In this document: piece after piece, positions 1-64,000 of the stretch
How positions within the stretch are numbered: the first letter of the stretch is position 1
How the letters are laid out: each line of letters starts with the position of its first letter
Assembly (NCBI GenBank): GCA_015061805.1
Contig: SUVV01000013.1
Coordinates: 1-64,000, forward strand
Reading direction: 5' to 3'
Source: Lentisphaerota bacterium
GTDB lineage: Bacteria > Verrucomicrobiota > Lentisphaeria > Victivallales > Victivallaceae
DNA length: 64,000 nucleotides
The notes under the pieces: generated by a model
What the model saw: only the letters and a program-made list of their open reading frames with translations
Database searches by the model: none
What the model was told of the DNA's origin: nothing
Position numbers and translations under genes: made by a program

Positions 1-122
1 CTCTCCCCTTTTCAAGAAAAGCGGGGTATTTTTAAGAGATTCGATCAAGCCCGACCAACGGGATGGGCGCGACACCTCCGAAGCGGCACGTTTGCCGCTC
101 AAAAAAAGCGGAGTATTTTGCA
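1..122. repeat. Two related palindromic repeat units inside the pseudopilin frame
   Basis: On the minus strand the block AAAATACYCCGCTTTTYTTGA occurs twice, at about 13-35 and 98-119. Each copy is a hairpin: CCCCTTTT (5-12) faces AAAA-GC-GGGG (17-26), and CCGCT (95-99) faces AGCGG (107-111). The units are about 85 bases apart and both keep the reading frame open. This looks like a REP- or MITE-type palindromic element rather than ordinary coding sequence. Only the part inside the window can be judged. Confidence 0.5.
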
Positions 123-276
123 CCTCCAGTTTGTCGCCGCGCTTGAAAAAACGCAGAGATGAGATAACAGTATCCACCAGCAATTCAATCAAGGTGAATA
201 AATTGCCCTTCTTTTTCGGAGAGGACGGGGTGTTTACGATGACACCGGAACCGGTTTCACGCCCAATAATAGACAT
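1..276 (-). CDS. Pseudopilin-like protein, truncated by the window edge and carrying repeat-derived sequence
   Basis: An open frame runs from an ATG at 276 to base 1 without a stop, giving 92 residues; the rest lies outside the window. An SD-like AAAGGG precedes the ATG. Residues 22-34 hold a type IV pseudopilin leader, KKKGNL followed by FTLIELLV, with the conserved Glu at the fifth position after the expected cleavage point. In normal pseudopilins this is followed by a hydrophobic helix of the VIAIIAIL type. Here it changes to DTVISSLRFFKRGDKLE and then to a repeat-derived, charged tail in which NTPLFL occurs twice (about residues 54-59 and 84-89). Known of the family: such proteins are exported by type II secretion/pilus-like assembly, and Lentisphaerota encode many of them. 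Inferred: either a repeat was inserted in frame just after the leader and the domain resumes further on, or this is a decayed gene. The function is uncertain. Confidence 0.6.
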   Translation of the reverse strand, partial: MSIIGRETGSGVIVNTPSSPKKKGNLFTLIELLVDTVISSLRFFKRGDKLEVQNTPLFLSGKRAASEVSRPSRWSGLIESLKNTPLFLKRGE

Positions 277-345
277 ATTTCTGCCCTTTCTGTTTTATAT
301 TAAGTTTCTTAAACTTTTTGCAACAATACAGCAGGGCAGAAATAT

Positions 346-369
346 CCGGGAACAATATACTGCTCCCGG
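346..369 (-). terminator. Possible terminator of the Gfo/Idh/MocA gene
   Basis: A 9-bp stem (CCGGGAGCA facing TGTTCCCGG, one G-U pair) with a six-base loop lies 15 bases past the stop of the minus-strand oxidoreductase gene. The sequence after it on the minus strand is only moderately T-rich (ATATTTCTG), so termination strength is uncertain. Confidence 0.4.
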
Positions 370-384
370 AGCGGAAAACCGCTA

Positions 385-1434
385 TTATTCCTGACCGGCG
401 GCCTTGCGGATAAGTTCGGTCACGCGGGCGACTTCAAAGGCTTCCTCATTCTTGATCGGGAACTCTTTGCCTTCACGCACCGTGCTGTAAACAAACTTAT
501 AAATATCATTTATCGTCAAACCGGAAGCAGGACTGCAGGCGATGGTCTCTTCGATCCACTCCATGCCTTTGACACTGGAAAAACCGGCATCCCAGGCGGG
601 GGTTTCAGCAGAAGCTTCCGGTTTCGGAGTGCATTTTTCCACATCCATATATTTGAGTTTGAACTCTTTTTCAGTCTGGGCGATCAACGCACCTTTGTTG
701 CCGTAAACGGCGTAGACCGGACAGGGAAGCGCAGTACCGCCGGAGATTTCAATATCGACGACCATACCGTTTTCACCGGTGAGGATCGCCTTGACGTGGT
801 CTTCGGCATCACCGGAAGCATTGACCGTACGCAAATCAGCCCAGACCGATTTCAGCGGGGATTTAATGAACTGCAACGCGTGGTCGATGAGGTGCGGTCC
901 CCAGTTATTGAGCTGGCCGCCGCCGAAACTGCGGAGAGACTGCCAGTCAAAACGGCGCTGGAAACTGTGACGGTTCAACTTGATAAAGTAGACTTCACCC
1001 AGTTTGCCGGAGGCGATGATTTCAGAAATGTGCTGGAAAGCCGCTTCAAAACGGCGGTTCTGACGGCACATCAGCTTGCCCGGATGAGCATCCGCAGCGG
1101 CCTTGAGTTTGAGAACTTCGGCATAGTTGATGCCGATGGGTTTTTCGGCGAAAACATATTTGCCGCTTTCCAAAGCCTTGATGGCGTGGGCAACGTGATC
1201 GGGGGAACGGGTGGCGATGGAGATCACATCGATATCTTCAGCCGCCAGCATATCGTCGATATTCGGATAGGCTTTGCATCCGGGGACTTCCTCGCAGAAC
1301 TTTTCCATACGTTCCGGGATGATATCACAGCAGCCGGCGATTTCCAGGATATCCGAGAAACGCGCAACTTCCTTGCGGTGCATAGTCCATCCGGCACGAC
1401 CGACACCCCACAAACCGACTCTAACCTTTTCCAT
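385..1434 (-). CDS. Gfo/Idh/MocA family NAD(P)-dependent oxidoreductase
   Basis: The 349-residue protein has the family layout: an N-terminal Rossmann fold with GVGRAG at residues 10-15, a FAEKP motif around 96-99 whose Lys normally takes part in catalysis, and a C-terminal alpha/beta domain with GGGQLNNWGPHLIDHAL near 175-190, where the His of the active site usually sits. Members oxidise or reduce sugars and inositols with NAD(P); the substrate cannot be read from sequence. AGGAGAG sits 8 bases before the ATG. The gene is divergent from an AraC-type regulator 144 bases away, which suggests sugar-responsive control by that regulator. Family assignment is secure, substrate is not. Confidence 0.9.
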   Translation of the reverse strand: MEKVRVGLWGVGRAGWTMHRKEVARFSDILEIAGCCDIIPERMEKFCEEVPGCKAYPNIDDMLAAEDIDVISIATRSPDHVAHAIKALESGKYVFAEKPIGINYAEVLKLKAAADAHPGKLMCRQNRRFEAAFQHISEIIASGKLGEVYFIKLNRHSFQRRFDWQSLRSFGGGQLNNWGPHLIDHALQFIKSPLKSVWADLRTVNASGDAEDHVKAILTGENGMVVDIEISGGTALPCPVYAVYGNKGALIAQTEKEFKLKYMDVEKCTPKPEASAETPAWDAGFSSVKGMEWIEETIACSPASGLTINDIYKFVYSTVREGKEFPIKNEEAFEVARVTELIRKAAGQE

Positions 1435-1478
1435 AATATAATCTCTCCTGTATTAAGGGTTATTTTTGTACATCCCTT

Positions 1479-1487
1479 AATATAGCA
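1479..1487 (-). promoter_or_regulatory. Extended -10 element of the oxidoreductase gene
   Basis: On the minus strand the sequence reads TGCTATATT, the same extended -10 seen at other promoters in this window, about 45 bases upstream of the ATG. No convincing -35 lies at 17 bp, so this promoter may need an activator, possibly the divergent AraC protein. A second TATATT lies a few bases upstream. Confidence 0.4.
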
Positions 1488-1518
1488 CATAATATAGTCA
1501 AAAAAAACAGTTTTCGCC

Positions 1519-1547
1519 TTGACAAATGCGCCAAAAAATATTATATT
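1519..1547 (+). promoter_or_regulatory. Sigma70-type promoter of the AraC regulator gene
   Basis: A perfect -35 TTGACA (1519-1524) is followed after exactly 17 bases by TATATT (1542-1547), 31 bases before the ATG. The direct repeats GCGCCAAAA and GTGCCAAAC flank the -10 and could be regulator contact sites. The latter is inference only. Confidence 0.7.
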
Positions 1548-1578
1548 TGTGCCAAACATATTTTAGACCGGAGAGAAT

Positions 1579-2442
1579 ATGATAAATTACAGTTTGGGCG
1601 AAATGCCTCATTTGGAACGGGTACAACTCGGAGTAAAGCGGATTCGGAGCGGAGAACACCGGGAAATGAACTTTCACGATCACCGCTTTTCAGAATTGAC
1701 ATTGATCCAGCACTCCTCCGAAACCATCCACTGGGCGGAGGGAAGCAGTTGCCGGTTGACCAGAGGTGACGTGATCCTCATGCATCCCGGAAAACTTCAC
1801 GCATACGAACACGCAGAAAAACTGGAACTCTTTAATCTGCTTTATGAAGCGGACAAACTTCCACTGCCGCGGTTGGATGGCAGTTCCATGCGGTTATTCA
1901 CTCCGGTCACAAGTTCGCACGATCCGGACAAAACGCGCCCGCCGGAAAAACCGATACTGCACCTTTCGGAAGCCCAACTCATCCATGCCGAATCTCTCGC
2001 CGATGCTCTGGAACATGAACTCTCCGGCAACGCACCGGGAAAAAATTTGCGTTCCTTTGCCATTTTCATCGATCTGCTGACCTTTATCTGTCAGGCAGGC
2101 GGCGGCATATCCAACCCCCAAGATCATGCCAATCCGGTATCAAGTGCATTGCGTTTCATCAACAACAACTACCGGGAACCGTTGAATATCGACCAGCTGG
2201 CACGGAATTCCAACATGTCCCGAAGGAATTTTTTCCGGAAGTTCCGGGATCTGACCGGAGACTCGCCGTGGCAGTACATAAAAAAACGACGGCTTGCCGC
2301 CGCCGAAGAGTTGTTGAAAAACACCACTCTATCTTTGAGTGAAATCGCTTCAGAGTGTGGATTTTACGACTCAAACCACCTGAATTGTCTATTCCGGAGC
2401 AGTTTCAAATGCACCCCGGGCAGTCTGCGTAAAAAGAGGTGA
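1579..2442 (+). CDS. AraC family transcriptional regulator
   Basis: The 287-residue protein has an N-terminal cupin-like sensory part (residues about 20-100, with HDHRFSELTLIQ and LMHPGKLHAYE) and a C-terminal double helix-turn-helix DNA-binding domain from about residue 195: LNIDQLARNSNMSRRNFFRKF forms the first reader helix and LSLSEIASECGFYDSNHL the second, the most conserved stretch of the family. GGAGAG precedes the ATG at 1579. It is divergent from the Gfo/Idh/MocA gene and probably regulates it in response to a sugar. Its 3' end lies 2 bases from the convergent amidohydrolase gene. The ligand is unknown. Confidence 0.92.
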   Translation: MINYSLGEMPHLERVQLGVKRIRSGEHREMNFHDHRFSELTLIQHSSETIHWAEGSSCRLTRGDVILMHPGKLHAYEHAEKLELFNLLYEADKLPLPRLDGSSMRLFTPVTSSHDPDKTRPPEKPILHLSEAQLIHAESLADALEHELSGNAPGKNLRSFAIFIDLLTFICQAGGGISNPQDHANPVSSALRFINNNYREPLNIDQLARNSNMSRRNFFRKFRDLTGDSPWQYIKKRRLAAAEELLKNTTLSLSEIASECGFYDSNHLNCLFRSSFKCTPGSLRKKR

Positions 2443-2444
2443 CT

Positions 2445-3704
2445 TCAAATCGCCCGTTTCAATTTAGCGCAGACTTCACGGGCGGCGTCAACGATTTCAG
2501 TTTCGCCGGGGATCAAGCGGTTTTTCATCAGGAATTTTCCGTTGCAGATCACGCTGTCGATCATCTCCGGTTCTCCGGCGTAGACCAGATCGGAAATAAG
2601 ATCATAACCGGCACTCAACGCCGGATGTTTCAAATTTATCAGCAAAATATCTGCCGCCTTACCAACCGCAATACTTCCGGCATCGACCCCCGCGAAAGCA
2701 CATCCGGCGGCAGTTGCAATATTGAAAATATCTCCGACCCGACCTGCTTTGGGGGAATTTCCGGTGAATTTCGCCGACAATGCGGCAAACTTCATCTCAT
2801 CAAGCATGGACAGACTGTTGTTACTGGAAGTCCCATCGGTTCCGAGCGTCACCCGGCATCCGGCGGCACGGGCGCGTTCAAAATCGAAAATTCCACTGCA
2901 CAACTTCAAATTGGAAACCGGATTATGAGCAATATAAGCCCCGCGCTGAGCGATGATCTCCCGGTCATGATCGGTCAGATGAACACAATGGGCAAGCATG
3001 GCACGGTCATTGATTATGCCGAGTGAATCGAGATATTCGACCGGGGTCATGCCATTGTGAGTTTTACGGCAGTCTTCGACCTCTTTAGCGGTTTCCGCAA
3101 CGTGGATATGCACCCGAAAACCGTCGTTTTCCATCTGGCAGGAGATATCTTTCAAAACCTCCGTCGAAACGGTGTAAATGGCGTGGGGAGAGTGCGCGAC
3201 GGTGATCAGCGGATCGTCTTCGCCGCAGGCTTCAAGCAGTTCACGATTGGCGGCGGCAGCGGCATCGGGTACATCCCCGGAGGGGTTGCACAAATAGAGC
3301 AGTCCGAGCGTAGCCCGCATTCCGGATTCCCGGACGGCACGCAACGCGGCGCGCGGCATCCAGTAGGAATCATTGAAATAAACCGTACCGGAACGGATCA
3401 TTTCAACGGTTGCCAGACGGCTTCCGACATAGATATCCTCTTCGGTGAGTTTGGCTTCGATGGGCCAGATGTGGTTGCTCAGCCAGTCAAAGAGTTCCAT
3501 ATCTTCGGCATAACTGCGAAGCAATGTCATCGCGGCATGGGTGTGGGTATTGTAAAAGGGCGGGATGACCGCCATCCCGGAAGCATCAAAAGTTTCCTTT
3601 GCCGCATCAGCGATAGTGCCGATTGCGGCGATTTTACCGTTCCCGATGGCGATATCGGCATTTTTGCCGTCAAGTTGACAATTTTTTATCAGCAGATCAT
3701 ACAT
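2445..3704 (-). CDS. mtaD: Amidohydrolase of the MTA/SAH deaminase (MtaD) family
   Basis: The 419-residue protein has the TRZ/ATZ-type amidohydrolase layout: HTH metal ligands at residues 54-56 in NTHTHAAMT, a third His in HVAETAKE near 203, a fourth in LAHCVHL near 240, and the catalytic Asp in LGTDGTSSNNSLSMLDEM near 293. The SSNNSLSM stretch is typical of 5'-methylthioadenosine/S-adenosylhomocysteine deaminases, which convert SAH to S-inosylhomocysteine plus ammonia. It lies 23 bases after a SAHH-like gene in the same transcript, which supports SAH as substrate. Guanine or cytosine deaminases are less likely alternatives. GGGAG sits 9 bases before the ATG. Last gene of the lipoprotein-murF-murE operon. 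Confidence 0.82.
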   Translation of the reverse strand: MYDLLIKNCQLDGKNADIAIGNGKIAAIGTIADAAKETFDASGMAVIPPFYNTHTHAAMTLLRSYAEDMELFDWLSNHIWPIEAKLTEEDIYVGSRLATVEMIRSGTVYFNDSYWMPRAALRAVRESGMRATLGLLYLCNPSGDVPDAAAAANRELLEACGEDDPLITVAHSPHAIYTVSTEVLKDISCQMENDGFRVHIHVAETAKEVEDCRKTHNGMTPVEYLDSLGIINDRAMLAHCVHLTDHDREIIAQRGAYIAHNPVSNLKLCSGIFDFERARAAGCRVTLGTDGTSSNNSLSMLDEMKFAALSAKFTGNSPKAGRVGDIFNIATAAGCAFAGVDAGSIAVGKAADILLINLKHPALSAGYDLISDLVYAGEPEMIDSVICNGKFLMKNRLIPGETEIVDAAREVCAKLKRAI

Positions 3705-3727
3705 AAGAATTTTCTCCCATTACCGTA

Positions 3728-4777
3728 TCATTCAAAAAGTTCAGAAGTTATAAATTCCATTTCACCGGCGATAGCGCCGCTTTTCCGGATATCGGCGACG
3801 ATACTGCGTTCCAGCGCCGCTTCCGGGAAATTTATCCCCGGCGCCAGAGTCCCGGAAAGCAGTTTGACAATACCGTAATTGTTGAGCGCCATCGTGGCGT
3901 CGATATATTTAAGCATGGTCGGTTCTTCGAGAATGAAATTCAACGGCTGTTTCCGGTTGAGCACCCGGGATTCCGGAAGTAAACTGCCGAACTCATCTTC
4001 CACGCCCATATTGGCAATAAGTGCCGGAGAATCATTCAGCGCCCGGCTCCACGGAGCAAGCGCTCCGGCACGCCCGGTCACCGAAACGACACACCAGGCA
4101 TCGGCGATCTTTTGCAGAACTGCCGCCGGATCATTACCATTGACAAAACTGATATTTTCCGGCAGATTCACTTCCTGCAGATCGATGACCGTCACCTTTG
4201 CTCCGGCACGTTGGGCATAGTGAGCAACTCCGCGCCCGACTTTGCCGCCTCCGAAGATCACAATATTCCGGTTGCAGAAATCGTTATATCCCGATTGCCG
4301 CATCGCCCGCAGAAAACCTTCTCCGGTACCGAGGACAGTTTCCAATTTTTTCAACACCCCGGAATCCGCAGAAAAAACCGGCTGGTGCCAGTTTTCATAA
4401 TAATCCAGCCCGGAACGGGTCAGCTCCACATAGCCGCAGGTGCTGACGACATGCCGGGAAGTGCCGGCACAATCGGCGACGACATCATATTTTTCTGAAT
4501 TTGCAGCAGTATCCGCCAGCCGGATATTGAAATTTTTCAGCATCCGGCAGATATCTTTATCACAGGGAAGATTCTCTCCGACGGCGGCAGTCACCTCCGC
4601 TCCGGCACATTGCAAAGCGTAATACTTCACAAGTGTATTGCGGAATACCGGAGTTGCATCATAGATACGCCGACCTGCCAAAGGACGGGTCAACTGCCAG
4701 CGTTCCGCCTGCTTTGCCAATGCGGGGAACTCCGACGGATCATAAAACTGCCGGATAAAATCGTACAATTCGCTCAT
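3728..4777 (-). CDS. Divergent S-adenosylhomocysteine hydrolase-like NAD-binding protein
   Basis: At 349 residues this is much shorter than ordinary SAHH (about 425-470). Similarity is visible in order: PLAGRRIYDATPVFRNTLVK with GAEVT (cf. the PL-G-x-I...QTAV...GAEV region), then SGVLKKLETVLGTGEG where SAHH has DS-TKS-FDN-YG-G, then the NAD-binding glycine-rich IVIFGGGKVGRGVAHYAQRAG near 170-190. The usual FDN is LET, the QTAVLIETL-type segment is altered, and the C-terminal Lys/Tyr tail is missing. It overlaps the murE stop by one base (TGATG), so translation is coupled. With the adjacent deaminase it could cleave S-inosylhomocysteine, as known for a methanogen SAHH homologue, but the lost residues leave activity open. 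Confidence 0.65.
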   Translation of the reverse strand: MSELYDFIRQFYDPSEFPALAKQAERWQLTRPLAGRRIYDATPVFRNTLVKYYALQCAGAEVTAAVGENLPCDKDICRMLKNFNIRLADTAANSEKYDVVADCAGTSRHVVSTCGYVELTRSGLDYYENWHQPVFSADSGVLKKLETVLGTGEGFLRAMRQSGYNDFCNRNIVIFGGGKVGRGVAHYAQRAGAKVTVIDLQEVNLPENISFVNGNDPAAVLQKIADAWCVVSVTGRAGALAPWSRALNDSPALIANMGVEDEFGSLLPESRVLNRKQPLNFILEEPTMLKYIDATMALNNYGIVKLLSGTLAPGINFPEAALERSIVADIRKSGAIAGEMEFITSELFE

Positions 4778-6228
4778 CAGCGGCCGATCTCCCGCAGGAT
4801 TTTCCGGTCATCAAAAGGATATTTGACTCCGGCGATCTCCTGATAATCTTCATGGCCTTTACCGGCGACGATCACCACATCACCGCACCCGGCATTGAGT
4901 ACCGCGAACTGCAGCGCCTCCCGGCGGTCGATGATCCTTGTCCACTTGCACTCTGCCGGGAATCCGGAGGCGATTGCGGAAATGATTTCTTCCGGATTTT
5001 CTGAACGGGGATTGTCACTGGTGACGATGATCTCGTCAGCATACTTTGCCGCGACCTCTCCCATCCTGCTCCGTTTGCTCTTGTCCCGGTCGCCGCCGGC
5101 ACCGAAAACCAGCCATAATCTGCCTTTGACAAAGGGTTTCACAGTCGCAAGGACATTCTGCAGCGCATCATCGGTGTGGGCAAAGTCAACGAAGAACCGG
5201 GCAGGAGAAACAGTTTCGACCATTTCCAGACGCCCCGGCACCTGAAATGGATGATTGACGGCTTTTTCCAACAATTCCGGCGCGAAACCTTCGCTCCAAA
5301 GCAGAGTAAGGACACCTGCCAGATTGTGGATATTGTAACTTCCGGCAAGCGGAGAAGCAACTTTTATTTTCTCTCCGCCATGGATAAGTTCAAACTCCAC
5401 GCCGTCAAGTTTAACTGCCGGATGGGCGATCCGGAACGCCGCATCGTCGGCACTTCCGAATCCGGAAATCTTATCGGCACCGCCCAGAATTTCAGCCAAT
5501 TTTCTGCCATAGGGGTCATCCAGATTGATCGCGGCCGTCCCGTTCTGTTCCAAAAGTTCGTTAAACAACCTCACTTTGGCGGCGAAGTAATTAGCCATAG
5601 TCTTGTGATAGTCCAGGTGATCTCCGGTGAGATTGGTGAAGATCGCGCCGGAGATACCGGCGGCATCGATGCGGTGCTGTTCGAGCGAATGACTGGAACT
5701 TTCCATCGCGACCGCCTGAATTCCGTTGGCTCTCATTGCCGCCAGAAGTTCAAAGAATTCGATGGCATCCGGAGTTGTCCGGGAAGAGGGCAGTTCCTTT
5801 TTGCCGTCATGGTAACTCACAGTGGAAAACAATCCGCAACTGACTCCGGCAAAAGAGAGAATACTGCGTATCAGAAATGCACTGGTGGTCTTGCCGTTGG
5901 TTCCGGTCACGGTATAAAGCTTCATCGCCTCGTCGGGATAATCCTGAAGCACTTTGTAGAAGTAGGAAACGATCTTGCGGGTATTGCTGACCTGAACGTA
6001 ATCAATTCCGGGAATCCGTTCAGCCAACTCTCCGGAAAAGACCACCACTTTCGCCCCCCGTTCGACCGCATCTCCGATGAACTCTTTTCCTTCAAAGTTA
6101 AAGCCGGAAACTGCAATAAAAATCCCGTTTTCTGCAACATTGCGGGAATCTATCGTCACCGGACGTCCGGGGAAACGGCGGATCACATCAGCAGCTTCAG
6201 CAAGCAGAGATTTTCTTTCATCATTCAT
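4777..6228 (-). CDS. murE: UDP-N-acetylmuramyl-tripeptide synthetase (Mur ligase E)
   Basis: The 483-residue protein adds the third residue (usually meso-diaminopimelate) to UDP-MurNAc-L-Ala-D-Glu in the cytoplasm. Visible: TIDSRNVAENGIFIAVSGFNFEGKEFI at the N-terminus, the Mur P-loop TGTNGKTTSAF, SSRTTPDAIEF for UMAG-tripeptide binding, MESSSHSLEQHR, FTNLTGDHLDYH, VDFAHTDDAL and the DNPRSENPEEI stretch (DNPR is characteristic of mDAP-adding MurE). GKGHEDYQ is near the end. The start at 6228 is chosen because its ATGA overlaps the murF stop and GGAGGAGG lies just upstream; a longer frame to 6261 has no comparable site. Usual partners of the dcw cluster (murD, mraY, ftsI) are absent here. Confidence 0.95.
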   Translation of the reverse strand: MNDERKSLLAEAADVIRRFPGRPVTIDSRNVAENGIFIAVSGFNFEGKEFIGDAVERGAKVVVFSGELAERIPGIDYVQVSNTRKIVSYFYKVLQDYPDEAMKLYTVTGTNGKTTSAFLIRSILSFAGVSCGLFSTVSYHDGKKELPSSRTTPDAIEFFELLAAMRANGIQAVAMESSSHSLEQHRIDAAGISGAIFTNLTGDHLDYHKTMANYFAAKVRLFNELLEQNGTAAINLDDPYGRKLAEILGGADKISGFGSADDAAFRIAHPAVKLDGVEFELIHGGEKIKVASPLAGSYNIHNLAGVLTLLWSEGFAPELLEKAVNHPFQVPGRLEMVETVSPARFFVDFAHTDDALQNVLATVKPFVKGRLWLVFGAGGDRDKSKRSRMGEVAAKYADEIIVTSDNPRSENPEEIISAIASGFPAECKWTRIIDRREALQFAVLNAGCGDVVIVAGKGHEDYQEIAGVKYPFDDRKILREIGR

Positions 6229-7622
6229 CGTGCCTCCTCCGGCAAAATCAGTTCCATACAATTTCCGCGCGACCCTTTGACCACAACCGTATCGCCCGGC
6301 CGGGCAAGTTTCCGGAGAAATTCTGCAGCACCGGCACTTTCCGGGAAGCAGTTGCCGTTTCCGGGAATACCGGCAAACTCTTTGCCGACAGTAATTATCC
6401 TGACACCGGGTAACTCCCGGTGAACCAGAGCCAGCAATATTTCATGCTCTGCCCGGCAATTGTCGCCGAGTTCCCGCATGCCGCCCAGACAGAGGATCAA
6501 CTCCTCCGGTTTGGCACCGGATTTCAACAGCATGATCAATGCCCGCATACTGGCAGGATTGGCGTTGTAAGCATCATTGATATAATTGACTCCCTCAACC
6601 GTGGTGCGTTTCATCCGCATTCCGGGGAGTTCAGTATCGACCAATCCGGCAACGATATCCGCTTCCGGAATATTGCAGGCAAGCGCCACCGCCGCCGCAC
6701 ACGCGGCATTGAGCGCCTGATATTCTCCGGCAAGACGCCATTCGACCCGGTAGGAGCGTTCATTGAAAAAGGTCATGGTAAACGTTCCGGAATCCAATGT
6801 CCCCTGCTCAAAATGAGCCGCCACATCGCAAGATCCCGGATCGTTGCCGAAAGTCAGGATCCGGCGCGTCCCGGCGGCCTGCCGCAAAATCGCTTCCCCA
6901 TGGACACCGCATCTGATGGCGACACAGCCGTTGTCCGGAACTCCGGCGAAAACGGCAGATTTTTCCTGTGCAACACCGTCGAGAGAGAGCAGTTTTTCCA
7001 AATGGCAGGCAGCGACGGTATTCACCGCGGCGGCAGTGGGAGCAGAGATCAGCGACAACGGCAGAATTTCACCGGGAGAACTGGTTCCCATTTCGATCAC
7101 GGCGAAACGGTGTCTGGAAGTCAAACGCAACAGATTCTGCGGCACCCCGATGTGATTATTGGTGTTGCCGATGGTGTAGAGTACCGCATCCGGATCCCCG
7201 GCGTAACGGGTAAAGATCGCCCGGATCATCTCTTTGGTACTGGTCTTACCTACGCTTCCGGTGATACCGGCAAGGGTCAATTCCGGAAAACGGCGGCGGT
7301 GCAACGCGGACATTTGCTGATACGCCGTCAAAACATCATCGACCTCCAGCACCGGAAGCGGCGGGACTTTACCGGCAAAAGATCGCCGGATGCAAAGCGC
7401 ACAACAGCCGGATGCCGCAGCGGCATCCAAAAAATTGTGAGCATCAAAATTCTCTCCGGAAAGGGCAAAGAACACCTTGTCTTTTCCATCACTGCGCGTG
7501 TCGGTGGATATTCCGGCTGTTTCCGGAAATGCACTCAAGTCACCGCGCCAACTGCCGGAAGTGCCGCTGGCAAATTCCGCCGCACTGAATACTGCGCCGT
7601 CCACCTTGCAACTCCGGATCAC
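6225..7622 (-). CDS. murF: UDP-N-acetylmuramoyl-tripeptide--D-alanyl-D-alanine ligase
   Basis: The 465-residue Mur ligase attaches D-Ala-D-Ala to the UDP-MurNAc-tripeptide, finishing the cytoplasmic pentapeptide precursor. Seen: STDTRSDGKDKVFFALSGENFDAHNF, the P-loop GITGSVGKTSTKEM, TIGNTNNHIGVP, IEMGTSSPGEI (the MG-(A/S)-PGEI box of MurF), LPGMRMK, INDAYNANPASMRA and CLGGMRELGDN. The start is GTG at 7622, overlapping the stop of the lipoprotein gene as GTGA, so translation is likely coupled. It overlaps murE by 4 bases. Confidence 0.94.
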   Translation of the reverse strand: MIRSCKVDGAVFSAAEFASGTSGSWRGDLSAFPETAGISTDTRSDGKDKVFFALSGENFDAHNFLDAAAASGCCALCIRRSFAGKVPPLPVLEVDDVLTAYQQMSALHRRRFPELTLAGITGSVGKTSTKEMIRAIFTRYAGDPDAVLYTIGNTNNHIGVPQNLLRLTSRHRFAVIEMGTSSPGEILPLSLISAPTAAAVNTVAACHLEKLLSLDGVAQEKSAVFAGVPDNGCVAIRCGVHGEAILRQAAGTRRILTFGNDPGSCDVAAHFEQGTLDSGTFTMTFFNERSYRVEWRLAGEYQALNAACAAAVALACNIPEADIVAGLVDTELPGMRMKRTTVEGVNYINDAYNANPASMRALIMLLKSGAKPEELILCLGGMRELGDNCRAEHEILLALVHRELPGVRIITVGKEFAGIPGNGNCFPESAGAAEFLRKLARPGDTVVVKGSRGNCMELILPEEAR

Positions 7623-8224
7623 AGATTATCACTGAAAACAAGTATGTTGCGAACCACATCGTCCCGGAAAATCACCCGGATCTGAGAATCAGGAGTGCGC
7701 CAGTATATCCAGGTTTCGTTGCGTTTATCGGGGGTACGCACCGCCGGGGGCGGGCCATAGGCAAGTTCAACCTCATTGCGGGTCATTCCCGGAACGACCT
7801 CGCCGCGCACGATGCGCTGTTTGACCTTTTTATCCCGCTCACTCTTTTCCGGAATATTTTTCAACGGGTCTTCGGTGGTGAAAGTCGATGCAATATAGTC
7901 CCGCATGGTGCAGAGACGGTAGGCTTCCTTGAAACGGATCGCAAAAGTTTTGCCGGTTTTTTTTACCTTGAAGTGGATCTTCTCCGGGAAACTGTCGGTG
8001 GCAAGCGGTTCGATCACGGTACCGGCGGGGATGAATCCGCCCTGCTGGATATTCAAACAGCTGATATTCTGCGGATCATCGTACCAGATATTGTAGCGGG
8101 TGCGGATCTCCTGACCTTTCTGCAACTGGAAAACTTCAGAAAAGACCACTGGATCAGCACAGCCGGAAACCAGCACTACCGTCGCAAATACGGCTGAAAA
8201 AAGCATTTGAATTCTGGAAAACAT
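7619..8224 (-). CDS. Outer-membrane-type lipoprotein with a BamE/SmpA-like C-terminal domain
   Basis: The 201-residue protein begins with a lipoprotein signal peptide ending in VLVSGC, giving a lipidated Cys at residue 22. Residues about 140-200, including GEVVPGMTRNEVELAYGPPP, WIYW and VRNILVFSDN, resemble the SmpA/OmlA (BamE) fold, in which G-T-xx-EV-xx-LG-P recurs. The middle region (INIWYDD, PAGTVIEPL) is not recognised. It is the first gene of the murF-murE operon, consistent with an envelope role. Assignment to BamE itself would be too strong. Confidence 0.7.
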   Translation of the reverse strand: MFSRIQMLFSAVFATVVLVSGCADPVVFSEVFQLQKGQEIRTRYNIWYDDPQNISCLNIQQGGFIPAGTVIEPLATDSFPEKIHFKVKKTGKTFAIRFKEAYRLCTMRDYIASTFTTEDPLKNIPEKSERDKKVKQRIVRGEVVPGMTRNEVELAYGPPPAVRTPDKRNETWIYWRTPDSQIRVIFRDDVVRNILVFSDNL

Positions 8225-8269
8225 ATTTCATCCCTTTCATTGATTTGAAAATTACATTCATCCGGGAAT

Positions 8270-8298
8270 AATATAGCATCAGGCAGCCGATATTGCCA
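8270..8298 (-). promoter_or_regulatory. Promoter of the lipoprotein-murF-murE-SAHH-deaminase operon
   Basis: On the minus strand TGGCAA is followed after 17 bases by TATATT, itself preceded by TGC (extended -10 TGCTATATT). The ATG is about 46 bases downstream. The -35 is weak, the -10 matches the window-wide pattern. Confidence 0.55.
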
Positions 8299-8327
8299 TA
8301 CCCGGAGTCAATTTTTGGAATGATTTT

Positions 8328-9185
8328 TTACTTTCCGCAGATTTTTTCAGCCAGATTTATCAACATGCCGGAAAAACCGGAACGTTCCCGGCGCAATCCA
8401 AGCTTGACGATCTGCCGTGCCTGTTCTGAAACCGACACCTCCGGCACGTCCGCCTTGAATCTTATCACATCATTTCCGGCAGATGGTGACGGCTCTGAAA
8501 CCGGCGGCGGTACCGGATCATTGATGCACACCGTTTCTGCGCTTTGCACCGGTTCTGAAACCGGCGGCGGCACCTGATCATTGAAGCACACCGTTTTTGC
8601 GCTTTGCACCGGTTCCGAAACCGGCGGCGGTACCGGATCATTGATGCACACCGTTTTTGCGCTTTGCACCGGTTCCGAAACCGGCGGCGGCACTGGATCA
8701 TTGATACATGCGGTCACCGCTTTGGTTGCAGCCGGCATACTGATAACATCTCCACCCGGAAGAATATCGTCTGGCAGATTCAGCGGCGACTCAAACAACG
8801 GCTTGGTGGAACATCCGACGAAAGCCTCTGACGGCAGTTTTATTGGATCTGGAGTTGCCGCCGGAATAACCGGAATATTCAAATCCGCCTGAACTCCGGG
8901 AGCAAAAACCTCCGGCTTTTCCGATACGTAAAACAATGCTTTGCAATTGGAACAGGAGTATTCTCCCAAATTGGATTTGTCGATATAAAAATGCTGACGG
9001 CAATGAGGACAGGCAATGCGGCGGTCATTACCTTTGGGAGCAAGTTCGATTGCGAAGGGAACCAAAGCATAATTATAGTAGATATGCTTTTGCTGACATT
9101 TGCCGCACGAAACCTTACGACCGACCTGGACATCAATCCCGACGGCATAAATTTCTCCGCAGCATGGACAAACCATCTTGGTCAT
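8328..9185 (-). CDS. Double zinc-ribbon protein with proline-rich tandem repeats
   Basis: The 285-residue protein has two N-terminal zinc ribbons: CPCC with CGKC (Cys 6, 9, 27, 30) and CPHC with CSNC (Cys 59, 62, 78, 81). Residues about 158-232 are four near-identical 20-residue repeats of the type INDPVPPPVSEPVQSAKTVC, each bearing a Cys. No signal peptide or membrane segment is evident, so the protein is probably cytosolic or peripheral. The start at 9185 is chosen for the GAGGGA site and because longer frames would run into the preceding gene, which ends at 9199. It is the last gene of the SPFH/zinc-ribbon cluster. The function is unknown; zinc ribbons plus a proline-rich arm suggest a scaffold. 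Confidence 0.75.
   Translation of the reverse strand: MTKMVCPCCGEIYAVGIDVQVGRKVSCGKCQQKHIYYNYALVPFAIELAPKGNDRRIACPHCRQHFYIDKSNLGEYSCSNCKALFYVSEKPEVFAPGVQADLNIPVIPAATPDPIKLPSEAFVGCSTKPLFESPLNLPDDILPGGDVISMPAATKAVTACINDPVPPPVSEPVQSAKTVCINDPVPPPVSEPVQSAKTVCFNDQVPPPVSEPVQSAETVCINDPVPPPVSEPSPSAGNDVIRFKADVPEVSVSEQARQIVKLGLRRERSGFSGMLINLAEKICGK
8491..8712. repeat. 60-bp tandem repeat, about 3.7 copies
   Basis: Units start at 8491, 8551, 8611 and 8671, with only a few substitutions between neighbours. The last copy diverges after about 8708. The unit length is a multiple of three, so copy-number change keeps the frame of the zinc-ribbon gene. Confidence 0.95.
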
Positions 9186-9198
9186 AACATCATCCCTC

Positions 9199-10503
9199 TC
9201 ATTTCTCGATAACAAATGCATTTCCGGAATCATCTTCGATCTCTTCGGAAATACCATCTATTTTCTTAAGGCGCAACTTGATATAAGTTTTGCGTTTCTG
9301 ACTGTTTGCAAGCTGTTCAACTTTATCGACTGGCGGTTCATAACGCCGGTCTTCGGCAGCATCGTACCATAAGTTGGGCATCACAATTGGCATAAGTGCC
9401 GTCACTATAAACGCAACGATAGCCCATCCCGCCATAACCAATCCGGAATAGGTTGTAAAGCGCTGTTCAAACTCTTTCAATTTGGCAAGATGCTTACCGA
9501 TCTCACCGACCGGAGCCAGTTTTATTTTAGACTTGCGGATGGCGATCTGCTCACGATAAACAATTCCGGCACAAACCAGCGGCAGAGTCAGAACAATGAA
9601 CATAACTGCATCAACTTTACTCTGAAATGCTGCCAATATCCCCGCACCGATACCAACTGCGGCAATACCGCCTGCAGTGAGACCTGCGGCAATCCATTTG
9701 CGACGGCTGGTAGTCGGAACCGTACCGGCGACTGCACCACTGGCGGCATTCTGCATAACGTAATAACTGCAACCTTCCCATTCATAGACAAAGAGCCAGA
9801 AAGGGATCATCTGCAAAGTGGTTTTACGTTCAATGATCCGCCGGGTGGTATGCAAGTTGCGCTGATATTCACCTGGCAACTGCTCAATGCACTGATCAGT
9901 GACCGACTCATCAAGTGCCGGAACCACGTAAGCTTTTTCTCCGTCTCCGGCGGCAGTGTCACAATTCAGATATGAAATTCCCCGGCAATGTTCAGGATGA
10001 AATGGCAGCGGCATTTCGTCACAGGCAAGTGCCAGACGACAACTGTCGCCTCCCAATCCCCGGTTGTGGATGACTGATGAAGCCGGAGTATAGATCACCG
10101 TAGATCCCATTACCTGACCACTGCTGCCCTGCCAGGCGACACCGTTTTTGGCATTTTCATTTTCATATCCGATATCAGCGGTCCAGGTGGCATCCCATTG
10201 AACTTCCTGGCGGTAAAACGGCCAGAAATTGAGTGTCAATTCCTGTTCAAGCATATTTTCATACAGCGAATCCGGCACATCACTCTTGGAACAGAGAAAC
10301 GCCCGAACCGCACTGCGGAACGCCTGTTCCGAAAAATTTGCCGGGAAAATATCTTCCACTACCGGCTGTTCAGCCGCCTTTGCCGACTGCACCAGAGAAT
10401 TGCACCTGCCGCAATAAGGACAGTTGCCGAATCTCAACGTCGGATCGACAGTTATTGATGCACCGCAACCGGTACACTCCATTACGACATTCTGAAACGC
10501 CAT
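9199..10503 (-). CDS. Zinc-ribbon membrane protein (YdjG-like)
   Basis: The 434-residue protein starts with a zinc ribbon (CTGC at 10-13, CPYC at 28-31, plus Cys 34), continues with about 230 soluble residues containing WPFYRQEVQWDATWTAD and FWLFVYEWEGCSYYVM, and then has three likely membrane segments (about 270-292, 299-315, 353-375) followed by a charged C-terminus. The layout recalls Bacillus YdjG, a zinc-ribbon membrane protein that helps recruit PspA to stressed membranes; that comparison rests on architecture, not alignment. GGAGG lies in the end of the upstream gene, whose stop overlaps the start (TAATG). The neighbour on the other side is the double zinc-ribbon gene. Confidence 0.7.
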   Translation of the reverse strand: MAFQNVVMECTGCGASITVDPTLRFGNCPYCGRCNSLVQSAKAAEQPVVEDIFPANFSEQAFRSAVRAFLCSKSDVPDSLYENMLEQELTLNFWPFYRQEVQWDATWTADIGYENENAKNGVAWQGSSGQVMGSTVIYTPASSVIHNRGLGGDSCRLALACDEMPLPFHPEHCRGISYLNCDTAAGDGEKAYVVPALDESVTDQCIEQLPGEYQRNLHTTRRIIERKTTLQMIPFWLFVYEWEGCSYYVMQNAASGAVAGTVPTTSRRKWIAAGLTAGGIAAVGIGAGILAAFQSKVDAVMFIVLTLPLVCAGIVYREQIAIRKSKIKLAPVGEIGKHLAKLKEFEQRFTTYSGLVMAGWAIVAFIVTALMPIVMPNLWYDAAEDRRYEPPVDKVEQLANSQKRKTYIKLRLKKIDGISEEIEDDSGNAFVIEK

Positions 10504-10868
10504 TATTTATTTCCTCCTTCCGGCCGTGAAATCAATAAAGCAATTCCCCAGCACAGCATCACAAACAATACTATTCCGAGCTGAGCACCAGCCATGATCT
10601 GCCAGGAGAGCCGGGCAGAACACACCAACAGCACCAGCGAGGCAATAAGATAACCGGGCAGCACAAACAAATACAACGGCAAAAGCAATGGGAAATTCCG
10701 GCTGCTGCCTCCGGGACATGGAACAAACAGCAAAATTTCAGCAGCAAGCAGTGAACCGAATGCGATCCACCCGGAAACTGTCATCGCATTGCTCCAAATC
10801 AATACTGCGCCGACCGTGGCAATGATCATTGCTGACAACATCAGAATCCGGATAACCATTTTTTTCAT
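10503..10868 (-). CDS. Small four-helix membrane protein
   Basis: The 121-residue protein is almost all hydrophobic, with likely membrane helices at about 6-26, 31-50, 60-83 and 90-113 and short charged ends (MKKMVIR, SRPEGGNK). No family is recognised. GGAGA precedes the ATG and the stop overlaps the next gene by one base. Its position between an SPFH gene and a zinc-ribbon membrane gene suggests it is a small subunit of the same envelope assembly. Confidence 0.7.
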   Translation of the reverse strand: MKKMVIRILMLSAMIIATVGAVLIWSNAMTVSGWIAFGSLLAAEILLFVPCPGGSSRNFPLLLPLYLFVLPGYLIASLVLLVCSARLSWQIMAGAQLGIVLFVMLCWGIALLISRPEGGNK

Positions 10869-10883
10869 ATTTTGTGTCTCCGG

Positions 10884-11930
10884 TTATTTTTTCAATACTT
10901 TTCCGCACTGCGGGCAGAATCTGGCTCCATCCGGAACCTGCTTGCCACAACAGACGATCACCTGTTCCGCACCGCAAATATGACAAAAACGGGAACCGGA
11001 CTGCAGCGCCGCATTACAGTTCACGCAGCCGGTGGCAACAGGAGCCGACACATTCAAAATTCCGGCAGTACTCTGATTGACAGCTGGTCCGATGGCACCG
11101 CCGACTGCGGCGCCGATGCCGAGTCCGATACCGGCTCCGGCAATGGCTCCGGCGGAACCTTCGTTTTCAGCCGCCCCCTGAAGGACATCAAAAGAGCGCT
11201 CCTGAGTGTAGTTATAACCCAGTATTTCCATATCGGCACGCTTGGCCAAACTGCTGCGGATTGCGGTGATCGCCGGGTCATCCTGCGGGAAATTCACCGA
11301 CTGCACATAAAAATTGATCAGTCCGACTCCGAAATCAGCAAATCCGATCGCCAACTCTTTGCTTAACAATGTTGACAATGCATCCAGATGAGTGTTGATC
11401 TCAAATACTGAACATCCGCTGTTTTTGAAACATCCGGCAATCAAGGTTTTTACCTTGGTCTGAACCATCGCCTTAAAGTAGTCACACAATCTTGCGGTAT
11501 CAAATTCATTGTAGGTTCCGACCAGAGTTTTGAGAAAAAGCTGTGCGTTCTGGATCTGAATACCAAACTGACCGTAACAGCGAACCGGTACCGGGATTTT
11601 GTAGGCAGGATCAAGTATCTGAATAGGGTCTTGTGTTCCCCAGAGCAAATTGAGCGGCATGGTCTTCTGCACAAACCACACCTCTGCCGAATACGGGGTC
11701 TGACCGCCGAAAGGAATCTTGACCAGATTACGCAGCAGCGGCACATTGTCAGTATCAAGAATGTGAGTCCCCGGACCATAGGCATCTGAAACCTCGCCGC
11801 CCAACACCACAAAAGCTTCCTGTGCGGTTGAAACGATCAACCGGGTCGCGGTAGATAAATCATCAGACGGGAACTTCCAGACAAGTTCATCCGGAGAAGC
11901 GTTCCATTTTACAACATCAATAATCGCCAT
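10884..11930 (-). CDS. SPFH-domain protein with C-terminal double zinc ribbon (YdjI-like)
   Basis: The 348-residue protein starts MAIIDVVKWN-ASPDELVWKFP, the hallmark N-terminus of the YdjI/virion-core-type SPFH family, followed by an SPFH domain (residues about 30-260, with EAFVVLGGEV and GTHILDTDNVPLL), a Gly/Ala-rich hydrophobic linker around 265-285, and two zinc ribbons at the end (CVNC...CHIC and CC...CPQC). Known: SPFH proteins form oligomeric membrane scaffolds, and Bacillus YdjI works with YdjG/YdjH and PspA. The start at 11930 is chosen for GGAGGAG directly upstream; a longer frame to 11975 would overlap the preceding gene. No pspA homologue is present in the window. Confidence 0.87.
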   Translation of the reverse strand: MAIIDVVKWNASPDELVWKFPSDDLSTATRLIVSTAQEAFVVLGGEVSDAYGPGTHILDTDNVPLLRNLVKIPFGGQTPYSAEVWFVQKTMPLNLLWGTQDPIQILDPAYKIPVPVRCYGQFGIQIQNAQLFLKTLVGTYNEFDTARLCDYFKAMVQTKVKTLIAGCFKNSGCSVFEINTHLDALSTLLSKELAIGFADFGVGLINFYVQSVNFPQDDPAITAIRSSLAKRADMEILGYNYTQERSFDVLQGAAENEGSAGAIAGAGIGLGIGAAVGGAIGPAVNQSTAGILNVSAPVATGCVNCNAALQSGSRFCHICGAEQVIVCCGKQVPDGARFCPQCGKVLKK

Positions 11931-11940
11931 ATGCTCCTCC

Positions 11941-13224
11941 TCACTTCGCCAGAATGTAATTGCGCACGATTGCATAGAAAATCATAAACGGCGCCAACAC
12001 ATACACCAGATACAGGAACAACAGCGCCGCCGCGATCTTTATGGCAAAGACGATCAGTACACCCCAGTAATTGTGTTCGACATATTTATTGCCGTAACCA
12101 TCGCTGTAAACGGTAACACTTGCCCCTTCCATACTGGCGGCACCGTTCAATGCCGAACCGGTCATCTTACCGAAAATTTTCAGTGAACCGCCCAGCATCC
12201 GGTAAACCAGCGAGCCTTCGCGTACCGGAACCAGATAAGCCGGGGTCCAGAATGCTATCGGAGAAAGAATCACCAGAAGATACATCGGATGCGCCGGGTA
12301 GATACAGAGCAGAATAACATAAAAAATACCCATAAAAATCCGTTTGACCAATCCGGAATCGACCGAAAGCCACGGCGCGATCATATAACGGCGGCGCCAA
12401 TAACAAACCGAATCAGCAAGCGCATTGAGCCGATCGACCGCCTCCGGATCAGTGGGTAATGTGGATGCCACGTCCGCAATCTCGTTTTCCAGAATATCCA
12501 ATTCACTGCGTGAACCGATCTCCACGGCGCCGTCATGCAGCGGCTTGCCGCCGACAGCGTTGTACCAGAGATTCATCACCAGACTTTTGGCATCATTTTC
12601 ACTGACCGAAGCATAGCCTTCGGCGCGCAGCTGTATCATCTGCTCCAGACTGTAAACCGGCGGCCGCATGCCGAGTTCGCGAATGATGATAACCATCATG
12701 ATCACAGCAGAGATCAACGAAAATACAAAAAGGATGATAAAAAGCCGGGCATCCAAACCATTGATCTTATTGTGGAGCGGATGATACTTGAAAAAGAAAT
12801 AATCCCGGATCCGGTCGGCTTCCCGGTAGCGCTCCCGATATGCCTCCATTTCAGCATCGTGCTTTTCCTCAACCGCATTGACTTCACTGGAGGTCAGGCG
12901 GCGGCGCACCACTTCAAAATCCGGATCATCAGTTATGATCTCATCATCATCAACCATGATTTCATCGGCGGGATTTCTGCCGTAACGTTGGGATTTGCGG
13001 GAAGATTTTTTGCCGGCGGATTTTTCCGGGGACGCGACAACTTCAAATTCAGCACTGTTATCATCGGAAACGGTCAGATTCCGGCTCCGGCTTTTTGAAC
13101 TGCCGGAGTTGCCGGATACGATTTCGAACTCCACATCGTCATCGGCGGCACTATACCACGGCACCGCCGTCAACATCACGACGACAGCGGTCAGGATTGA
13201 CAGGGAACCGGTTCGAATAAACAT
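11941..13224 (-). CDS. Membrane protein with signal peptide and acidic repeat-bearing N-terminal region
   Basis: The 427-residue protein begins with a signal peptide or N-terminal anchor (SILTAVVVMLTAVPWYSAAD). Residues about 29-110 are low-complexity and charged, with a short motif three times: VEFEIVSG, AEFEVVAS and PDFEVVRR. A membrane segment (LFIILFVFSLISAVIMMVIII) sits near 160-180, a soluble part with SLVMNLWYNAVGGKPL follows, then two more hydrophobic blocks near 285-325 and 395-425. No family is recognised. GAGGAA in the end of the upstream gene serves the ATG 3 bases later. It is part of the SPFH/zinc-ribbon cluster and could correspond to the YdjH position. Confidence 0.65.
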   Translation of the reverse strand: MFIRTGSLSILTAVVVMLTAVPWYSAADDDVEFEIVSGNSGSSKSRSRNLTVSDDNSAEFEVVASPEKSAGKKSSRKSQRYGRNPADEIMVDDDEIITDDPDFEVVRRRLTSSEVNAVEEKHDAEMEAYRERYREADRIRDYFFFKYHPLHNKINGLDARLFIILFVFSLISAVIMMVIIIRELGMRPPVYSLEQMIQLRAEGYASVSENDAKSLVMNLWYNAVGGKPLHDGAVEIGSRSELDILENEIADVASTLPTDPEAVDRLNALADSVCYWRRRYMIAPWLSVDSGLVKRIFMGIFYVILLCIYPAHPMYLLVILSPIAFWTPAYLVPVREGSLVYRMLGGSLKIFGKMTGSALNGAASMEGASVTVYSDGYGNKYVEHNYWGVLIVFAIKIAAALLFLYLVYVLAPFMIFYAIVRNYILAK

Positions 13225-13227
13225 GAT

Positions 13228-13779
13228 TTATTCCTCTTCACTTACCGTGTGATAAAGTTTCGCAGGGGTTATATCTTTCATTTTCATTGCATTCAGCGGA
13301 GCATATTTAAGCGTAAAACCGGCCGTATCGAACCACGCGGTTGCATTGAAGTAAATCCGTATTTTAACAAATCCGCGCTTAAGAGTTGCTTTGGCGGTCA
13401 TGGTCTTGGATTCTTTCGCATTACGGGTAAACAACACTTTTTTGTCAATAAAAATTTTGATATTTGCATCATTTCCGCCCCAGCTGTTGAACATATTCAA
13501 CGTGAAACGGTATTCACCGGCTTTGGGGATCTGCAAATACCCCTCCCACATAATAAAGCTTTTGTGGTGGATGTTTTTCAACTCATCGCACACATGAATA
13601 TTCATTCCGCGGAATGCGGTGGCTTCATCAACAAAACCGCCATTGGGAACTGAATCCGGCTTATTCTTGGTGTTGACGCTCCAAGCGTAACAACTGGCTC
13701 CGGGGGCAAGTTTGACCTTTTTAGCGCTCAAAGTGGAACAGAGCAGCAGAGCCATGCAAAGAAGTAAAAGACGTTTCAT
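13228..13779 (-). CDS. Secreted PA14-like carbohydrate- or ligand-binding protein
   Basis: The 183-residue protein has a clear signal peptide (MKRLLLLCMALLLCSTLSA). The mature part looks like a compact PA14-type beta-sandwich: IMWEGYLQIPKAGEYRFTLNMFNSWGGNDANIKIFIDKKVLF, then a Lys-rich edge and KRGFVKIRIYFNATAWFDTAGFTLKY. In PA14 proteins the pattern W-G-xx-P-xx-G-xY-F...D-xx-V-I-D is common and the fold often binds glycans. It starts 4 bases inside the preceding gene (ATGA). In the cluster it would act outside the inner membrane. Confidence 0.6.
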   Translation of the reverse strand: MKRLLLLCMALLLCSTLSAKKVKLAPGASCYAWSVNTKNKPDSVPNGGFVDEATAFRGMNIHVCDELKNIHHKSFIMWEGYLQIPKAGEYRFTLNMFNSWGGNDANIKIFIDKKVLFTRNAKESKTMTAKATLKRGFVKIRIYFNATAWFDTAGFTLKYAPLNAMKMKDITPAKLYHTVSEEE

Positions 13780-14429
13780 GTTGTTTTCCCTTTCTTAGAA
13801 CTATTGAATTTACTTTTATGTTTTGGTGGAACAACTTTGGATGGACGGGGACCTGGCTTCCCGGGCATTTTGAATTTGCTTTTGCCGGGGAGCGGATGTT
13901 TCAAATGCGGACGCAACGGTCCGAAACGCGGCGGCACCGGACGGCGCGGGTGAAAACGGTGGTGCGGGTGCAAACGGTGGCGCGGCACTCCACGGTAATA
14001 ATGCCATCCCGGAACATATCTGCGATTAACATAGGTCGTGGAAGAATAGACCGTTTTATGGGAGTAGGATGGAAATTTGATCTTTACATCCGGCAGATCA
14101 ATATCTATTTTGGGAGAAAAATTCAGTGAAGGCAAATTTACTCCGGTCGGCAGCCAGAAGCGGCGACGGATAACTGTCTCCGGCTGTTCACCCCGTTGAA
14201 CATTGCTGGCGTGAGAAATCTCATCCTCACCGATCACAATTTCATCAAACGAATCATCCTGCCAGGAGGCAGCGGCAGAGTTTCCGGAGGATTTTATTTC
14301 GGCGGTTTTAACATTTTCGCCTGCAGACTCCAATTCATCATAAGACACCACTATTGTGTCATTTGCAACTGCGACCCGCGAAATACCGATGATCAATATC
14401 GCGAAAACAATTTTTTTCAACAGAAACAA
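13776..14429 (-). CDS. Exported protein with a strongly basic His/Pro-rich tail
   Basis: This is the first gene of the SPFH/zinc-ribbon cluster. The N-terminus (FLLKKIVFAILIIGISRVAVA) is a signal peptide. After an acidic stretch (DDSFDEIVIGEDEI) comes a tail from about residue 130 rich in Arg, His, Pro and Lys (for example HRLHPHHRFHPRRPVPPR) ending in KKGKTT. No family is recognised. Start choice: an ATG at 14444 lies inside GGAGGGG and has no site of its own, while TTG at 14429 sits 8 bases after that GGAGG, so TTG is preferred. The charge suggests binding to an acidic partner such as an envelope polymer, or metal binding by His; both are guesses. Confidence 0.6.
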   Translation of the reverse strand: MFLLKKIVFAILIIGISRVAVANDTIVVSYDELESAGENVKTAEIKSSGNSAAASWQDDSFDEIVIGEDEISHASNVQRGEQPETVIRRRFWLPTGVNLPSLNFSPKIDIDLPDVKIKFPSYSHKTVYSSTTYVNRRYVPGWHYYRGVPRHRLHPHHRFHPRRPVPPRFGPLRPHLKHPLPGKSKFKMPGKPGPRPSKVVPPKHKSKFNSSKKGKTT

Positions 14430-14498
14430 TTGCCACCCCTCCATACAAAAAATTCTGTACTGCTGAAATAATCAGTTTCTGAAATCTCGTCTTGAGGT

Positions 14499-14527
14499 AA
14501 AATAGCACACCGTCAAATGATTTGCAA
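14499..14527 (-). promoter_or_regulatory. Promoter of the SPFH/zinc-ribbon cluster
   Basis: On the minus strand TTGCAA is followed after 17 bases by TATTTT, preceded by TGC (TGCTATTTT). It lies about 70 bases upstream of the first gene's start, with no other gene between, and would drive the whole seven-gene run. Confidence 0.55.
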
Positions 14528-14597
14528 GTCAACGAACTGTTTTTTTTAACGAAAAATCTGTTCAATAAAAGCGTTACAGAAATTTTATCAAAACGGA

Positions 14598-14616
14598 AAT
14601 GAAAAAATGTTTCATT
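14598..14616 (-). terminator. Weak A/T-rich inverted repeat after the ABC-F gene
   Basis: AATGAAA (14598-14604) faces TTTCATT (14610-14616) across a five-base loop, directly after the stop codon of the minus-strand ABC-F gene. The stem has one G-C pair and no long T run, so it is a weak candidate. Confidence 0.25.
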
Positions 14617-16533
14617 TTATTGAGCCGATATTATCGCTTCCAACTCTTCCCAGCGGGCATAGAGTTGGTCGACCTTGGTCCGGGCGGCAGCCAGTTCAGC
14701 TTCAAACTGCGGCATCGATTTCGCATTTTTCACGAAGAAATCCGGCTCGCTGAAACGGGCTTCGATGGCTTCGAGAGCGGCTTCGGCATCAGCGATATTC
14801 TGCTCCATATTGAGCAATTCCTGCTGTTCACGATAGGAAAGTTTCCGAACCGGGCTCTTTGCCGGAACACTCTTTTTTTCAACCGGTGCCGCTTTGACGC
14901 GCTTACTCTCTTCCGGAACGTTTCCCCGGGCGGCATCGATCAACCGCTGACGGACGCTCAAAAAGTAATCATAATCCCCCGGGGTCGAAAGCGGAACCGT
15001 CACTCCGGGAACAACTTCCTCAAAAGCGATGATATGATTGCAGACCCGGTTCAAAAAGTAACGGTCATGACTGACCACGATCAAGGTTGAATTGTATTCG
15101 GCAAGCGCCTCCTCCAGCACCCGCAACGTGGGCAGATCCAAATCGTTGGTCGGTTCATCGAGGATCAGAAAATTTCCGCCGCGTTTCAGAACTTTTGCCA
15201 GAAGCAGCCGCGCCTTTTCGCCGCCGGAGAGATACTTGACCTTGCCGTTTATCCGCTCATCTTCAAAGAGGAAACGCTTCAAATAGGCGCGGACCGAAAT
15301 CTGTTCCCTGCCGAGCGGGATGACATCCACCCCGCCAGCGACTTCATCATAGACACTCTTATCCTCATCGAGTTCCAACCGGCGCTGATCGATATAATTG
15401 AAGCGTACCGTTTCGGCGATTTTGATATTTCCGGAATCCGGCTGCAATTCTCCGGTCAACATTTTAAGCAAAGTGGTTTTACCAACGCCGTTGGCACCGA
15501 TGATACCGATCTTGTGGGTGGAGTTGAATTCAAAATTGAAGTTGTCAAAAATCTTTCTTTCTCCGAAAGCGAGCGAAAGATTTTTCACATCAACCACCTT
15601 GTTGCCCAACCGTTCCGGTTCCGGTATGACCAGTTCCGAATCCCCCTGCCGCACCGGGGCCTGGATCGCGGACAATTCGTCAAACCGCTTGATGCGCCCC
15701 ATGTTGCGTTTCAACCGGGCTTTGGGTGAACGGCGTACCCATTCGATCTCCCGGCGCAGAAACTTTTCCCGGCGGCTGGTTTCCAGATCTTCAGCGCGTC
15801 TGGCTTCGGCTTTGGCTGCGAGGAAATCGGCATAACTGCCGACACATGAGAAAAATTTTCCGTTTTCCAATTCGATGATGCGGTCGGCGATGCGATCGAG
15901 GAAAAAGCGGTCGTGAGTCACCAGCAAACAGGCACCGCGAAAGTTTTTCAGATAATCTTCAATATATCCGATCGTTGCCACGTCCAGATGGTTGGTCGGT
16001 TCATCAAGCAGCAGCAGATCGGGTTCGCTGATGATCGCCCTGCCGAGAACAACGCGGCGCTTTTCACCGCCGGAAAGTTTGGCAAAAGGGGTATTCTCCA
16101 ACCGCTTAAGATCGAGTTTGTCCAAAGCGGCATCCAGTTTGTTTTCCAGGTTCCACGCATTGCATGAGTTCAAAATATGTTCAATCGCCGAGTGTTCCGG
16201 CGAATTCTGGGAAACTTTGCCGTAATCATCCAGCAGTCCGGCAAAGTATTCCAATCCCTCCCGAAGCACCTCCCGGATATTTTTGGTGGTGACAAAATCC
16301 ACATCCTGATTCATGAAAGCAATGCGCAGACCGTTGCGGATGTGAATATCTCCGGATGCCGGTTTTTCCATCCCGGCAATGATCTTGAGCAAAGTTGATT
16401 TGCCGGAACCGTTGCGGCCGACCAGCGCCAGCCGTTCCCCCTCCATCACCGCAACCGATGCGTTGTCAAAGATGATCTGTCTGCCGATGGACAAATTAAG
16501 ATTTTCGGCGCTCCAAACCGGGATATCTGCCAT
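14617..16533 (-). CDS. uup: ABC-F family ATPase (Uup-like)
   Basis: The 638-residue protein has two ABC domains and no membrane segments. Domain 1: Walker A GRNGSGKST near 40, signature LSGGEKRR, Walker B LLLDEPTNHLD. Domain 2: GANGVGKTT near 345, LSGGEKARL, LILDEPTNDLD. A linker rich in Arg/Lys (RREIEWVRRSPKARLKRN) joins them. The C-terminal 100 residues form a coiled coil (EAALEAIEARFSEPDFF...LAAARTKVDQLYARWEELEAI) typical of Uup. ABC-F proteins act on the ribosome or on DNA recombination intermediates rather than in transport. It is the last gene after carB and the PP2C phosphatase, 16 bases after the latter. Confidence 0.9.
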   Translation of the reverse strand: MADIPVWSAENLNLSIGRQIIFDNASVAVMEGERLALVGRNGSGKSTLLKIIAGMEKPASGDIHIRNGLRIAFMNQDVDFVTTKNIREVLREGLEYFAGLLDDYGKVSQNSPEHSAIEHILNSCNAWNLENKLDAALDKLDLKRLENTPFAKLSGGEKRRVVLGRAIISEPDLLLLDEPTNHLDVATIGYIEDYLKNFRGACLLVTHDRFFLDRIADRIIELENGKFFSCVGSYADFLAAKAEARRAEDLETSRREKFLRREIEWVRRSPKARLKRNMGRIKRFDELSAIQAPVRQGDSELVIPEPERLGNKVVDVKNLSLAFGERKIFDNFNFEFNSTHKIGIIGANGVGKTTLLKMLTGELQPDSGNIKIAETVRFNYIDQRRLELDEDKSVYDEVAGGVDVIPLGREQISVRAYLKRFLFEDERINGKVKYLSGGEKARLLLAKVLKRGGNFLILDEPTNDLDLPTLRVLEEALAEYNSTLIVVSHDRYFLNRVCNHIIAFEEVVPGVTVPLSTPGDYDYFLSVRQRLIDAARGNVPEESKRVKAAPVEKKSVPAKSPVRKLSYREQQELLNMEQNIADAEAALEAIEARFSEPDFFVKNAKSMPQFEAELAAARTKVDQLYARWEELEAIISAQ

Positions 16534-16549
16534 GATATGAACTGTCCCG

Positions 16550-17944
16550 TCAATTGTAACGGATCAGAACCATAGTCTGATCGTCATTCTGTTCATATTC
16601 AAATTCGTGGACAGCGCCCATCACTTCGGCGATGATCGCGCTGGCAGTTTCATGGTGCCGGCAGGCGACACTGAACACATTGGAAAGCCGGTCGATACCG
16701 AATTCTTCTTTATCATGGTTGAGTGCTTCATTCAATCCGTCGGAGTAAAGCATCAGACTGGTACCGCTGTCCAGCGCCAGACAGATGGTTTCAAAGGCGG
16801 CATCCTCATCCGGAAGCATGCCGAGGGCAGTTCCATCCGGAGAAAGGCGGCGCAAGTGACCGTGGACATGCATGATCATATCGGTATGACCGGCTCTGCC
16901 GAATTCGATCAAACCGCCCCGGCGGTCGATCAGACAGCAGCCGAGAGTAATAAAACGGTCGATATCCGAATCACGGAAAAGATTGCTGTTGATATCCCGC
17001 AAAAACGCGCTCAGCGTGGTGAAATTTGAACAAATACTGCGGGCAAAACTGCGGGTCATCGCCGCCATCATGCACGCAGGCATCCCCTTACCGCTGGCAT
17101 CTCCGACCATAACCAATATCCGGTCATTGTCAATATGCACCATATCGTAGAAGTCGCCGTTGACCTCTTTGGCACTGGCGGTACGGGCACTGACACTGAA
17201 ATTGCCGAGTTCAAGATTATTTGACGGCAGAAGCGACAACTGGAACTGCCGGACGAAATCCAACTCCTGATCGATCCGTTCGCGGCGGCTGATCTCTCCG
17301 TAGACCTGAACCAGCTGATGAACCATCAACACCTGATTGGCAAGAGACTTGAACCGGGAAAACTGCGCTTCCGAAAAGGGCCGTCCCGCCATCATCCGGT
17401 TATTGACCGCACACAGCACGCCGACCGGAATGCCGTCGCGCATCATCAGCGTTGCCATAACACTGCCGAAGTGGCTGTGGTCCGGATAGACATTGAAGCG
17501 TTCATCCATTGCTGCAAGCTGAACCAATTCAGACTGTCTGGACTCCAGCACTCCGCCGAGGAATCCCACTCCGGAAGCGATCGGCTCCTCTTCTTTCATC
17601 AGATCGAGCAGTTTCTGCCCCCGCTGCAAACGGGTTTTCACCAGAGGATAATCGCCGTAAACGCCGAGCGGAACCAGCGATTTGCCGTTAAGTCCGTAAA
17701 TCGCGACTGCGCTGGCTTCGATCTGCTCGCAAACATAGCGGGCGGCGGAGTGCATGGCGCCATCCACTCCGTCGTCGCAGTTGATACCGGTGGCAAACCG
17801 GGAGAGAAAGTTCGCAATTTCGGTACGGCTGAGTACTGCGGAGGTAAGATCCATCCGCAGTTCCGACATGCGCCGGAAACTGATCACCGCAACCGCAATT
17901 GCTATTATCAGCAGCAGTGAAACGATTATCAATGCCGCAACCAC
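16550..17944 (-). CDS. Membrane-anchored GAF/PP2C (RsbU/SpoIIE-type) serine phosphatase
   Basis: The 464-residue protein has one N-terminal membrane helix (residues 2-23), a GAF-like sensor domain at about 50-220 (with VGVLCAVNNRM), and a PP2C-type phosphatase domain from about 245: NGDFYDMV, MVGDASGKGMPACMMAA, LMLYSDGLNEALN and a final NDDQTMVLIR, which supply the metal-binding Asp residues. Known: such enzymes dephosphorylate anti-sigma-factor antagonists (STAS proteins) in stress signalling. No STAS or anti-sigma kinase gene is nearby, so the target is elsewhere. Start is GTG at 17944 with AGGAGA upstream. It lies between carB and the ABC-F gene. Confidence 0.88.
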   Translation of the reverse strand: MVAALIIVSLLLIIAIAVAVISFRRMSELRMDLTSAVLSRTEIANFLSRFATGINCDDGVDGAMHSAARYVCEQIEASAVAIYGLNGKSLVPLGVYGDYPLVKTRLQRGQKLLDLMKEEEPIASGVGFLGGVLESRQSELVQLAAMDERFNVYPDHSHFGSVMATLMMRDGIPVGVLCAVNNRMMAGRPFSEAQFSRFKSLANQVLMVHQLVQVYGEISRRERIDQELDFVRQFQLSLLPSNNLELGNFSVSARTASAKEVNGDFYDMVHIDNDRILVMVGDASGKGMPACMMAAMTRSFARSICSNFTTLSAFLRDINSNLFRDSDIDRFITLGCCLIDRRGGLIEFGRAGHTDMIMHVHGHLRRLSPDGTALGMLPDEDAAFETICLALDSGTSLMLYSDGLNEALNHDKEEFGIDRLSNVFSVACRHHETASAIIAEVMGAVHEFEYEQNDDQTMVLIRYN

Positions 17945-17978
17945 TTATTGCATTCTCCTGAATTTGCCGGATACCGGC

Positions 17979-20900
17979 TTACTTTTTGAGGTATTCCTGA
18001 AGCGACTTCAGCGGAGTACTGCCGTTGATCGCTTCTTTGATACCGGTGGCAGTGGCCTGCGCCGCCGCGATGGTGGTCATATAAGGGATCTTATACTGGA
18101 TAGCCATCATGCGGATGCAACTGTCATCGATCTTACTCAAACGTCCCATCGGAGTATTGATGATGAGAGCAACTTCCCGGTTGCGGATGAGATCGGCAAC
18201 GTTGGGACGACCCTCATTGAGTTTATGCACGAGGGAGTGTTTGATACCGTTGGCATCGAGGAATTTGCCGGTGCCTTCGGTGGCGACGAGTTCAAAACCG
18301 AGTTCAGAGAGAGTCTGAACGATGGGGAGCAGTTCGGCGCGTTCTCTTTCACGGACACTCACCAGCACCTTGCCGGAGAGCGGAAGTTTGGAACCGGCAG
18401 CCTGCTGTGCCTTGTAGTACGCCATACCGAAAGTGGATGCCAGACCCATGACTTCTCCGGTAGCGCGCATTTCCGGTCCGAGGATCGGGTCGACTTCGGG
18501 GAACATATTGAAGGGGAAGACCGCTTCTTTGACACCGTAGTAATCGGTGGGGGGCTTACGGAGCAATTCACGGAATTCGGAAAGTTTGCGTCCCAGCATC
18601 AAGTTGGTGGCAATGCGCGCCAGCGGAGCGCCGGTGACTTTGGAAACCACCGGGACGGTACGGGAAGCGCGGGGGTTGGCTTCGATGATCCAGACTTTGT
18701 CTTCGCAAACGGCGAACTGCACGTTGAGGATACCGACCACGCGGAAGTCACGGGCGATAGCCGCGGCTTTCTCTTCGATGACCTGGAGGATCTCCCTGGA
18801 CAAGGTCACCGGCGGGATGGAACAGCCGGAGTCACCGGAGTGGATACCGGCAAGTTCGATATGTTCCATAACGGCGGGCATGTAGACCTCTTCACCGTCG
18901 CTGATGGCATCGACTTCACATTCGATGGCGCGATCGAGGAAGCGGTCGATCAGCATGGGATATTCAGGGCTGACCTGAATGGCTTCGACAGCGTAGCGTT
19001 TGAGCATCTCTTCTTCGTAGATGACCATCATACCGCGTCCGCCGAGAACGAAACTGGGACGAACCATGACCGGATAACCGATGCGGCGTCCGAGCGCGAC
19101 CGCTTCATCGAGCGAACGGGCGGTACCGCTTTCGGGCTGATTGACATCGAGAGCGATCATCCGTTCACGGAAATATTCGCGGTCTTCAGCCAGACGGATA
19201 CCTTCGGGCTGGGTACCGATGATTTTAACACCGGCATCTTTGAGTTCCTGAGCGATGTTGAGCGGGGTCTGTCCGCCGAACTGAACGATGACACCATCGG
19301 GACGTTCCTTGGCGTGGATAGCCAGCACATCTTCGGTGGTAAGCGGTTCAAAGTAGAGTTTATCGCTGGTGTCGTAGTCGGTGGAAACCGTTTCCGGGTT
19401 GCAGTTGACCAGCACCGATTCATAACCGGCATCGCGCAGAGCGAAAGCGGCATGGACGCAGGTGTAGTCAAATTCGATACCCTGACCGATACGGTTGGGA
19501 CCGCCGCCGAGGATCATGATCTTTTTCCTGTCGGAAACCGGAACCTCATCAGCGGCACCGCTGTAAGTGGAGTAGTAGTAATCTTCATTGCCTTCGACAC
19601 CGCTGACCGGCACGCGGCAGTAGGTGGCGGTGCAGTTGAGATCCATGCGGCGTTTGCGGACGGCGCGCTCTTCAATGCTGAAAAGTTTAGCCAGATATTT
19701 ATCCGAGAAAGCGAACTTTTTGGCTTTGATCAGCATATCATCCGGCAGGCTCATCCAGTTGAATTTGGCAAGCTCCAGTTCAAAGATGGCGAGTTCCCGG
19801 ATTTCGGCGAGGAAGAATTTGGCGATACTGGTGAGTTTGAACGCTTCATCGACGCTCAAACCTTTTTTGAACGCTTCGTAAAGATGGAAGAATCTTTCGC
19901 TGGAGGGGCTTGCCACTTTCTGCAGCAGTTCATCGTAGGGGATCGCTTCGATCTTGCGGTCAAGACCGGGGCCGCTGCGGCCGATTTCCAAACCGCGGAT
20001 GGCTTTCTGGAAGGCTTCTTTGAAGTCCTTACCGATGCTCATGACTTCGCCGACCGCTTTCATCTGGGTTCCCAGACGGTCAACCGCCTGCGGGAACTTT
20101 TCAAAAGCCCAGCGGGCAAACTTGGCGACCACATAGTCGCCGGAGGGGGTGTACTTATCCAGAGATCCGTCACGATAGTAGGGAAGTTCATCCAAAGTCA
20201 CGCCGGTGGCAAGTTTGGTGGAAACATGCGCGATCGGGAAACCGGTTGCTTTACTGGCAAGCGCACTGGAACGGCTGGTACGGGGGTTGATTTCGATAAC
20301 GATGACCCGGCCGTTTTCCCGGTTGCGGGCGAACTGGACGTTGCAGCCGCCGGTAACGCCGATGGCATCGATAATGCGGTAACTGTAATCCTGCAGTTCG
20401 TCCTGAACCTCTTTGGAGATGGTGAGCATCGGAGCAACGCAGAAACTGTCGCCGGTATGGACACCGACCGGGTCGACGTTTTCGATGAAGCAGACGGTGA
20501 TCTTATTGCCTTTGGCATCGCGGATGACTTCGAGTTCAAGTTCTTCCCAGCCGAGGACGCACTCTTCGACCAGAACCTGATGGATCAGACTTGCCGCCAG
20601 ACCGCGGGAAACGACTTCGCGGAGTTCTTCAACATTGTAAACGATACCGCCGCCGGTTCCGCCCATGGTGTAAGCGGGACGCAGAACGACCGGATAACCC
20701 AGCTGAGAAGCGATCTTTTCGGCTTCTTCGACCGAGTAGCAGGGTTCGGATGCCGCCATCGGAATGCCGATCTTATTCATGGTGTTCTTGAATTCGATAC
20801 GGTCTTCGCCGCGTTCAATGGCATCCAGGTCGACGCCGATAACTTCAACGCCGTACTTGTCAAGAATACCCTCTTTCTGCAGAGAGATCGCCAGATTGAG

Positions 20901-21185
20901 TGCGGTCTGTCCGCCGAGGTTGGGCAGCAGAGCCTCGGGACGCTCTTTTTCGATGATCTTTTCGAGGCTGTCCACGGTCAGCGGTTCGATGTAGGTGTGG
21001 TCTGCCATGCCGGGGTCGGTCATGATAGTAGCCGGGTTGGAGTTGGCGAGCACCACTTCATAACCGGCGGCACGCAATGCTTTGCATGCCTGAGTGCCGG
21101 AGTAGTCAAACTCGCACGCCTGTCCGATGATGATCGGACCGGAACCGATGATAAGGATCTTTTTAATATCCGTCCGCTGTGCCAT
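17979..21185 (-). CDS. carB: Carbamoyl-phosphate synthase large subunit
   Basis: The 1068-residue enzyme makes carbamoyl phosphate from bicarbonate, ammonia and two ATP for arginine and pyrimidine synthesis. It shows the duplicated synthetase halves: KILIIGSGPIIIGQACEFDYSG at the N-terminus and KIMILGGGPNRIGQGIEFDY in the second half, each followed by an ATP-grasp domain (RPAYTMGGTGGG and RPSFVLGGRGMM), and a C-terminal MGS-type allosteric domain (residues about 935-1068, GKVLVSVRERERAELLP). The start at 21185 is chosen for AGAGG 5 bases upstream; a frame to 21230 begins inside the untranslated leader. carA is not in the window. First gene of the carB-phosphatase-ABC-F run. Confidence 0.97.
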   Translation of the reverse strand: MAQRTDIKKILIIGSGPIIIGQACEFDYSGTQACKALRAAGYEVVLANSNPATIMTDPGMADHTYIEPLTVDSLEKIIEKERPEALLPNLGGQTALNLAISLQKEGILDKYGVEVIGVDLDAIERGEDRIEFKNTMNKIGIPMAASEPCYSVEEAEKIASQLGYPVVLRPAYTMGGTGGGIVYNVEELREVVSRGLAASLIHQVLVEECVLGWEELELEVIRDAKGNKITVCFIENVDPVGVHTGDSFCVAPMLTISKEVQDELQDYSYRIIDAIGVTGGCNVQFARNRENGRVIVIEINPRTSRSSALASKATGFPIAHVSTKLATGVTLDELPYYRDGSLDKYTPSGDYVVAKFARWAFEKFPQAVDRLGTQMKAVGEVMSIGKDFKEAFQKAIRGLEIGRSGPGLDRKIEAIPYDELLQKVASPSSERFFHLYEAFKKGLSVDEAFKLTSIAKFFLAEIRELAIFELELAKFNWMSLPDDMLIKAKKFAFSDKYLAKLFSIEERAVRKRRMDLNCTATYCRVPVSGVEGNEDYYYSTYSGAADEVPVSDRKKIMILGGGPNRIGQGIEFDYTCVHAAFALRDAGYESVLVNCNPETVSTDYDTSDKLYFEPLTTEDVLAIHAKERPDGVIVQFGGQTPLNIAQELKDAGVKIIGTQPEGIRLAEDREYFRERMIALDVNQPESGTARSLDEAVALGRRIGYPVMVRPSFVLGGRGMMVIYEEEMLKRYAVEAIQVSPEYPMLIDRFLDRAIECEVDAISDGEEVYMPAVMEHIELAGIHSGDSGCSIPPVTLSREILQVIEEKAAAIARDFRVVGILNVQFAVCEDKVWIIEANPRASRTVPVVSKVTGAPLARIATNLMLGRKLSEFRELLRKPPTDYYGVKEAVFPFNMFPEVDPILGPEMRATGEVMGLASTFGMAYYKAQQAAGSKLPLSGKVLVSVRERERAELLPIVQTLSELGFELVATEGTGKFLDANGIKHSLVHKLNEGRPNVADLIRNREVALIINTPMGRLSKIDDSCIRMMAIQYKIPYMTTIAAAQATATGIKEAINGSTPLKSLQEYLKK

Positions 21186-21242
21186 AAAAACCTCTTTATA
21201 TTTAGAAATGTTTAGTAGATCAACTTGCAAAGACCGGGATGT

Positions 21243-21271
21243 AATATATCACAAAAAAGGTGCTTCGTCAA
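21243..21271 (-). promoter_or_regulatory. Promoter of carB
   Basis: On the minus strand TTGACG, 17 bases, then TATATT, about 58 bases upstream of the carB ATG. It fits the pattern shared by other promoters here. Confidence 0.65.
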
Positions 21272-21311
21272 GTCATATTCATATAATATTTTTCAACAAA
21301 CTGAAGAAGAT

Positions 21312-21340
21312 TTGATTTTTCAGCGCAGACGGTATATATT
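21312..21340 (+). promoter_or_regulatory. Promoter of the FMN riboswitch-ribBA transcript
   Basis: TTGATT (21312-21317), 17 bases, TATATT (21335-21340). Transcription would start near 21347, about 25 bases before the FMN aptamer. The gap 21186-21599 is thus explained: divergent promoters, the aptamer and its expression platform. Confidence 0.7.
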
Positions 21341-21372
21341 AAAGAACTGGTAATTGAATAAAAAAACCGGTT

Positions 21373-21509
21373 TTCTTCAGGGTAAGGTGACACCTCAAGG
21401 TGAAATCCTTGACCGGCGGTAAAGTCCGCGAGCGCAGGAAACGGAAATTTTCCGGCGCAGATATGGTGAAATTCCATAACCGACAGTAAAGTCTGGATGG
21501 CAGAAGAAA
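21373..21509 (+). promoter_or_regulatory. FMN riboswitch (RFN element) upstream of ribBA
   Basis: The conserved RFN blocks appear in order: TTCTTCAGGG (P1 5' side), CAAGG-TGAAAT-CCTTG (P2, 21396-21411), ACCGGCGGTAAAGTCCGCGAGC (P3 region), GGTGAAATTCCATAACCGACAG (P4/P5 region), TAAAGTCTGGATGG and CAGAAGAA (P1 3' side, pairing with TTCTTC). Compared with the usual form there are 13 extra bases, TAAGGTGACACCT (21383-21395), between the first block and P2; they can form their own small hairpin and resemble P2. Binding of FMN normally lowers riboflavin gene expression. Confidence 0.93.
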
Positions 21510-21510
21510 A

Positions 21511-21600
21511 ACAGCGGCAGAGTGTTTTTGCCGTTATGCTGTAATATTTTCTCCGTCCTGTCCCCCCTGATTTACCGGTACAGAAAAGAGGAAAATATTA
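21511..21600 (+). promoter_or_regulatory. Expression platform of the FMN riboswitch with a ribosome-site-masking stem
   Basis: TAATATTTTC (21542-21551) is a perfect 10-base complement of GAAAATATTA (21591-21600), which covers the end of the ribosome binding site (GAGG at 21588-21591) and the A of the ribBA ATG. Inside it CTGT (21558-21561) can pair with ACAG (21580-21583). Upstream, CGGCA (21515-21519) pairs with TGCCG (21529-21533), flanked by ACAG (21511-21514) and CTGT (21539-21542); this outer pair shares base 21542 with the masking stem. No T run follows, so control is probably at translation. Confidence 0.6.
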
Positions 21601-22790
21601 TGGAAATAAAATTCGACAGCGTGGAAGGTGCCATCGAGGATATCAGAAACGGCAAAATGATCATCGTGGTCGACGATGAAAACCGCGAAAATGAAGGCGA
21701 TCTGGTCTGCGCCGCAGAAAAGATCACTCCGGAAGGCATCAACTTCATGATCACCAACGCCCGCGGTCTGGTCTGCGCCCCCATCACCGAAGAACGCGCC
21801 AAAGAACTCGGCATCTACCGGATGCCTTCGACCGACCACTTCAAAACCGCGTTTACGGAAAGTGTCGACGCCCTTACCGGAACCACCGGCATCAGCGCCG
21901 CCGACCGCGCCAATACCGTCAAATCACTGATCGACCCCGGATGTACCAAAAATGATTTCGGCATTCCCGGTCACATTTTCCCGATCGCCGCCCGTCCCGG
22001 CGGTGTCCTCCAGCGCACCGGTCACACCGAAGCCGCTGTCGATCTGGCGAAACTCGCCGGTCTTGCTCCGGCTGGTGTCATCTGTGAGATCACCAAAGAT
22101 GACGGTACCATGGCGCGCCTGCCCGATTTGATGGAATACAAAAAGAAACATGGTCTCAAACTCATCTCCATCGAAGAACTCGTCGCCTATCGCCGCAGTC
22201 ACGAACAACTGATCATCCGCGGCGAAAGCGCCAAACTGCCGACCTGCTTCGGCGATTTCACCATCACCGCCTACCGCACCAAAATCGACGATCTGGAATA
22301 CCTCGCCGTCAGTTGCGGCGATATCAAAGATAAAGAAAATGTCCTCGTCCGGGTCCACAGCGAATGTCTCACCGGAGATGTTTTCGGTTCCATGCGCTGT
22401 GACTGCGGCCCTCAACTGCAGAATGCCCTGCGGATGATCGCCGCCAACGGTTCAGGAGTACTGGTCTACATGCGCCAGGAAGGCCGCGGCATCGGTATTT
22501 TCAACAAGATCCACGCCTACAAACTTCAGGATGAAGGGCTGGACACCGTCGATGCCAATTTGCAACTGGGCTTTCCGGAAGACCTGCGCGAATACGGCAT
22601 CGGTGTTCAGATTCTCCTCGATCTGGGAGTGAAATCCGTCCGGCTGCTGACCAACAACCCGAAAAAACTTATCGGGATTTCCGGCTACGGCCTCAAAATC
22701 ACCGAACGGGTCCCGCTGGTGATCGAACCCTGTGCTGATAACGCCTGCTACCTCTCCACCAAAAAAGAGCGCATGGGGCATCTGTTATGA
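21600..22790 (+). CDS. ribBA: Bifunctional 3,4-dihydroxy-2-butanone-4-phosphate synthase / GTP cyclohydrolase II
   Basis: The 396-residue fusion carries out both entry steps of riboflavin synthesis. RibB part (residues 1-200): [39 protein letters not shown] and [14 protein letters not shown]. RibA part (from about 205): [23 protein letters not shown] with the three zinc Cys, [19 protein letters not shown]. Both active sites look complete. The start at 21600 follows AGAGG by 8 bases; a frame reaching back to 21522 would run through the riboswitch platform. It overlaps the next gene by 4 bases (ATGA). Confidence 0.97.
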
Positions 22791-23632
22791 AAGTTTTCCC
22801 GGAAGGTTTCACCATCGGTGCCATCGCTCCGGCAGGTAAGGTCAAAGAAGAGACCATTTCCGCCGGAGTTGCCGCGTTGCGATCTCTGGGCGCGGAAGTC
22901 AAACTTTATCCGCACATCCGGCAAGGTCACCGGACTTTGCCCTACCTCGCCGCCGAAGACGCCGGCCGCGCCGCCGATCTGGAAAGCGCCTGGCTCGACC
23001 CGGAAATCGATATGATCTGGGCGATCCGGGGCGGCTACGGCTGCGCCCGTTTTCTGGAAATGGTCAACTGGGAAAAACTTGCACAGCGGAATATTCCGGT
23101 GGCAGGTTTCAGCGACATCACCTCGCTGCACTGGGCGATGACAGCGAAAAATTGCGGCACTGTCATGGCATTGCCGATGTTCTCGTTTCTGCAGGATCCC
23201 AATGAAGCAACTCTGAAAAACCTCGATCGCATTTTCAAAAAAGAAGAACAATGTTTCACTCTGCCCGCATTGCGCTCAGGAGTAATCAGCGGCCTGCCGC
23301 TTCCCGGCAATCTGACGGTCGCAACCAGTTTGTGCGGCACCCCATACTTCCCGGACACCACCGGCAGAATTCTTGTACTGGAGGAAGTACGGGAAGCCCC
23401 GTACCGTATCGACCGTATGCTCAATCAACTGCTGATGTGCAGAGCCTTCCGCAAATGTGCCGGAGTGGTTTTCGGTTACTTCACTGCCTGCGGTTCCGAT
23501 CCGGAAATCATGAAAGTCCTGGAAGACTTCACCGGCAAGGTCGATGTCCCGGTCTTTTACGGTCTGAAATTCGGACACGAACAACCCTTCATCCCGATCC
23601 GCAGCGATCAGATAATGCGGGTAAAAGGATAA
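22787..23632 (+). CDS. ldcA: LD-carboxypeptidase (peptidase family S66)
   Basis: The 281-residue enzyme releases the terminal D-Ala from murein tetrapeptides during recycling; the relative MccF cleaves microcin C. Seen: [10 protein letters not shown] near the start, [11 protein letters not shown] around 80-90, GFSDITSLH with the nucleophilic Ser at 109, [20 protein letters not shown] holding the catalytic Glu near 200, and [12 protein letters not shown] with the catalytic His near the C-terminus. All three triad residues are present. Translation is coupled to ribBA by an ATGA overlap, so murein recycling would share FMN riboswitch control, which is unexpected. The 3' end is 10 bases from the convergent MATE gene. 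Confidence 0.9.
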
Positions 23633-23642
23633 GTGCCGGCGA

Positions 23643-24989
23643 TTATTTGCTCAACGAGCGGGTCACCCATCTGGCACAGATCAAACCGATGATGCCGGAA
23701 CAGATATCCGATACCAGTCTGGCATAAAAGATGCCGTCCAGAGAGTTGAAATACATCGCAAGAAAGGTCAGCGGCACCAGAAACACCGCCACACGCGAAC
23801 CATTGAGAAATGCCGCCCCGGTCGGATGCGCGCATCCGGTAAGGAAAAATCCGCCGAAACGGTGGACTTCAACCCCGGCCAATCCCCATGAAACAATGCG
23901 CAGATAGCGCACCATGAGTTTCAAAACTTCCGGGTCATCCGAGAAGATCCGGGATATCTGCGGCGCAAAAATGGTGAATACCGTCGCCATCACCAGCAGA
24001 ATCGCCCCGGCAAAACGCATGGAAAATCTCCGGCACTGATTGATCCGGTCCCATGCTCTGGCACCGTAATTCTGACCGATCATCGGCAGCAGAGCCATAC
24101 CCAGCGACATCGGGAAAACGAATGCCACGACTTCGATCCGTCCGGCGGCGGCGGTTGCCGCAACTGCGATCTTACCGCCGACTTCAGCAACGGCACGGGT
24201 GACCGCCATGGAGCCGAGCGGGATCAGAAGCATAGCGCAGGTTGCCGGAATACCGTAACGCAAAATAACTTTCCAGTGTCCGGTAATAATGCTCAAAGGC
24301 ATGTTGAACGGAGCGATGATGTGCAGTTTGAAGTGAAGTACACTCGCAGTCGCCGCCAAACCGGCCAACTGGGCAATAACGGTTGCCAACGCGGCACCGG
24401 CGACTCCCATTTTCGGGAAAATCCACCAGCCGAAAATAAATATCGGATCAAGCAGAACATTCAACAACAGACCGGCAAGCATAAAAATACCCGCCAGCCG
24501 GGATTCTCCGGAGGTCACCAGCAGAGCATTGGTCGCCATACTCAACGACGCCGTAACGCTGCCCATATACCAGATGACCATGTAACTGCGGATATCACCC
24601 ATAACCGAATCATCCGCCTTGAGCAAACCGCGGAATACCGGTTCGATGGACAGACTGCCGAGGATACCGACTGTCAGAGAAACGATGATGAGAAGTATCG
24701 CTCCGGAAGAGATCAATCTGGCGGCACGGGGAATTCTGCCGCCGCCGAGCAGCTGGGCGGTCGGAGTCATGATCCCGTTGTCCAATCCGCGGAAAAGACA
24801 GCCGACCAGCATGACCACCGGAAAGGTGAACCCCATTGCCGCCATCGGCAGAGTACCGAGTTTGGAAACAAAGTAAGTATCAACAATATTGTACCCGGAA
24901 ATCGCCAGAGTCCCCGGCAGCATGGACAATGCTGTTTTCAGCATCACAGAACCGATAGGTCCCTCCGTGTAAGCGGTATTTCGTGCCAT
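23643..24989 (-). CDS. MATE family multidrug/metabolite efflux transporter
   Basis: The 448-residue protein has about twelve hydrophobic helices in two similar halves. N-terminal MLKTALSMLPGTLAISGYNIVDTYFVSKLGTLPMAAMGFTFPV is the typical MATE opening, and the second half begins with VILRYGIPATCAMLLIPLGSMAVTR. Members exchange Na+ or H+ for cationic drugs or metabolites at the inner membrane. It starts 6 bases after the CBM48-type gene in the same direction. Substrate unknown. Confidence 0.92.
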   Translation of the reverse strand: MARNTAYTEGPIGSVMLKTALSMLPGTLAISGYNIVDTYFVSKLGTLPMAAMGFTFPVVMLVGCLFRGLDNGIMTPTAQLLGGGRIPRAARLISSGAILLIIVSLTVGILGSLSIEPVFRGLLKADDSVMGDIRSYMVIWYMGSVTASLSMATNALLVTSGESRLAGIFMLAGLLLNVLLDPIFIFGWWIFPKMGVAGAALATVIAQLAGLAATASVLHFKLHIIAPFNMPLSIITGHWKVILRYGIPATCAMLLIPLGSMAVTRAVAEVGGKIAVAATAAAGRIEVVAFVFPMSLGMALLPMIGQNYGARAWDRINQCRRFSMRFAGAILLVMATVFTIFAPQISRIFSDDPEVLKLMVRYLRIVSWGLAGVEVHRFGGFFLTGCAHPTGAAFLNGSRVAVFLVPLTFLAMYFNSLDGIFYARLVSDICSGIIGLICARWVTRSLSK

Positions 24990-24995
24990 TTTATC

Positions 24996-25289
24996 TTATC
25001 CCACAATGACAACGCTGTTCAACGTACCGAAATCGTTGGCAGCGAAATTTTGATTATCCGGGTCAGTCTCCCACTCTCCGTCGATCACTAATTTATACTC
25101 ATAAGTACCACACGGCAGAGCGATTTCGCAGAAATATCTTCCGGTTGTTTCCGAATATTCCATCATAATAACCTCCTGCTCCCAGTCATTGAATGAACCG
25201 GCAAGAGCAACTTTGTGTCCGCTTCCGGCGGTAAATTCAAACTTGACCATCCGCAATTCGGAATCAGAAGATTTATTTATACTGACCAT
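24996..25289 (-). CDS. Free-standing CBM48 / AMPK-beta-like glycogen-binding domain protein
   Basis: The 97-residue protein is essentially one CBM48 domain: VKFEFTAGSGHKVALAGSFNDWEQE (the AGSFNDW box), then GRYFCEIALPCGTYEYKLVIDGEWETDPDN (the Y-x-YK-F-x-VDG-W box), ending at VVIVG. Such domains bind alpha-glucans and occur fused to glycogen enzymes or alone in AMPK-beta/SNF1-type regulators. No glycogen gene is in the window. The start at 25289 has CGGAGA upstream; a frame continuing to 25580 overlaps the divergent dihydrouridine synthase gene and is unlikely. Confidence 0.85.
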   Translation of the reverse strand: MVSINKSSDSELRMVKFEFTAGSGHKVALAGSFNDWEQEVIMMEYSETTGRYFCEIALPCGTYEYKLVIDGEWETDPDNQNFAANDFGTLNSVVIVG

Positions 25290-25335
25290 TGCAAATCTCC
25301 GGGGTTGACAATAGGTTACAACAAAACATCTCCAT

Positions 25336-25364
25336 AATATATCACCGCAACACCAAAAATTCAA
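25336..25364 (-). promoter_or_regulatory. Promoter of the CBM48-MATE pair
   Basis: On the minus strand TTGAAT, 17 bases, TATATT preceded by TGA, about 46 bases before the ATG at 25289. Confidence 0.6.
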
Positions 25365-25374
25365 CCGGATAAAC

Positions 25375-25403
25375 TGGCAATATGCTCCGGGAGAGGCTAT
25401 TTT
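25375..25403 (+). promoter_or_regulatory. Possible promoter of the dihydrouridine synthase gene
   Basis: TGGCAA (25375-25380), 17 bases, TATTTT (25398-25403), 34 bases before the ATG. The -35 is weak but is the same hexamer seen upstream of the lipoprotein operon. Confidence 0.4.
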
Positions 25404-25437
25404 ATATTGCGTACACCAATCAACGCTACGGAGAACT

Positions 25438-26316
25438 ATGAAAAACTTTGAGATCTGGCCCGGCCCGATGGAAGGCGTCGGTAAAGGCGGTTTCATCACC
25501 GCCGTCAACCGCCTTGGACTGGTCACGCAATGGATGACCCCGTTTTTCCGGGTTTCCCAGAATCTGCCCCGGCTCAACAAATTGAAAAGTTTTCTGGAAC
25601 CTTTTCAGCAGAGCCGTGTCCCGGTGTGTGTGCAGTTGATGGGAACTGACCCGGTGCTGCTGGGCAAAGCCGGCAAGATTTTTGCCGATATGGATATTGC
25701 TTCAATAAATCTGAACTTCGGCTGTCCGAGTTCGCGGGTGATCTCCTCCGGAGCAGGCGGCGGTGCTTTGCGCCGCCCGGATGGATTGGCAGACTTCTGC
25801 CGGACGGTCAAATCTTTTCTGCCGCCGGAGCTGCCGTTGAGTGTAAAAATCCGCTCCGGCTGGGCAGATCCGGAAGAGATGGAAAAACTGCTGCCGATGT
25901 TTGCCCTCTGCCCGGCAGTTGATAAGATATTTTTCCACTACCGTACCGTGAAAGAACTCTATTTTGAACTCCCCGACGAGGTACGGCAGAAGCGATTCAA
26001 ACGGGCGGTTGAACTTGCAAACCATACCCCGCTCATCATCAACGGCGATATAGATTCTGTGGAAGACGGCGAAAGAAGCATGACTCTTTCCGGGGCAGAC
26101 GGAGTAATGATCGCCCGGCCCTGGATAAGTGACCCCTGGCTGTTGCGCCGCTTTCATGATCCCGGAGTTCCCGGCAAAGCAGAGGGCAGAGAACTGTTTT
26201 TCCGGGAAGCCGATGCGTGCGGAGTTCCCCACGGCGGCATGATCGAACTTGCCCGGATGCTCTGGGGCAAAGAGAGTGAACGGTTCCGGCAGTTTATTGC
26301 AGCGCAGTCCGATTGA
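25438..26316 (+). CDS. dus: tRNA-dihydrouridine synthase family protein
   Basis: The 292-residue FMN enzyme of the Dus family reduces specific uridines in the tRNA D-loop. Seen: GPMEGVGKGGF at the start (FMN loop), VQLMGTDPVLLG, NLNFGCPSSRVISSGAGGGAL with the catalytic Cys near 103, VKIRSGW, and GVMIARPWISDPWLL near the end. The usual H-GRT-Q-Y-G segment is FHYRTVKELYFE and the GRG-xx-NPW box is changed, so this is a divergent branch; which uridine it targets cannot be told. CGGAGA precedes the ATG. Its last 23 bases overlap the end of the convergent kinase gene. Confidence 0.88.
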   Translation: MKNFEIWPGPMEGVGKGGFITAVNRLGLVTQWMTPFFRVSQNLPRLNKLKSFLEPFQQSRVPVCVQLMGTDPVLLGKAGKIFADMDIASINLNFGCPSSRVISSGAGGGALRRPDGLADFCRTVKSFLPPELPLSVKIRSGWADPEEMEKLLPMFALCPAVDKIFFHYRTVKELYFELPDEVRQKRFKRAVELANHTPLIINGDIDSVEDGERSMTLSGADGVMIARPWISDPWLLRRFHDPGVPGKAEGRELFFREADACGVPHGGMIELARMLWGKESERFRQFIAAQSD

Positions 26317-28582
26317 AAAGTATCAGCCGGGAAAGGTCGATCTTCTCAACATATATCCACTTGGCAGAGGGAATAAGGGAAAATATCCACAGTATCTCTT
26401 TACCGTTTTCATCGCGTACCAGTCTGCCGTAACGGTGAGTACGCATATCCGCCAGTATCCGGCTGCTGAAAACTCCGGAATTCTCATCCGGCTCCCGAAC
26501 CTTGAATCCATTCACATCTCCGATACAACGCAGCACCATCCTGCCATCCTGCGTTATCAGCAGACGTTCGAGGGTATACGCCGCGTTATCAGGAGAATTC
26601 ACAACCATTTTTTCAATCACTTTCAACGGGACATCGACCCCGGCAACTCCGTAAAATTTATCTCCGGCACCGATGATCTCCATCGAACAACTGACCACAT
26701 TGGAATTCTCTTCAAGAACTGTCCGGTAAGGTACGCTCCAGACCGGAATCGCTCCTTTGCCAACCGCCAGCGTATACCACAGCCGCTTCCTGCCGTCATA
26801 GCCGTTGCGGATATCATCATTGCCCGGATAGACAACGTGAAGCCCATTGTCAAGAGTAAAGTAACAAAATGATACCGGCAACTGCAATTTACGGTACGCA
26901 TCCTGCAGTTTGACAAACGGGACATTGCCGGTTCCGGGCCGACTGCGCAGCACCGTCCGCCGCATCCGGGAAACCGCCGGACGCAGACAACCGAGAATGT
27001 GTTCAAAGCGTTCCGGAGCATTGCTCCCGGAGTGGATATAACTGGCACGGGAAAGATCAAGCAATTTTCCCGGAGTGAAATGGGTGTCGTTATCCGCATC
27101 CGGAATAAAACAGACCGCGCCCCGGCACTGCTGAGAGGTACGGTCACCCGGCACGATCTCCGGATTTCCGGGGGTTTCCGCAGGACGGTCAAGATCAAGC
27201 AGCATGGCAAGATCCGCATTGAGTACGCCCAGCATCGCAGAAATATGAGTGAGTGTCCGGTCGATTCCGACAGCAGTCTGAACCGCCGATGCCAGAGAAT
27301 TATCGATAACATTCTCCCGGAGGCGTTCAGCTTCGGCATTGCGCATACCGGCAGCAAACATCAGCACAATGCCGCCGGCAATCAGCAGCGCCAGCAATCC
27401 GGCGGCGGCTGCGGCGGCTTTACGCCGGTTCCGGTTCGCCCAGCGGATGATCTTTTCCCAGAAATTATCCGGATTGGCAGAAACCTCCGCGCCGCGCCGG
27501 AATGCCTGCAGATCGGCGGTCAGGGCATCTGCCGACTGGTAACGCTTCTCCGGGTCGAGCGCCGTCGCCTTGGCGATCACCGCTGCAAGGTCGCGGGAGA
27601 TCGGCAATCCATAGCGGTGACGCACCGGGTCAAGCATACCCTGTTTGACCTTACCGATGATTTCCGAAGCGCTTGAAGCGGTAAATGCGGGATTCAACGT
27701 AACGATCTCAAAAAGGATAACACCGAGCGAATAGATATCAGAACGGTTGTCGCAGGGGATACCCAGCAAATTTTCCGGGGAAGTGTAACGCGGAGTTCCC
27801 ATGATTTTGGCAGAGGATCCGGAGTTTTCACCGAAACGCCGGGCGATGCCCCAGTCCACGATATAGACTTCACCGTATTGTCCGAGCATGATATTCTCCG
27901 GCTTCAAATCACAGTGAATGATCTTGCGGGAGTGGACATAACTCATCGCTTCGCAGACTTTAATGAAAAGACTTATCCGCCGCGCCATGGCGGCATCTTC
28001 GTCGAAATTGCCGATCTTGGCGTTGTCATAACGCTCACGGGTGGAAGCGAGATACTCTTTGAGAGAAATACCCCGCAACTTTTTCATTGCCAGATGGAGA
28101 TTCCCATCGGCATCAGAGCAGAGATTGTAGATCGGGATCACTGCCGGGTGATCGAGAACAGCGGTCAAACGCGCTTCATTGATGAATTCCCGGCGGGATT
28201 CAGCAGAAGAGTTCAACTCTTTACGCAAGGTTTTGACCGCGACATCCCGCAACAGAGCGCCGTCATGCCCGGAACGGACGACCCCCTGCCCGCCGCTGCC
28301 GAGTTCTTCGCCGAGAGTATAGATGGAATCGACCGGACAGAGTTCAGCAGCAGATTCCGCTTCGGGAAAAATCTCCGGGATCGGCACTTCTCCGGCGATG
28401 GAAAGTTTGATCTCCCGGTCGGCATTGCGGAGTTTTCCGGGAGCGGCACTCCTGCTCCCGGCCGCACTTTTACTGCCGGGTGAGCCGGCTTCCTGCGGAA
28501 GTTTGATCGTAATATTATCATCAGCGTTGATGATAACAGTTTTTTCAAAATCTTCCTGCGGGAGATTATCCTTGCAATTCAT
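26294..28582 (-). CDS. Membrane-spanning Ser/Thr protein kinase with extracytoplasmic sensor domain
   Basis: The 762-residue protein has a cytoplasmic kinase domain at about 88-365: glycine loop GSGGQGVV (95-102), VAVKTL with Lys 117, HCDLKPEN (221-230, an HCD in place of HRD), VDWGIAR in place of DFG (242-248), GTPRYTSPE (262-270) and DIYSLGVILFE. One membrane helix (about 389-411) leads to a C-terminal region of 340 residues resembling a double-Cache sensor (LWYTLAVGKGAIPVWS, VAGVDVPLKVIEKMV). Such kinases transmit external signals to cytosolic proteins. It follows dtd by 15 bases. The N-terminal DFEKTVII could be an autophosphorylated Thr site, a guess. Confidence 0.88.
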   Translation of the reverse strand: MNCKDNLPQEDFEKTVIINADDNITIKLPQEAGSPGSKSAAGSRSAAPGKLRNADREIKLSIAGEVPIPEIFPEAESAAELCPVDSIYTLGEELGSGGQGVVRSGHDGALLRDVAVKTLRKELNSSAESRREFINEARLTAVLDHPAVIPIYNLCSDADGNLHLAMKKLRGISLKEYLASTRERYDNAKIGNFDEDAAMARRISLFIKVCEAMSYVHSRKIIHCDLKPENIMLGQYGEVYIVDWGIARRFGENSGSSAKIMGTPRYTSPENLLGIPCDNRSDIYSLGVILFEIVTLNPAFTASSASEIIGKVKQGMLDPVRHRYGLPISRDLAAVIAKATALDPEKRYQSADALTADLQAFRRGAEVSANPDNFWEKIIRWANRNRRKAAAAAAGLLALLIAGGIVLMFAAGMRNAEAERLRENVIDNSLASAVQTAVGIDRTLTHISAMLGVLNADLAMLLDLDRPAETPGNPEIVPGDRTSQQCRGAVCFIPDADNDTHFTPGKLLDLSRASYIHSGSNAPERFEHILGCLRPAVSRMRRTVLRSRPGTGNVPFVKLQDAYRKLQLPVSFCYFTLDNGLHVVYPGNDDIRNGYDGRKRLWYTLAVGKGAIPVWSVPYRTVLEENSNVVSCSMEIIGAGDKFYGVAGVDVPLKVIEKMVVNSPDNAAYTLERLLITQDGRMVLRCIGDVNGFKVREPDENSGVFSSRILADMRTHRYGRLVRDENGKEILWIFSLIPSAKWIYVEKIDLSRLILFNRTALQ

Positions 28583-28597
28583 CGGTAACAGACCTGT

Positions 28598-29068
28598 TTA
28601 TTTCAATGCCGGTTTTCCGGAAGCATTGATGACGGTTTCAAGCATCATGGTCACCGGGCCGTCGTTTTCGATATGGACGAGCATATCGGCGCCGAACTCT
28701 CCGGATGCCACCGGCACGCCCGATTTCTGCAGTGCCGATTTGAAATACTCATACAGCTGATCCGCCTTTTCCGGATGAGCCGCCCCGGAAAATGAGGGAC
28801 GGCGCCCGGCAGAAACATCGGCACACAACGTAAATTGTGAAACAACCAGAGCCGCGCCTTTGATATCGGTAAGCGAACGGTTCATCTTGCCCTGTTCATC
28901 TTCAAATATCCGCAATCCGGCGCAACGGTCGGCGAGGTAATCTGCGATACGTTCATCATCCTCTGGCATCACGCCCAGAAAGATGACCAGCCCCTGCCCG
29001 ATGGCGCCGGTTTCTCTGGTGCCGACCGTGACCCGGCCGCACTTGACCCGTTGAATCAGCGCTTTCAT
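28598..29068 (-). CDS. dtd: D-aminoacyl-tRNA deacylase
   Basis: The 156-residue enzyme removes D-amino acids (and Gly) mischarged on tRNA. Both active-site signatures are present: [17 protein letters not shown] near 78-95 and [12 protein letters not shown] near 134-145 (the family's NxGPVT). [15 protein letters not shown] is the standard N-terminus. Start overlaps the folE stop by ATGA. Confidence 0.95.
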
Positions 29069-29610
29069 CGGATAAGCCGGGTAAATTCGTTACGGGTGGC
29101 AAGTTCACGCCGGAAACTGCCCAGCATGGAACTGGTGGTCGTGATCGAATTCTGCTTTTCGACACCGCGCATCTGCATGCAGAGGTGCTGGGCATCCATC
29201 ACCACACCGACACCTTCAGCATCAAGGATATCCATCAGCGCATGGGAGATATCTTTGGTCAGGCGTTCCTGCACCTGCAAACGGCGGGAAAACATATCGA
29301 CGATACGGGCAACTTTGCTGAGTCCGATGATCTTCTTATTGGGGATATAACCGACATGGCACTTGCCGAAAAACGGCAGCATGTGGTGTTCACACATACT
29401 GAAAAACTCGATATCGCGGACGATGATCATATCGTCGGATTCGGCTTCAAAGAGAGCGCCGTTGACTACATCTTCAAGGTTCTGATGATAACCGCGGGTG
29501 AGGAAACGCAGACTGCGTTCGACCCGTTCGGGAGTTTTGAGAAGACCTTCACGCTCCGGATCTTCGCCAAGATCGACGATAATTTCACGAATATTTTTCT
29601 GAAAATCCAT
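29065..29610 (-). CDS. folE: GTP cyclohydrolase I
   Basis: The 181-residue enzyme converts GTP to 7,8-dihydroneopterin triphosphate, first step of folate synthesis. Seen: [14 protein letters not shown], the zinc and catalytic stretch [20 protein letters not shown], and [23 protein letters not shown]. The start at 29610 ([10 protein letters not shown]) is preferred over a frame to 29637 that overlaps the upstream gene; only 2 bases separate it from that gene's stop. Other folate genes in the window are folP, folB and folD. Confidence 0.96.
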
Positions 29611-29612
29611 AA

Positions 29613-30242
29613 TTATAATTCCACATATTTGAGCCACTGGTCGGAGATTATCTGCGCTCCGGCAAGCGTCGGATGAACTCCGTCACGCAATATTTTAAGA
29701 TTGTCTTTGGCAAGAGCCGCCGCTTCGTTCAGCGCATCCTGCAGCGGAACAAAGGTCGCATCAAAATCAGCGGCAAGTTGCTTCACGATCTCACCCCGGG
29801 CAAGGATATCTTCGTAAGACTCTCTGGAAACGCATTCCGACTCCAGCGAAAACGGTTCACAGAGAACCAGTTTCACATCCGGCAACTCCTGTTTTGTCCA
29901 CTCCAGAAGCATCCGGTAAATCTGTTCATAACGCGGCAGTTCGACCCCGTTTTTGCGGTTTACTTCATGCAGAGAATCATTGACACCGACCAGAATACTG
30001 ATCAGATCCGGTTTGAGATTGAGCGCATCAATTTTCCATCTGGCATAGAGATCAACGACCTTGTTGCCGCCGTTGCCGCGGTTGATACAGCAGAATTCCC
30101 GCCCCAGATTTGCCTTCAGAAGTTTTCCGGCAGTAAGCGCGACATAGCCGTACCCCATCTCCATACCGCTGCCGGCGGCAGCTTCCCGGTCCCGGCGTGT
30201 ATCAGTGATGGAATCTCCCTGAAAAAGAATGGTTTTTATCAT
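29613..30242 (-). CDS. SGNH/GDSL-family hydrolase
   Basis: The 209-residue protein shows the SGNH blocks: [12 protein letters not shown] with the nucleophilic Ser near residue 9 (block I), [16 protein letters not shown] (block II Gly), [12 protein letters not shown] (block III Asn) and [11 protein letters not shown] with the catalytic Asp and His near 190 (block V). Such enzymes deacetylate or de-esterify sugars and polysaccharides. No signal peptide, so probably cytoplasmic. GGAGG sits 8 bases before the ATG at 30242. It lies directly after rhaA, suggesting de-esterification of imported rhamnose-containing oligosaccharides. Confidence 0.88.
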
Positions 30243-30259
30243 AATAATTTCCTCCGCGA

Positions 30260-31504
30260 TCAATTGCGCTTTGAAGTGACGTTGATTTCGTAATCCTTCA
30301 CCGCCTTGAGGAAATCCATGCCTCCGGGAACATTATGACGGGCGCAGTATTCATTCCAGACGGCGGCAAACGGCATGCTTTTGAGTTCCTCAAAGATGCC
30401 GAGACGGACGGCATAATCGCCGCTGTTTTCGGCATTTTTCAGCATTTCCGCAGGTTCAAGCAGAGCAAAAAGCAACGCTTTGTACATATTCCGCGCGCCG
30501 ATCGCCCAGGCGGCAATACGGTTGATGGAGGCATCAAAGTAGTCCAAGCCGATATGCACGCGCTGATCGAAGTTATTACGGATGATTTCTGAAGCGATTT
30601 GCTGAAGTTCATTATCCCAGCAGACCACATGGTCACTGTCCCAGCGGACACCGCGGCTGACGTGGAGCAAAATCTCATCGAGGAAAAGCAGACAGCTGGA
30701 GATCTTGTCAGAAATAACTTCCGTCGGATGGAAGTGTCCGGCATCCAGACAGCAGAGTTTGTTGCGGGAAACCGCATACCCCATGTAGAATTCGTGGGAA
30801 CCGATAGTGCAGCTTTCGGCGCCGATGCCGAAAAGTTTGCATTCAACAGCATCCAGATTGTATTTTCTGTCGATATTTTCGGCAAAAATTGCATCCAGCG
30901 ACTCTTCCAGACGTTTGCGCGGAGCAAGGCGGTCGTAGGGAGTGTCTTTGAAACCGTCCGGGATCCAGACATTGGTCACGCAGGTATTGCCGAGTTGTTT
31001 TCCCATCTCGGCGCCGATGCGGCGGCAGCAGATGGCATGTTCGATCCAGAACTGCCGGATTCCGGGGTCGGCACTGGAAAGAGTTCCATTGGAAGCCAGC
31101 GGATGAGAGAAAAACGTGGGATTGAAATCCAATCCGATATTTTCTGCTTTGGCAAAGTCTATCCACGAAGCAAAATGAGTTGCATCAAGTTCGTTGCGTT
31201 CCACCTTTTTGCCGTTGGTGTCGGCGTAGATCGCGTGAAGATTGAGCCGTTTTTTACCGGGAAGCAGAGAAAGAACTTTCTGAATATCATCACGCAATTC
31301 GCCAATATTGCGCGCTCTGCCGGGATAGTTGCCGGTAACTGCGATACCGCCGTCCAGCGCGCCGTCATTTTCAAATCCGTTGACATCGTCGCCCTGCCAG
31401 CAATGCAGACTCACCGGAATTTGATCCAACCGGCGGAATGCCGCTTCAACATCAACCCCAAGATCAGCATAAAATGCTTTGGCCTTATCAAAACAACTGC
31501 TCAT
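30260..31504 (-). CDS. rhaA: L-rhamnose isomerase
   Basis: The 414-residue enzyme (close to the usual 418) converts L-rhamnose to L-rhamnulose. Visible: [15 protein letters not shown] near residue 30, [34 protein letters not shown], and the metal-site region [34 protein letters not shown], followed by [16 protein letters not shown]. The start at 31504 is chosen because AGGAG lies 6 bases upstream; upstream in-frame Met codons lack spacing. The next pathway enzyme, rhamnulokinase, is on the other strand at 37138; an aldolase is not in the window. First gene of the run rhaA-SGNH-folE-dtd-kinase. Confidence 0.96.
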
Positions 31505-31556
31505 ATACATCTCCTGAAATGTTATTATTTCGTAAACACAAAATCCTACACATGAC

Positions 31557-31585
31557 AATATAGCATTACAAGGTCAAATTGTCAA
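31557..31585 (-). promoter_or_regulatory. Strong promoter of rhaA
   Basis: On the minus strand a consensus TTGACA (31580-31585), 17 bases, TATATT preceded by TGC. About 53 bases upstream of the rhaA ATG. It is the best-matching promoter of the window. Confidence 0.8.
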
Positions 31586-31617
31586 TCACCGCCGACCGGG
31601 AAAAAGGTGCAGAAAAC

Positions 31618-31651
31618 TTGATTTTTTGTTTTCAGGCACTATATTAGTGCC
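31618..31651 (+). promoter_or_regulatory. dppA promoter with palindromic operator over the -10
   Basis: TTGATT (31618-31623), 16 bases, TATATT (31640-31645), 36 bases before dppA. A perfect 7-bp inverted repeat GGCACTA-TAT-TAGTGCC (31635-31651) is centred on the -10, so a bound dimeric repressor would block RNA polymerase. The next gene outwards is rhaA, whose promoter starts 33 bases away. No regulator gene adjoins. Confidence 0.6.
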
Positions 31652-31680
31652 AAAATACAATCATGCAGGGAGCGTCTACT

Positions 31681-32448
31681 ATGAAAATCTACATCTTCGC
31701 CGATATGGAAGGCATCAGCGGCATCTCCAACTCCTCCTTTGTACTTGCCGATCAGAAAAACTATCAAACCGGGTGCAAATATCTCACCAGAGACGTCAAT
31801 GTATGTGCCAAAGCCTGTTTCGATGCCGGTGCCGACGAAGTCATCATCCGCGACGGACACGGAGCCGGAACCAGTATCATCTGGAGTGAACTCATCCCCG
31901 GAGTGGAGTTGATTCAGGGACAGACCCCCGGCGAAAGATTCTGCAACTGCGACGGCAGCGACGGCATGATCCTGCTCGGCTATCACGCTATGGCTGGAAC
32001 CCAGCGGGCGCTGCTGGAACACACCTACTCCTCCAAAGGTATCCAAAATATCTGGATGAATGGTGTCCGCGCCGGAGAATTCGCCATTGACACCGCCATC
32101 GCCGGTGAACACAATATCCCGGTCATCATGACCAGCGGATGTGATAAACTCTGCGCGGAAGCCAAAGCCTTTCTGCCCGGAGTAATAACCTGTCAGGTAA
32201 AGCGTTCGATCAGCTGCCAGAGCGCCATTCTGCTTGCTCCGGAAGATTCCGCCGTACTGCTTCGCGCCAAGACCATTGAAGCCATCGAAAAACTCAAAAG
32301 CGGCGCAATGAAGCCTTATCAGAATCCGGAGACAGTTTCCATCCGCACCGAATTCATCGAACGGCAGGAGCCGTTTTTCGGACTGGTCGCCGACCGCACC
32401 ACCGAACGCACCGGAACGTCGATCGAACGGGTTTTCCTCGACCGCTGA
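31681..32448 (+). CDS. dppA: D-aminopeptidase DppA-like (peptidase family M55)
   Basis: The 255-residue zinc protein matches family M55: IFADMEGISGI at residues 4-14 (the DxE ligands), CKYLTRDVNVCAKACFDAGADEVIIRDGHGAG (His ligand near 60), LLGYHAMAGT, then GEFAIDTAIAGEHNIPVIMTSGCDKL with the Glu/His of the site. Bacillus DppA releases D-Ala from D-Ala-D-Ala and related peptides, so a role in murein peptide recycling is plausible. The start at 31681 is preferred (GGGAG upstream); a frame from 31663 begins inside the site. Confidence 0.93.
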   Translation: MKIYIFADMEGISGISNSSFVLADQKNYQTGCKYLTRDVNVCAKACFDAGADEVIIRDGHGAGTSIIWSELIPGVELIQGQTPGERFCNCDGSDGMILLGYHAMAGTQRALLEHTYSSKGIQNIWMNGVRAGEFAIDTAIAGEHNIPVIMTSGCDKLCAEAKAFLPGVITCQVKRSISCQSAILLAPEDSAVLLRAKTIEAIEKLKSGAMKPYQNPETVSIRTEFIERQEPFFGLVADRTTERTGTSIERVFLDR

Positions 32449-32505
32449 TATTTCTGCCGGTTGCACCACAGTTTTTTATTTTCCCGGAATATCTGCGCTT
32501 CTCTC

Positions 32506-32534
32506 TTGTAAAAACAGTAAATTACTGCTATATT
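32506..32534 (+). promoter_or_regulatory. Promoter of the PSP1/hisA/rhaB gene run
   Basis: TTGTAA (32506-32511), 17 bases, TATATT (32529-32534) preceded by TGC. It lies 44 bases before the preferred start of the PSP1 gene and is the only clear promoter before the nine tightly packed genes down to 42212. Confidence 0.65.
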
Positions 32535-32577
32535 GAGTAGCGTATATTTTATATTATAAATGGAGAATCTGTCCCTT

Positions 32578-33501
32578 ATGGAAAAAATATGGCTCATTAA
32601 ACTGGAAAACGGCGCAACTCTCGAGGTCCGCGCCGATGAAGCATTGGAGCTCGCCGTCAAAGATATTTGTGTATTCAACCGGGATTTCTACGAAGAACTG
32701 GGCGAGATCATCCGTAATCTGGAAAGCCCGAGTATGACCAGCCGCGTCGGAGAACTCCCGCAGGTCATCCGCAAAGCCGGAACCCAGGAACTGGCGACTG
32801 CCAACGAAAACTGCCGCAAGGCACGCAATGCAATGCCGACTATCCAGCAATGGATCGACCGGCTCAATCTGCAGATGGTTCCGGTCAACGCCCACTACTC
32901 TCTGGACTGCAAACTGCTGACCGTTCAGTTCTGCGCCGATGGCAGAGTTGACTTCCGGGAACTGGTCAAGGAACTTTCCCGGGCGCTTTCAACCCGGATC
33001 GAACTGCGCCAGATCGGAGTGCGCGATGAAACCGGTATCTGCGGCGGCATCGCCGTCTGCGGCCGCCCGCTCTGCTGCAGCAGTTTCCTCAAAGAATTCA
33101 GTTCCATCAACGTCAAGATGGCAAAAGAACAGGATCTCGCCCTCACCCCCAGTACCATCTCCGGCGTCTGCGGCAGATTGAAGTGCTGTCTCAAATATGA
33201 ACATGACGGCTATCTTGAACTGGCAAAAGAGATGCCGCGCAAAGGCGAAATGTGCGATACCCCCGCCGGTAAAGGCAGGATCACCGACCGCAATCTGCTG
33301 ACCAGAAACGTGGTGGTAACTTTTGAAAACGGCGTTGCCCGCACTTTCCCGGTAAGCGAAATCACCATCGATCGCAAAGGCGGCGAAAACCGCCGCAACT
33401 CCGGCAATGAACACCCGGAAAAGAACAATGGTGAACATCATAAAAAACATTCCGGCAAAAATGGCAATGGACACAACGGCGACAAACAGCGAAATGCTTG
33501 A
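32578..33501 (+). CDS. PSP1 domain protein, RicT (YaaT)-like
   Basis: The protein (307 residues from the second ATG) has the PSP1 core with its Cys cluster: GGIAVCGRPLCCSSFLKEFSSINVKMAKEQDLALTP and GVCGRLKCCLKYE, around residues 155-210. In Bacillus RicT joins RicA and RicF in an Fe-S complex that adjusts RNase Y cleavage; no ricA/ricF is seen here. The last 45 residues are low-complexity and rich in Asn, His, Lys and Gly (NNGEHHKKHSGKNGNGHNGD). Start is uncertain: ATG at 32560 has no ribosome site, ATG at 32578 follows GGAG by a rather long 11 bases. It overlaps the next gene. Confidence 0.85.
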   Translation: MEKIWLIKLENGATLEVRADEALELAVKDICVFNRDFYEELGEIIRNLESPSMTSRVGELPQVIRKAGTQELATANENCRKARNAMPTIQQWIDRLNLQMVPVNAHYSLDCKLLTVQFCADGRVDFRELVKELSRALSTRIELRQIGVRDETGICGGIAVCGRPLCCSSFLKEFSSINVKMAKEQDLALTPSTISGVCGRLKCCLKYEHDGYLELAKEMPRKGEMCDTPAGKGRITDRNLLTRNVVVTFENGVARTFPVSEITIDRKGGENRRNSGNEHPEKNNGEHHKKHSGKNGNGHNGDKQRNA

Positions 33502-34423
33502 ACTGCTCCGGCTTGACCGCGCCGGTTTCATTCCGGCACCCGGCATGAGCCGGGATGAGTTTGTCGGCAACGCAGAAAAGATATTGGAAACCCATCGGCA
33601 GTTCGATGAAAATTTATGCACGGCCGGAAACGCGGATATTTTCGGCGTGGTGACCGTCACCCCGGACGAACGCATTGAAGCCGAACTTATCAGAGAGGTC
33701 GCTGAAACGACCGGTAAACTCTACGGATTTGAAGTCTTTCACGTCCCCGGCTTCTATTTGAGCCGCGCAGTCGGACTGCTCTGGGGCGGCTGTATGCTGG
33801 GCGACCGGGATGAATATTTTTCCGTCATGCTTCTGCGGAATGCTTTCAAAAAGAACCGCCGGTTTCTCAACTACACCCGGGACGAACTGCTCGCTCATGA
33901 ATTGTGCCACTCCGTCCGGCAGAGTTTGAATGAGATCTCGCTCGAAGAGTATTTCGCCTATCAGACCTCCGCAAGTCCGGTGCGCCGCTATCTGGGCAAT
34001 TGTTTCATCCGGGATATCGATGCGCTGCTCTTTGTGATCCCGATGATGCTTCTCCCGGCGGCAGAACTGCTCCGGGCGCTGGTATATCCGGCGCTTCCGG
34101 TGTGGCCCTTCTGGCTGATCGCATTGATCTATCCGGCATTTCTGCTTATCCGCAACGCACTTTCGCGGAGGATCGTCAGCAAAGCGCGAAAAGCGCTCAT
34201 CAGCTGTAAAGTCAATCAGGTGGAAGCGATTCTTTTCCGCGCCACGCTGAACGAATTAAAACAACTTGCCGCTTTCCGCGACCGTCCGGATGAGTTCCGG
34301 TTATGGGCGGAAACGCTGGCTCAAACCGAATTGCGCTGGCAGATAATCCTCCGGCGCTTCATCGACGAAGATGAATTGAATAAAGACTACCAGGAAGAGA
34401 TCGAAAATCATGAAAATTGCTGA
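33494..34423 (+). CDS. Putative membrane-associated zinc metallopeptidase
   Basis: The protein (309 residues from this start) carries a zinc-peptidase signature HELCH at 135-139 within RDELLAHELCHSVR, followed 12 residues on by Glu 151/152 in LEEYFAYQ, a likely third ligand. Two hydrophobic segments follow (about 177-199 and 203-220), then a charged helix-rich tail. No named family is recognised. Start is not certain: ATG at 33494 gives an 8-base overlap with the PSP1 gene, while ATG at 33428 has a GGAAA upstream but would overlap by 74 bases. It overlaps the following unknown gene by 14 bases, suggesting a coupled pair. Confidence 0.68.
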   Translation: MLELLRLDRAGFIPAPGMSRDEFVGNAEKILETHRQFDENLCTAGNADIFGVVTVTPDERIEAELIREVAETTGKLYGFEVFHVPGFYLSRAVGLLWGGCMLGDRDEYFSVMLLRNAFKKNRRFLNYTRDELLAHELCHSVRQSLNEISLEEYFAYQTSASPVRRYLGNCFIRDIDALLFVIPMMLLPAAELLRALVYPALPVWPFWLIALIYPAFLLIRNALSRRIVSKARKALISCKVNQVEAILFRATLNELKQLAAFRDRPDEFRLWAETLAQTELRWQIILRRFIDEDELNKDYQEEIENHENC

Positions 34424-35453
34424 TAAACTTACTGTTTCCGCTTCCGGAATCACCTTTTCCGCCATGGCAGACGGTGAATATTGTGCCGAAGTTGCCTGCC
34501 GGGGTAAAACTTTCATACAGATCGGCAGAATAAGTGCCGCCGGATTTTCCGGCGCGCTGGCGCTCCCGGAAAAACTCCGCTGCCACCGCACTCACGACAA
34601 TCTGTGTGCCGAATTCGACAGCGGGAATGTCATCCCGTTCGGTTGCGAATATCTGGTAAAGCGCCACTGGACGCTATTCAACAACATCGCATTGCTCAAC
34701 TGTGATATTGCCGCCGACAACGGCGGAGTCGTCCGCGATCTGGAACTGGAACCGCTGACCATTCTCCTCAAATCGGAAAAGATCGAATTTCTCCTCTACG
34801 GCGAAAAAGAGCTGCGCTGTGTGCAGAATGTTTCAGGAGAACTCTACTCCGGCAATGCAACCGTCCTGATGCTGCGCGTAACTGACGCCTGCGGCGTTCA
34901 GGCGGAATACATCTGCGGCGATGACCTCTGGCGCCACCGGGCAGCGGAGAAAATCGAAGGCGCTTCGGCTGAGTACCGCATTTCTGCCGATGAAAACGGC
35001 GTCACGCTCACCCGCAAAATCCTGGTCACTCCGGAAGAGGTCGTCATGGAGAAACGCCCGTGGAAATTCAAATCGATCTTCGCCTGGAGCGGCACCGCCG
35101 ATGCGGCGCTCCCGGCTGAAGTGGAAAAATTCACCATCCCCGGATGCTTTGCTTCATCCGGCGCCCACCGGGAACTGCGCAGAGTCGTCCGCGCCGCCGC
35201 ACCGGACAAAACTCTGGTCATGCAGGGCGAATTTCCCATTCGGTGCGACAATCCGGCTCACTTGGAGCGCCCGGCAAAACATCCGGTCGAACACAGCGAC
35301 CTCGGTGCCGCCGCCGCTGACTATCTCTGGGCAAACCGGGAACTTGCCAAACGCGGCTCCCGGCTGCTGATGAACAGCACGTCCACGCTCTACGGGAACT
35401 CCGTCACCATGAAAAATCTCGGATCACCGATCACCGTTTTTGAGGAGGAATAA
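34410..35453 (+). CDS. Protein of unknown function
   Basis: The 347-residue protein has no signal peptide or membrane segment and no family is recognised. It is rich in short beta-type stretches (AEVACRGKTFIQIGRIS, WTLFNNIALLNCDIAADNGGVVRDLELEPLTILL) and reads like a beta-sandwich or supersandwich protein, possibly related to carbohydrate-modifying folds. It overlaps the preceding peptidase gene by 14 bases and lies 3 bases before the hexose-phosphate epimerase-like gene, so it may work with one of them. Confidence 0.7.
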   Translation: MKIADKLTVSASGITFSAMADGEYCAEVACRGKTFIQIGRISAAGFSGALALPEKLRCHRTHDNLCAEFDSGNVIPFGCEYLVKRHWTLFNNIALLNCDIAADNGGVVRDLELEPLTILLKSEKIEFLLYGEKELRCVQNVSGELYSGNATVLMLRVTDACGVQAEYICGDDLWRHRAAEKIEGASAEYRISADENGVTLTRKILVTPEEVVMEKRPWKFKSIFAWSGTADAALPAEVEKFTIPGCFASSGAHRELRRVVRAAAPDKTLVMQGEFPIRCDNPAHLERPAKHPVEHSDLGAAAADYLWANRELAKRGSRLLMNSTSTLYGNSVTMKNLGSPITVFEEE

Positions 35454-35456
35454 AAC

Positions 35457-36350
35457 ATGGATGAAAAACTTTTGAAATCTTTCGGAATCACCGTCGATCG
35501 CGATTCCTGTCCCTTCCCGGTGCTGAATGTCAAAAACAGCGCCGGTTCCGCCCGGATATCCCTCTACGGCGGTCACGTTTTAACCTACGCTCCGGCAGGC
35601 GAACGCCCGGTGCTCTGGATGAGCAGCAAGTCCCGTTATGAGATCGGCAAAGCGATCCGGGGCGGTGTCCCGGTCTGCTGGCCGTGGTTCGGCCCGGCAG
35701 CTCAGCCGGGACTGCCCGCTCACGGCTTTGCCCGGACTGCGATGTGGGAATTTTCAACTGCCCGTAAACTTGCCGGAGATGCGACCCAGATCGTCCTTTC
35801 GCTCGATGACAGTCAATGTGACCCGGCGCTTTGCACCATAAAATTCCACCTGGAACTTTCCGTCACCGTCGGCAAGATCCTTGAACTGGAACTCCGGGCA
35901 GTCAACACCGGAAAGAGCACCGAAAAATATCAGGCGGCCCTGCACACTTACTTCGATGTCAGCGAAGCGGAAAAAATTTCCATCCACGGTCTGGATAAAC
36001 TCCATTACACCGACAAGGCTCCCGGATTCGCCGGAAATCAGGCGATCCAGAATGGCGACCTTGAAATCGACCGGGAGATCGACCGGGTCTTCTGTCCGGC
36101 TCCGGGCGGCGTAACCATCTCCGACCCGGTATTCCGCCGCAGTATCAGAGTGGAAAAATGCGGTTCACGTTCCACCGTGGTCTGGAATCCGTGGATCGCC
36201 AAATCGCAGGCGATGCCGGACTTCGGAGATAACGAATATCACCGGATGCTCTGTGTCGAATGTGCCAACGTTTTTGAAGATACCCGGACTGTTCAGCCCG
36301 GTGAAATGACTGTCATGACTCAAAAAATCAGCGTGGAGAAGTGGGATTGA
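35457..36350 (+). CDS. Glucose-6-phosphate 1-epimerase-like (aldose epimerase superfamily, YeaD type)
   Basis: The 297-residue protein matches D-hexose-6-phosphate mutarotases: ARISLYGGHVLTYAP, VLWMSSKSRYEIGKAIRGGVPVCWPWFGP, AHGFARTAMWEF (His near 85), ALHTYFDVSE with the catalytic His near 165, and VECANVFEDTRTVQPGE with the catalytic Glu near 260. These enzymes interconvert alpha and beta anomers of glucose-6-phosphate or related sugars. Lies in the sugar-related gene run and its TGA overlaps the hisA start. Confidence 0.9.
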   Translation: MDEKLLKSFGITVDRDSCPFPVLNVKNSAGSARISLYGGHVLTYAPAGERPVLWMSSKSRYEIGKAIRGGVPVCWPWFGPAAQPGLPAHGFARTAMWEFSTARKLAGDATQIVLSLDDSQCDPALCTIKFHLELSVTVGKILELELRAVNTGKSTEKYQAALHTYFDVSEAEKISIHGLDKLHYTDKAPGFAGNQAIQNGDLEIDREIDRVFCPAPGGVTISDPVFRRSIRVEKCGSRSTVVWNPWIAKSQAMPDFGDNEYHRMLCVECANVFEDTRTVQPGEMTVMTQKISVEKWD

Positions 36351-37126
36351 GCGCCGAATTCCGTCCTTGTATCGATCTGCATGACGGCAAAGTCAAGCAG
36401 ATAGTAGGCAGCACTCTTGATCTGCCGGAGCAGAATGCTTTGCAAACCAATTTTGTTTCGGAAAAATCTCCGGAATACTATGCCGGACTGTACCGCCGGG
36501 ACAACCTTACCGGCGGACATGTCATCCAGCTCGGCAGCGGCAATCAGGAAGCAGCGCTGGCTGCTCTTGGCGCGTGGCAGGGCGGATTGCAGCTCGGCGG
36601 CGGAGTGAACGATGAAAATGCAAAATTCTATCTGGATGCCGGAGCAGACAAAGTCATTGTTACCAGTTTTGTTTTTTCCGATGGGATGTTCAAAAAAGAA
36701 CGGCTGGAAAAACTGCTCAAAATAACCGGCAGAGAACGGCTGGTGCTCGACCTCTCCTGCCGCCGCACTGCGGAGGGGAAATATTTTGTTGTTACCGATC
36801 GCTGGCGCAAATTCACGGAACTGGAGGTATCGCCGGCAACGCTGGATATGTTTGCAAAATACTGTTCTGAATTCCTCATTCACGCAGTCGATGTGGAGGG
36901 GAAACAGTCCGGGATCGACACCGAACTGCTGGGCATTCTGGCGAACTCTTCCGAAGTTCCCTGTGTCTACGCAGGCGGTATTTCCAACTTTGACGATATC
37001 GCCGCCATCGAAAGCGCCGGCGAAGGACGCATCCACTACACCATCGGTTCTGCGCTGGATATCTTCGGCGGCAAACTGCCTTATGCGGAAGTCGTCAGCC
37101 GCCACAACGCATCAAAACATAAATAA
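36347..37126 (+). CDS. hisA: Eukaryotic-type phosphoribosylformimino-AICAR ribotide isomerase
   Basis: The (beta-alpha)8 protein of 259 residues matches plant and fungal HIS6-type isomerases more than usual bacterial HisA: FRPCIDLHDGKVKQIVGSTL, LTGGHVIQLG, GGLQLGGGVNDENA, KVIVTSFVFSDG, RLVLDLSCRR, VVTDRWRKF, FLIHAVDVEGKQSGID, VPCVYAGGI, YTIGSALDIFGGKLPY. It opens the fifth ring of ProFAR in histidine synthesis. Asp in PCIDLH and Asp in HAVDVEG are the likely catalytic pair. No other his gene is in the window. Start: TTG at 36347 with GGAG 8 bases upstream and a TTGA overlap with the previous stop; GTG at 36341 is the alternative. Confidence 0.88.
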   Translation: MSAEFRPCIDLHDGKVKQIVGSTLDLPEQNALQTNFVSEKSPEYYAGLYRRDNLTGGHVIQLGSGNQEAALAALGAWQGGLQLGGGVNDENAKFYLDAGADKVIVTSFVFSDGMFKKERLEKLLKITGRERLVLDLSCRRTAEGKYFVVTDRWRKFTELEVSPATLDMFAKYCSEFLIHAVDVEGKQSGIDTELLGILANSSEVPCVYAGGISNFDDIAAIESAGEGRIHYTIGSALDIFGGKLPYAEVVSRHNASKHK

Positions 37127-37137
37127 AGGATTGAAAT

Positions 37138-38613
37138 ATGGGAAACTATCTGGCATTTGATCTGGGAGCTTCCAGCGGGCGCGCCATTATCGGAAGTTTG
37201 CACAATGGCAGACTTTCACTGCAGGAAATACATCGTTTCGGCAACGGCCCGCAGGAGCAGAATGGAGAACTTTTCTGGGATTATGAATCTCTGGAAAACG
37301 AACTTATCTCCGGATTGGAAAAAGCCCTTGCCTCCGGAATCAAACTGGACGGTATTTCCATCGACACCTGGGGCGTTGACTATGTTTTCTTTGACCGGAC
37401 GACCCGGAAAATGCGCCGCCGTCCCTACAATTACCGCGACAGCCGGACTCTCCGTTCCTCAAAAAAACTCTGGGAAACCATCCCGCCTGCCGAACTTTAC
37501 CGGGAAACCGGTATCCAATGCATGACCTTGAACACCATATATCAGCTCCTCGCCCATCAGCAGGATCATCCGGAAGATTTTGAAAACAGCATCTTCCTGC
37601 CGATACCGGATGCGCTGGCGCTGATTTTCGGCGGGGATTTCACCGCAGAATACACCCATTGTTCGACCTTCAATCTGCTCGACCCCCAAAGCAGAAACTG
37701 GCATTGGGAATTGATCGACCGCACAGGTCTGCCCCGTTCGATCTTCCCCCGAATCGTGCCGCCGGCATCCGGGAACGGCATGCTGAAACCGGAGTTGTGC
37801 AAACGATTCAATGTCGATCCGATACCGCTTTTCAAATGCGGTTCTCACGATACCGCAAGCGCCGTACTGGCAGTTCCCGCGCCCCCGCAGGGTGAATGGG
37901 CATATCTCAGTGCCGGAACCTGGGCCCTGCTCGGAGCGGAAACAGATGCTCCGGTGCTGACAAGTGAATCCGAAAAAGCCAATATCACCAACGAAGGCGG
38001 TGTCGGCGGCAAGATCCGTTTCCTCACCAACATCATGGGTTCATGGCTCTTTCAGGAGTTGCGCCGGGTCTGGAATGAAGCCGGAAAAAATTTGTCTTTC
38101 AACGACATCGAACAGATGGCGCGTTCACAGGAAATGTGCAAATTCTTCATCAATCCCAACAGTGCCGAATTCGCCTCTCCGGGCGATATGCCGCAGAATA
38201 TCCGCAACTTCTGCGCGCGAAGCTGCCAAAGCGATTCCATCAGCGATGCCGAAGTCGCCCGCACCGTTTATGACAGTCTTGCCCTCTGTTTCAGAAGCAA
38301 ACTTGAATTGATCGAATCTCAACTCAATGTGAAATATCAGTACCTCAATATCGTCGGCGGCGGAACCAAAGACCGCTTCCTCATGCAGCTTGCCGCAAGC
38401 GCCCTCAACCGCAAGGTCATCACCGGTCCGGTGGAAGCAACCGCTGCCGGAAATATCCTCGCGCAGGGCATTGCCGCAGGAGAGATCGCCGATATCAGCG
38501 CCGCAAGAGAGATCGTCCGAAACTCTTTCTCACTGGAAACCTTTGAACCGGACACCGCCGATGCCGCCGTTTACGCGCAGGCATTTGAACGTTTCCGGAA
38601 AATAGCGGAGTAA
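37138..38613 (+). CDS. rhaB: Rhamnulokinase (FGGY family)
   Basis: The 491-residue kinase phosphorylates L-rhamnulose. Visible: LAFDLGASSGRAIIGSL at residues 5-21 (first ATP motif), LDGISIDTWGVDYVFFD, PYNYRDSRT, TGIQCMTLNTIYQL, KCGSHDTASAVLAVP with catalytic Asp near 240, YLSAGTWALLGAE, ANITNEGGVGGKIRFLTNIMGSWL, and LNIVGGGTKDRFLMQL for adenosine binding. All are typical of RhaB. rhaA lies on the opposite strand about 5.6 kb away. AAGGA precedes the ATG. Confidence 0.96.
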   Translation: MGNYLAFDLGASSGRAIIGSLHNGRLSLQEIHRFGNGPQEQNGELFWDYESLENELISGLEKALASGIKLDGISIDTWGVDYVFFDRTTRKMRRRPYNYRDSRTLRSSKKLWETIPPAELYRETGIQCMTLNTIYQLLAHQQDHPEDFENSIFLPIPDALALIFGGDFTAEYTHCSTFNLLDPQSRNWHWELIDRTGLPRSIFPRIVPPASGNGMLKPELCKRFNVDPIPLFKCGSHDTASAVLAVPAPPQGEWAYLSAGTWALLGAETDAPVLTSESEKANITNEGGVGGKIRFLTNIMGSWLFQELRRVWNEAGKNLSFNDIEQMARSQEMCKFFINPNSAEFASPGDMPQNIRNFCARSCQSDSISDAEVARTVYDSLALCFRSKLELIESQLNVKYQYLNIVGGGTKDRFLMQLAASALNRKVITGPVEATAAGNILAQGIAAGEIADISAAREIVRNSFSLETFEPDTADAAVYAQAFERFRKIAE

Positions 38614-38619
38614 GCAGAG

Positions 38620-40392
38620 TTGCAACGGTTTTCCATAGTACTGCTTCTGCTGACCGCGGCGTACCTTTTCCCCGCCGCCGCAGCAGTTTTGCGTACCGGT
38701 GCCGGCGGTCAGGTCAAGACCCTCGACCCGGTTCGGGCAGATGACCTTGCCAGCCGCGATCTGGCGGCGGCGGTCTATGATACATTGCTGCAGTATGACT
38801 ACACGGCACGCCCATACAAACTGATTCCGTCGATGCTGACGGGCATGCCGGAAGTATCTCCGGATTTCCGCTGTTACGAATTTGAACTGCGTGACGACCT
38901 CTACTTTCATCCGGCATCCTGTTTCAGCGATAAAGAATCCCGCCGGGTCACGGCTCACGATGTCCGTTTTTCGTTGCTGAGATTTGCGGATGTAAGAGTG
39001 CACAGCCCGGTCTACTGGATGTTCCGCAACAAAATCAGCGGATTGGATAAGTTCCGGCAGGCGACATTGAATGCCGCGCAGGATGACTGGCGCGTATACG
39101 ATATGGAAATCCCGGGCATACAGGTATTGTCCGACCGGAAACTGCGTATAACGTTAAAGCAGAGCGACCCCCGTTTTCTCTACATGCTTGCCATCCCCAA
39201 TGCCGGGATCGTTTCCCGCCGCGCCGTCCGCTGTTACGGAGCGCGTTTTTCGCACACCCCGGTAGGTTCCGGGCCCTTCATCCTCAAGCGCTGGATACAT
39301 AATCTGAAACTGGAATTTGTCCGTAATCCGGAATTCCGTCAGGAATATTTCCGGCACGCCCGGAATCCGGTTGACCGCAAACGTCCTCTTCCTCTGCTTT
39401 CCGGCATCACCGTCTATCAGATACGCCAGCCGATGACTGCATGGATGATGTTTCTGCGAGGCAAACTGGACTACAACGCTCTGGACAAGGACAACATGGG
39501 AACTCTGCTTTCCGCCAATGATCTTATCCCGGCGCTGAAACAGCGGCAGGTCAGATTAATGAGTAATCCGGAGTTTGAAATCCGTTATGTCGGATTCAAT
39601 TTTGATGACCCGCTGCTCCGGAACAATCTCAAACTCCGCCAGGCGCTGGCGCTTTCCTACAACATCAACCGGAGAATAGATCATGCCGGAGGACAGTTGA
39701 TCGCGGCACATTCGGTGATCCCGCCCAACGTGGCAGGGCATGACCCGGATTTCCGCAATGAATTCATCAGCTGTAACCTCGATAAAGCCAAAAAACTGCT
39801 TGCCGAAGCCGGATTTCCCGGAGGCATCGACCCCCGTACCGGGAAACCGCTGACCCTCACCTTTGACCAGAGCGGCAATGACACCGCGCACCGTCAAATG
39901 GGGGAACTGGCGGCAGATGATTGGCGCAAACTGGGAATAAATGTGATCCCGGTGCTGAATTCCAAACCCCGTTTTTTTGAAAAACTCCGGCAGAAACGGT
40001 TTCAGTTATTCCGGTTGTCCTGGGTCGGGGATTATCCGGATGCGGAAAATTTCCTGCAACTGTTTTACTCCGGCAATACCGGCTCCTGCAACCGCACCGG
40101 ATTTTCCGATGAAAAATTTGATGCCCTGTTTGAAAAATCGCTGACCATGCCGGATTCTCCGGAACGCACAGAACTCTACAAACAGATGTCGGCTCTGGCG
40201 ATCAGCAAATGCGCCTGGATATGTGAAGGTTTCCCGGTGAGCAGCATACTCTGTCACGGCTATCTGGAGAATTATCTTCCCTGCGACTTCAGTTTTGTTC
40301 GTTGGAAATATCTCAATATCAATGAAAAATTGCAACAAAAACTGCTGCGGCAGTTCAAACCGCTGTCATTCGCTGAATTGTCAAACAAATAA
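38620..40392 (+). CDS. ABC-type peptide/oligosaccharide solute-binding protein (SBP family 5)
   Basis: The 590-residue protein starts with a signal peptide (FSIVLLLLTAAYLFPAAAA) and shows the SBP_bac_5 pattern: GGQVKTLDPVRADDLASRDLAAAVYDTLLQYD, FELRDDLYFHP, VTAHDVRFSLLRF, PVGSGPFILKRW, LRQALALSYNINRR, KAKKLLAEAGFPGG, and SWVGDYPDAENFLQLFYSG near the end. It binds peptides or similar solutes for import. No permease or ATPase gene accompanies it here. Start is TTG at 38620, 9 bases after GCGGAG. Lies between rhaB and a lyase-like gene. Confidence 0.88.
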   Translation: MQRFSIVLLLLTAAYLFPAAAAVLRTGAGGQVKTLDPVRADDLASRDLAAAVYDTLLQYDYTARPYKLIPSMLTGMPEVSPDFRCYEFELRDDLYFHPASCFSDKESRRVTAHDVRFSLLRFADVRVHSPVYWMFRNKISGLDKFRQATLNAAQDDWRVYDMEIPGIQVLSDRKLRITLKQSDPRFLYMLAIPNAGIVSRRAVRCYGARFSHTPVGSGPFILKRWIHNLKLEFVRNPEFRQEYFRHARNPVDRKRPLPLLSGITVYQIRQPMTAWMMFLRGKLDYNALDKDNMGTLLSANDLIPALKQRQVRLMSNPEFEIRYVGFNFDDPLLRNNLKLRQALALSYNINRRIDHAGGQLIAAHSVIPPNVAGHDPDFRNEFISCNLDKAKKLLAEAGFPGGIDPRTGKPLTLTFDQSGNDTAHRQMGELAADDWRKLGINVIPVLNSKPRFFEKLRQKRFQLFRLSWVGDYPDAENFLQLFYSGNTGSCNRTGFSDEKFDALFEKSLTMPDSPERTELYKQMSALAISKCAWICEGFPVSSILCHGYLENYLPCDFSFVRWKYLNINEKLQQKLLRQFKPLSFAELSNK

Positions 40393-40406
40393 AGAGGAGA
40401 ATATTT

Positions 40407-42212
40407 ATGCCGGAAATGATGTCTTATGAAGAGATTTTGAACCGGTTGAAATCCAGCGGTAATAAATATCTTTATCCGGGAGCAGGTCAACGGGATTTCT
40501 GGGACAATATCCCCGATGAACAAAAAACAAAACTCATTGCTCAAGGCGAAGAAGCTCAAACTCAAGCGATACCGCAGCTTTCGCTGAAAGATTATATGAA
40601 ATACTTCCGTGACGGCGACCGAATCTCCTATGAAACTCCGTTCTTCAAACGCCGCCAGCTGCTCATCGCACTCGTACTCGCCGAATGTGCCGAATACAAA
40701 GGACGCTTCATAGATGATATTGCTGAAGTGATATGGCAAATTCTTTCTGAACCGGTCTGGACACTCCCGGCGCATCAGGGCTTGACCGATTATCCGCTAC
40801 CCGGCCCCGAAGAGTGGAAGGTGGATCTTTTCAGTGCAGAAACCGGCCGGATACTGACCGAAGTTCTCCAATTTTTACAGCCGGAACTGGAACCCGGATT
40901 TCAGCCGCTGGTAAACCGGATAAAGTACGAAGTCAACCACCGGGTGCTGGAAGTATGCGAAAAACGGACTTTCTGGTGGCATAACGGACTCAACAACTGG
41001 ACGGTATGGTGCAGTTATTCAGTAAATTCTGCAGCATTGACCCTGTGGAAAGAAGAACCGGAACGGCTGGCAGAATTCCTTGTCAAACATATCATTCCCA
41101 TGAAAAATTTCTATGACAATTATCCTGCTGACGGAGGCTGTGATGAAGGTGCGTCCTACTGGATGGTCGCAGTCGGTATGCTGTTGAACGGTCTTGACCT
41201 GCTCCAATTCCATCTGGGAGGTTTTGAAACTTGGCTCGCCGAACCTAAACTGAAAAAAATGGTCGAATTCATTCCGCGCGTAAATCTCTGCGGCAAATGG
41301 TTTATGGGTTTTTCGGATGCCGAATCATTTTTCCCGAAATTCCCGCGTGGTTTGTTTCTCAAATACGCGGCAATGGTCGATAGTACAGCGGCGGCGCAGC
41401 TGGCGTTGGAACTCCCGGGAAGCACCACTTCCGCCGCCGGCAACCGCAATCTGGGCGGACTTCAGGAAACCCTCTCCACACTTACTGCCGATTTTTCACC
41501 CCGCGGCAGTTTGAAACATAATGCCATTGATTTCTGGGAAGATCTTCAGATCTGGATCGCCCGCCAGAACCCGGAAAATGCCGAAAAAGGCATGATTTGC
41601 ACCCTGAAAGGCGGCCATAACAAACAATCCCACAACCACAAAGATCTGGGACACTTTTCACTTTGGTACAATAATGCTCCGGTAATCGTCGATGTGGGAC
41701 GCAGCACCTACAACAAAATCTGTTTTTCCGACAAGCGTTACACGTTGTGGAATCTGAACGCCTCCGGGCATAACGCCGCAGTTTTCGACGGTCGCGATCA
41801 GGGATCAGGAGCAGAATACAAAACCGTTTTGACTCCGTCCGGCAACACAATAAAATGTGATCTCACTCAAGTTTTTGAAGAAGATAACGGCATCAAGCGC
41901 TATGTGCGCGAAATCGATGCCCGGTGGGAAGAAAATAAAATCATCATATCCGAACAAGCCGAATTTGAAGGCACAAAAAACTTTTCCATCAACTTTTACA
42001 CTCCCATCGCACCGGAAACGATATCCGCAAATTGCCTCCGGATCGGAGATGTTGAACTCAACTGCAGCGGCATTGAGATCATTCATGCCGAAAAATCGGA
42101 CAAACTTGATGAGAAACTGACCGGGCTTTGGGGGGCTTTATGGGAAATCCGTCTGGCAAATTGCACCCAAAACAGTGCCGGGTGGAATATTGAATTCTCC
42201 ATCGCAAAATAA
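40407..42212 (+). CDS. Heparinase II/III-like protein (alpha/alpha-toroid polysaccharide lyase superfamily)
   Basis: The 601-residue protein has an N-terminal alpha-helical toroid (WWHNGLNNWTVWCSYSVNSAALTLW near 193-215 and DGGCDEGASYWMVAVGMLLNGLDLL near 245) and a C-terminal beta-sandwich with the heparinase II/III signature GGHNKQSHNHKDLGHFSLWYNNAPVIVDVGRSTY near 400-435, where the His/Asp set binds zinc. Asn 197, His and Tyr are typical active-site positions. It lacks an evident signal peptide, so it would act in the cytoplasm on imported uronate oligosaccharides; substrate unknown. GGAG precedes the ATG. Last gene of the run starting at 32578. Confidence 0.85.
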   Translation: MPEMMSYEEILNRLKSSGNKYLYPGAGQRDFWDNIPDEQKTKLIAQGEEAQTQAIPQLSLKDYMKYFRDGDRISYETPFFKRRQLLIALVLAECAEYKGRFIDDIAEVIWQILSEPVWTLPAHQGLTDYPLPGPEEWKVDLFSAETGRILTEVLQFLQPELEPGFQPLVNRIKYEVNHRVLEVCEKRTFWWHNGLNNWTVWCSYSVNSAALTLWKEEPERLAEFLVKHIIPMKNFYDNYPADGGCDEGASYWMVAVGMLLNGLDLLQFHLGGFETWLAEPKLKKMVEFIPRVNLCGKWFMGFSDAESFFPKFPRGLFLKYAAMVDSTAAAQLALELPGSTTSAAGNRNLGGLQETLSTLTADFSPRGSLKHNAIDFWEDLQIWIARQNPENAEKGMICTLKGGHNKQSHNHKDLGHFSLWYNNAPVIVDVGRSTYNKICFSDKRYTLWNLNASGHNAAVFDGRDQGSGAEYKTVLTPSGNTIKCDLTQVFEEDNGIKRYVREIDARWEENKIIISEQAEFEGTKNFSINFYTPIAPETISANCLRIGDVELNCSGIEIIHAEKSDKLDEKLTGLWGALWEIRLANCTQNSAGWNIEFSIAK

Positions 42213-42248
42213 TTCCGAAAAAAATCCCGTTCCCGAAGTGGAAAAGAC

Positions 42249-42277
42249 TTGTTAATTTGCACAATATATGCTATATT
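42249..42277 (+). promoter_or_regulatory. Promoter of gyrA
   Basis: TTGTTA (42249-42254), 17 bases, TATATT (42272-42277) preceded by TGC. It leaves an untranslated leader of about 60 bases, A/T-rich and without a recognised element. Confidence 0.6.
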
Positions 42278-42346
42278 ATTATAATTAAATTGTAGTATAG
42301 TGGTATTGTGTAAATTTAACATAAAACAATTCGGAAACAACAAAAA

Positions 42347-45016
42347 ATGAGTGATGTCAATTCCCGCGATATACAGGTGAATATCGAAGATATCATGCAT
42401 ACCGCATATCTTCAGTATTCCCTCAGTGTCAACGTCGGACGCGCCATTCCCGATGTCCGCGACGGACTGAAACCGGTCACCCGCCGAATCCTCTACGCCA
42501 TGAAGCGCATGGGTATCGGCAAAGGTCATCAAACCGTGAAAAGCGCCAAAGTGGTCGGTGAAGTCATGGGTAACTTCCACCCCCACGGCGATTCCGCGAT
42601 CTACGATGCCATGGTGCGTCTGGCGCAGAAATTCAACATGCGCGCCCCGCTGGTCGAAGGTCAGGGTAACTTCGGTACCGCCGACGGCGACCCCGCCGCC
42701 GCCAGCCGTTACACCGAGTGCCGCATGGAACGCCTTGCCGAAGAAATGCTTCAGGATATCAATGAAGATACCGTCGATATGGTTCCGACCTTCGACGAAT
42801 CCGATGTTGAACCCTCGGTGCTTCCCGCCAAGTTCCCGCAGCTTCTGGTCAACGGCACCACCGGTATCGGTGTCGGTATGGCAACCAATATTCCCACCCA
42901 TAACCTCGGGGAAGTCATCGATGCCACGGTCGCACTTCTGGAAAATCCCGATGCTTCGGTGGATGACCTCATGCAGTATCTGCCCGGCCCGGACTTCCCC
43001 GGCGGTGCGATCATCCGCGGCCGCCATTCTCTGCGCCAGTTCTACCAGACCGGCCGCGGCAGTGTCCATGTCCGCGCCAGAGCCGACATCATCGAACATG
43101 ACGGCAAAGAGCAGATCATCATCAGCGAAGTTCCTTTCGGAGTCAACAAGGCTGAACAGATCGCCCGTATCGCCCAGCTGATGGCTGACAAAAAGATCAC
43201 CGGTATCGACGATATCCGCGACGAATCCAGTGACCGTGCCGGAACCCGCGTGGTGATCGATGTCAAACGCGGTGCTATGGGTCAGGTGGTGCTGAATCAC
43301 ATCTTCAACTCCACCATGTTCGACACCACCATCGGCTGCACCATGCTGGTCGTCGACCGCAACCGTCCCCGCACCATGAATCTGGTTCAGGTGCTTCAGG
43401 CGTACATCGACCACCGTCTGGAGGTCATCCTGCGCCGCAGTATTTTCCGCCTCAAAGAAGCGGAAGCCCGAATGCACATCGTTTCCGGATTGATCAAGGC
43501 AGTCGAAAATATCGACGAAGTCGTTGAGATCATCAAAGGTTCCAGCGACCGCGACAATGCCCGCACACGCCTGATGGAGCGCTTCGATTTCTCGGAGATC
43601 CAGGCGACCGCCATCGTGGATATGCGTCTGCACCAGCTTACCGGTCTTGCTATTGCCAAACTGCAGGATGAATTCGCCGAACTCACCGCCCGCATCGAAT
43701 ACCTCAAGAGCCTTATCGAAAGCCGCGACCTCCGTATCAGCGTGGTCAAAGATGAACTGCTCGAAGTCAAAGAAAAATATGCCGATGAACGCCGCACCGA
43801 GATCACTATGGATGATTCCGATCTCAACATCGCCGACCTCATCCCCCGCCACAGCTGCGTGATCACCGTTTCCAACACCGGCTACATCAAACGTGTCCCG
43901 GTCGACACCTACCGCACCTATCATCGCGGCGGCAAAGGCATTATCGGCATGGAAACCAAAGAAGAAGACCATGTGGAGCATCTTTTCAGCGCCCACAGTC
44001 ACGATATCATCTTCTTCTTCACCGACCGCGGCTTCATGTACTGGCTCAACGTCTATGAAATTCCCGAAGGTCTGCGCACCGGCAAGGGCAAGGCGATCAT
44101 CAACCTGATCAAAGTTCAGCCCGGCGAAAAGATCTGCGCCATGCTCACTGTCACCAGAGAGGAACTGGAACGTTCCGACCGCTATATCGTCATGGCGACC
44201 AAAAACGGTATCATCAAAAAGACCGAATTGGCTCTCTTCAAGAATCTCCGCCGCACCGGACTGCGCGCGCTCGTCATCGAAGATGATGACGACCTTATCG
44301 GCGCCGGCATCAGCGGAAACGGCGACGAGATCCTGCTCTCCAGCCGTCTTGGTATGGCGTGCCGCTTCGATCAGACCGATGACCAGATCCGTCCGATGGG
44401 CCGTACCGCCCGCGGCGTGACCGGAATGAGATTCAAACTCGAGGGCGATGAAGTCGTCAGCATGGAAATCGTTTCCGAACCCACCTACGACGAAGCCGAA
44501 ATCGAAGTCGAAAACGAAAATGAAGATGCCAATATCACCGAAACCGAAGTCGCACTGGAAGAAGATGCTTCCGGTATCGATGCCTTCGGCGCCGGTCCGG
44601 AAGTTCTGGTCGTCACCGACGGCGGTATGGGCAAACGCTCCTACGTTTCCACCTACCGCAAGACCAACCGCGGCGCCCGCGGTGTGGTCAACATCAAACT
44701 CCGCGAAGGCGAACATGTCCTGTCCGTCATTCAGATCTCCGGAGATGACGAGATCCTGCTCACCACCGAACGCGGTCAGTTGACCCGCATCCCGGCTCAC
44801 GAAATCCGCCGGGTCGGCCGTGCTTCTCTCGGCGTCCGGATCATGAATCTCAATGCCGGAGACCGCTTGACCGGTGTCGCCCGCATCATCAGGATCGAAG
44901 ACGAAAATGATTCCGGCAACACTGAAAATGCTGTCGATATCACCCCTGCTGATGAAAACGCGCCCATGGGAAACCCGGTTGCGGAAAATTCGGGGAATGA
45001 AACTCCGGAGGAATAA
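42347..45016 (+). CDS. gyrA: DNA gyrase subunit A
   Basis: The 889-residue protein cuts and rejoins DNA with GyrB to introduce negative supercoils. Visible: SYLQYSLSVNVGRAIPDVRDGLKPV-type opening, the quinolone region HPHGDSAIYDAMVRLAQ with the Ser and Asp of the drug-sensitive form, AASRYTECRM with catalytic Tyr near 122, and the C-terminal beta-pinwheel with a GyrA box YHRGGKG near 525, which marks gyrase rather than topoisomerase IV. An acidic insert (EIEVENENEDANITE) sits between blades near 720-740, and the C-terminus is acidic. gyrB is not nearby. Weak ribosome site GGAAAC. Confidence 0.96.
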   Translation: MSDVNSRDIQVNIEDIMHTAYLQYSLSVNVGRAIPDVRDGLKPVTRRILYAMKRMGIGKGHQTVKSAKVVGEVMGNFHPHGDSAIYDAMVRLAQKFNMRAPLVEGQGNFGTADGDPAAASRYTECRMERLAEEMLQDINEDTVDMVPTFDESDVEPSVLPAKFPQLLVNGTTGIGVGMATNIPTHNLGEVIDATVALLENPDASVDDLMQYLPGPDFPGGAIIRGRHSLRQFYQTGRGSVHVRARADIIEHDGKEQIIISEVPFGVNKAEQIARIAQLMADKKITGIDDIRDESSDRAGTRVVIDVKRGAMGQVVLNHIFNSTMFDTTIGCTMLVVDRNRPRTMNLVQVLQAYIDHRLEVILRRSIFRLKEAEARMHIVSGLIKAVENIDEVVEIIKGSSDRDNARTRLMERFDFSEIQATAIVDMRLHQLTGLAIAKLQDEFAELTARIEYLKSLIESRDLRISVVKDELLEVKEKYADERRTEITMDDSDLNIADLIPRHSCVITVSNTGYIKRVPVDTYRTYHRGGKGIIGMETKEEDHVEHLFSAHSHDIIFFFTDRGFMYWLNVYEIPEGLRTGKGKAIINLIKVQPGEKICAMLTVTREELERSDRYIVMATKNGIIKKTELALFKNLRRTGLRALVIEDDDDLIGAGISGNGDEILLSSRLGMACRFDQTDDQIRPMGRTARGVTGMRFKLEGDEVVSMEIVSEPTYDEAEIEVENENEDANITETEVALEEDASGIDAFGAGPEVLVVTDGGMGKRSYVSTYRKTNRGARGVVNIKLREGEHVLSVIQISGDDEILLTTERGQLTRIPAHEIRRVGRASLGVRIMNLNAGDRLTGVARIIRIEDENDSGNTENAVDITPADENAPMGNPVAENSGNETPEE

Positions 45017-45022
45017 CCGGAA

Positions 45023-45865
45023 ATGTTGGTAATGCAAGATTTTCTCCGTCAGCTCGGACGGACGGCGATCATGGGGATCGTCAACGCCACCGGCGACAGT
45101 TTCAGCGAAAATGCTGATTCTGCGCCGGAGTCTGCCGTTGACCGGGGGTGCGCTCTGGCTGAAGCCGGAGCCGATATCCTGGACATCGGCGGCGAATCCA
45201 CCCGCCCCGGCGCCGGAGAAATCTCTGCAGAAACGGAAATTTCCAGAGCCATCCCGGTTTTGAAAGAACTGAAAAAACGCCTGCCGCAAATGGCGTTCAG
45301 CATCGACACCCGCCATGCTGCAGTCGCCGCCGCCGCGCTCGAAGCCGGAGCACAGATAATCAACGATGTCTCCATGCTCAGCGACCCGGAAATGGCGGCG
45401 GTCATCGCCCGTTATCAGGCGGCGCTGATCATCGGTCACTTCCGCGCCGCGCCGGAAATCATGCAAAACAGGGAATACTGCAATTATCCCGATGGCGTAG
45501 CCGTGACTGTCGCAGCAGAACTTGCCGCTGCCAAAAAATCTGCACTTGCCGCCGGGGTACTTGAGAACAATATTCTGCTCGATCCGGGTATCGGTTTTTC
45601 CAAAACTGCCGGACAGTGCTGGGAACTGCTGCGCGACCTCGCAACGGTCGCACCGCTGCCGGCACTTGCAGTCGGAATTTCCCGGAAAAGTTTTCTCGGT
45701 TGGGTTTCCGGCGAAAAAGAGCCGGCAAAACGGCTTGGAGAATCTCTCGCAATTGAACTGGAACTTGCTTCTGCCAAAACCGCGATCATCCGTACCCATG
45801 CCGTGCGTGAACTTCACAACGCGTTGAGTGTTGCAACTTACTTCAGGAGGTTGAAAGAAAAATGA
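45023..45865 (+). CDS. folP: Dihydropteroate synthase
   Basis: The 280-residue TIM-barrel enzyme joins p-aminobenzoate to the pterin diphosphate in folate synthesis. Seen: MGIVNATGDSFSE where the family usually has GI-NVTPDSFSDGG, DIGGESTRPGA, SIDTRHAAVAAAALEAGAQIINDVS, LLDPGIGFSKT, GISRKSFLG and IIRTHAV. The Pro-to-Gly change in the first loop, which contacts the sulfonamide/pABA site, is unusual but the rest of the active site is kept. It lies 6 bases after gyrA and overlaps cdaA by ATGA. Confidence 0.93.
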   Translation: MLVMQDFLRQLGRTAIMGIVNATGDSFSENADSAPESAVDRGCALAEAGADILDIGGESTRPGAGEISAETEISRAIPVLKELKKRLPQMAFSIDTRHAAVAAAALEAGAQIINDVSMLSDPEMAAVIARYQAALIIGHFRAAPEIMQNREYCNYPDGVAVTVAAELAAAKKSALAAGVLENNILLDPGIGFSKTAGQCWELLRDLATVAPLPALAVGISRKSFLGWVSGEKEPAKRLGESLAIELELASAKTAIIRTHAVRELHNALSVATYFRRLKEK

Positions 45866-46701
45866 CACAATTCTGGGAGATCATTTTGAACTGGCGTCAG
45901 CCGCTGGAAATCATCATTCTGTTTGCCGCGATCTATGTGGTGCTGTACTATTCCCGCAAAACTCACGGCGCCCGGATGATGCTGGTGCTGGTGGTGCTGC
46001 TGCTCAGTGTCTGGGTGGTGGCGCGTATCATGGAACTGCCGGTCATCACCATGCTTTTCGAAGAGTTCTACGGCTCAACCATCATCGCCTTGCTGATAAT
46101 TTTCCAGCCGGAAGTCCGCCGCGGACTTACCCAGTTGGGGCTGGTCATGGAAAAACGCCACCGGAAAGAGGTCATCAGCGAAATCGAAGATGCCGTTGTC
46201 AATATGGCAGGCAATAAGATCGGCGCCCTGATCGTCATCGAAGGCAAAGAACAACTCCAACCGTTGATCGATGATGCCATCCAACTTGATGCACAGGTCA
46301 ATTCCCAGTTGCTGGAATCCATATTTTTTCCGAATTCACCGCTCCATGACGGCGCAGTGATCATCCGGGGCGACCGTATCGTTGCCGCACGGGCGATCCT
46401 GCCGCTGACCCGTTCCAAAGAGATATCGCCGCATCTGGGGACCCGCCACCGGGCGGCGCAGGGTATTTCCGAAGAGAGCGACGCAGTAACGATCCTGATT
46501 TCCGAAGAGTCCGGTGCGGTCTGTATCGCCTATGACGGCGAATTGCACCGCGACCTCTCCGAATTCGGACTCAACCGGATGCTGGAAACGCTGGTAGTCG
46601 GCAAGGATTCCCGCGAACTGGATGAAACGCTCCAGCTGGTCAGCGCCCAGGAAGAAAGTGAAACTCTGGCTGAAAAGATCGATGCGGAGGAAAATAAATG
46701 A
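45862..46701 (+). CDS. cdaA: Diadenylate cyclase CdaA (DacA)
   Basis: The 279-residue protein makes c-di-AMP from two ATP. Three N-terminal membrane helices (about 15-31, 37-56, 66-75) precede a DAC domain with SPLHDGAVIIRGDRI (DGA motif near 160) and GTRHRAAQGISEESDAV (RHR motif near 193), both required for catalysis. It is followed by the ybbR gene with an ATGA overlap, the classic cdaA-cdaR pairing. glmM, the third member in Firmicutes, is absent; folP takes its place upstream. c-di-AMP usually controls potassium and osmotic balance. Confidence 0.95.
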   Translation: MTQFWEIILNWRQPLEIIILFAAIYVVLYYSRKTHGARMMLVLVVLLLSVWVVARIMELPVITMLFEEFYGSTIIALLIIFQPEVRRGLTQLGLVMEKRHRKEVISEIEDAVVNMAGNKIGALIVIEGKEQLQPLIDDAIQLDAQVNSQLLESIFFPNSPLHDGAVIIRGDRIVAARAILPLTRSKEISPHLGTRHRAAQGISEESDAVTILISEESGAVCIAYDGELHRDLSEFGLNRMLETLVVGKDSRELDETLQLVSAQEESETLAEKIDAEENK

Positions 46702-47702
46702 AACGTATAATCAATTTTTTCCGTAAAGATGTCTGGCGCAAACTGCTGGCGCTGATGCTGGCTTGCCTGCTCTACTGGAACTTGAGCGACCGCGAAAAAG
46801 TCAGCAAACCGGTTTCCGTCCCGATGGAGCTGGAGGTCGCCGCCGGATTGTTCCTGCCGGAAGATTATAAACTCGATGTCCGCGTAATGGCCAAAGGCAC
46901 CGAACGGGCATTGAACAACCTTAAAATAAAAGGTAATATCAAAGTTGACCGCAACGACCGGATGAATGGTAAATTCCGGCTCCGCCTGGACGAGCGTAAT
47001 TTTGAACACCGCAAAGATGTGGAGATCACCCGGATCGAACCGGAATTCGTGGAGCTGCCGGTGCAGATGTATATTCAGCGTGATGTCAAAGTCACCCCCA
47101 AGACCTCCGGCAAAGTACTGGACGGTTTTGAATTGAAAGCACTCTCCTGCGACCCCGCAACCATCCGTATCGGCGGTCCGGAAAATGAGGTCAACGCCAT
47201 TGAATACATCGAAACGGAACCGCTTAAACTTGACTTCGACCGTAACTTCACTCAAAAACTCAAACTCATCCATCCCCAATTGCCCAATATCGTGTGCAGT
47301 GCCAATGAAACGATCGTCAAAGTTGATATTTCCCCGGTACTCAATCAGCGCAAGGTATTTGAAAATATTCCGGTACGTTACCTTTTCCCCCATACGCTTT
47401 CATCGTCCGGAGTTCTGGAGAACCGCTTCACCATTCTGCCGTCGGTCTCCCGGGTCAGCGTGATCATCACTGCTCCTCCGGCGCTCTTTGAAGAGATCGA
47501 ACCGGAAAAACTCTATGTGGTCGCCGACCTCTCCGCTGAAATGCTGTCCAAACATTCCGAACGCATCAATGTCCGTTTGTACTGCCCGGAAACCATGCGT
47601 TCATTCAGCGCCGGGCGAATCAGAGAAATCGAAATCCATCCGGCGGTGGTTTCCGTCACCGTCCAACCGGATAATATCAATAAAACAATAAAAAAACAGT
47701 AA
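46698..47702 (+). CDS. ybbR: YbbR-domain protein (CdaR-like regulator of CdaA)
   Basis: The 334-residue protein has an N-terminal membrane helix (about 13-30, WRKLLALMLACLLYWNLSD) and an extracytoplasmic part made of about three YbbR repeats, each with a pattern like V-V-xx-P-xx-V-xx-G: FVELPVQMYIQRDVKVTPKTSGKVLDGFELKAL, CDPATIRIGGPENEVNAIEYIETEPL. In Bacillus and Staphylococcus CdaR/YbbR binds CdaA and modulates its activity. Translation is coupled to cdaA. Confidence 0.9.
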   Translation: MKRIINFFRKDVWRKLLALMLACLLYWNLSDREKVSKPVSVPMELEVAAGLFLPEDYKLDVRVMAKGTERALNNLKIKGNIKVDRNDRMNGKFRLRLDERNFEHRKDVEITRIEPEFVELPVQMYIQRDVKVTPKTSGKVLDGFELKALSCDPATIRIGGPENEVNAIEYIETEPLKLDFDRNFTQKLKLIHPQLPNIVCSANETIVKVDISPVLNQRKVFENIPVRYLFPHTLSSSGVLENRFTILPSVSRVSVIITAPPALFEEIEPEKLYVVADLSAEMLSKHSERINVRLYCPETMRSFSAGRIREIEIHPAVVSVTVQPDNINKTIKKQ

Positions 47703-47744
47703 TTTTACAACAAACATAGATCTGTAAACAAGGAGAAAACAAAA

Positions 47745-49352
47745 ATGGCAATCAAAAAACTCAATTCAATGTTCCATAAGCACAGCCGCTGGCTGTTCGG
47801 CATTTTTGCGGCGATCATCATCATCGCCTTTATGGATTTCCTGACCCCGGGTCGCGGCGGATGTGCCTTTTCCGGAGAACCCGAAGATCAGCAGGTCGGT
47901 ACTGCTTTCGGTGAAAAGGTCACCTATGGAGATCTGATGGATATTGACCGCGACCTCCAGGTCTTTGAATCCCTCACCGGAGCCAGAAGCCAGCACGAAC
48001 TGCGGATGCTCTTTTTCAACTACTGCATGCTCAAACGCGCGGAACAGCTCGGTTTCACTTTCAGCGACAAGCAGGTCGCCGAAATGCTCCGGGTTCTGCC
48101 GGTTTTCATGGATAACGGCAAATTCTCCCGCGCCAAATATGATGAGTTCCTCAAAAACAACCAGCTCAGTTCTGCCGACTTGATCAAATCGGTCCGCAAT
48201 GCGCTGGTCATCCAGCAGATCCCAGGATTCTTCCGCCGGGATATCACCGTGACCGATCAGGAAATCGAAACGGTCTACAAGAGCAACTTTCCGCGGGTTG
48301 CCATCCGCGCGTTCCAGGTCAAAGATTCCCTGTTCTCCGACAAGGTCAAGATCGATGATGCCGCCCTTAAAAAGTACATGGCCGCCAACAAAGCGGACTA
48401 TGTCATCCCCGGCAAACTGGATACTCTCGTGATCGAACTTTCCAGCGAACCCTACAAAGCGGCTGCCGAAAAGAGCGTCACCGACCAATTCGTCGCCGAT
48501 TTGATCAAGAACCGTGGACTTGAAGGTGTCGATGTCAAAACCATCCGTCCGCTGCTGGTCAATCAGAAAGCGACTGAACTTGCCGCCGCCCGGATGAATG
48601 CTTTCTACCGCACCGCCAATGCCGCAATCGAAGAAGCCAAAGACTTCAATGCCAAGGTCGAAGCCTTCCGCAATGCCGCCGCCAACAGCAAACTGACGGT
48701 CGTCGAAGCCAAAAATGTTGAATTCAATTCCCAGATGATCGACAAGGTCGAAGCCCCGGAACTGATCGCCGAACTGCGCAGTATGCCGATCTCCGACACC
48801 ATCTCTCCGCTCACCCGTCCCCGCCGTTCCGGCAAAGGTGTGGCGGTGGCGATGCTGATCAAGCGTACCGCGCCCCGCCAGATGAGTTTTGAAGAAGCCA
48901 AAGCCAAACTTACTGCGGACTACCGCAAAGCCGAAAGCGTCAAACTTGCCCGCATCCACGCCAAAAATCTGTGGAGCGGAGTCATCAAACTTGCCCCGGC
49001 GAAACGCTCTGCAGCATTCGCCAAACTCGGCAAGATGGAAAACATCGTCTTCTCCATGATCAGCGCCCCCGAAAAGAATGAACTGCACATGAGCATCGTC
49101 CGCGATGCCAGTCCCTTCCTCGGCACCATGAAAACCGGCGATTTCTCCCCGGTCATCAACACCGCCGACGGCGCCATGCTCGTTGAAATGGTCAAACGCT
49201 ATCCCGCCGTCATGGAAAAACTCGCCGAAAACCGCGAAATGATCAAGCAGGGTATCATGGAACAGAAAGCACAGCAGCTCCAGATGGAATTCATGGTCCA
49301 TCTCGACCGCAACTGCCGCTACGAAATCGAAGACCGTACTCAGGGCAACTGA
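47745..49352 (+). CDS. Membrane-anchored periplasmic folding factor, PpiD/SurA-N-like
   Basis: The 535-residue protein starts with one membrane helix (about 16-33, WLFGIFAAIIIIAFMDFL) and then a SurA/PpiD-type chaperone region: VTYGDLMDIDRDLQVF, LMLKRAEQLGFTFSDKQVAEMLRVLPVFMDNGKFSRAKYDEFLKNN-like helices (residues 60-150), DQEIETVYKSNF. The later part is helical with PISPLTRP and KTGDFSPVI. No parvulin prolyl-isomerase signature is obvious, so chaperone rather than isomerase activity is likely. AAGGAG precedes the ATG. speD follows after one base. Confidence 0.78.
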   Translation: MAIKKLNSMFHKHSRWLFGIFAAIIIIAFMDFLTPGRGGCAFSGEPEDQQVGTAFGEKVTYGDLMDIDRDLQVFESLTGARSQHELRMLFFNYCMLKRAEQLGFTFSDKQVAEMLRVLPVFMDNGKFSRAKYDEFLKNNQLSSADLIKSVRNALVIQQIPGFFRRDITVTDQEIETVYKSNFPRVAIRAFQVKDSLFSDKVKIDDAALKKYMAANKADYVIPGKLDTLVIELSSEPYKAAAEKSVTDQFVADLIKNRGLEGVDVKTIRPLLVNQKATELAAARMNAFYRTANAAIEEAKDFNAKVEAFRNAAANSKLTVVEAKNVEFNSQMIDKVEAPELIAELRSMPISDTISPLTRPRRSGKGVAVAMLIKRTAPRQMSFEEAKAKLTADYRKAESVKLARIHAKNLWSGVIKLAPAKRSAAFAKLGKMENIVFSMISAPEKNELHMSIVRDASPFLGTMKTGDFSPVINTADGAMLVEMVKRYPAVMEKLAENREMIKQGIMEQKAQQLQMEFMVHLDRNCRYEIEDRTQGN

Positions 49353-49353
49353 T

Positions 49354-50166
49354 ATGAACCTTTCTGCTGCCGACACCGGAAGCGGCATTGCGCTGGGCAG
49401 GCAGATGACCGTCGAATTTTACGACTGCAAATCTGCCACGCTGACCAATGCCGCTGAACTGGAAAGAGTCTTTCTGCATGCCGCGCAGGTTTCCGGCGCA
49501 CATGTGGTCGATTCGGTATTCCACTCCTTCGATCCCCAGGGGGTAAGCGGAGTGGTGGTGATCTCCGAATCCCACTTTGCCGTTCACGCCTGGCCGGAAC
49601 ACGACTACGCGGCAGTCGATCTCTTCACCTGCGGCGCGGGGGTGGATTTCGATCTGGCAGTAAAGGCTCTGGCAGAGGGTATGCAGTCAGGTTATTGGAT
49701 AATATCCAGTCTGGTCAACCGGGGGATCCTCGGTGACACCGGAGTGGAACGACTGGTTCCCGTAGTTGAAAATGAAAACAGCCGGGGACTGCAGCTCTCC
49801 TGGAAAAGCCGGTATGAACACACCGGCGCCCGGGCGATGTCCAGTTGTATCGACATTTACGGATGTTCCGCCATCGATCTTTCCGATGAAGCGGAACTGA
49901 AAAAATTCACTGGAGAAGTGGTTGAACTTCTCGCTGAAAATTCTGCCGGGCAGTATGAATGGGGCTGTTCGGAAAACAATGACGAAATTGAATTTGCCTG
50001 TTCTTTTGATCGGGGACACTTGAGCGGCTTCGCCTGCCCCGACCGTTCCGGAATCTATCTGGACGTATTCACCACCGGATTTTTTGACCCGCGGGAAATT
50101 GCGGAATTCGCCATGCGTAAACTCGGCGGACAATATTACCGGATGCAGCCGCAAGTACGACAATGA
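49354..50166 (+). CDS. speD: S-adenosylmethionine decarboxylase with a second, inactive SpeD-like domain
   Basis: The 270-residue protein is twice the usual bacterial size. Residues 17-110 are a complete pyruvoyl-type AdoMetDC: MTVEFYDCKSATL, ISESHFAVHAWPE with self-cleavage between Glu 72 and Ser 73, and VDLFTCG with catalytic Cys 93. Residues 162-260 repeat the fold: SCIDIYGCSAIDLSDEAELKKF matches the first strand-helix, and GHLSGFACPD...YLDVFTTGFFDP matches the active-site half, but Ser is replaced by Gly 221 and Cys by Thr, so it cannot form a pyruvoyl group. The enzyme supplies aminopropyl groups for spermidine. No speE is nearby. Confidence 0.9.
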   Translation: MNLSAADTGSGIALGRQMTVEFYDCKSATLTNAAELERVFLHAAQVSGAHVVDSVFHSFDPQGVSGVVVISESHFAVHAWPEHDYAAVDLFTCGAGVDFDLAVKALAEGMQSGYWIISSLVNRGILGDTGVERLVPVVENENSRGLQLSWKSRYEHTGARAMSSCIDIYGCSAIDLSDEAELKKFTGEVVELLAENSAGQYEWGCSENNDEIEFACSFDRGHLSGFACPDRSGIYLDVFTTGFFDPREIAEFAMRKLGGQYYRMQPQVRQ

Positions 50167-50173
50167 AATGAGT

Positions 50174-50210
50174 ACTGTCAATTATACTGACAGTTTATAT
50201 ATGACTGACA
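50174..50210 (+). promoter_or_regulatory. Inverted and direct repeat sites before the Na/phosphate transporter
   Basis: ACTGTCA (50174-50180) faces TGACAGT (50188-50194) across 7 bases. CTGACA recurs at 50187-50192 and 50205-50210. The CTGTCA-type half sites recall Pho boxes, though the 12-base period differs from the usual 11. It could bind a phosphate regulator or be the end structure of the speD transcript; no T run supports the latter. Confidence 0.4.
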
Positions 50211-50223
50211 AGAGGTATCGATA

Positions 50224-52617
50224 ATGAAAAAAGAAAATTCACAAAAATCTTCAGCGATCGCCAGAATTACTGTTTTGCTGATAGTCCTCGCCTGTGCCAT
50301 CGCCGCACTTTTCGTCTGGAGATCGTTTAAATCATCGGATGCCGCTCCGGAATTCGGTAAACTGGAACTCGTTTCCGGAGATGCCAGTTGCGTACTGCCG
50401 GGAGAAAAATTCACCGTCACATTGCGCGCGTTGGATACCGAAGGCTCTCCTCTGAAAAACTGCCGGGTGATCCCGGTATTTTCCGCTCCCGGCAACTGTA
50501 CCGTGACCCCCTCTGAAGGCCGTACTGACAGCGGCGGTATCATCCGGTTTGAAGTCGTTTCCGGCAATCAGACCGGAGACAATTACATCAGTTTCAAGAA
50601 CGATGCCAGTAATTCCGAAGCAATTTCCATGCGCTTTGTCAACGGCGTCAAACTGCTCGGAGCCGATCAGGAAGGCCCCTCCGGCAAACCGCTGCCCGCT
50701 CCGGCAGGAGTTCAGCTGGTCGATGCCGCCGGCAAACCGCGTCCCGGAGTGAAAGTTTATATCAGCAGTTCCAAAGGATTGACCACTGCTGACAGTTCAC
50801 TTATCACCGACCGGCGCGGTATCGCGGCAACGACGGTGTCGCTTCCGGAAAAATCCGGTGTTTCCTCGCTTGATCTCGAAATCGAACCCGCAGCCGGCGA
50901 AAAATTCCGTACCATCAACCTCAATGTCATGTCATATAATATATGGAACATAGTCATCAGCGTTCTGGGCGGTCTGGCGCTCTTTATGCTCGGTATGACG
51001 ATGATGAGTGACGGTCTTGCCAATATCGCCGGGGAAAAAATGAAAAATATCCTCGGTTACTGCACCAGCAACCGCTTCATTGCCCTGATCGCCGGAACTG
51101 TGATCACGGCAGTCATTCAGTCCTCAAGTGCAACTACAGTCATGATCATCGGTTTCGTCAACGCAGGTCTGATGACTCTCGCCCAGTCGATCGGAGTGAT
51201 TTTCGGTGCCAATATCGGTACGACTATCACGGCACAGATCATTGCTTTCAACATTGGCGCGCTGGCGATGCCGGCGATCATTATCGGATTGGCGATGCGT
51301 TTTGTCAAGCGGGGCAAGATTGCTGACATCGGCTTGACCATACTCGGATTCGGATTGCTTTTCTTTGGAATGAATTTGATGAGTGCGGAGTTGAAAGCAC
51401 TCTCCGGATTCCCCTCATTCCTGAAATTTTTCCAACTCTTCGACTGCGCTCCGGTCAACGGGGTCATGCCGGTCGGCAACGTACTGGGTACGATCATGAT
51501 CGGCGTGATTGCCACCTTGATCGTCCAGAGTTCCTCGGCAACGACCGGTGTCGCCGTCGTACTCGGCGCCGGCGGATTGATCAATTTGTATACAGCCGTG
51601 GCGCTCATTCTCGGAGCCAATATCGGAACCACCATCACCGCGCAGCTGGCAGCGATCCCCGCCAACCGTCCGGCACGTCAGGCGGCATTGGCGCACACAT
51701 TGTTCAACCTGATCGGAGTACTGATGATCTTCGGAAGTTTCTGGATCCCCTGGCGCAGTACCGGGATCCCGGTATTCTTCTACTTTGTCAATGCCATCAC
51801 TGAAGGCAACGCCTTTGCGCCCATTCCGGAAAACATGGCGCGCCACATTGCCAATGCTCACACGGTATTCAATCTGGCGACCGCGCTTATCCTGCTGCCG
51901 CTGGGCGGAGTGCTGGCGGGATTGTGCGAAAAACTGATGCCGGCAACTCAAGCCAAGATCCACTTTCAATACCTCGAACCCCACCTGCTGGATTCCCCGG
52001 CGCTGGCGCTTCGCCAGAGCGTGACCGCCATCGGCAAAATGCTCAAAAAATCATGGAAAATGGTCGATTCTGCGGTGGTCGGCAACTTTATGCAGGGCAA
52101 GGTCAATGAAAACCGCATGGAAAAATTCCAGAACCGTGAAGAGCGGGTCGACCGCTATCAAACCGAGATCATGGAATATCTTTCCCAAATCATGCGCCGC
52201 AAGATTTCCCCCAAGCAGGCTGAACTTATCCCGGCATTGATGCACTGCACCAACGACGCTGAACGTATCGCCGACCGCGCCGAAAATATCATTACCCTAA
52301 CCCGACGCCTTGAAGCGGAAAAGCTGACCATCAGCCGCGCCGCACTGGAAGAACTGGAAAGAATCTTTGCTGAATTGTCCAAGCAGACCGCCTTCGCCCT
52401 CAACGCGTTGGAATTTTCTGAGGAAGAGTGGAAAGAACGGGCGGTCAAAGCTGAAAAATTGATCGGTAAACTGGCGTCTGATTCCGAAGAAGCCCATATC
52501 AAACGTATGAAAAATGCCAAATGTACCGCACAGACCGGTATCGTTTATGTGGAACTTCTCGGTGAATTGGTCGCGGTTTCCCGCCACTTGAGCAACATCG
52601 CAGAACGCGCAGTTTGA
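50224..52617 (+). CDS. Na+/phosphate cotransporter (NptA/YjbB type) with N-terminal Ig-like and C-terminal PhoU-like domains
   Basis: The 797-residue protein starts with a membrane helix (about 13-33), then two Big_1-like immunoglobulin domains (about 42-140 and 150-235; FTVTLRALDTEGSPLKNCRVIPVFS and VQLVDAAGKPRPGVKVYISSSKG are typical), then the transporter core (about 240-590) with the paired QSSSATT motifs and two copies of GANIGTTITAQ, and a PhoU-like helical tail (about 600-797). Core and tail are standard for NptA/YjbB; the extracytoplasmic Ig-like pair is not. It moves phosphate with Na+. AGAGG precedes the ATG. Confidence 0.92.
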   Translation: MKKENSQKSSAIARITVLLIVLACAIAALFVWRSFKSSDAAPEFGKLELVSGDASCVLPGEKFTVTLRALDTEGSPLKNCRVIPVFSAPGNCTVTPSEGRTDSGGIIRFEVVSGNQTGDNYISFKNDASNSEAISMRFVNGVKLLGADQEGPSGKPLPAPAGVQLVDAAGKPRPGVKVYISSSKGLTTADSSLITDRRGIAATTVSLPEKSGVSSLDLEIEPAAGEKFRTINLNVMSYNIWNIVISVLGGLALFMLGMTMMSDGLANIAGEKMKNILGYCTSNRFIALIAGTVITAVIQSSSATTVMIIGFVNAGLMTLAQSIGVIFGANIGTTITAQIIAFNIGALAMPAIIIGLAMRFVKRGKIADIGLTILGFGLLFFGMNLMSAELKALSGFPSFLKFFQLFDCAPVNGVMPVGNVLGTIMIGVIATLIVQSSSATTGVAVVLGAGGLINLYTAVALILGANIGTTITAQLAAIPANRPARQAALAHTLFNLIGVLMIFGSFWIPWRSTGIPVFFYFVNAITEGNAFAPIPENMARHIANAHTVFNLATALILLPLGGVLAGLCEKLMPATQAKIHFQYLEPHLLDSPALALRQSVTAIGKMLKKSWKMVDSAVVGNFMQGKVNENRMEKFQNREERVDRYQTEIMEYLSQIMRRKISPKQAELIPALMHCTNDAERIADRAENIITLTRRLEAEKLTISRAALEELERIFAELSKQTAFALNALEFSEEEWKERAVKAEKLIGKLASDSEEAHIKRMKNAKCTAQTGIVYVELLGELVAVSRHLSNIAERAV

Positions 52618-52662
52618 TCGGGGAACCGGAAACTGTAAGAATAAAAAAATATCCGTCTACCC

Positions 52663-52691
52663 TTGAAAAAATGAGGTTTTGATGTTATCTT
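52663..52691 (+). promoter_or_regulatory. Possible promoter of the aroQ-accB-accC run
   Basis: TTGAAA (52663-52668), 17 bases, TATCTT (52686-52691) preceded by TGT, about 83 bases before aroQ. The leader 52692-52773 shows only a weak 5-bp stem and nothing recognisable. Confidence 0.4.
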
Positions 52692-52773
52692 TAGTAAGAG
52701 GCATTGTGCTTATTGGTAAATGCTTCATCGTCACGAATTGTTGATAACTGAGCAAAAATAGAGCATCGTAAAT

Positions 52774-53223
52774 ATGAAAATTCTGCTTCTTAACGGTCCG
52801 AACCTCCAGCTGCTCGGCAGCCGGGAACCGGATATATACGGCAAAACCACATTGGCATCCATCGTTGCCGATGTGATCGGACTCGGAAAAAAATTCGATC
52901 TTGATGTTGAAGCATTTCAATCCAACTCCGAAGGTGATCTGGTCACCATTATCGGTGATGCTCCCCGCAATGGATTCTCCGGCATTATCATAAACCCGGC
53001 GGCATACACCCACACTTCGGTCGCTATCCGCGACGCGATCGCCGCCGCCGCTCTGCCGGCAGTTGAAGTTCATTTGAGCAATATCAATTCAAGAGAGGCA
53101 TTCCGTCACGAATCACTCACCGCACCGGTTTGTATCGGTGTAGTTGCCGGATTCGGGGCGTTTTCGTATCAGATGGCACTCCGGGCATTAGCCAATAAAC
53201 TCGGAGTTGCTGAAAAAATCTGA
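52774..53223 (+). CDS. aroQ: Type II 3-dehydroquinate dehydratase
   Basis: The 149-residue enzyme performs the third shikimate step. Typical sequence throughout: [21 protein letters not shown] with catalytic Tyr at 23, [28 protein letters not shown], and [17 protein letters not shown] with the catalytic His region. accB follows after 40 bases, a common arrangement (aroQ-accB-accC). Confidence 0.96.
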
Positions 53224-53263
53224 TTCTATGGTTAGAAAAAAATTTATTATTTCGAGGTAAAAA

Positions 53264-53722
53264 ATGAAAATTGAAATCGAAGAAATCCGCAGTCTTGTGA
53301 GCATGATGGGAGAATACAATCTCAGCGAAATCAAAATCGAAGATGATGGCTGCAATATCTGCCTGCGCCGCAATTGCGCGACCGAAGTTCCCGTCGCGCC
53401 AGTCGCCATTCAGACGGTTGCCGCAGCTCCCGCGGCTCCGGCAGTTCAGGCTGCTCCCGCCCCGGCTGCTCCGGCGGTTGAAGCTGCCCGAATCACCATC
53501 GATTCCCCGCTGGTCGGAACTCTCTACCGCGCTCCCGGACCGGATGCCCAGCCCTTCGTTCAGGTCGGCGACCGGGTCAACCCCGACACCACCATCTGCA
53601 TCATCGAAGCGATGAAGGTCATGAATGAAGTCAAAGCCGAAAAATCCGGCGTGATAAAAGAGATCCTCGTCGAAAACGCTCAGGCTGTCGAATACGGTCA
53701 GCCGATCTTCGTGATCGAGTAA
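53264..53722 (+). CDS. accB: Biotin carboxyl carrier protein of acetyl-CoA carboxylase
   Basis: The 152-residue protein has a conserved N-terminal segment ([23 protein letters not shown]), an Ala/Pro-rich mobile linker (about 46-78) and a biotinyl domain with the biotin-accepting Lys near 118 in EAMKVMNEV. It carries CO2 between AccC and the carboxyltransferase in fatty-acid initiation. GAGG precedes the ATG. accC follows after 29 bases. Confidence 0.97.
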
Positions 53723-53751
53723 GTATTCCCCACGCTTTTGCCGGAGAAATT

Positions 53752-55098
53752 ATGTTTAATAAAGTAATGATCGCCAATCGCGGCGAAATCGCCGTCCGGA
53801 TCATCCGGGCATGCCGCGAACTCAATATCCGTACTGTGGTAGTCTATTCAACTGCCGACACCGACAGTATGGCGGTAAAACTCGCCGATGAAGCAATCTG
53901 CATCGGCGCTCCGTCACCGTCCGAAAGTTATCTGCTTATCGAACGGCTGCTCACCGCCGCTGATCTCTGCGAAGTTGATGCCATTCACCCCGGTTACGGC
54001 TTCCTGTCCGAAAACCCCTACTTCGCCGAAGCCTGCCGCCGTCACGGCATCGCTTTCATCGGCCCCACCTCCGAAGCAATGAAAGCGCTCGGAGACAAGG
54101 CGGTCGCCCGCGATACCATGAAAGCCGCCGGTGTACCGATCACGCCCGGCAGCGACGGACTCATCGTCAATGAAAAACAGGCGCTTGCCATGGCGTACAA
54201 ACTCGAATACCCCGTCATCATCAAAGCGGTCGCCGGAGGCGGCGGTCGCGGTATGCGCATCTGCCGCAATGATGAAGAGGTCATCCAGGGCTTCCACTCC
54301 GCCCGCGCCGAAGCCGAAAAAGCGTTCGGCAACGGTGACTTGTATATGGAGAAATTCCTGGTCAATCCCCGCCATATCGAAGTGCAGATCCTTGCCGACA
54401 ACTACGGCAATGTCATCCACCTCGGCGAACGCGACTGCAGTGTTCAGCGCCGCAACCAGAAACTTCTGGAAGAAACTCCCAGCCCCGCAGTTTCCCAGAA
54501 ACTCCGGGAAAAACTCGGTTCTGCCGCCGTCAAGGCCGCAAAAGCTGCCAAATACACCAGCGCCGGAACTATCGAATTTCTGCTCGATGCCAATGACAAT
54601 TTCTACTTTATGGAGATGAATACCCGTATTCAGGTCGAACATCCCGTAACCGAAATGCTCACCGGCATCGACCTGGTCAAGGCTCAAATCGCCATCGCCG
54701 CCGGCGAAAAACTGAATATCCGTCAGAAAGATGTCCAGTTCTGCGGACACGCGATCGAATGCCGTATCAACGCCGAAGACCCCGAACGCAATTTCGCCCC
54801 GTGTCCCGGAAAACTCAAACTGTTCGTCCCCGCTGGAGGTCCTAATGTCCGTATGGATACCCACGCCTATACCGGTTACTCCATCCCGCCGTATTACGAC
54901 AGTTTGATCGGTAAACTGATCGTCTGGGGACATGACCGCGCTGAAGCGTTGGCTGTTTGCAACCGTGCTGTAAGTGAAGTGGTGGTAGATGGTGTCAAGA
55001 CCACTATCCCGTTCCAGCAGAAACTTCTCACCCATAAGAATTTTATCGAAGGTAAGTACGATACCGGTTTTGTCGAACGCATCCTTCAGGAGAAATAA
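53752..55098 (+). CDS. accC: Biotin carboxylase subunit of acetyl-CoA carboxylase
   Basis: The 448-residue ATP-grasp enzyme carboxylates the biotin on AccB. Visible: [45 protein letters not shown] (ATP-binding glycine loop), [25 protein letters not shown], and [14 protein letters not shown] with the catalytic Arg. All complete. accA/accD are not in the window. Confidence 0.98.
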
Positions 55099-55125
55099 TC
55101 ACTTAACACAGAGAGGGAATGTCAG

Positions 55126-55581
55126 ATGAAGAACCCACCAGATGCCGCCAATGATCCCAAAAATGCCAATGTCAAAACCAATGAAACAATGATGCTCGGA
55201 GATTCCGAACTTGGTGATGTCAAAATCCACGACGGTGTAATTGCCACGCTTACCCGCCGGGCCGCGCTCAATGTCGAGGGCGTTTCCCGTCTTGCCGGCA
55301 ATGCCCTTGTCGACAACCTCGCTGAAATCGTCGGCAGCCGCCGGATGCAGAGCCGTGCCATCAATATCACTGTCAACGAAAACAACCAGATCTCCATCGA
55401 AATCAAACTTAACCTCAAGATCGGATACACGATTCCCGAAGTCGCTGAAAATGTTCAGAAAGCCGTTATCAGCGATGTCGAAAACGTCACCGGCATGAGC
55501 GTTAAGACCGTCCACGTCCTCATTCAGGATATCGATGACGAATATTTCGATGAAGACGAGGAAAACGGCGAACTGGAATAA
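55126..55581 (+). CDS. Asp23/Gls24 family protein
   Basis: The 151-residue protein has the Asp23 domain: GDVKIHDGVIATLTRRAALNVEGVSRLAG, then NENNQISIEIKLNLKIGYTIPEVAENVQKAVISDVENVTGMSVKTVHVLIQDI. The N-terminus is hydrophilic and the C-terminus acidic (DDEYFDEDEENGELE). In Staphylococcus Asp23 is held at the membrane by AmaP and affects the cell-wall stress response. Here it is followed by an AmaP-like gene. The family is rare outside Gram-positives. Confidence 0.93.
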   Translation: MKNPPDAANDPKNANVKTNETMMLGDSELGDVKIHDGVIATLTRRAALNVEGVSRLAGNALVDNLAEIVGSRRMQSRAINITVNENNQISIEIKLNLKIGYTIPEVAENVQKAVISDVENVTGMSVKTVHVLIQDIDDEYFDEDEENGELE

Positions 55582-55614
55582 GTTTCCGCAAAAAATGAAA
55601 GTTGAGGATTGTTG

Positions 55615-56133
55615 ATGATGGACAGATTTCTGGAAATATTCAACGAGGTGTGGCAAAAGGAATTTTACCGGGGGGTCTTGCTCACAACTGGAACATTTTT
55701 TGCAGTTTTGCTCGTTTACTGGATACTGAAGATCATTTTCTTCTGCAAATTCGGTAAACGGCGCTGTTCAACGGTGACCATAAAAAGAGAACACGGCGAA
55801 ATCGTGATCTCTGCCAGTGCCGTCAGTGCCGCCATCCGTTCTGAATTGAAGCAATTCAAGGAATTGGATATCCACCGGATAGTGCTGTTTCGCAAACGGG
55901 GTATCTATTCCATGGAGATCCGCTGCGATTTGGTGAAATCAACGCCGAACCGGGGACTGCCGGAACTTCATTCGCTGATCGAACCGCTGGTGAAACTCCG
56001 CATGGAGGACATTTTCGGTTTGACCGCGCTGGAGCAGATCACACTCAAGGTCGAACACTCCGAAAATTTTGAAGAGTTCACCGAAAATGAGATCCCCGAT
56101 TCTCCGGAACTGCCGGATATTGCGATGAAATGA
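55615..56133 (+). CDS. AmaP-like membrane partner of Asp23
   Basis: The 172-residue protein has one N-terminal membrane helix (about 20-43, VLLTTGTFFAVLLVYWILKIIFF), a stretch KRRCSTVTIKREHGEIVISASAVSAAIRSEL that resembles the start of an Asp23/AmaP domain (E-G-xx-V-I-S-xx-A-I), and a soluble tail. That similarity plus its place directly after asp23 supports an anchor role, as AmaP has in Staphylococcus. Start at ATG 55615 with GAGG 7 bases upstream; upstream TTG codons are less likely. Overlaps maf by ATGA. Confidence 0.65.
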   Translation: MMDRFLEIFNEVWQKEFYRGVLLTTGTFFAVLLVYWILKIIFFCKFGKRRCSTVTIKREHGEIVISASAVSAAIRSELKQFKELDIHRIVLFRKRGIYSMEIRCDLVKSTPNRGLPELHSLIEPLVKLRMEDIFGLTALEQITLKVEHSENFEEFTENEIPDSPELPDIAMK

Positions 56134-56684
56134 TTCTGGCATCACGTTCTCCGCGCCGCAAAGAGTTGCTGACCCGTTGCGGTGTGGAGTTTTGTATTTA
56201 TGACGCCGCAGTGGGAGAATTGACTGCGGGAAGCGGGATACCGGTGGAAGAACTTCCGGCTGCCAATGCCGAACTCAAAGCCGGATGTGCCGCAGAAAAA
56301 TTCCCGCAGGAACTGGTTCTGGGCGCAGATACCATGGTCATCTGCGATGGAACCGCCTACGGGAAACCGGCGGATGAAAATGAGAGTTTCCGGATGCTTC
56401 AATCGCTTTCCGGGAAAACCCATCAGGTGATAACCGGGGTCGCATTGATCGACAGATCGCGCAACATCCGCGAAGTGTGGAGCGAAATCACGCATGTTCA
56501 CTTCAAAGAGTTGAGCGACGATACCATCCGGCAGTATATACAGCAGGTTTATACGCTGGACAAAGCCGGGGCTTATGCAATTCAGGAACACGGCGATTTG
56601 ATCGTTGACCACATCGACGGCGAAATCGAAAATGTTATCGGACTGCCGCTGATCCGTTTGAAACAGCGGTTGCAGCAAATTTAA
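56130..56684 (+). CDS. maf: Maf family nucleotide pyrophosphatase
   Basis: The 184-residue protein hydrolyses non-canonical nucleoside triphosphates (dTTP/UTP or m7GTP type). Seen: ILASRSPRRKELLTRCG at the start, LGADTMVICDGTAYGKPADENESFRMLQSLSGKTHQVITGVALI, and YTLDKAGAYAIQEHGDLIVDHIDGEIENVIGLPL near the end. All typical Maf signatures. Translationally coupled to the AmaP-like gene; folB follows after 17 bases. Confidence 0.95.
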   Translation: MILASRSPRRKELLTRCGVEFCIYDAAVGELTAGSGIPVEELPAANAELKAGCAAEKFPQELVLGADTMVICDGTAYGKPADENESFRMLQSLSGKTHQVITGVALIDRSRNIREVWSEITHVHFKELSDDTIRQYIQQVYTLDKAGAYAIQEHGDLIVDHIDGEIENVIGLPLIRLKQRLQQI

Positions 56685-56701
56685 TTTCCGGGGAAAAGGA
56701 A

Positions 56702-57067
56702 ATGGGAAAGATTTTTTTAAACCAGATAAGTGTATGTACCATCATCGGAACCTTGCCGCATGAACGGACTTTTCCGCAACGGCTCACGCTGGATATCGAA
56801 ATTACTGTGCCGATGAAAAAAGCGGCGCTTTCCGATGATTTGACCGATGCACTGGATTATTCGGCAGTGGAGCGCGAAGTGGTCGAAACGGTTGAAAAAT
56901 CCTCTTTCCAATTGCTCGAAGCACTCATCAATGCCGTCGGCATGGTGATCGTTGCCCACCCGGAGGTCATCTCCTGCCGGGTCCGCATTGACAAACCGGC
57001 GGCGGCATCCTACGGCAAATCGGTCGCCATTGAAGCCGGATTCACTTCAGAGGGGATGATCCAATGA
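56702..57067 (+). CDS. folB: Dihydroneopterin aldolase
   Basis: The 121-residue enzyme makes 6-hydroxymethyl-dihydropterin in folate synthesis. Seen: IGTLPHERTFPQRLTLDIEI with the conserved Glu, ALDYSAVEREVVE, SSFQLLEALINAVG and a final VRIDKPAAASYGKSVAIE with the catalytic Lys. Length and pattern fit FolB. Its stop overlaps the mutS start (ATGA). Confidence 0.92.
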   Translation: MGKIFLNQISVCTIIGTLPHERTFPQRLTLDIEITVPMKKAALSDDLTDALDYSAVEREVVETVEKSSFQLLEALINAVGMVIVAHPEVISCRVRIDKPAAASYGKSVAIEAGFTSEGMIQ

Positions 57068-59601
57068 GTCAAAGTGACGGCAAAAAACTCACCCCGATGA
57101 TGACACAGTATCTGGAGGCAAAAAAAAGTATTCCTCCGGATGCGGTACTGCTTTTCCGTCTGGGAGATTTTTACGAAGAATTTTTTGAAGATGCCGAAAC
57201 CGTGAGTTCCGTACTTGAACTTACTTTGACCAAACGTCAGGGGATGCCGATGTGCGGATTTCCCTATCATGCGCTGGACAACTATCTGCCCAAACTGGTC
57301 GCCGCCGGATTGAAAGTCGCCATCGCCGAACAGGTTGAAGACCCCAAACTGGTGACCAAAGGTATCGTCCGCCGGGAAATCACCCGGATCATCACCCCCG
57401 GTACTGTGATCGATAATTCACTGCTCAACTCGGACAGCAACAACTATCTTACCGCAGTTGCCGCCGACCGGGACGGTTCGCTCAATCTTGCCGCGCTGGA
57501 TGTCAGCACCGGAGAGTTTTTCATCTGCACTCCGGGCGATGTGACGAAACTCAACTCCGAATTGCTCAAACTCGGCGCCAAAGAGTGCCTGATCTCCGGA
57601 AAACTCGCCGGAACTCTCGCGGAAATGACTCCCGCATTCCCCGGTGAAAATCTCAAAATAATGCTGACCGAACTCGATGAATGGCGCTTTGACCACACCG
57701 AAGCATTCAATTATCTTTGTACTCACTTCAAAACCACCACTCTGGATGGTTTCGGATGCCGCAACCGGCCGGCGGCAGTTGCCGCCGCCGCGGCGGTACT
57801 GCGCTACGCCTGCGAAAATCTCCGGCAGGAAGCCGGACACGTAACGCTACTTTCCTACCGTTCACTGGACGAATTCATGGAACTCGACCAGATCAGTCTG
57901 CGTAATCTGGAGATCAGCGCCTCCCTTTTCGGCAATAACCGTCAGGGTTCTCTGCTCGGCGTGCTGGACTTCACCACGACTCCAATGGGCGGCAGAAAAC
58001 TCCGGAGTTATCTGGTGCGCCCGCTCCGCGACCACGCTCAAATCGTCCGGCGCCTGGATGCGGTTGAAAACTTCGTTCTGGATGCCATGGGACTTGCCGA
58101 ACTGCGCGAATGTCTGCGGGTAATCCGGGACTTGGAACGCATCGTCGGCAGACTCAATGTCGGTATCGCAACTCCGCGCGACTTGCAGAATCTCGGCAGT
58201 TCACTGGAAGTCCTGCCCGGGATCAAAACGCTTCTTGAGTGCTTCACCGCGCCGCTTCTGGAACAGTGTGCCGCCGATCTTTCCGACTTTTCTGAACTCA
58301 CTGCCGCGATCTCGGCGGCTCTGGCAGATGAACTTCCGGCTTCGATCTCCGATGGAGGAGTCATCCGTACCGGTTATTCGCCCGAACTTGACGAACTGCG
58401 TTCCGCCGCCGGCGACGGCAAAAAGTGGTTGAGCAAAATCCAGCTCCGGGAAATCGAACGAACCGGTATCAAATCACTTAAAGTCAAATACAATTCGGTT
58501 TTCGGCTACTACATCGAAGTCAGCAAATCCAACCTCGACCTCATCCCGGAAGACTATATCCGCAAGCAGACGCTGGTCAATGCCGAACGTTTCATTACGC
58601 CGGAACTCAAGGAACTCGAAAGCCGCATTCTCGGCGCTGAAGAAAAATCCCTCGCTCTTGAACAGAAACTGTTTTCCGAACTCCGCGACCGTGCCACCCG
58701 ACGTACCGCCGATATTCAACGCGCCGCCGAAGCCCTCGCCGGAATCGATGCCATTGCCGCCTTTGCCGAATGCGCCAGACAGCGCAACTATGTCCGTCCA
58801 AAAATTTTCGATGATGACCGGCTGGTCATCGTCAACGGACGGCACCCGGTTCTGGATGCCGCTCTCGGTACCGGAAAATTCGTCCCCAACAGCACCGATC
58901 TGGATGGCGACCTTAAACGCATGATGCTGATCACCGGCCCTAATATGGCTGGTAAATCGACCTATATCCGTCAGACGGCACTGATTACCATCATGGCTCA
59001 AGCCGGTTCTTTTGTCCCGGCGGAAAGCGCAGAAATCGGTATCGTTGACAAAGTTTTCACCCGTATCGGAGCCGCCGATGACCTTTCGCGCGGTCAGAGT
59101 ACCTTTATGGTTGAGATGGTGGAAACTGCCAATATTCTCCGCCACGCGACGCCCGGCAGTCTGGTCATCCTCGATGAAGTCGGCAGAGGAACCAGCACCT
59201 TTGACGGGCTTTCCATCGCCTGGTCGGTTGCCGAATTCCTCCACGATGAACCCCGGTGCCGTACCCAATTCGCCACGCACTACCATGAACTTACCGAATT
59301 GGCACAGACCCGGCGCGGTATCCGCAACTTCAATGTGGCAGTGCGCGAATACGGTGACGATGTCATCTTTCTCCGGCAGATCGTTCCGGGAGCCGCTGAC
59401 CGCAGTTATGGTATTCATGTTGCGCGTCTTGCCGGTATTCCCCAGCCGGTGCTTGAACGCGCCAAAACTATTCTCGAACTTCTGGAAAAGAGCGCGGAGG
59501 CCCCGCGGGAAGCGATCGCCGCTCTGCCGCGCCGCACCGTACGCAACCGGCGCAATCAGGAAACCGAGAATGACGACATGATCCAACTCAAACTGCTGTA
59601 A
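57064..59601 (+). CDS. mutS: DNA mismatch repair protein MutS
   Basis: The 845-residue protein binds mismatches and recruits MutL. Visible: TPMMTQYLEAKKSIPPDAVLLFRLGDFYEEFFEDA, whose FYE near 38-40 is the mismatch wedge; the connector and clamp domains; ATPase Walker A GPNMAGKSTYIRQ near 624; FTRIGAADDLSRGQSTFMVEM; Walker B LVILDEVGRGTSTFDG; and ATHYHEL. The C-terminal tail is basic, then ends in a short acidic stretch. Translation coupled to folB. Confidence 0.98.
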   Translation: MSQSDGKKLTPMMTQYLEAKKSIPPDAVLLFRLGDFYEEFFEDAETVSSVLELTLTKRQGMPMCGFPYHALDNYLPKLVAAGLKVAIAEQVEDPKLVTKGIVRREITRIITPGTVIDNSLLNSDSNNYLTAVAADRDGSLNLAALDVSTGEFFICTPGDVTKLNSELLKLGAKECLISGKLAGTLAEMTPAFPGENLKIMLTELDEWRFDHTEAFNYLCTHFKTTTLDGFGCRNRPAAVAAAAAVLRYACENLRQEAGHVTLLSYRSLDEFMELDQISLRNLEISASLFGNNRQGSLLGVLDFTTTPMGGRKLRSYLVRPLRDHAQIVRRLDAVENFVLDAMGLAELRECLRVIRDLERIVGRLNVGIATPRDLQNLGSSLEVLPGIKTLLECFTAPLLEQCAADLSDFSELTAAISAALADELPASISDGGVIRTGYSPELDELRSAAGDGKKWLSKIQLREIERTGIKSLKVKYNSVFGYYIEVSKSNLDLIPEDYIRKQTLVNAERFITPELKELESRILGAEEKSLALEQKLFSELRDRATRRTADIQRAAEALAGIDAIAAFAECARQRNYVRPKIFDDDRLVIVNGRHPVLDAALGTGKFVPNSTDLDGDLKRMMLITGPNMAGKSTYIRQTALITIMAQAGSFVPAESAEIGIVDKVFTRIGAADDLSRGQSTFMVEMVETANILRHATPGSLVILDEVGRGTSTFDGLSIAWSVAEFLHDEPRCRTQFATHYHELTELAQTRRGIRNFNVAVREYGDDVIFLRQIVPGAADRSYGIHVARLAGIPQPVLERAKTILELLEKSAEAPREAIAALPRRTVRNRRNQETENDDMIQLKLL

Positions 59602-59624
59602 CAGTGTAAATTGCAAATAACGGC

Positions 59625-59640
59625 ACGCCCTCACGGGCGT
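59625..59640. terminator. Hairpin between the convergent mutS and MFS genes
   Basis: ACGCCC (59625-59630) pairs with GGGCGT (59635-59640) around TCAC. It may serve both convergent transcripts; T runs are weak on both sides (TTATTT on the minus strand), so strength is uncertain. Confidence 0.4.
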
Positions 59641-59644
59641 TGGA

Positions 59645-60847
59645 TCATGCGCGTTTTTTCCGGCAGGCAAAGAGCAGGATCACCGTCATTATCAATATCG
59701 AAAGCGGCATCAGAAAAAAACTGTTGCGTAAGCCGATAAAAGCGATATCTCCAACCATCCCCTGAAGCCAGCTGAACACCCCGCGTCCGGGGATTCCTGC
59801 ACAGGAGAGAATAATGTAGATCAACGTGGAATCCAACTGCAGTTTATCCACGCAGACACTCTGAATAGTCGGCCAGAATGGTCCGATCCCGATTCCGGCA
59901 AGTGTTACCAGTATGCAAACGCTGACCACCCCCGGCGCAGACGGGATCAGGATTCCGATCAGACAACTGAATATCCCGGAACCGATCAGCAATCCGGGCA
60001 GATGCTTCTGCGGCACCCACAGCCCGGACAGCATTCTGCCCAGCACCATCCCGAAGGCAAACAGCGCCATCGCCACGCCGGAAACAAACACCGATGCCTG
60101 ATGCACCATCCGGACAAATGTCGGTATCCAGAATGTCAGACACCATTCACCGCCCCCGGCAAAGAAAATCGCCGCAAAAAAGAGCCAGAATCTGCCGCAT
60201 CGGAAAATTTTTCCGGCAGAACTCAGCACCTCTTTACCGGATTTACTGCCGGATGCGTTCAATTTCACCTGCTCTGCCGGAGAAGGCAGCAGGAGCAAGA
60301 TTATTCCCGGCACTCCGCACAATGCCACAGTCAGCAATGCACTCTGCCATTGGAAGTCATTATTGAGCAGAATTCCGGCACCGACCGTCGCCAGCGCCAC
60401 GCCAGCCGACCAGAAGCCGTGGGCAAAATTCACATAGCGTCCCGGTTCTTCGTCGCGGTGCAGTTCCTGAACAAATGGCGTAGCAAGCGCTTCAAGCATT
60501 CCCTCGCCCGCTCCGGCAAAGAACATTATCAACAGCAGGAAACGGTATGACGGCACCAGGACAGTAATTCCGACCGCTCCGCTCATCAGCACCAGACCGG
60601 GAATGATCGAAGATCGCAAGCCGAAACGCCCCGCCATAAATCCGGCACACGCCATCGACAGCACCATCGCCCCGCAACGGACAGCGTGAAGCGCTCCGGC
60701 GGCACCCATGCCGCCGGATTCCAATGGGAAATTCAGTGCCTCCGCCAGATCAGGGATGACCACCGGAAAGATCACTGAACCTGCGGCATAGGCAATAAAT
60801 GCCAGAAACGCGGCGTAATCATAACGCCCGAAATGAAGTTTTTTCAA
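59645..60847 (-). CDS. Major facilitator superfamily transporter
   Basis: The 400-residue protein has about twelve membrane helices in two halves. The first half shows AGFMAGRFGLRSSIIPG, the typical G-x-x-x-D/G-R-x-G loop after helix 2, and the second has SGLWVPQKHLPGLLIG in the equivalent place. It resembles fucose/sugar or general MFS permeases; the substrate is not clear. Start is TTG at 60847 with AAGG 8 bases upstream, overlapping the folD stop as TTGA. Confidence 0.9.
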   Translation of the reverse strand: MKKLHFGRYDYAAFLAFIAYAAGSVIFPVVIPDLAEALNFPLESGGMGAAGALHAVRCGAMVLSMACAGFMAGRFGLRSSIIPGLVLMSGAVGITVLVPSYRFLLLIMFFAGAGEGMLEALATPFVQELHRDEEPGRYVNFAHGFWSAGVALATVGAGILLNNDFQWQSALLTVALCGVPGIILLLLPSPAEQVKLNASGSKSGKEVLSSAGKIFRCGRFWLFFAAIFFAGGGEWCLTFWIPTFVRMVHQASVFVSGVAMALFAFGMVLGRMLSGLWVPQKHLPGLLIGSGIFSCLIGILIPSAPGVVSVCILVTLAGIGIGPFWPTIQSVCVDKLQLDSTLIYIILSCAGIPGRGVFSWLQGMVGDIAFIGLRNSFFLMPLSILIMTVILLFACRKKRA

Positions 60848-61737
60848 TTTTCAGCCTTTTCAAACCGGAGTTTGGCTGCGGTGTAAGCATTCTGCATCAG
60901 CACCGCGATCGTCATGGGACCGACACCGCCGGGAACCGGGGTGATCATGGCGGCTTTATCCACGCACTCTTCAAAATTCACATCGCCGGTCAACCGGTTT
61001 TTGCCCAGTTTTTCGTCAAAAATACGGTTGATACCGACGTCGATCACGATCGCCCCATCCTTGACCATATCGCCGCGGACAAATCCGGCTTTACCAATGG
61101 CAGCGACCAGAATATCCGCATCCCGGGTGTAACGGGCAATATCCGGAGTCCGGGAATGGACGACCGTCACTGTGGCATTGGCGCAAGCGGCTTTCTGCAT
61201 CAGCAATGCCGCCATTGGCTTGCCGACGATATTACTGCGGCCGATGACCACCGCGTGTTTACCGGCGGGATCGATATTGTAATGTTTGAGCAATTCGATA
61301 ACGCCCCACGGAGTGCAGGGACGGAACCCCTCTTTCTGACCGATGAGCAGACGGCCGACATTGCGTTCAGCGAAACAATCCACATCTTTGTCCGGGTCAA
61401 TGGCTTCGATGACCTTTTCTTCATCGACCTGCGGAGGCGGAGGAGACTGAACCAGAATACCGTCAACTTCGGGGTCTTCATTGAGTGCGCGCACCGCCGC
61501 CAGAACCTCTTCGGTGGTACTGTCGGCAGACATACGGACTTCGCGGGAGATGATACCGACTTCGCCGCAGGTACGGATCTTGTTGCGGACATAGACCTGA
61601 CTTGCGGGATCTTCGCCGACCAGCACCACCGCGAGGGTGGTCTGTTTGCCTTTGGCGGCAAGTTCCGCGACCTTGGCGGCGGTTTCAGAATTAAGTTTGG
61701 CGGCAACAGATTTTCCGTCTATCAGAACAGCAGACAT
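60844..61737 (-). CDS. folD: Methylenetetrahydrofolate dehydrogenase/cyclohydrolase
   Basis: The 297-residue bifunctional enzyme interconverts methylene-, methenyl- and formyl-tetrahydrofolate. Seen: LAVVLVGEDPASQVYVRNKIRTCGEVGI with the catalytic Tyr/Lys, DGILVQSPPPPQV where DGILVQLPLP is usual, KDVDCFAERNVGRL, PCTPWGVIELL, VIGRSNIVGKPMAALL (NADP loop) and PVPGGVGPMTIAVLM. The changed QSPPP and DCF stretches line the folate site but the catalytic residues are kept. First gene of the folD-MFS pair. Confidence 0.96.
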   Translation of the reverse strand: MSAVLIDGKSVAAKLNSETAAKVAELAAKGKQTTLAVVLVGEDPASQVYVRNKIRTCGEVGIISREVRMSADSTTEEVLAAVRALNEDPEVDGILVQSPPPPQVDEEKVIEAIDPDKDVDCFAERNVGRLLIGQKEGFRPCTPWGVIELLKHYNIDPAGKHAVVIGRSNIVGKPMAALLMQKAACANATVTVVHSRTPDIARYTRDADILVAAIGKAGFVRGDMVKDGAIVIDVGINRIFDEKLGKNRLTGDVNFEECVDKAAMITPVPGGVGPMTIAVLMQNAYTAAKLRFEKAEN

Positions 61738-61781
61738 GGTTCTATCCTTTCAAAATTGGTTTAATAAAATGACTTTGTTAA

Positions 61782-61810
61782 AATATAACCCCGGTCAGGG
61801 TGTAAAACAA
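61782..61810 (-). promoter_or_regulatory. Promoter of folD
   Basis: On the minus strand TTGTTT, 17 bases, TATATT preceded by GGT, about 45 bases before the folD ATG. Confidence 0.5.
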
Positions 61811-61821
61811 GACTGAATCAC

Positions 61822-61849
61822 TTGAAAAAGTGCGGTGAAATGTTATTTT
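61822..61849 (+). promoter_or_regulatory. Promoter of rseP
   Basis: TTGAAA (61822-61827), 16 bases, TATTTT (61844-61849) preceded by TGT, 52 bases before the rseP ATG. Confidence 0.5.
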
Positions 61850-61901
61850 ATAGCAGTAGCATTTATTTTTGTTGAAACAACCTTTTCAGAACAGGATTTT
61901 T

Positions 61902-63578
61902 ATGGAAGCGATTTTGGATTATCTGGGAACTGCCGGAGCAGTTGTTTTTGTGTTTGCCGCACTCGGTTTTTGTATACTTTTCCACGAACTCGGACACTTT
62001 TTGGCAGCGAAAATGCTGGGGCTGCATATCGACGCATTTTCACTGGGATTCCGCCCGTTCTGGCGCAAAAAATACAATGGGGTGGAATACCGCATCGGCT
62101 ACCTGCCTTTCGGCGGTTACGTCGAAATCCCGCAAATCGACACCAGTGAAGATATCCCCAAAGCCGCCGACGGTACCGAACTGCGCCCCGGAACTGCCAA
62201 AGAACGTATCATTACCGCTGCCGCCGGCCCGCTGTTCAACATCATTTCCGGATTGCTCATCGGATGCGTGATCTGGATTTGGGGCATGCCGCAGGATACT
62301 CCTAAAATGCGGGAGATCACCGTATTGTCGATTGCTGAAAACAGTCCGGAATACCGCGCCGGTCTCCGCGAAGGCGATGTCATTGTCAAACTCAATAAAA
62401 AACCCTTCTTCCTCTCCTGGGCAAAGTTCGTTGAGCAGATCCTCTACACCACCGGCGAAGTCGAACTGGAAATCCGCCGCAACGGTAAAAATCAAATCGT
62501 CCGCTACACCCCCATCGACAACCCCGATGCCCCCGGTTCCATCCGGAAAGAGGGAGTGGGTTATCCATTTTTCAAGCCGAAAGTCCCGCTCCAGATCTTC
62601 CCGAAACCGGGAACTCCCGCCGAAAAAGCCGGACTTCTGGCCGGTGACATCGTCCTCGCGGTCAATGGAGAACAACTCATGGATTATCTGCAATTCCAGT
62701 TGTGTATGGATCTTTCCGGGGCGCGCCCGATCACACTCACAATTGAGCGCAACGGCAAGAGTTTCGATGTTCAGGTCACTCCGGAACCGATCAAATCCCT
62801 CGGCAAACACTCCCGGCTGATGATCGGCTGTTCCATGGAACAGCGCGGCAAAGATGTCATCGTCACCAACCTCTACAAAAACTTCCCGGCGGCGCTGGGC
62901 GGCATGGTACTTAATGACAAACTGCTCACGATCAACGGCAAAGAGATAACTGAACCCGCCACAGTTTCCGAAACGGTCAAAAACAGTGCAAATCAGCCGG
63001 TCAGAATCACCCTTTTGCGCGACGGAAAAACTCTGGAAGTACAGATGATTCCGCTGTTGGTCACTCCTTCTGATATCGGTGTATCCATAGCGGTATACGA
63101 TCATCCCAATCCGTGGCAGCAGTTCTGCGACACGCTCAATATGAGTTGGAAAGCGCTCAAGGGCATTGCCACCGGACTCGGCAACAAACTCGGACTTACC
63201 GAAAATACCAGCACCCTCAAACCGAGTCATATGTCGGGTCCGCTGGGAATCGGGATGGTGCTTTTCACCTCCATCCGCACCTCTCCGGCGGTCGGAATTT
63301 ACATGATGGCGGTGATCAGTTTCGCTCTGGCGATCTTCAATCTGCTGCCGCTGCCGGTACTCGATGGCGGACACATATTCTTCGGACTTCTGGAAATAAT
63401 CTTCCGTCGCCCGGTGCCGCAGAAACTGATAAAAGTTCTGTCCTATATCTTTGTGACTCTGCTTATATCGCTGATGGTTTTCGTCACCTTCTTCGATATC
63501 CGCCGCGCAGTGAATAAAATCATTCCAGATAAAAATCCCCCCGCTGAACAGGTGAAAGATGCGACGCAAAACCCGTAA
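61902..63578 (+). CDS. rseP: RseP-family site-2 zinc metalloprotease
   Basis: The 558-residue membrane protease cuts anti-sigma factors or signal-peptide remnants within the membrane. Visible: first helix with LFHELGHFLAAKMLG (HExxH zinc site near 30), YRIGYLPFGGYVEI, two or three PDZ domains (GLREGDVIVKLNKKPFF; AGLLAGDIVLAVNGEQL; ALGGMVLNDKLLTINGKEI), and near the end NLLPLPVLDGGHIFFGLLEI with the third ligand. With three PDZ-like blocks it is longer than the 450-residue E. coli enzyme. The start at 61902 follows AGGA; a TTG further up is less likely. Overlaps ispG by 20 bases. Confidence 0.95.
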   Translation: MEAILDYLGTAGAVVFVFAALGFCILFHELGHFLAAKMLGLHIDAFSLGFRPFWRKKYNGVEYRIGYLPFGGYVEIPQIDTSEDIPKAADGTELRPGTAKERIITAAAGPLFNIISGLLIGCVIWIWGMPQDTPKMREITVLSIAENSPEYRAGLREGDVIVKLNKKPFFLSWAKFVEQILYTTGEVELEIRRNGKNQIVRYTPIDNPDAPGSIRKEGVGYPFFKPKVPLQIFPKPGTPAEKAGLLAGDIVLAVNGEQLMDYLQFQLCMDLSGARPITLTIERNGKSFDVQVTPEPIKSLGKHSRLMIGCSMEQRGKDVIVTNLYKNFPAALGGMVLNDKLLTINGKEITEPATVSETVKNSANQPVRITLLRDGKTLEVQMIPLLVTPSDIGVSIAVYDHPNPWQQFCDTLNMSWKALKGIATGLGNKLGLTENTSTLKPSHMSGPLGIGMVLFTSIRTSPAVGIYMMAVISFALAIFNLLPLPVLDGGHIFFGLLEIIFRRPVPQKLIKVLSYIFVTLLISLMVFVTFFDIRRAVNKIIPDKNPPAEQVKDATQNP

Positions 63579-64000
63579 TTTCCGACTTGGCAACACCGGA
63601 GTCGGTTCCGATCATCCCGTAACCATCCAGTCGATGTGCAACACACCGACTGCCGATGCCGATGCCACACTTGCCCAGATCCGCGAACTGGCAACTGCCG
63701 GATGCGATATCATCCGGGTTTCGGTAGATACGCCGCAGGATATTGAAGCACTCAGGGATATTATTCCGGCTTCGCCGATACCGGTGGTTGCAGACATTCA
63801 GTTCGCTTCCGGAATGGCGGTCAAAGCGCTGGATGCCGGATGCGCCGCCATCCGGATCAATCCCGGTATCGTCCGGGACAAGCTTCTGCTGCAGCCCATT
63901 GCCGCCAAACTCCGGGAAACCGACGCGGTCGTCCGGGTCGGAGTCAATGCCGGAAGTCTGCCGCCTCATGAGATCCAGCGCCGCATGAACGCCGGGATGA
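63559..64000 (+). CDS. ispG: 4-hydroxy-3-methylbut-2-enyl diphosphate synthase, 5' part (continues past the window)
   Basis: An open frame starts with ATG at 63559, inside the end of rseP (20-base overlap, other frame), and is still open at the window edge after 147 residues. The N-terminus reads RRKTRNFRLGNTGVGSDHPVTIQSMCNTPTADADATLAQI, then GCDIIRVSVDTPQD, PVVADIQFASGMAVKAL, GCAAIRINPGI and RVGVNAGSLPPHE, all standard for IspG (GcpE), an Fe-S enzyme of the non-mevalonate isoprenoid pathway. rseP-ispG adjacency is known from other bacteria. GGTGAAAG precedes the ATG. The iron-sulfur Cys motif lies outside the window. Confidence 0.95.
   Translation, partial: MRRKTRNFRLGNTGVGSDHPVTIQSMCNTPTADADATLAQIRELATAGCDIIRVSVDTPQDIEALRDIIPASPIPVVADIQFASGMAVKALDAGCAAIRINPGIVRDKLLLQPIAAKLRETDAVVRVGVNAGSLPPHEIQRRMNAGM

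Follow-up and report, generated by a model that had tools for sequence, protein, structure and literature searches.

A seven-gene SPFH/zinc-ribbon cluster of a Lentisphaerota bacterium looks like a lineage-specific variant of the YdjI membrane scaffold

YdjI-type SPFH proteins are known chiefly for recruiting PspA. In Bacillus subtilis this system is encoded by the pspA-ydjGHI operon (PMC8581546, PMC11237479, PMC9239133). The ribbon of YdjG is a TFIIB-type zinc ribbon, which is possibly DNA-binding according to Popp et al. (PMC9239133). B. subtilis needs YdjG and YdjH, but not PspA, to form YdjI foci (PMC8581546), making a scaffold free of PspA a reasonable arrangement. Two further types of SPFH locus, both identified in the present analysis, are close to the one described here. 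Clade-A modules, for which we found no published name, occur in PVC bacteria, Bacillota and Bacteroidota and combine an SPFH protein with a four-helix membrane protein and, optionally, a zinc-ribbon protein; in clade-B pairs, present in PVC bacteria and Bacillota, a YdjG-family partner, a membrane protein with zinc ribbons, adjoins the SPFH gene.

We analyzed a stretch of 64,000 nucleotides (the window) from a contig of a Lentisphaerota bacterium (SUVV01000013.1). The host, a member of the Lentisphaeria, has rumen relatives. A cluster of seven genes, g1 to g7, was found in the window, with the following features:

14445..14616, minus strand: AT-rich 172-bp gap 5' of g1, presumed promoter region, without consensus promoter match
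13776..14429, minus strand: g1, exported protein with a basic His/Pro/Arg-rich C-terminal tail; TTG start, the ORF reaching an ATG at 14444
13228..13779, minus strand: g2, exported PA14/CBM-like beta-sandwich protein (Pfam, Foldseek), 183 aa
11941..13224, minus strand: g3, predicted membrane-spanning protein, 427 aa, with signal peptide, exported acidic FE(I/V)V tail, first transmembrane (TM) segment, helical domain and more TM segments
10884..11930, minus strand: g4, YdjI-family SPFH (Band_7_1) protein, 348 aa, SPFH domain at 11280-11882, two C-terminal zinc ribbons
10503..10868, minus strand: g5, four-helix membrane protein, 121 aa, short form of a family encoded directly 3' of clade-A SPFH genes
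9199..10503, minus strand: g6, YdjG homologue, 434 aa, with one N-terminal zinc ribbon, YdjG core domain, extra TM segments and a tail
8328..9185, minus strand: g7, double zinc-ribbon protein, 285 aa, with Pro-rich repeats and a conserved C-terminal helix, without TM segment
8490..8705: 60-bp tandem repeat within g7, 3.6 copies, encoding the Pro repeats

The seven ORFs all lie on the minus strand (8328-14429, or 14444 with the alternative start of g1) and point in the same direction. From g1 to g7 the intergenic gaps are -4, 3, 10, 15, -1 and 13 bp, whereas the flanking gaps measure 172 bp upstream and 103 bp downstream; thus, g1 to g7 form one packed block. The neighbors have the same direction as the cluster, an ABC-F ATPase gene being located upstream, and a gene with weak BamE similarity followed by murF downstream. 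A consensus scan, which does not cover organisms with other promoter types, found no sigma-70-like promoter in the 172-bp gap. Promoter and terminator scans at the operon gave no signal clearly above chance, and no RNA families were detected in it or nearby. Since both flanking genes are co-directional and no convincing promoter or terminator consensus lies between them and the cluster, the one promoter claimed in an earlier note on this DNA is plausible rather than established.

The gene content given in the same note was borne out by ORF, domain and segment analysis. The two exported proteins were recognized, one by its signal peptide and basic His/Pro tail (g1), the other by a PA14-like match (g2), as were the membrane protein with acidic repeats (g3, FEIV repeats and TM segments), the SPFH protein with double zinc ribbon (g4), the four-helix protein (g5, four hydrophobic segments) and the zinc-ribbon membrane protein (g6). 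For g7, described as a double zinc-ribbon protein with Pro repeats, both ribbons and the repeats are present; the Pro repeats are a local expansion absent from both relatives that carry the cluster, while the C-terminal segment is conserved.

The start of g4 is at 11930, with the ORF limit at 11975. The protein matches Band_7_1 (PF13421) with 128 bits (E=3.8e-37, cutoff 24), and its C-terminal ribbons are detected above cutoff by PF13240, in two stretches, and by PF12773. In all three species with the cluster, CC replaces CxxC in the second ribbon. The sole stretch of marginal hydrophobicity is a Gly/Ala-rich one (aa 262-281). Flotillins of the FloA/FloT type share with g4 the SPFH domain and a presumed membrane-scaffold role; they differ in that g4 matches PF13421 far better than PF01145 and has no clear membrane anchor. 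No sequence relative of g4 or g6 was found in the PDB.

To compare the cluster with YdjGHI, SPFH loci from Bacillota were used, the reference being the Bacillota locus L142 and not B. subtilis itself. A Pfam check confirmed that L142 has the published gene order of PspA, double-ribbon YdjG, TPM-domain YdjH and YdjI. An iterative search (jackhmmer) of the collected neighbors with the YdjG core of L142 reached g6 at 6e-28, and the reverse search from g6 reached L142 YdjG. Profile alignment with hhalign gave 96.8% when each side had three sequences and 99.1% when the YdjG set was broadened, compared to 0.9% and 0.2% for the negative controls. The alignment covers the second ribbon of YdjG, and a block common to both proteins reads MIPFWLFVYEWEGCSYYVMQNAASGAVAGTVP in g6 and LLPVWMVNYDFDHKEYLFAMNGQTGKVVGKPP in L142 YdjG. 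Past the shared block, g6 carries approximately 160 extra residues with TM segments; its hydrophobic segments start at aa 271 and amount to three to four TM segments. Only one CxxC..CxxC pair is present in g6 compared to two in the YdjG reference proteins, and we therefore refer to it as a homologue and not as a standard YdjG.

The second membrane protein, g5, was reached at 5e-19 (jackhmmer) from a Bacillota protein encoded directly 3' of an SPFH gene, and its hhalign comparison with the four-helix family of SPFH partners gave 96%. Among the members of this family listed, 26 of 28 are located at position +1 from the SPFH gene, and this arrangement directly 3' of the SPFH gene is seen in PVC bacteria, in Bacillota and on a Butyrivibrio and a Bacteroides plasmid. 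A C-terminal part of about 100 residues that is present in the relatives (220-290 aa) is missing from g5. This part might be the one that binds the SPFH protein, a point against the scaffold proposal given below. Although g5 occupies the place of YdjH in the operon, the two are not homologous: its identification as YdjH was rejected since it has no TPM domain. Profile similarity between g5 and YdjG was likewise not found.

The two membrane partners were then mapped onto 85 SPFH loci; Bacillota contributed 20 of these, and the other 65 came from the phylum sample, from named relatives and from plasmids. Members of the g5 family are present at 29 loci and YdjG at 34, the overlap consisting solely of the three loci of the g1-g7 cluster (Fisher p=5e-5 for the partner split, kinship ignored). 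The SPFH tree is divided in parallel (support 98; 100 without long branches): clade A pairs with g5-type proteins, clade B with YdjG. The g4 protein falls on the clade-A side with a support of 100, where a basal position is not rejected against a nested one (p-AU 0.415). With g4 on the g5 side and a YdjG homologue encoded by g6, the operon combines both partner types, and it is the only one to do so among the 85 loci.

A search for PspA/IM30 (PF04012) matched 9 of 14 control genomes but nothing in the operon or the host genome; the TPM domain (PF04536) was likewise absent from the seven proteins and the genome, with matches in 8 of 14 control genomes. The host assembly comprises 2.29 Mb and is 91% complete, so that PspA is probably, though not surely, absent. 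Among the genomes listed with a PspA match in the phylum sample, none belongs to the host's family. PspA scored above cutoff in none of 20 clade-A genomes versus 10 of 37 clade-B genomes (p=0.01, kinship ignored).

The three remaining genes at the 5' end encode the envelope-facing proteins. For g1, TTG at 14429 is the most likely translation start and was preferred over ATG at 14444 because GGAGGGG is located 6 nt 5' of it. The protein has a signal peptide and a basic tail of 82 residues containing 9 His, 17 Pro, 11 Arg and 12 Lys, and neither Asp nor Glu; its relative at the complete L005 locus is 31% identical and has the same architecture, with the character of the basic tail kept. The g2 protein scores 22.5 bits against PA14 (PF07691), just below the cutoff of 24 bits, and is 56% identical to its L005 counterpart. 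Its low-confidence model (mean pLDDT 55) is a beta-sandwich, and Foldseek matched this model to PA14 and CBM domains, with query TM-scores below 0.5, among them a Kluyveromyces beta-glucosidase, CBM35, CBM6 and the sugar-binding PA14 domain of a Marinomonas adhesin. Outside the three cluster-bearing species the g2 profile gave weak matches only. In g3, the signal peptide is followed by the tail with FE(I/V)V motifs, one of them within the invariant frame IITDDPxFExV, then by the first TM segment, a helical domain (aa 190-282) and further TM segments. The helical domain is the best-modelled part (pLDDT mostly 65-86), and a fold search with the g3 model returned no match. The tail with the FEIV motifs is predicted to lie outside and the helical domain inside. 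No Pfam or PADLOC family and no credible NCBIfam family was assigned to g1, g3 or g5.

Clusters marked by g3 were found in 3 of 137 genomes of the order, all belonging to one genus, and a three-sequence g3 profile detected no further g3 in 289 genomes of the phylum. In the other two species the gene order recurs as far as the contigs extend. The L005 locus contains the complete order g1 to g7; the L004 contig, which position and sequence match assign to genome G337, starts inside g2 (31 residues) and continues with g3 to g7, the latter at 4243-4824. That two related species carry these genes in an identical order shows that the cluster is not due to chance. The block containing the BamE-like gene and murF is located on other contigs in both relatives (L198, L199). 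Since the order is kept and the surroundings differ among the three species, g1 to g7 have been held together amid an altered neighborhood. A simple insertion at a conserved junction between ABC-F and BamE-murF is unsupported: nine genomes of the genus have BamE-murF-murE without ABC-F in the adjoining stretch, of which, for some genomes, only 1-4 kb upstream were covered.

Compared with pspA-ydjGHI of B. subtilis, the cluster likewise unites in one operon a YdjI-family protein (g4), a YdjG homologue (g6) and a second membrane protein. Unlike the B. subtilis operon, it encodes neither PspA nor YdjH with its TPM domain. Its g5 has no sequence relationship to YdjG and lacks a TPM domain, its g6 has a single ribbon in place of the pair and extra TM segments, g1, g2, g3 and g7 are added, and g4 lies across the main split of the SPFH tree. 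Clade-A modules share with the cluster the SPFH clade and the g5 family directly downstream, but have no YdjG gene, a g5-type protein of 220-290 aa with the extra C-terminal part and no g3. Clade-B pairs, which resemble it in the adjoining YdjG-family partner, have no g5-type protein, a YdjG with two ribbons and an SPFH protein of the other clade. The relation to ydjGHI drawn in the earlier note thus stands for g4 and g6 and not for YdjH, which has no counterpart and is replaced by the four-helix protein. To speak of a new system was too strong, as the core is a known family; the novelty lies in how the partners are combined and in the genes for envelope-facing proteins. That the zinc ribbons serve as shared assembly modules, also put forward there, is a conjecture. 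Three other points of that note agree with the data: the lack of PspA, within the completeness of the assembly and with positive controls matching; the co-occurrence of the genes in relatives, though in few species; and, as a prediction, components on both sides of the membrane, given the exported g1 and g2 and the membrane-spanning g3. No published account of the g1-g7 arrangement was found in the literature covered, which includes few subscription journals.

Together, sequence features, models and analogy suggest, at roughly even chances, that g1 to g7 encode a PspA-independent YdjI-type SPFH membrane scaffold coupled to envelope-facing proteins. In this proposal, g4 would oligomerise at the cytoplasmic face of the inner membrane, where the integral proteins g5 and g6 would hold it in the way that B. 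subtilis YdjI is retained by YdjG and YdjH. The g3 protein would span the membrane and couple the scaffold to the exported g1 and g2, of which g2 would be carbohydrate-binding-like and g1, being polycationic, possibly polymer-binding; g7, with its zinc ribbons, would serve as an adaptor in the cytoplasm. Sequence features and models of low confidence are what suggest how g3 is oriented and what g1, g2 and g7 do. The assembled complex would mark or stabilise sites where the membrane touches the wall or surface polysaccharide, probably in response to envelope stress, the simplest assumption given what is known of YdjGHI. Its fullest form, a self-contained PspA-free trans-envelope complex with both kinds of partner, in which the SPFH scaffold inside is physically coupled through g3, by its FEIV-motif tail, to carbohydrate-binding and polycationic proteins outside, is tentative and must be regarded as doubtful.

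The link between g3 and the scaffold is a supposition, and the families of g4 to g6 are widespread whereas g3 is confined to three species. Both points favor the main rival, namely that one transcript serves two functions, a scaffold of the SPFH protein with g5, g6 and g7 and a separate surface unit of g1 to g3 that does not contact it. We regard this division as rather unlikely: g1 and g2 overlap and only 3 bp separate g2 from g3 and 10 bp g3 from g4, g3 adjoins g4 in all three species despite different surroundings, and the helical domain of g3 is predicted to be cytoplasmic. An improbable reading is a regulatory or sensing complex on a g4 platform, in which the ribbons of g6 and g7 would act as binding sites for nucleic acid or metal and relay the condition of the membrane. 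The zinc sites, about six ribbons' worth over g4, g6 and g7, fit such a role, as do the possible DNA binding of the TFIIB-type YdjG ribbon (Popp et al., PMC9239133) and the clade-A modules of the genus, which can include kinase-like and zinc-ribbon proteins. Against it stands an operon without recognized regulator, DNA-binding or enzymatic domain. Zinc ribbons, besides, commonly serve as protein-protein modules. The patchy presence in the genus and the shifting genomic context would also suit an anti-phage or other defence operon built on an SPFH scaffold, which is nevertheless highly improbable, as PADLOC matched 0 of the 7 proteins and no nuclease, NTPase or toxin-like domain was found among g1 to g7.

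Taken together, g1 to g7 seem to encode a known type of membrane scaffold in a form peculiar to their lineage. The operon and the related modules point to frequent use of the YdjI-type scaffold in the absence of PspA, and to a choice between two membrane partners, YdjG or a g5-type protein, that follows the SPFH clade. The modules free of PspA make it testable what an SPFH scaffold does alone, and some proteins of the operon are candidates for connecting such a scaffold, in the cytoplasm, with the cell surface.

The YdjI-type SPFH genes fall into two clades that differ in their membrane partners, with clade A accompanied by the g5 family of four-helix membrane proteins and clade B by YdjG. Across the 85 SPFH loci compared (the window, L004-L006, L037-L103 and L134-L153), the two partners are mutually exclusive, and the g1-g7 operon is the sole exception. 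In all three species holding the cluster, the second zinc ribbon of g4, the SPFH protein of this operon, reads CCG, with its cysteines adjacent, rather than CxxCG.

Window 10887-11030, minus strand: C-terminus of g4 with the second zinc ribbon

The genome that contains the window has a second SPFH module (L037, 134-4076), in which a clade-A SPFH gene is accompanied by a member of the g5 family and by membrane proteins with zinc ribbons. A kinase-like protein can join a similar module in relatives of the genus, for example in L053.

Proteins of other kinds were also found downstream of SPFH genes. Related proteins of 649-705 amino acids follow SPFH in two loci, L055 (5841-7790) and L072, and represent another type of SPFH partner; the L055 protein is Gly-rich and exported-looking, with a transmembrane segment. 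In several relatives of the genus and class, proteins of 800-1100 amino acids with zinc-ribbon similarity are encoded downstream of SPFH and g5-type genes.

L050, L051, L066 and L077: large zinc-ribbon-like proteins (800-1100 amino acids), downstream of SPFH

Four genomes of the genus carry arrays of the tetranucleotide AAGC (17-27 copies), each located approximately 200-700 bp upstream of an SPFH operon.

L037 4461-4560: AAGC array
L038 2739-2834: AAGC array
L054 6687-6794: AAGC array
L066 6585-6652: AAGC array

No such array was found in the 64-kb window or across 99 kb of other loci of the genus. Repeats of 90-105 bp flank both arrays whose surroundings were examined. The arrays may represent a dispersed repeat or, alternatively, a promoter region subject to phase variation.
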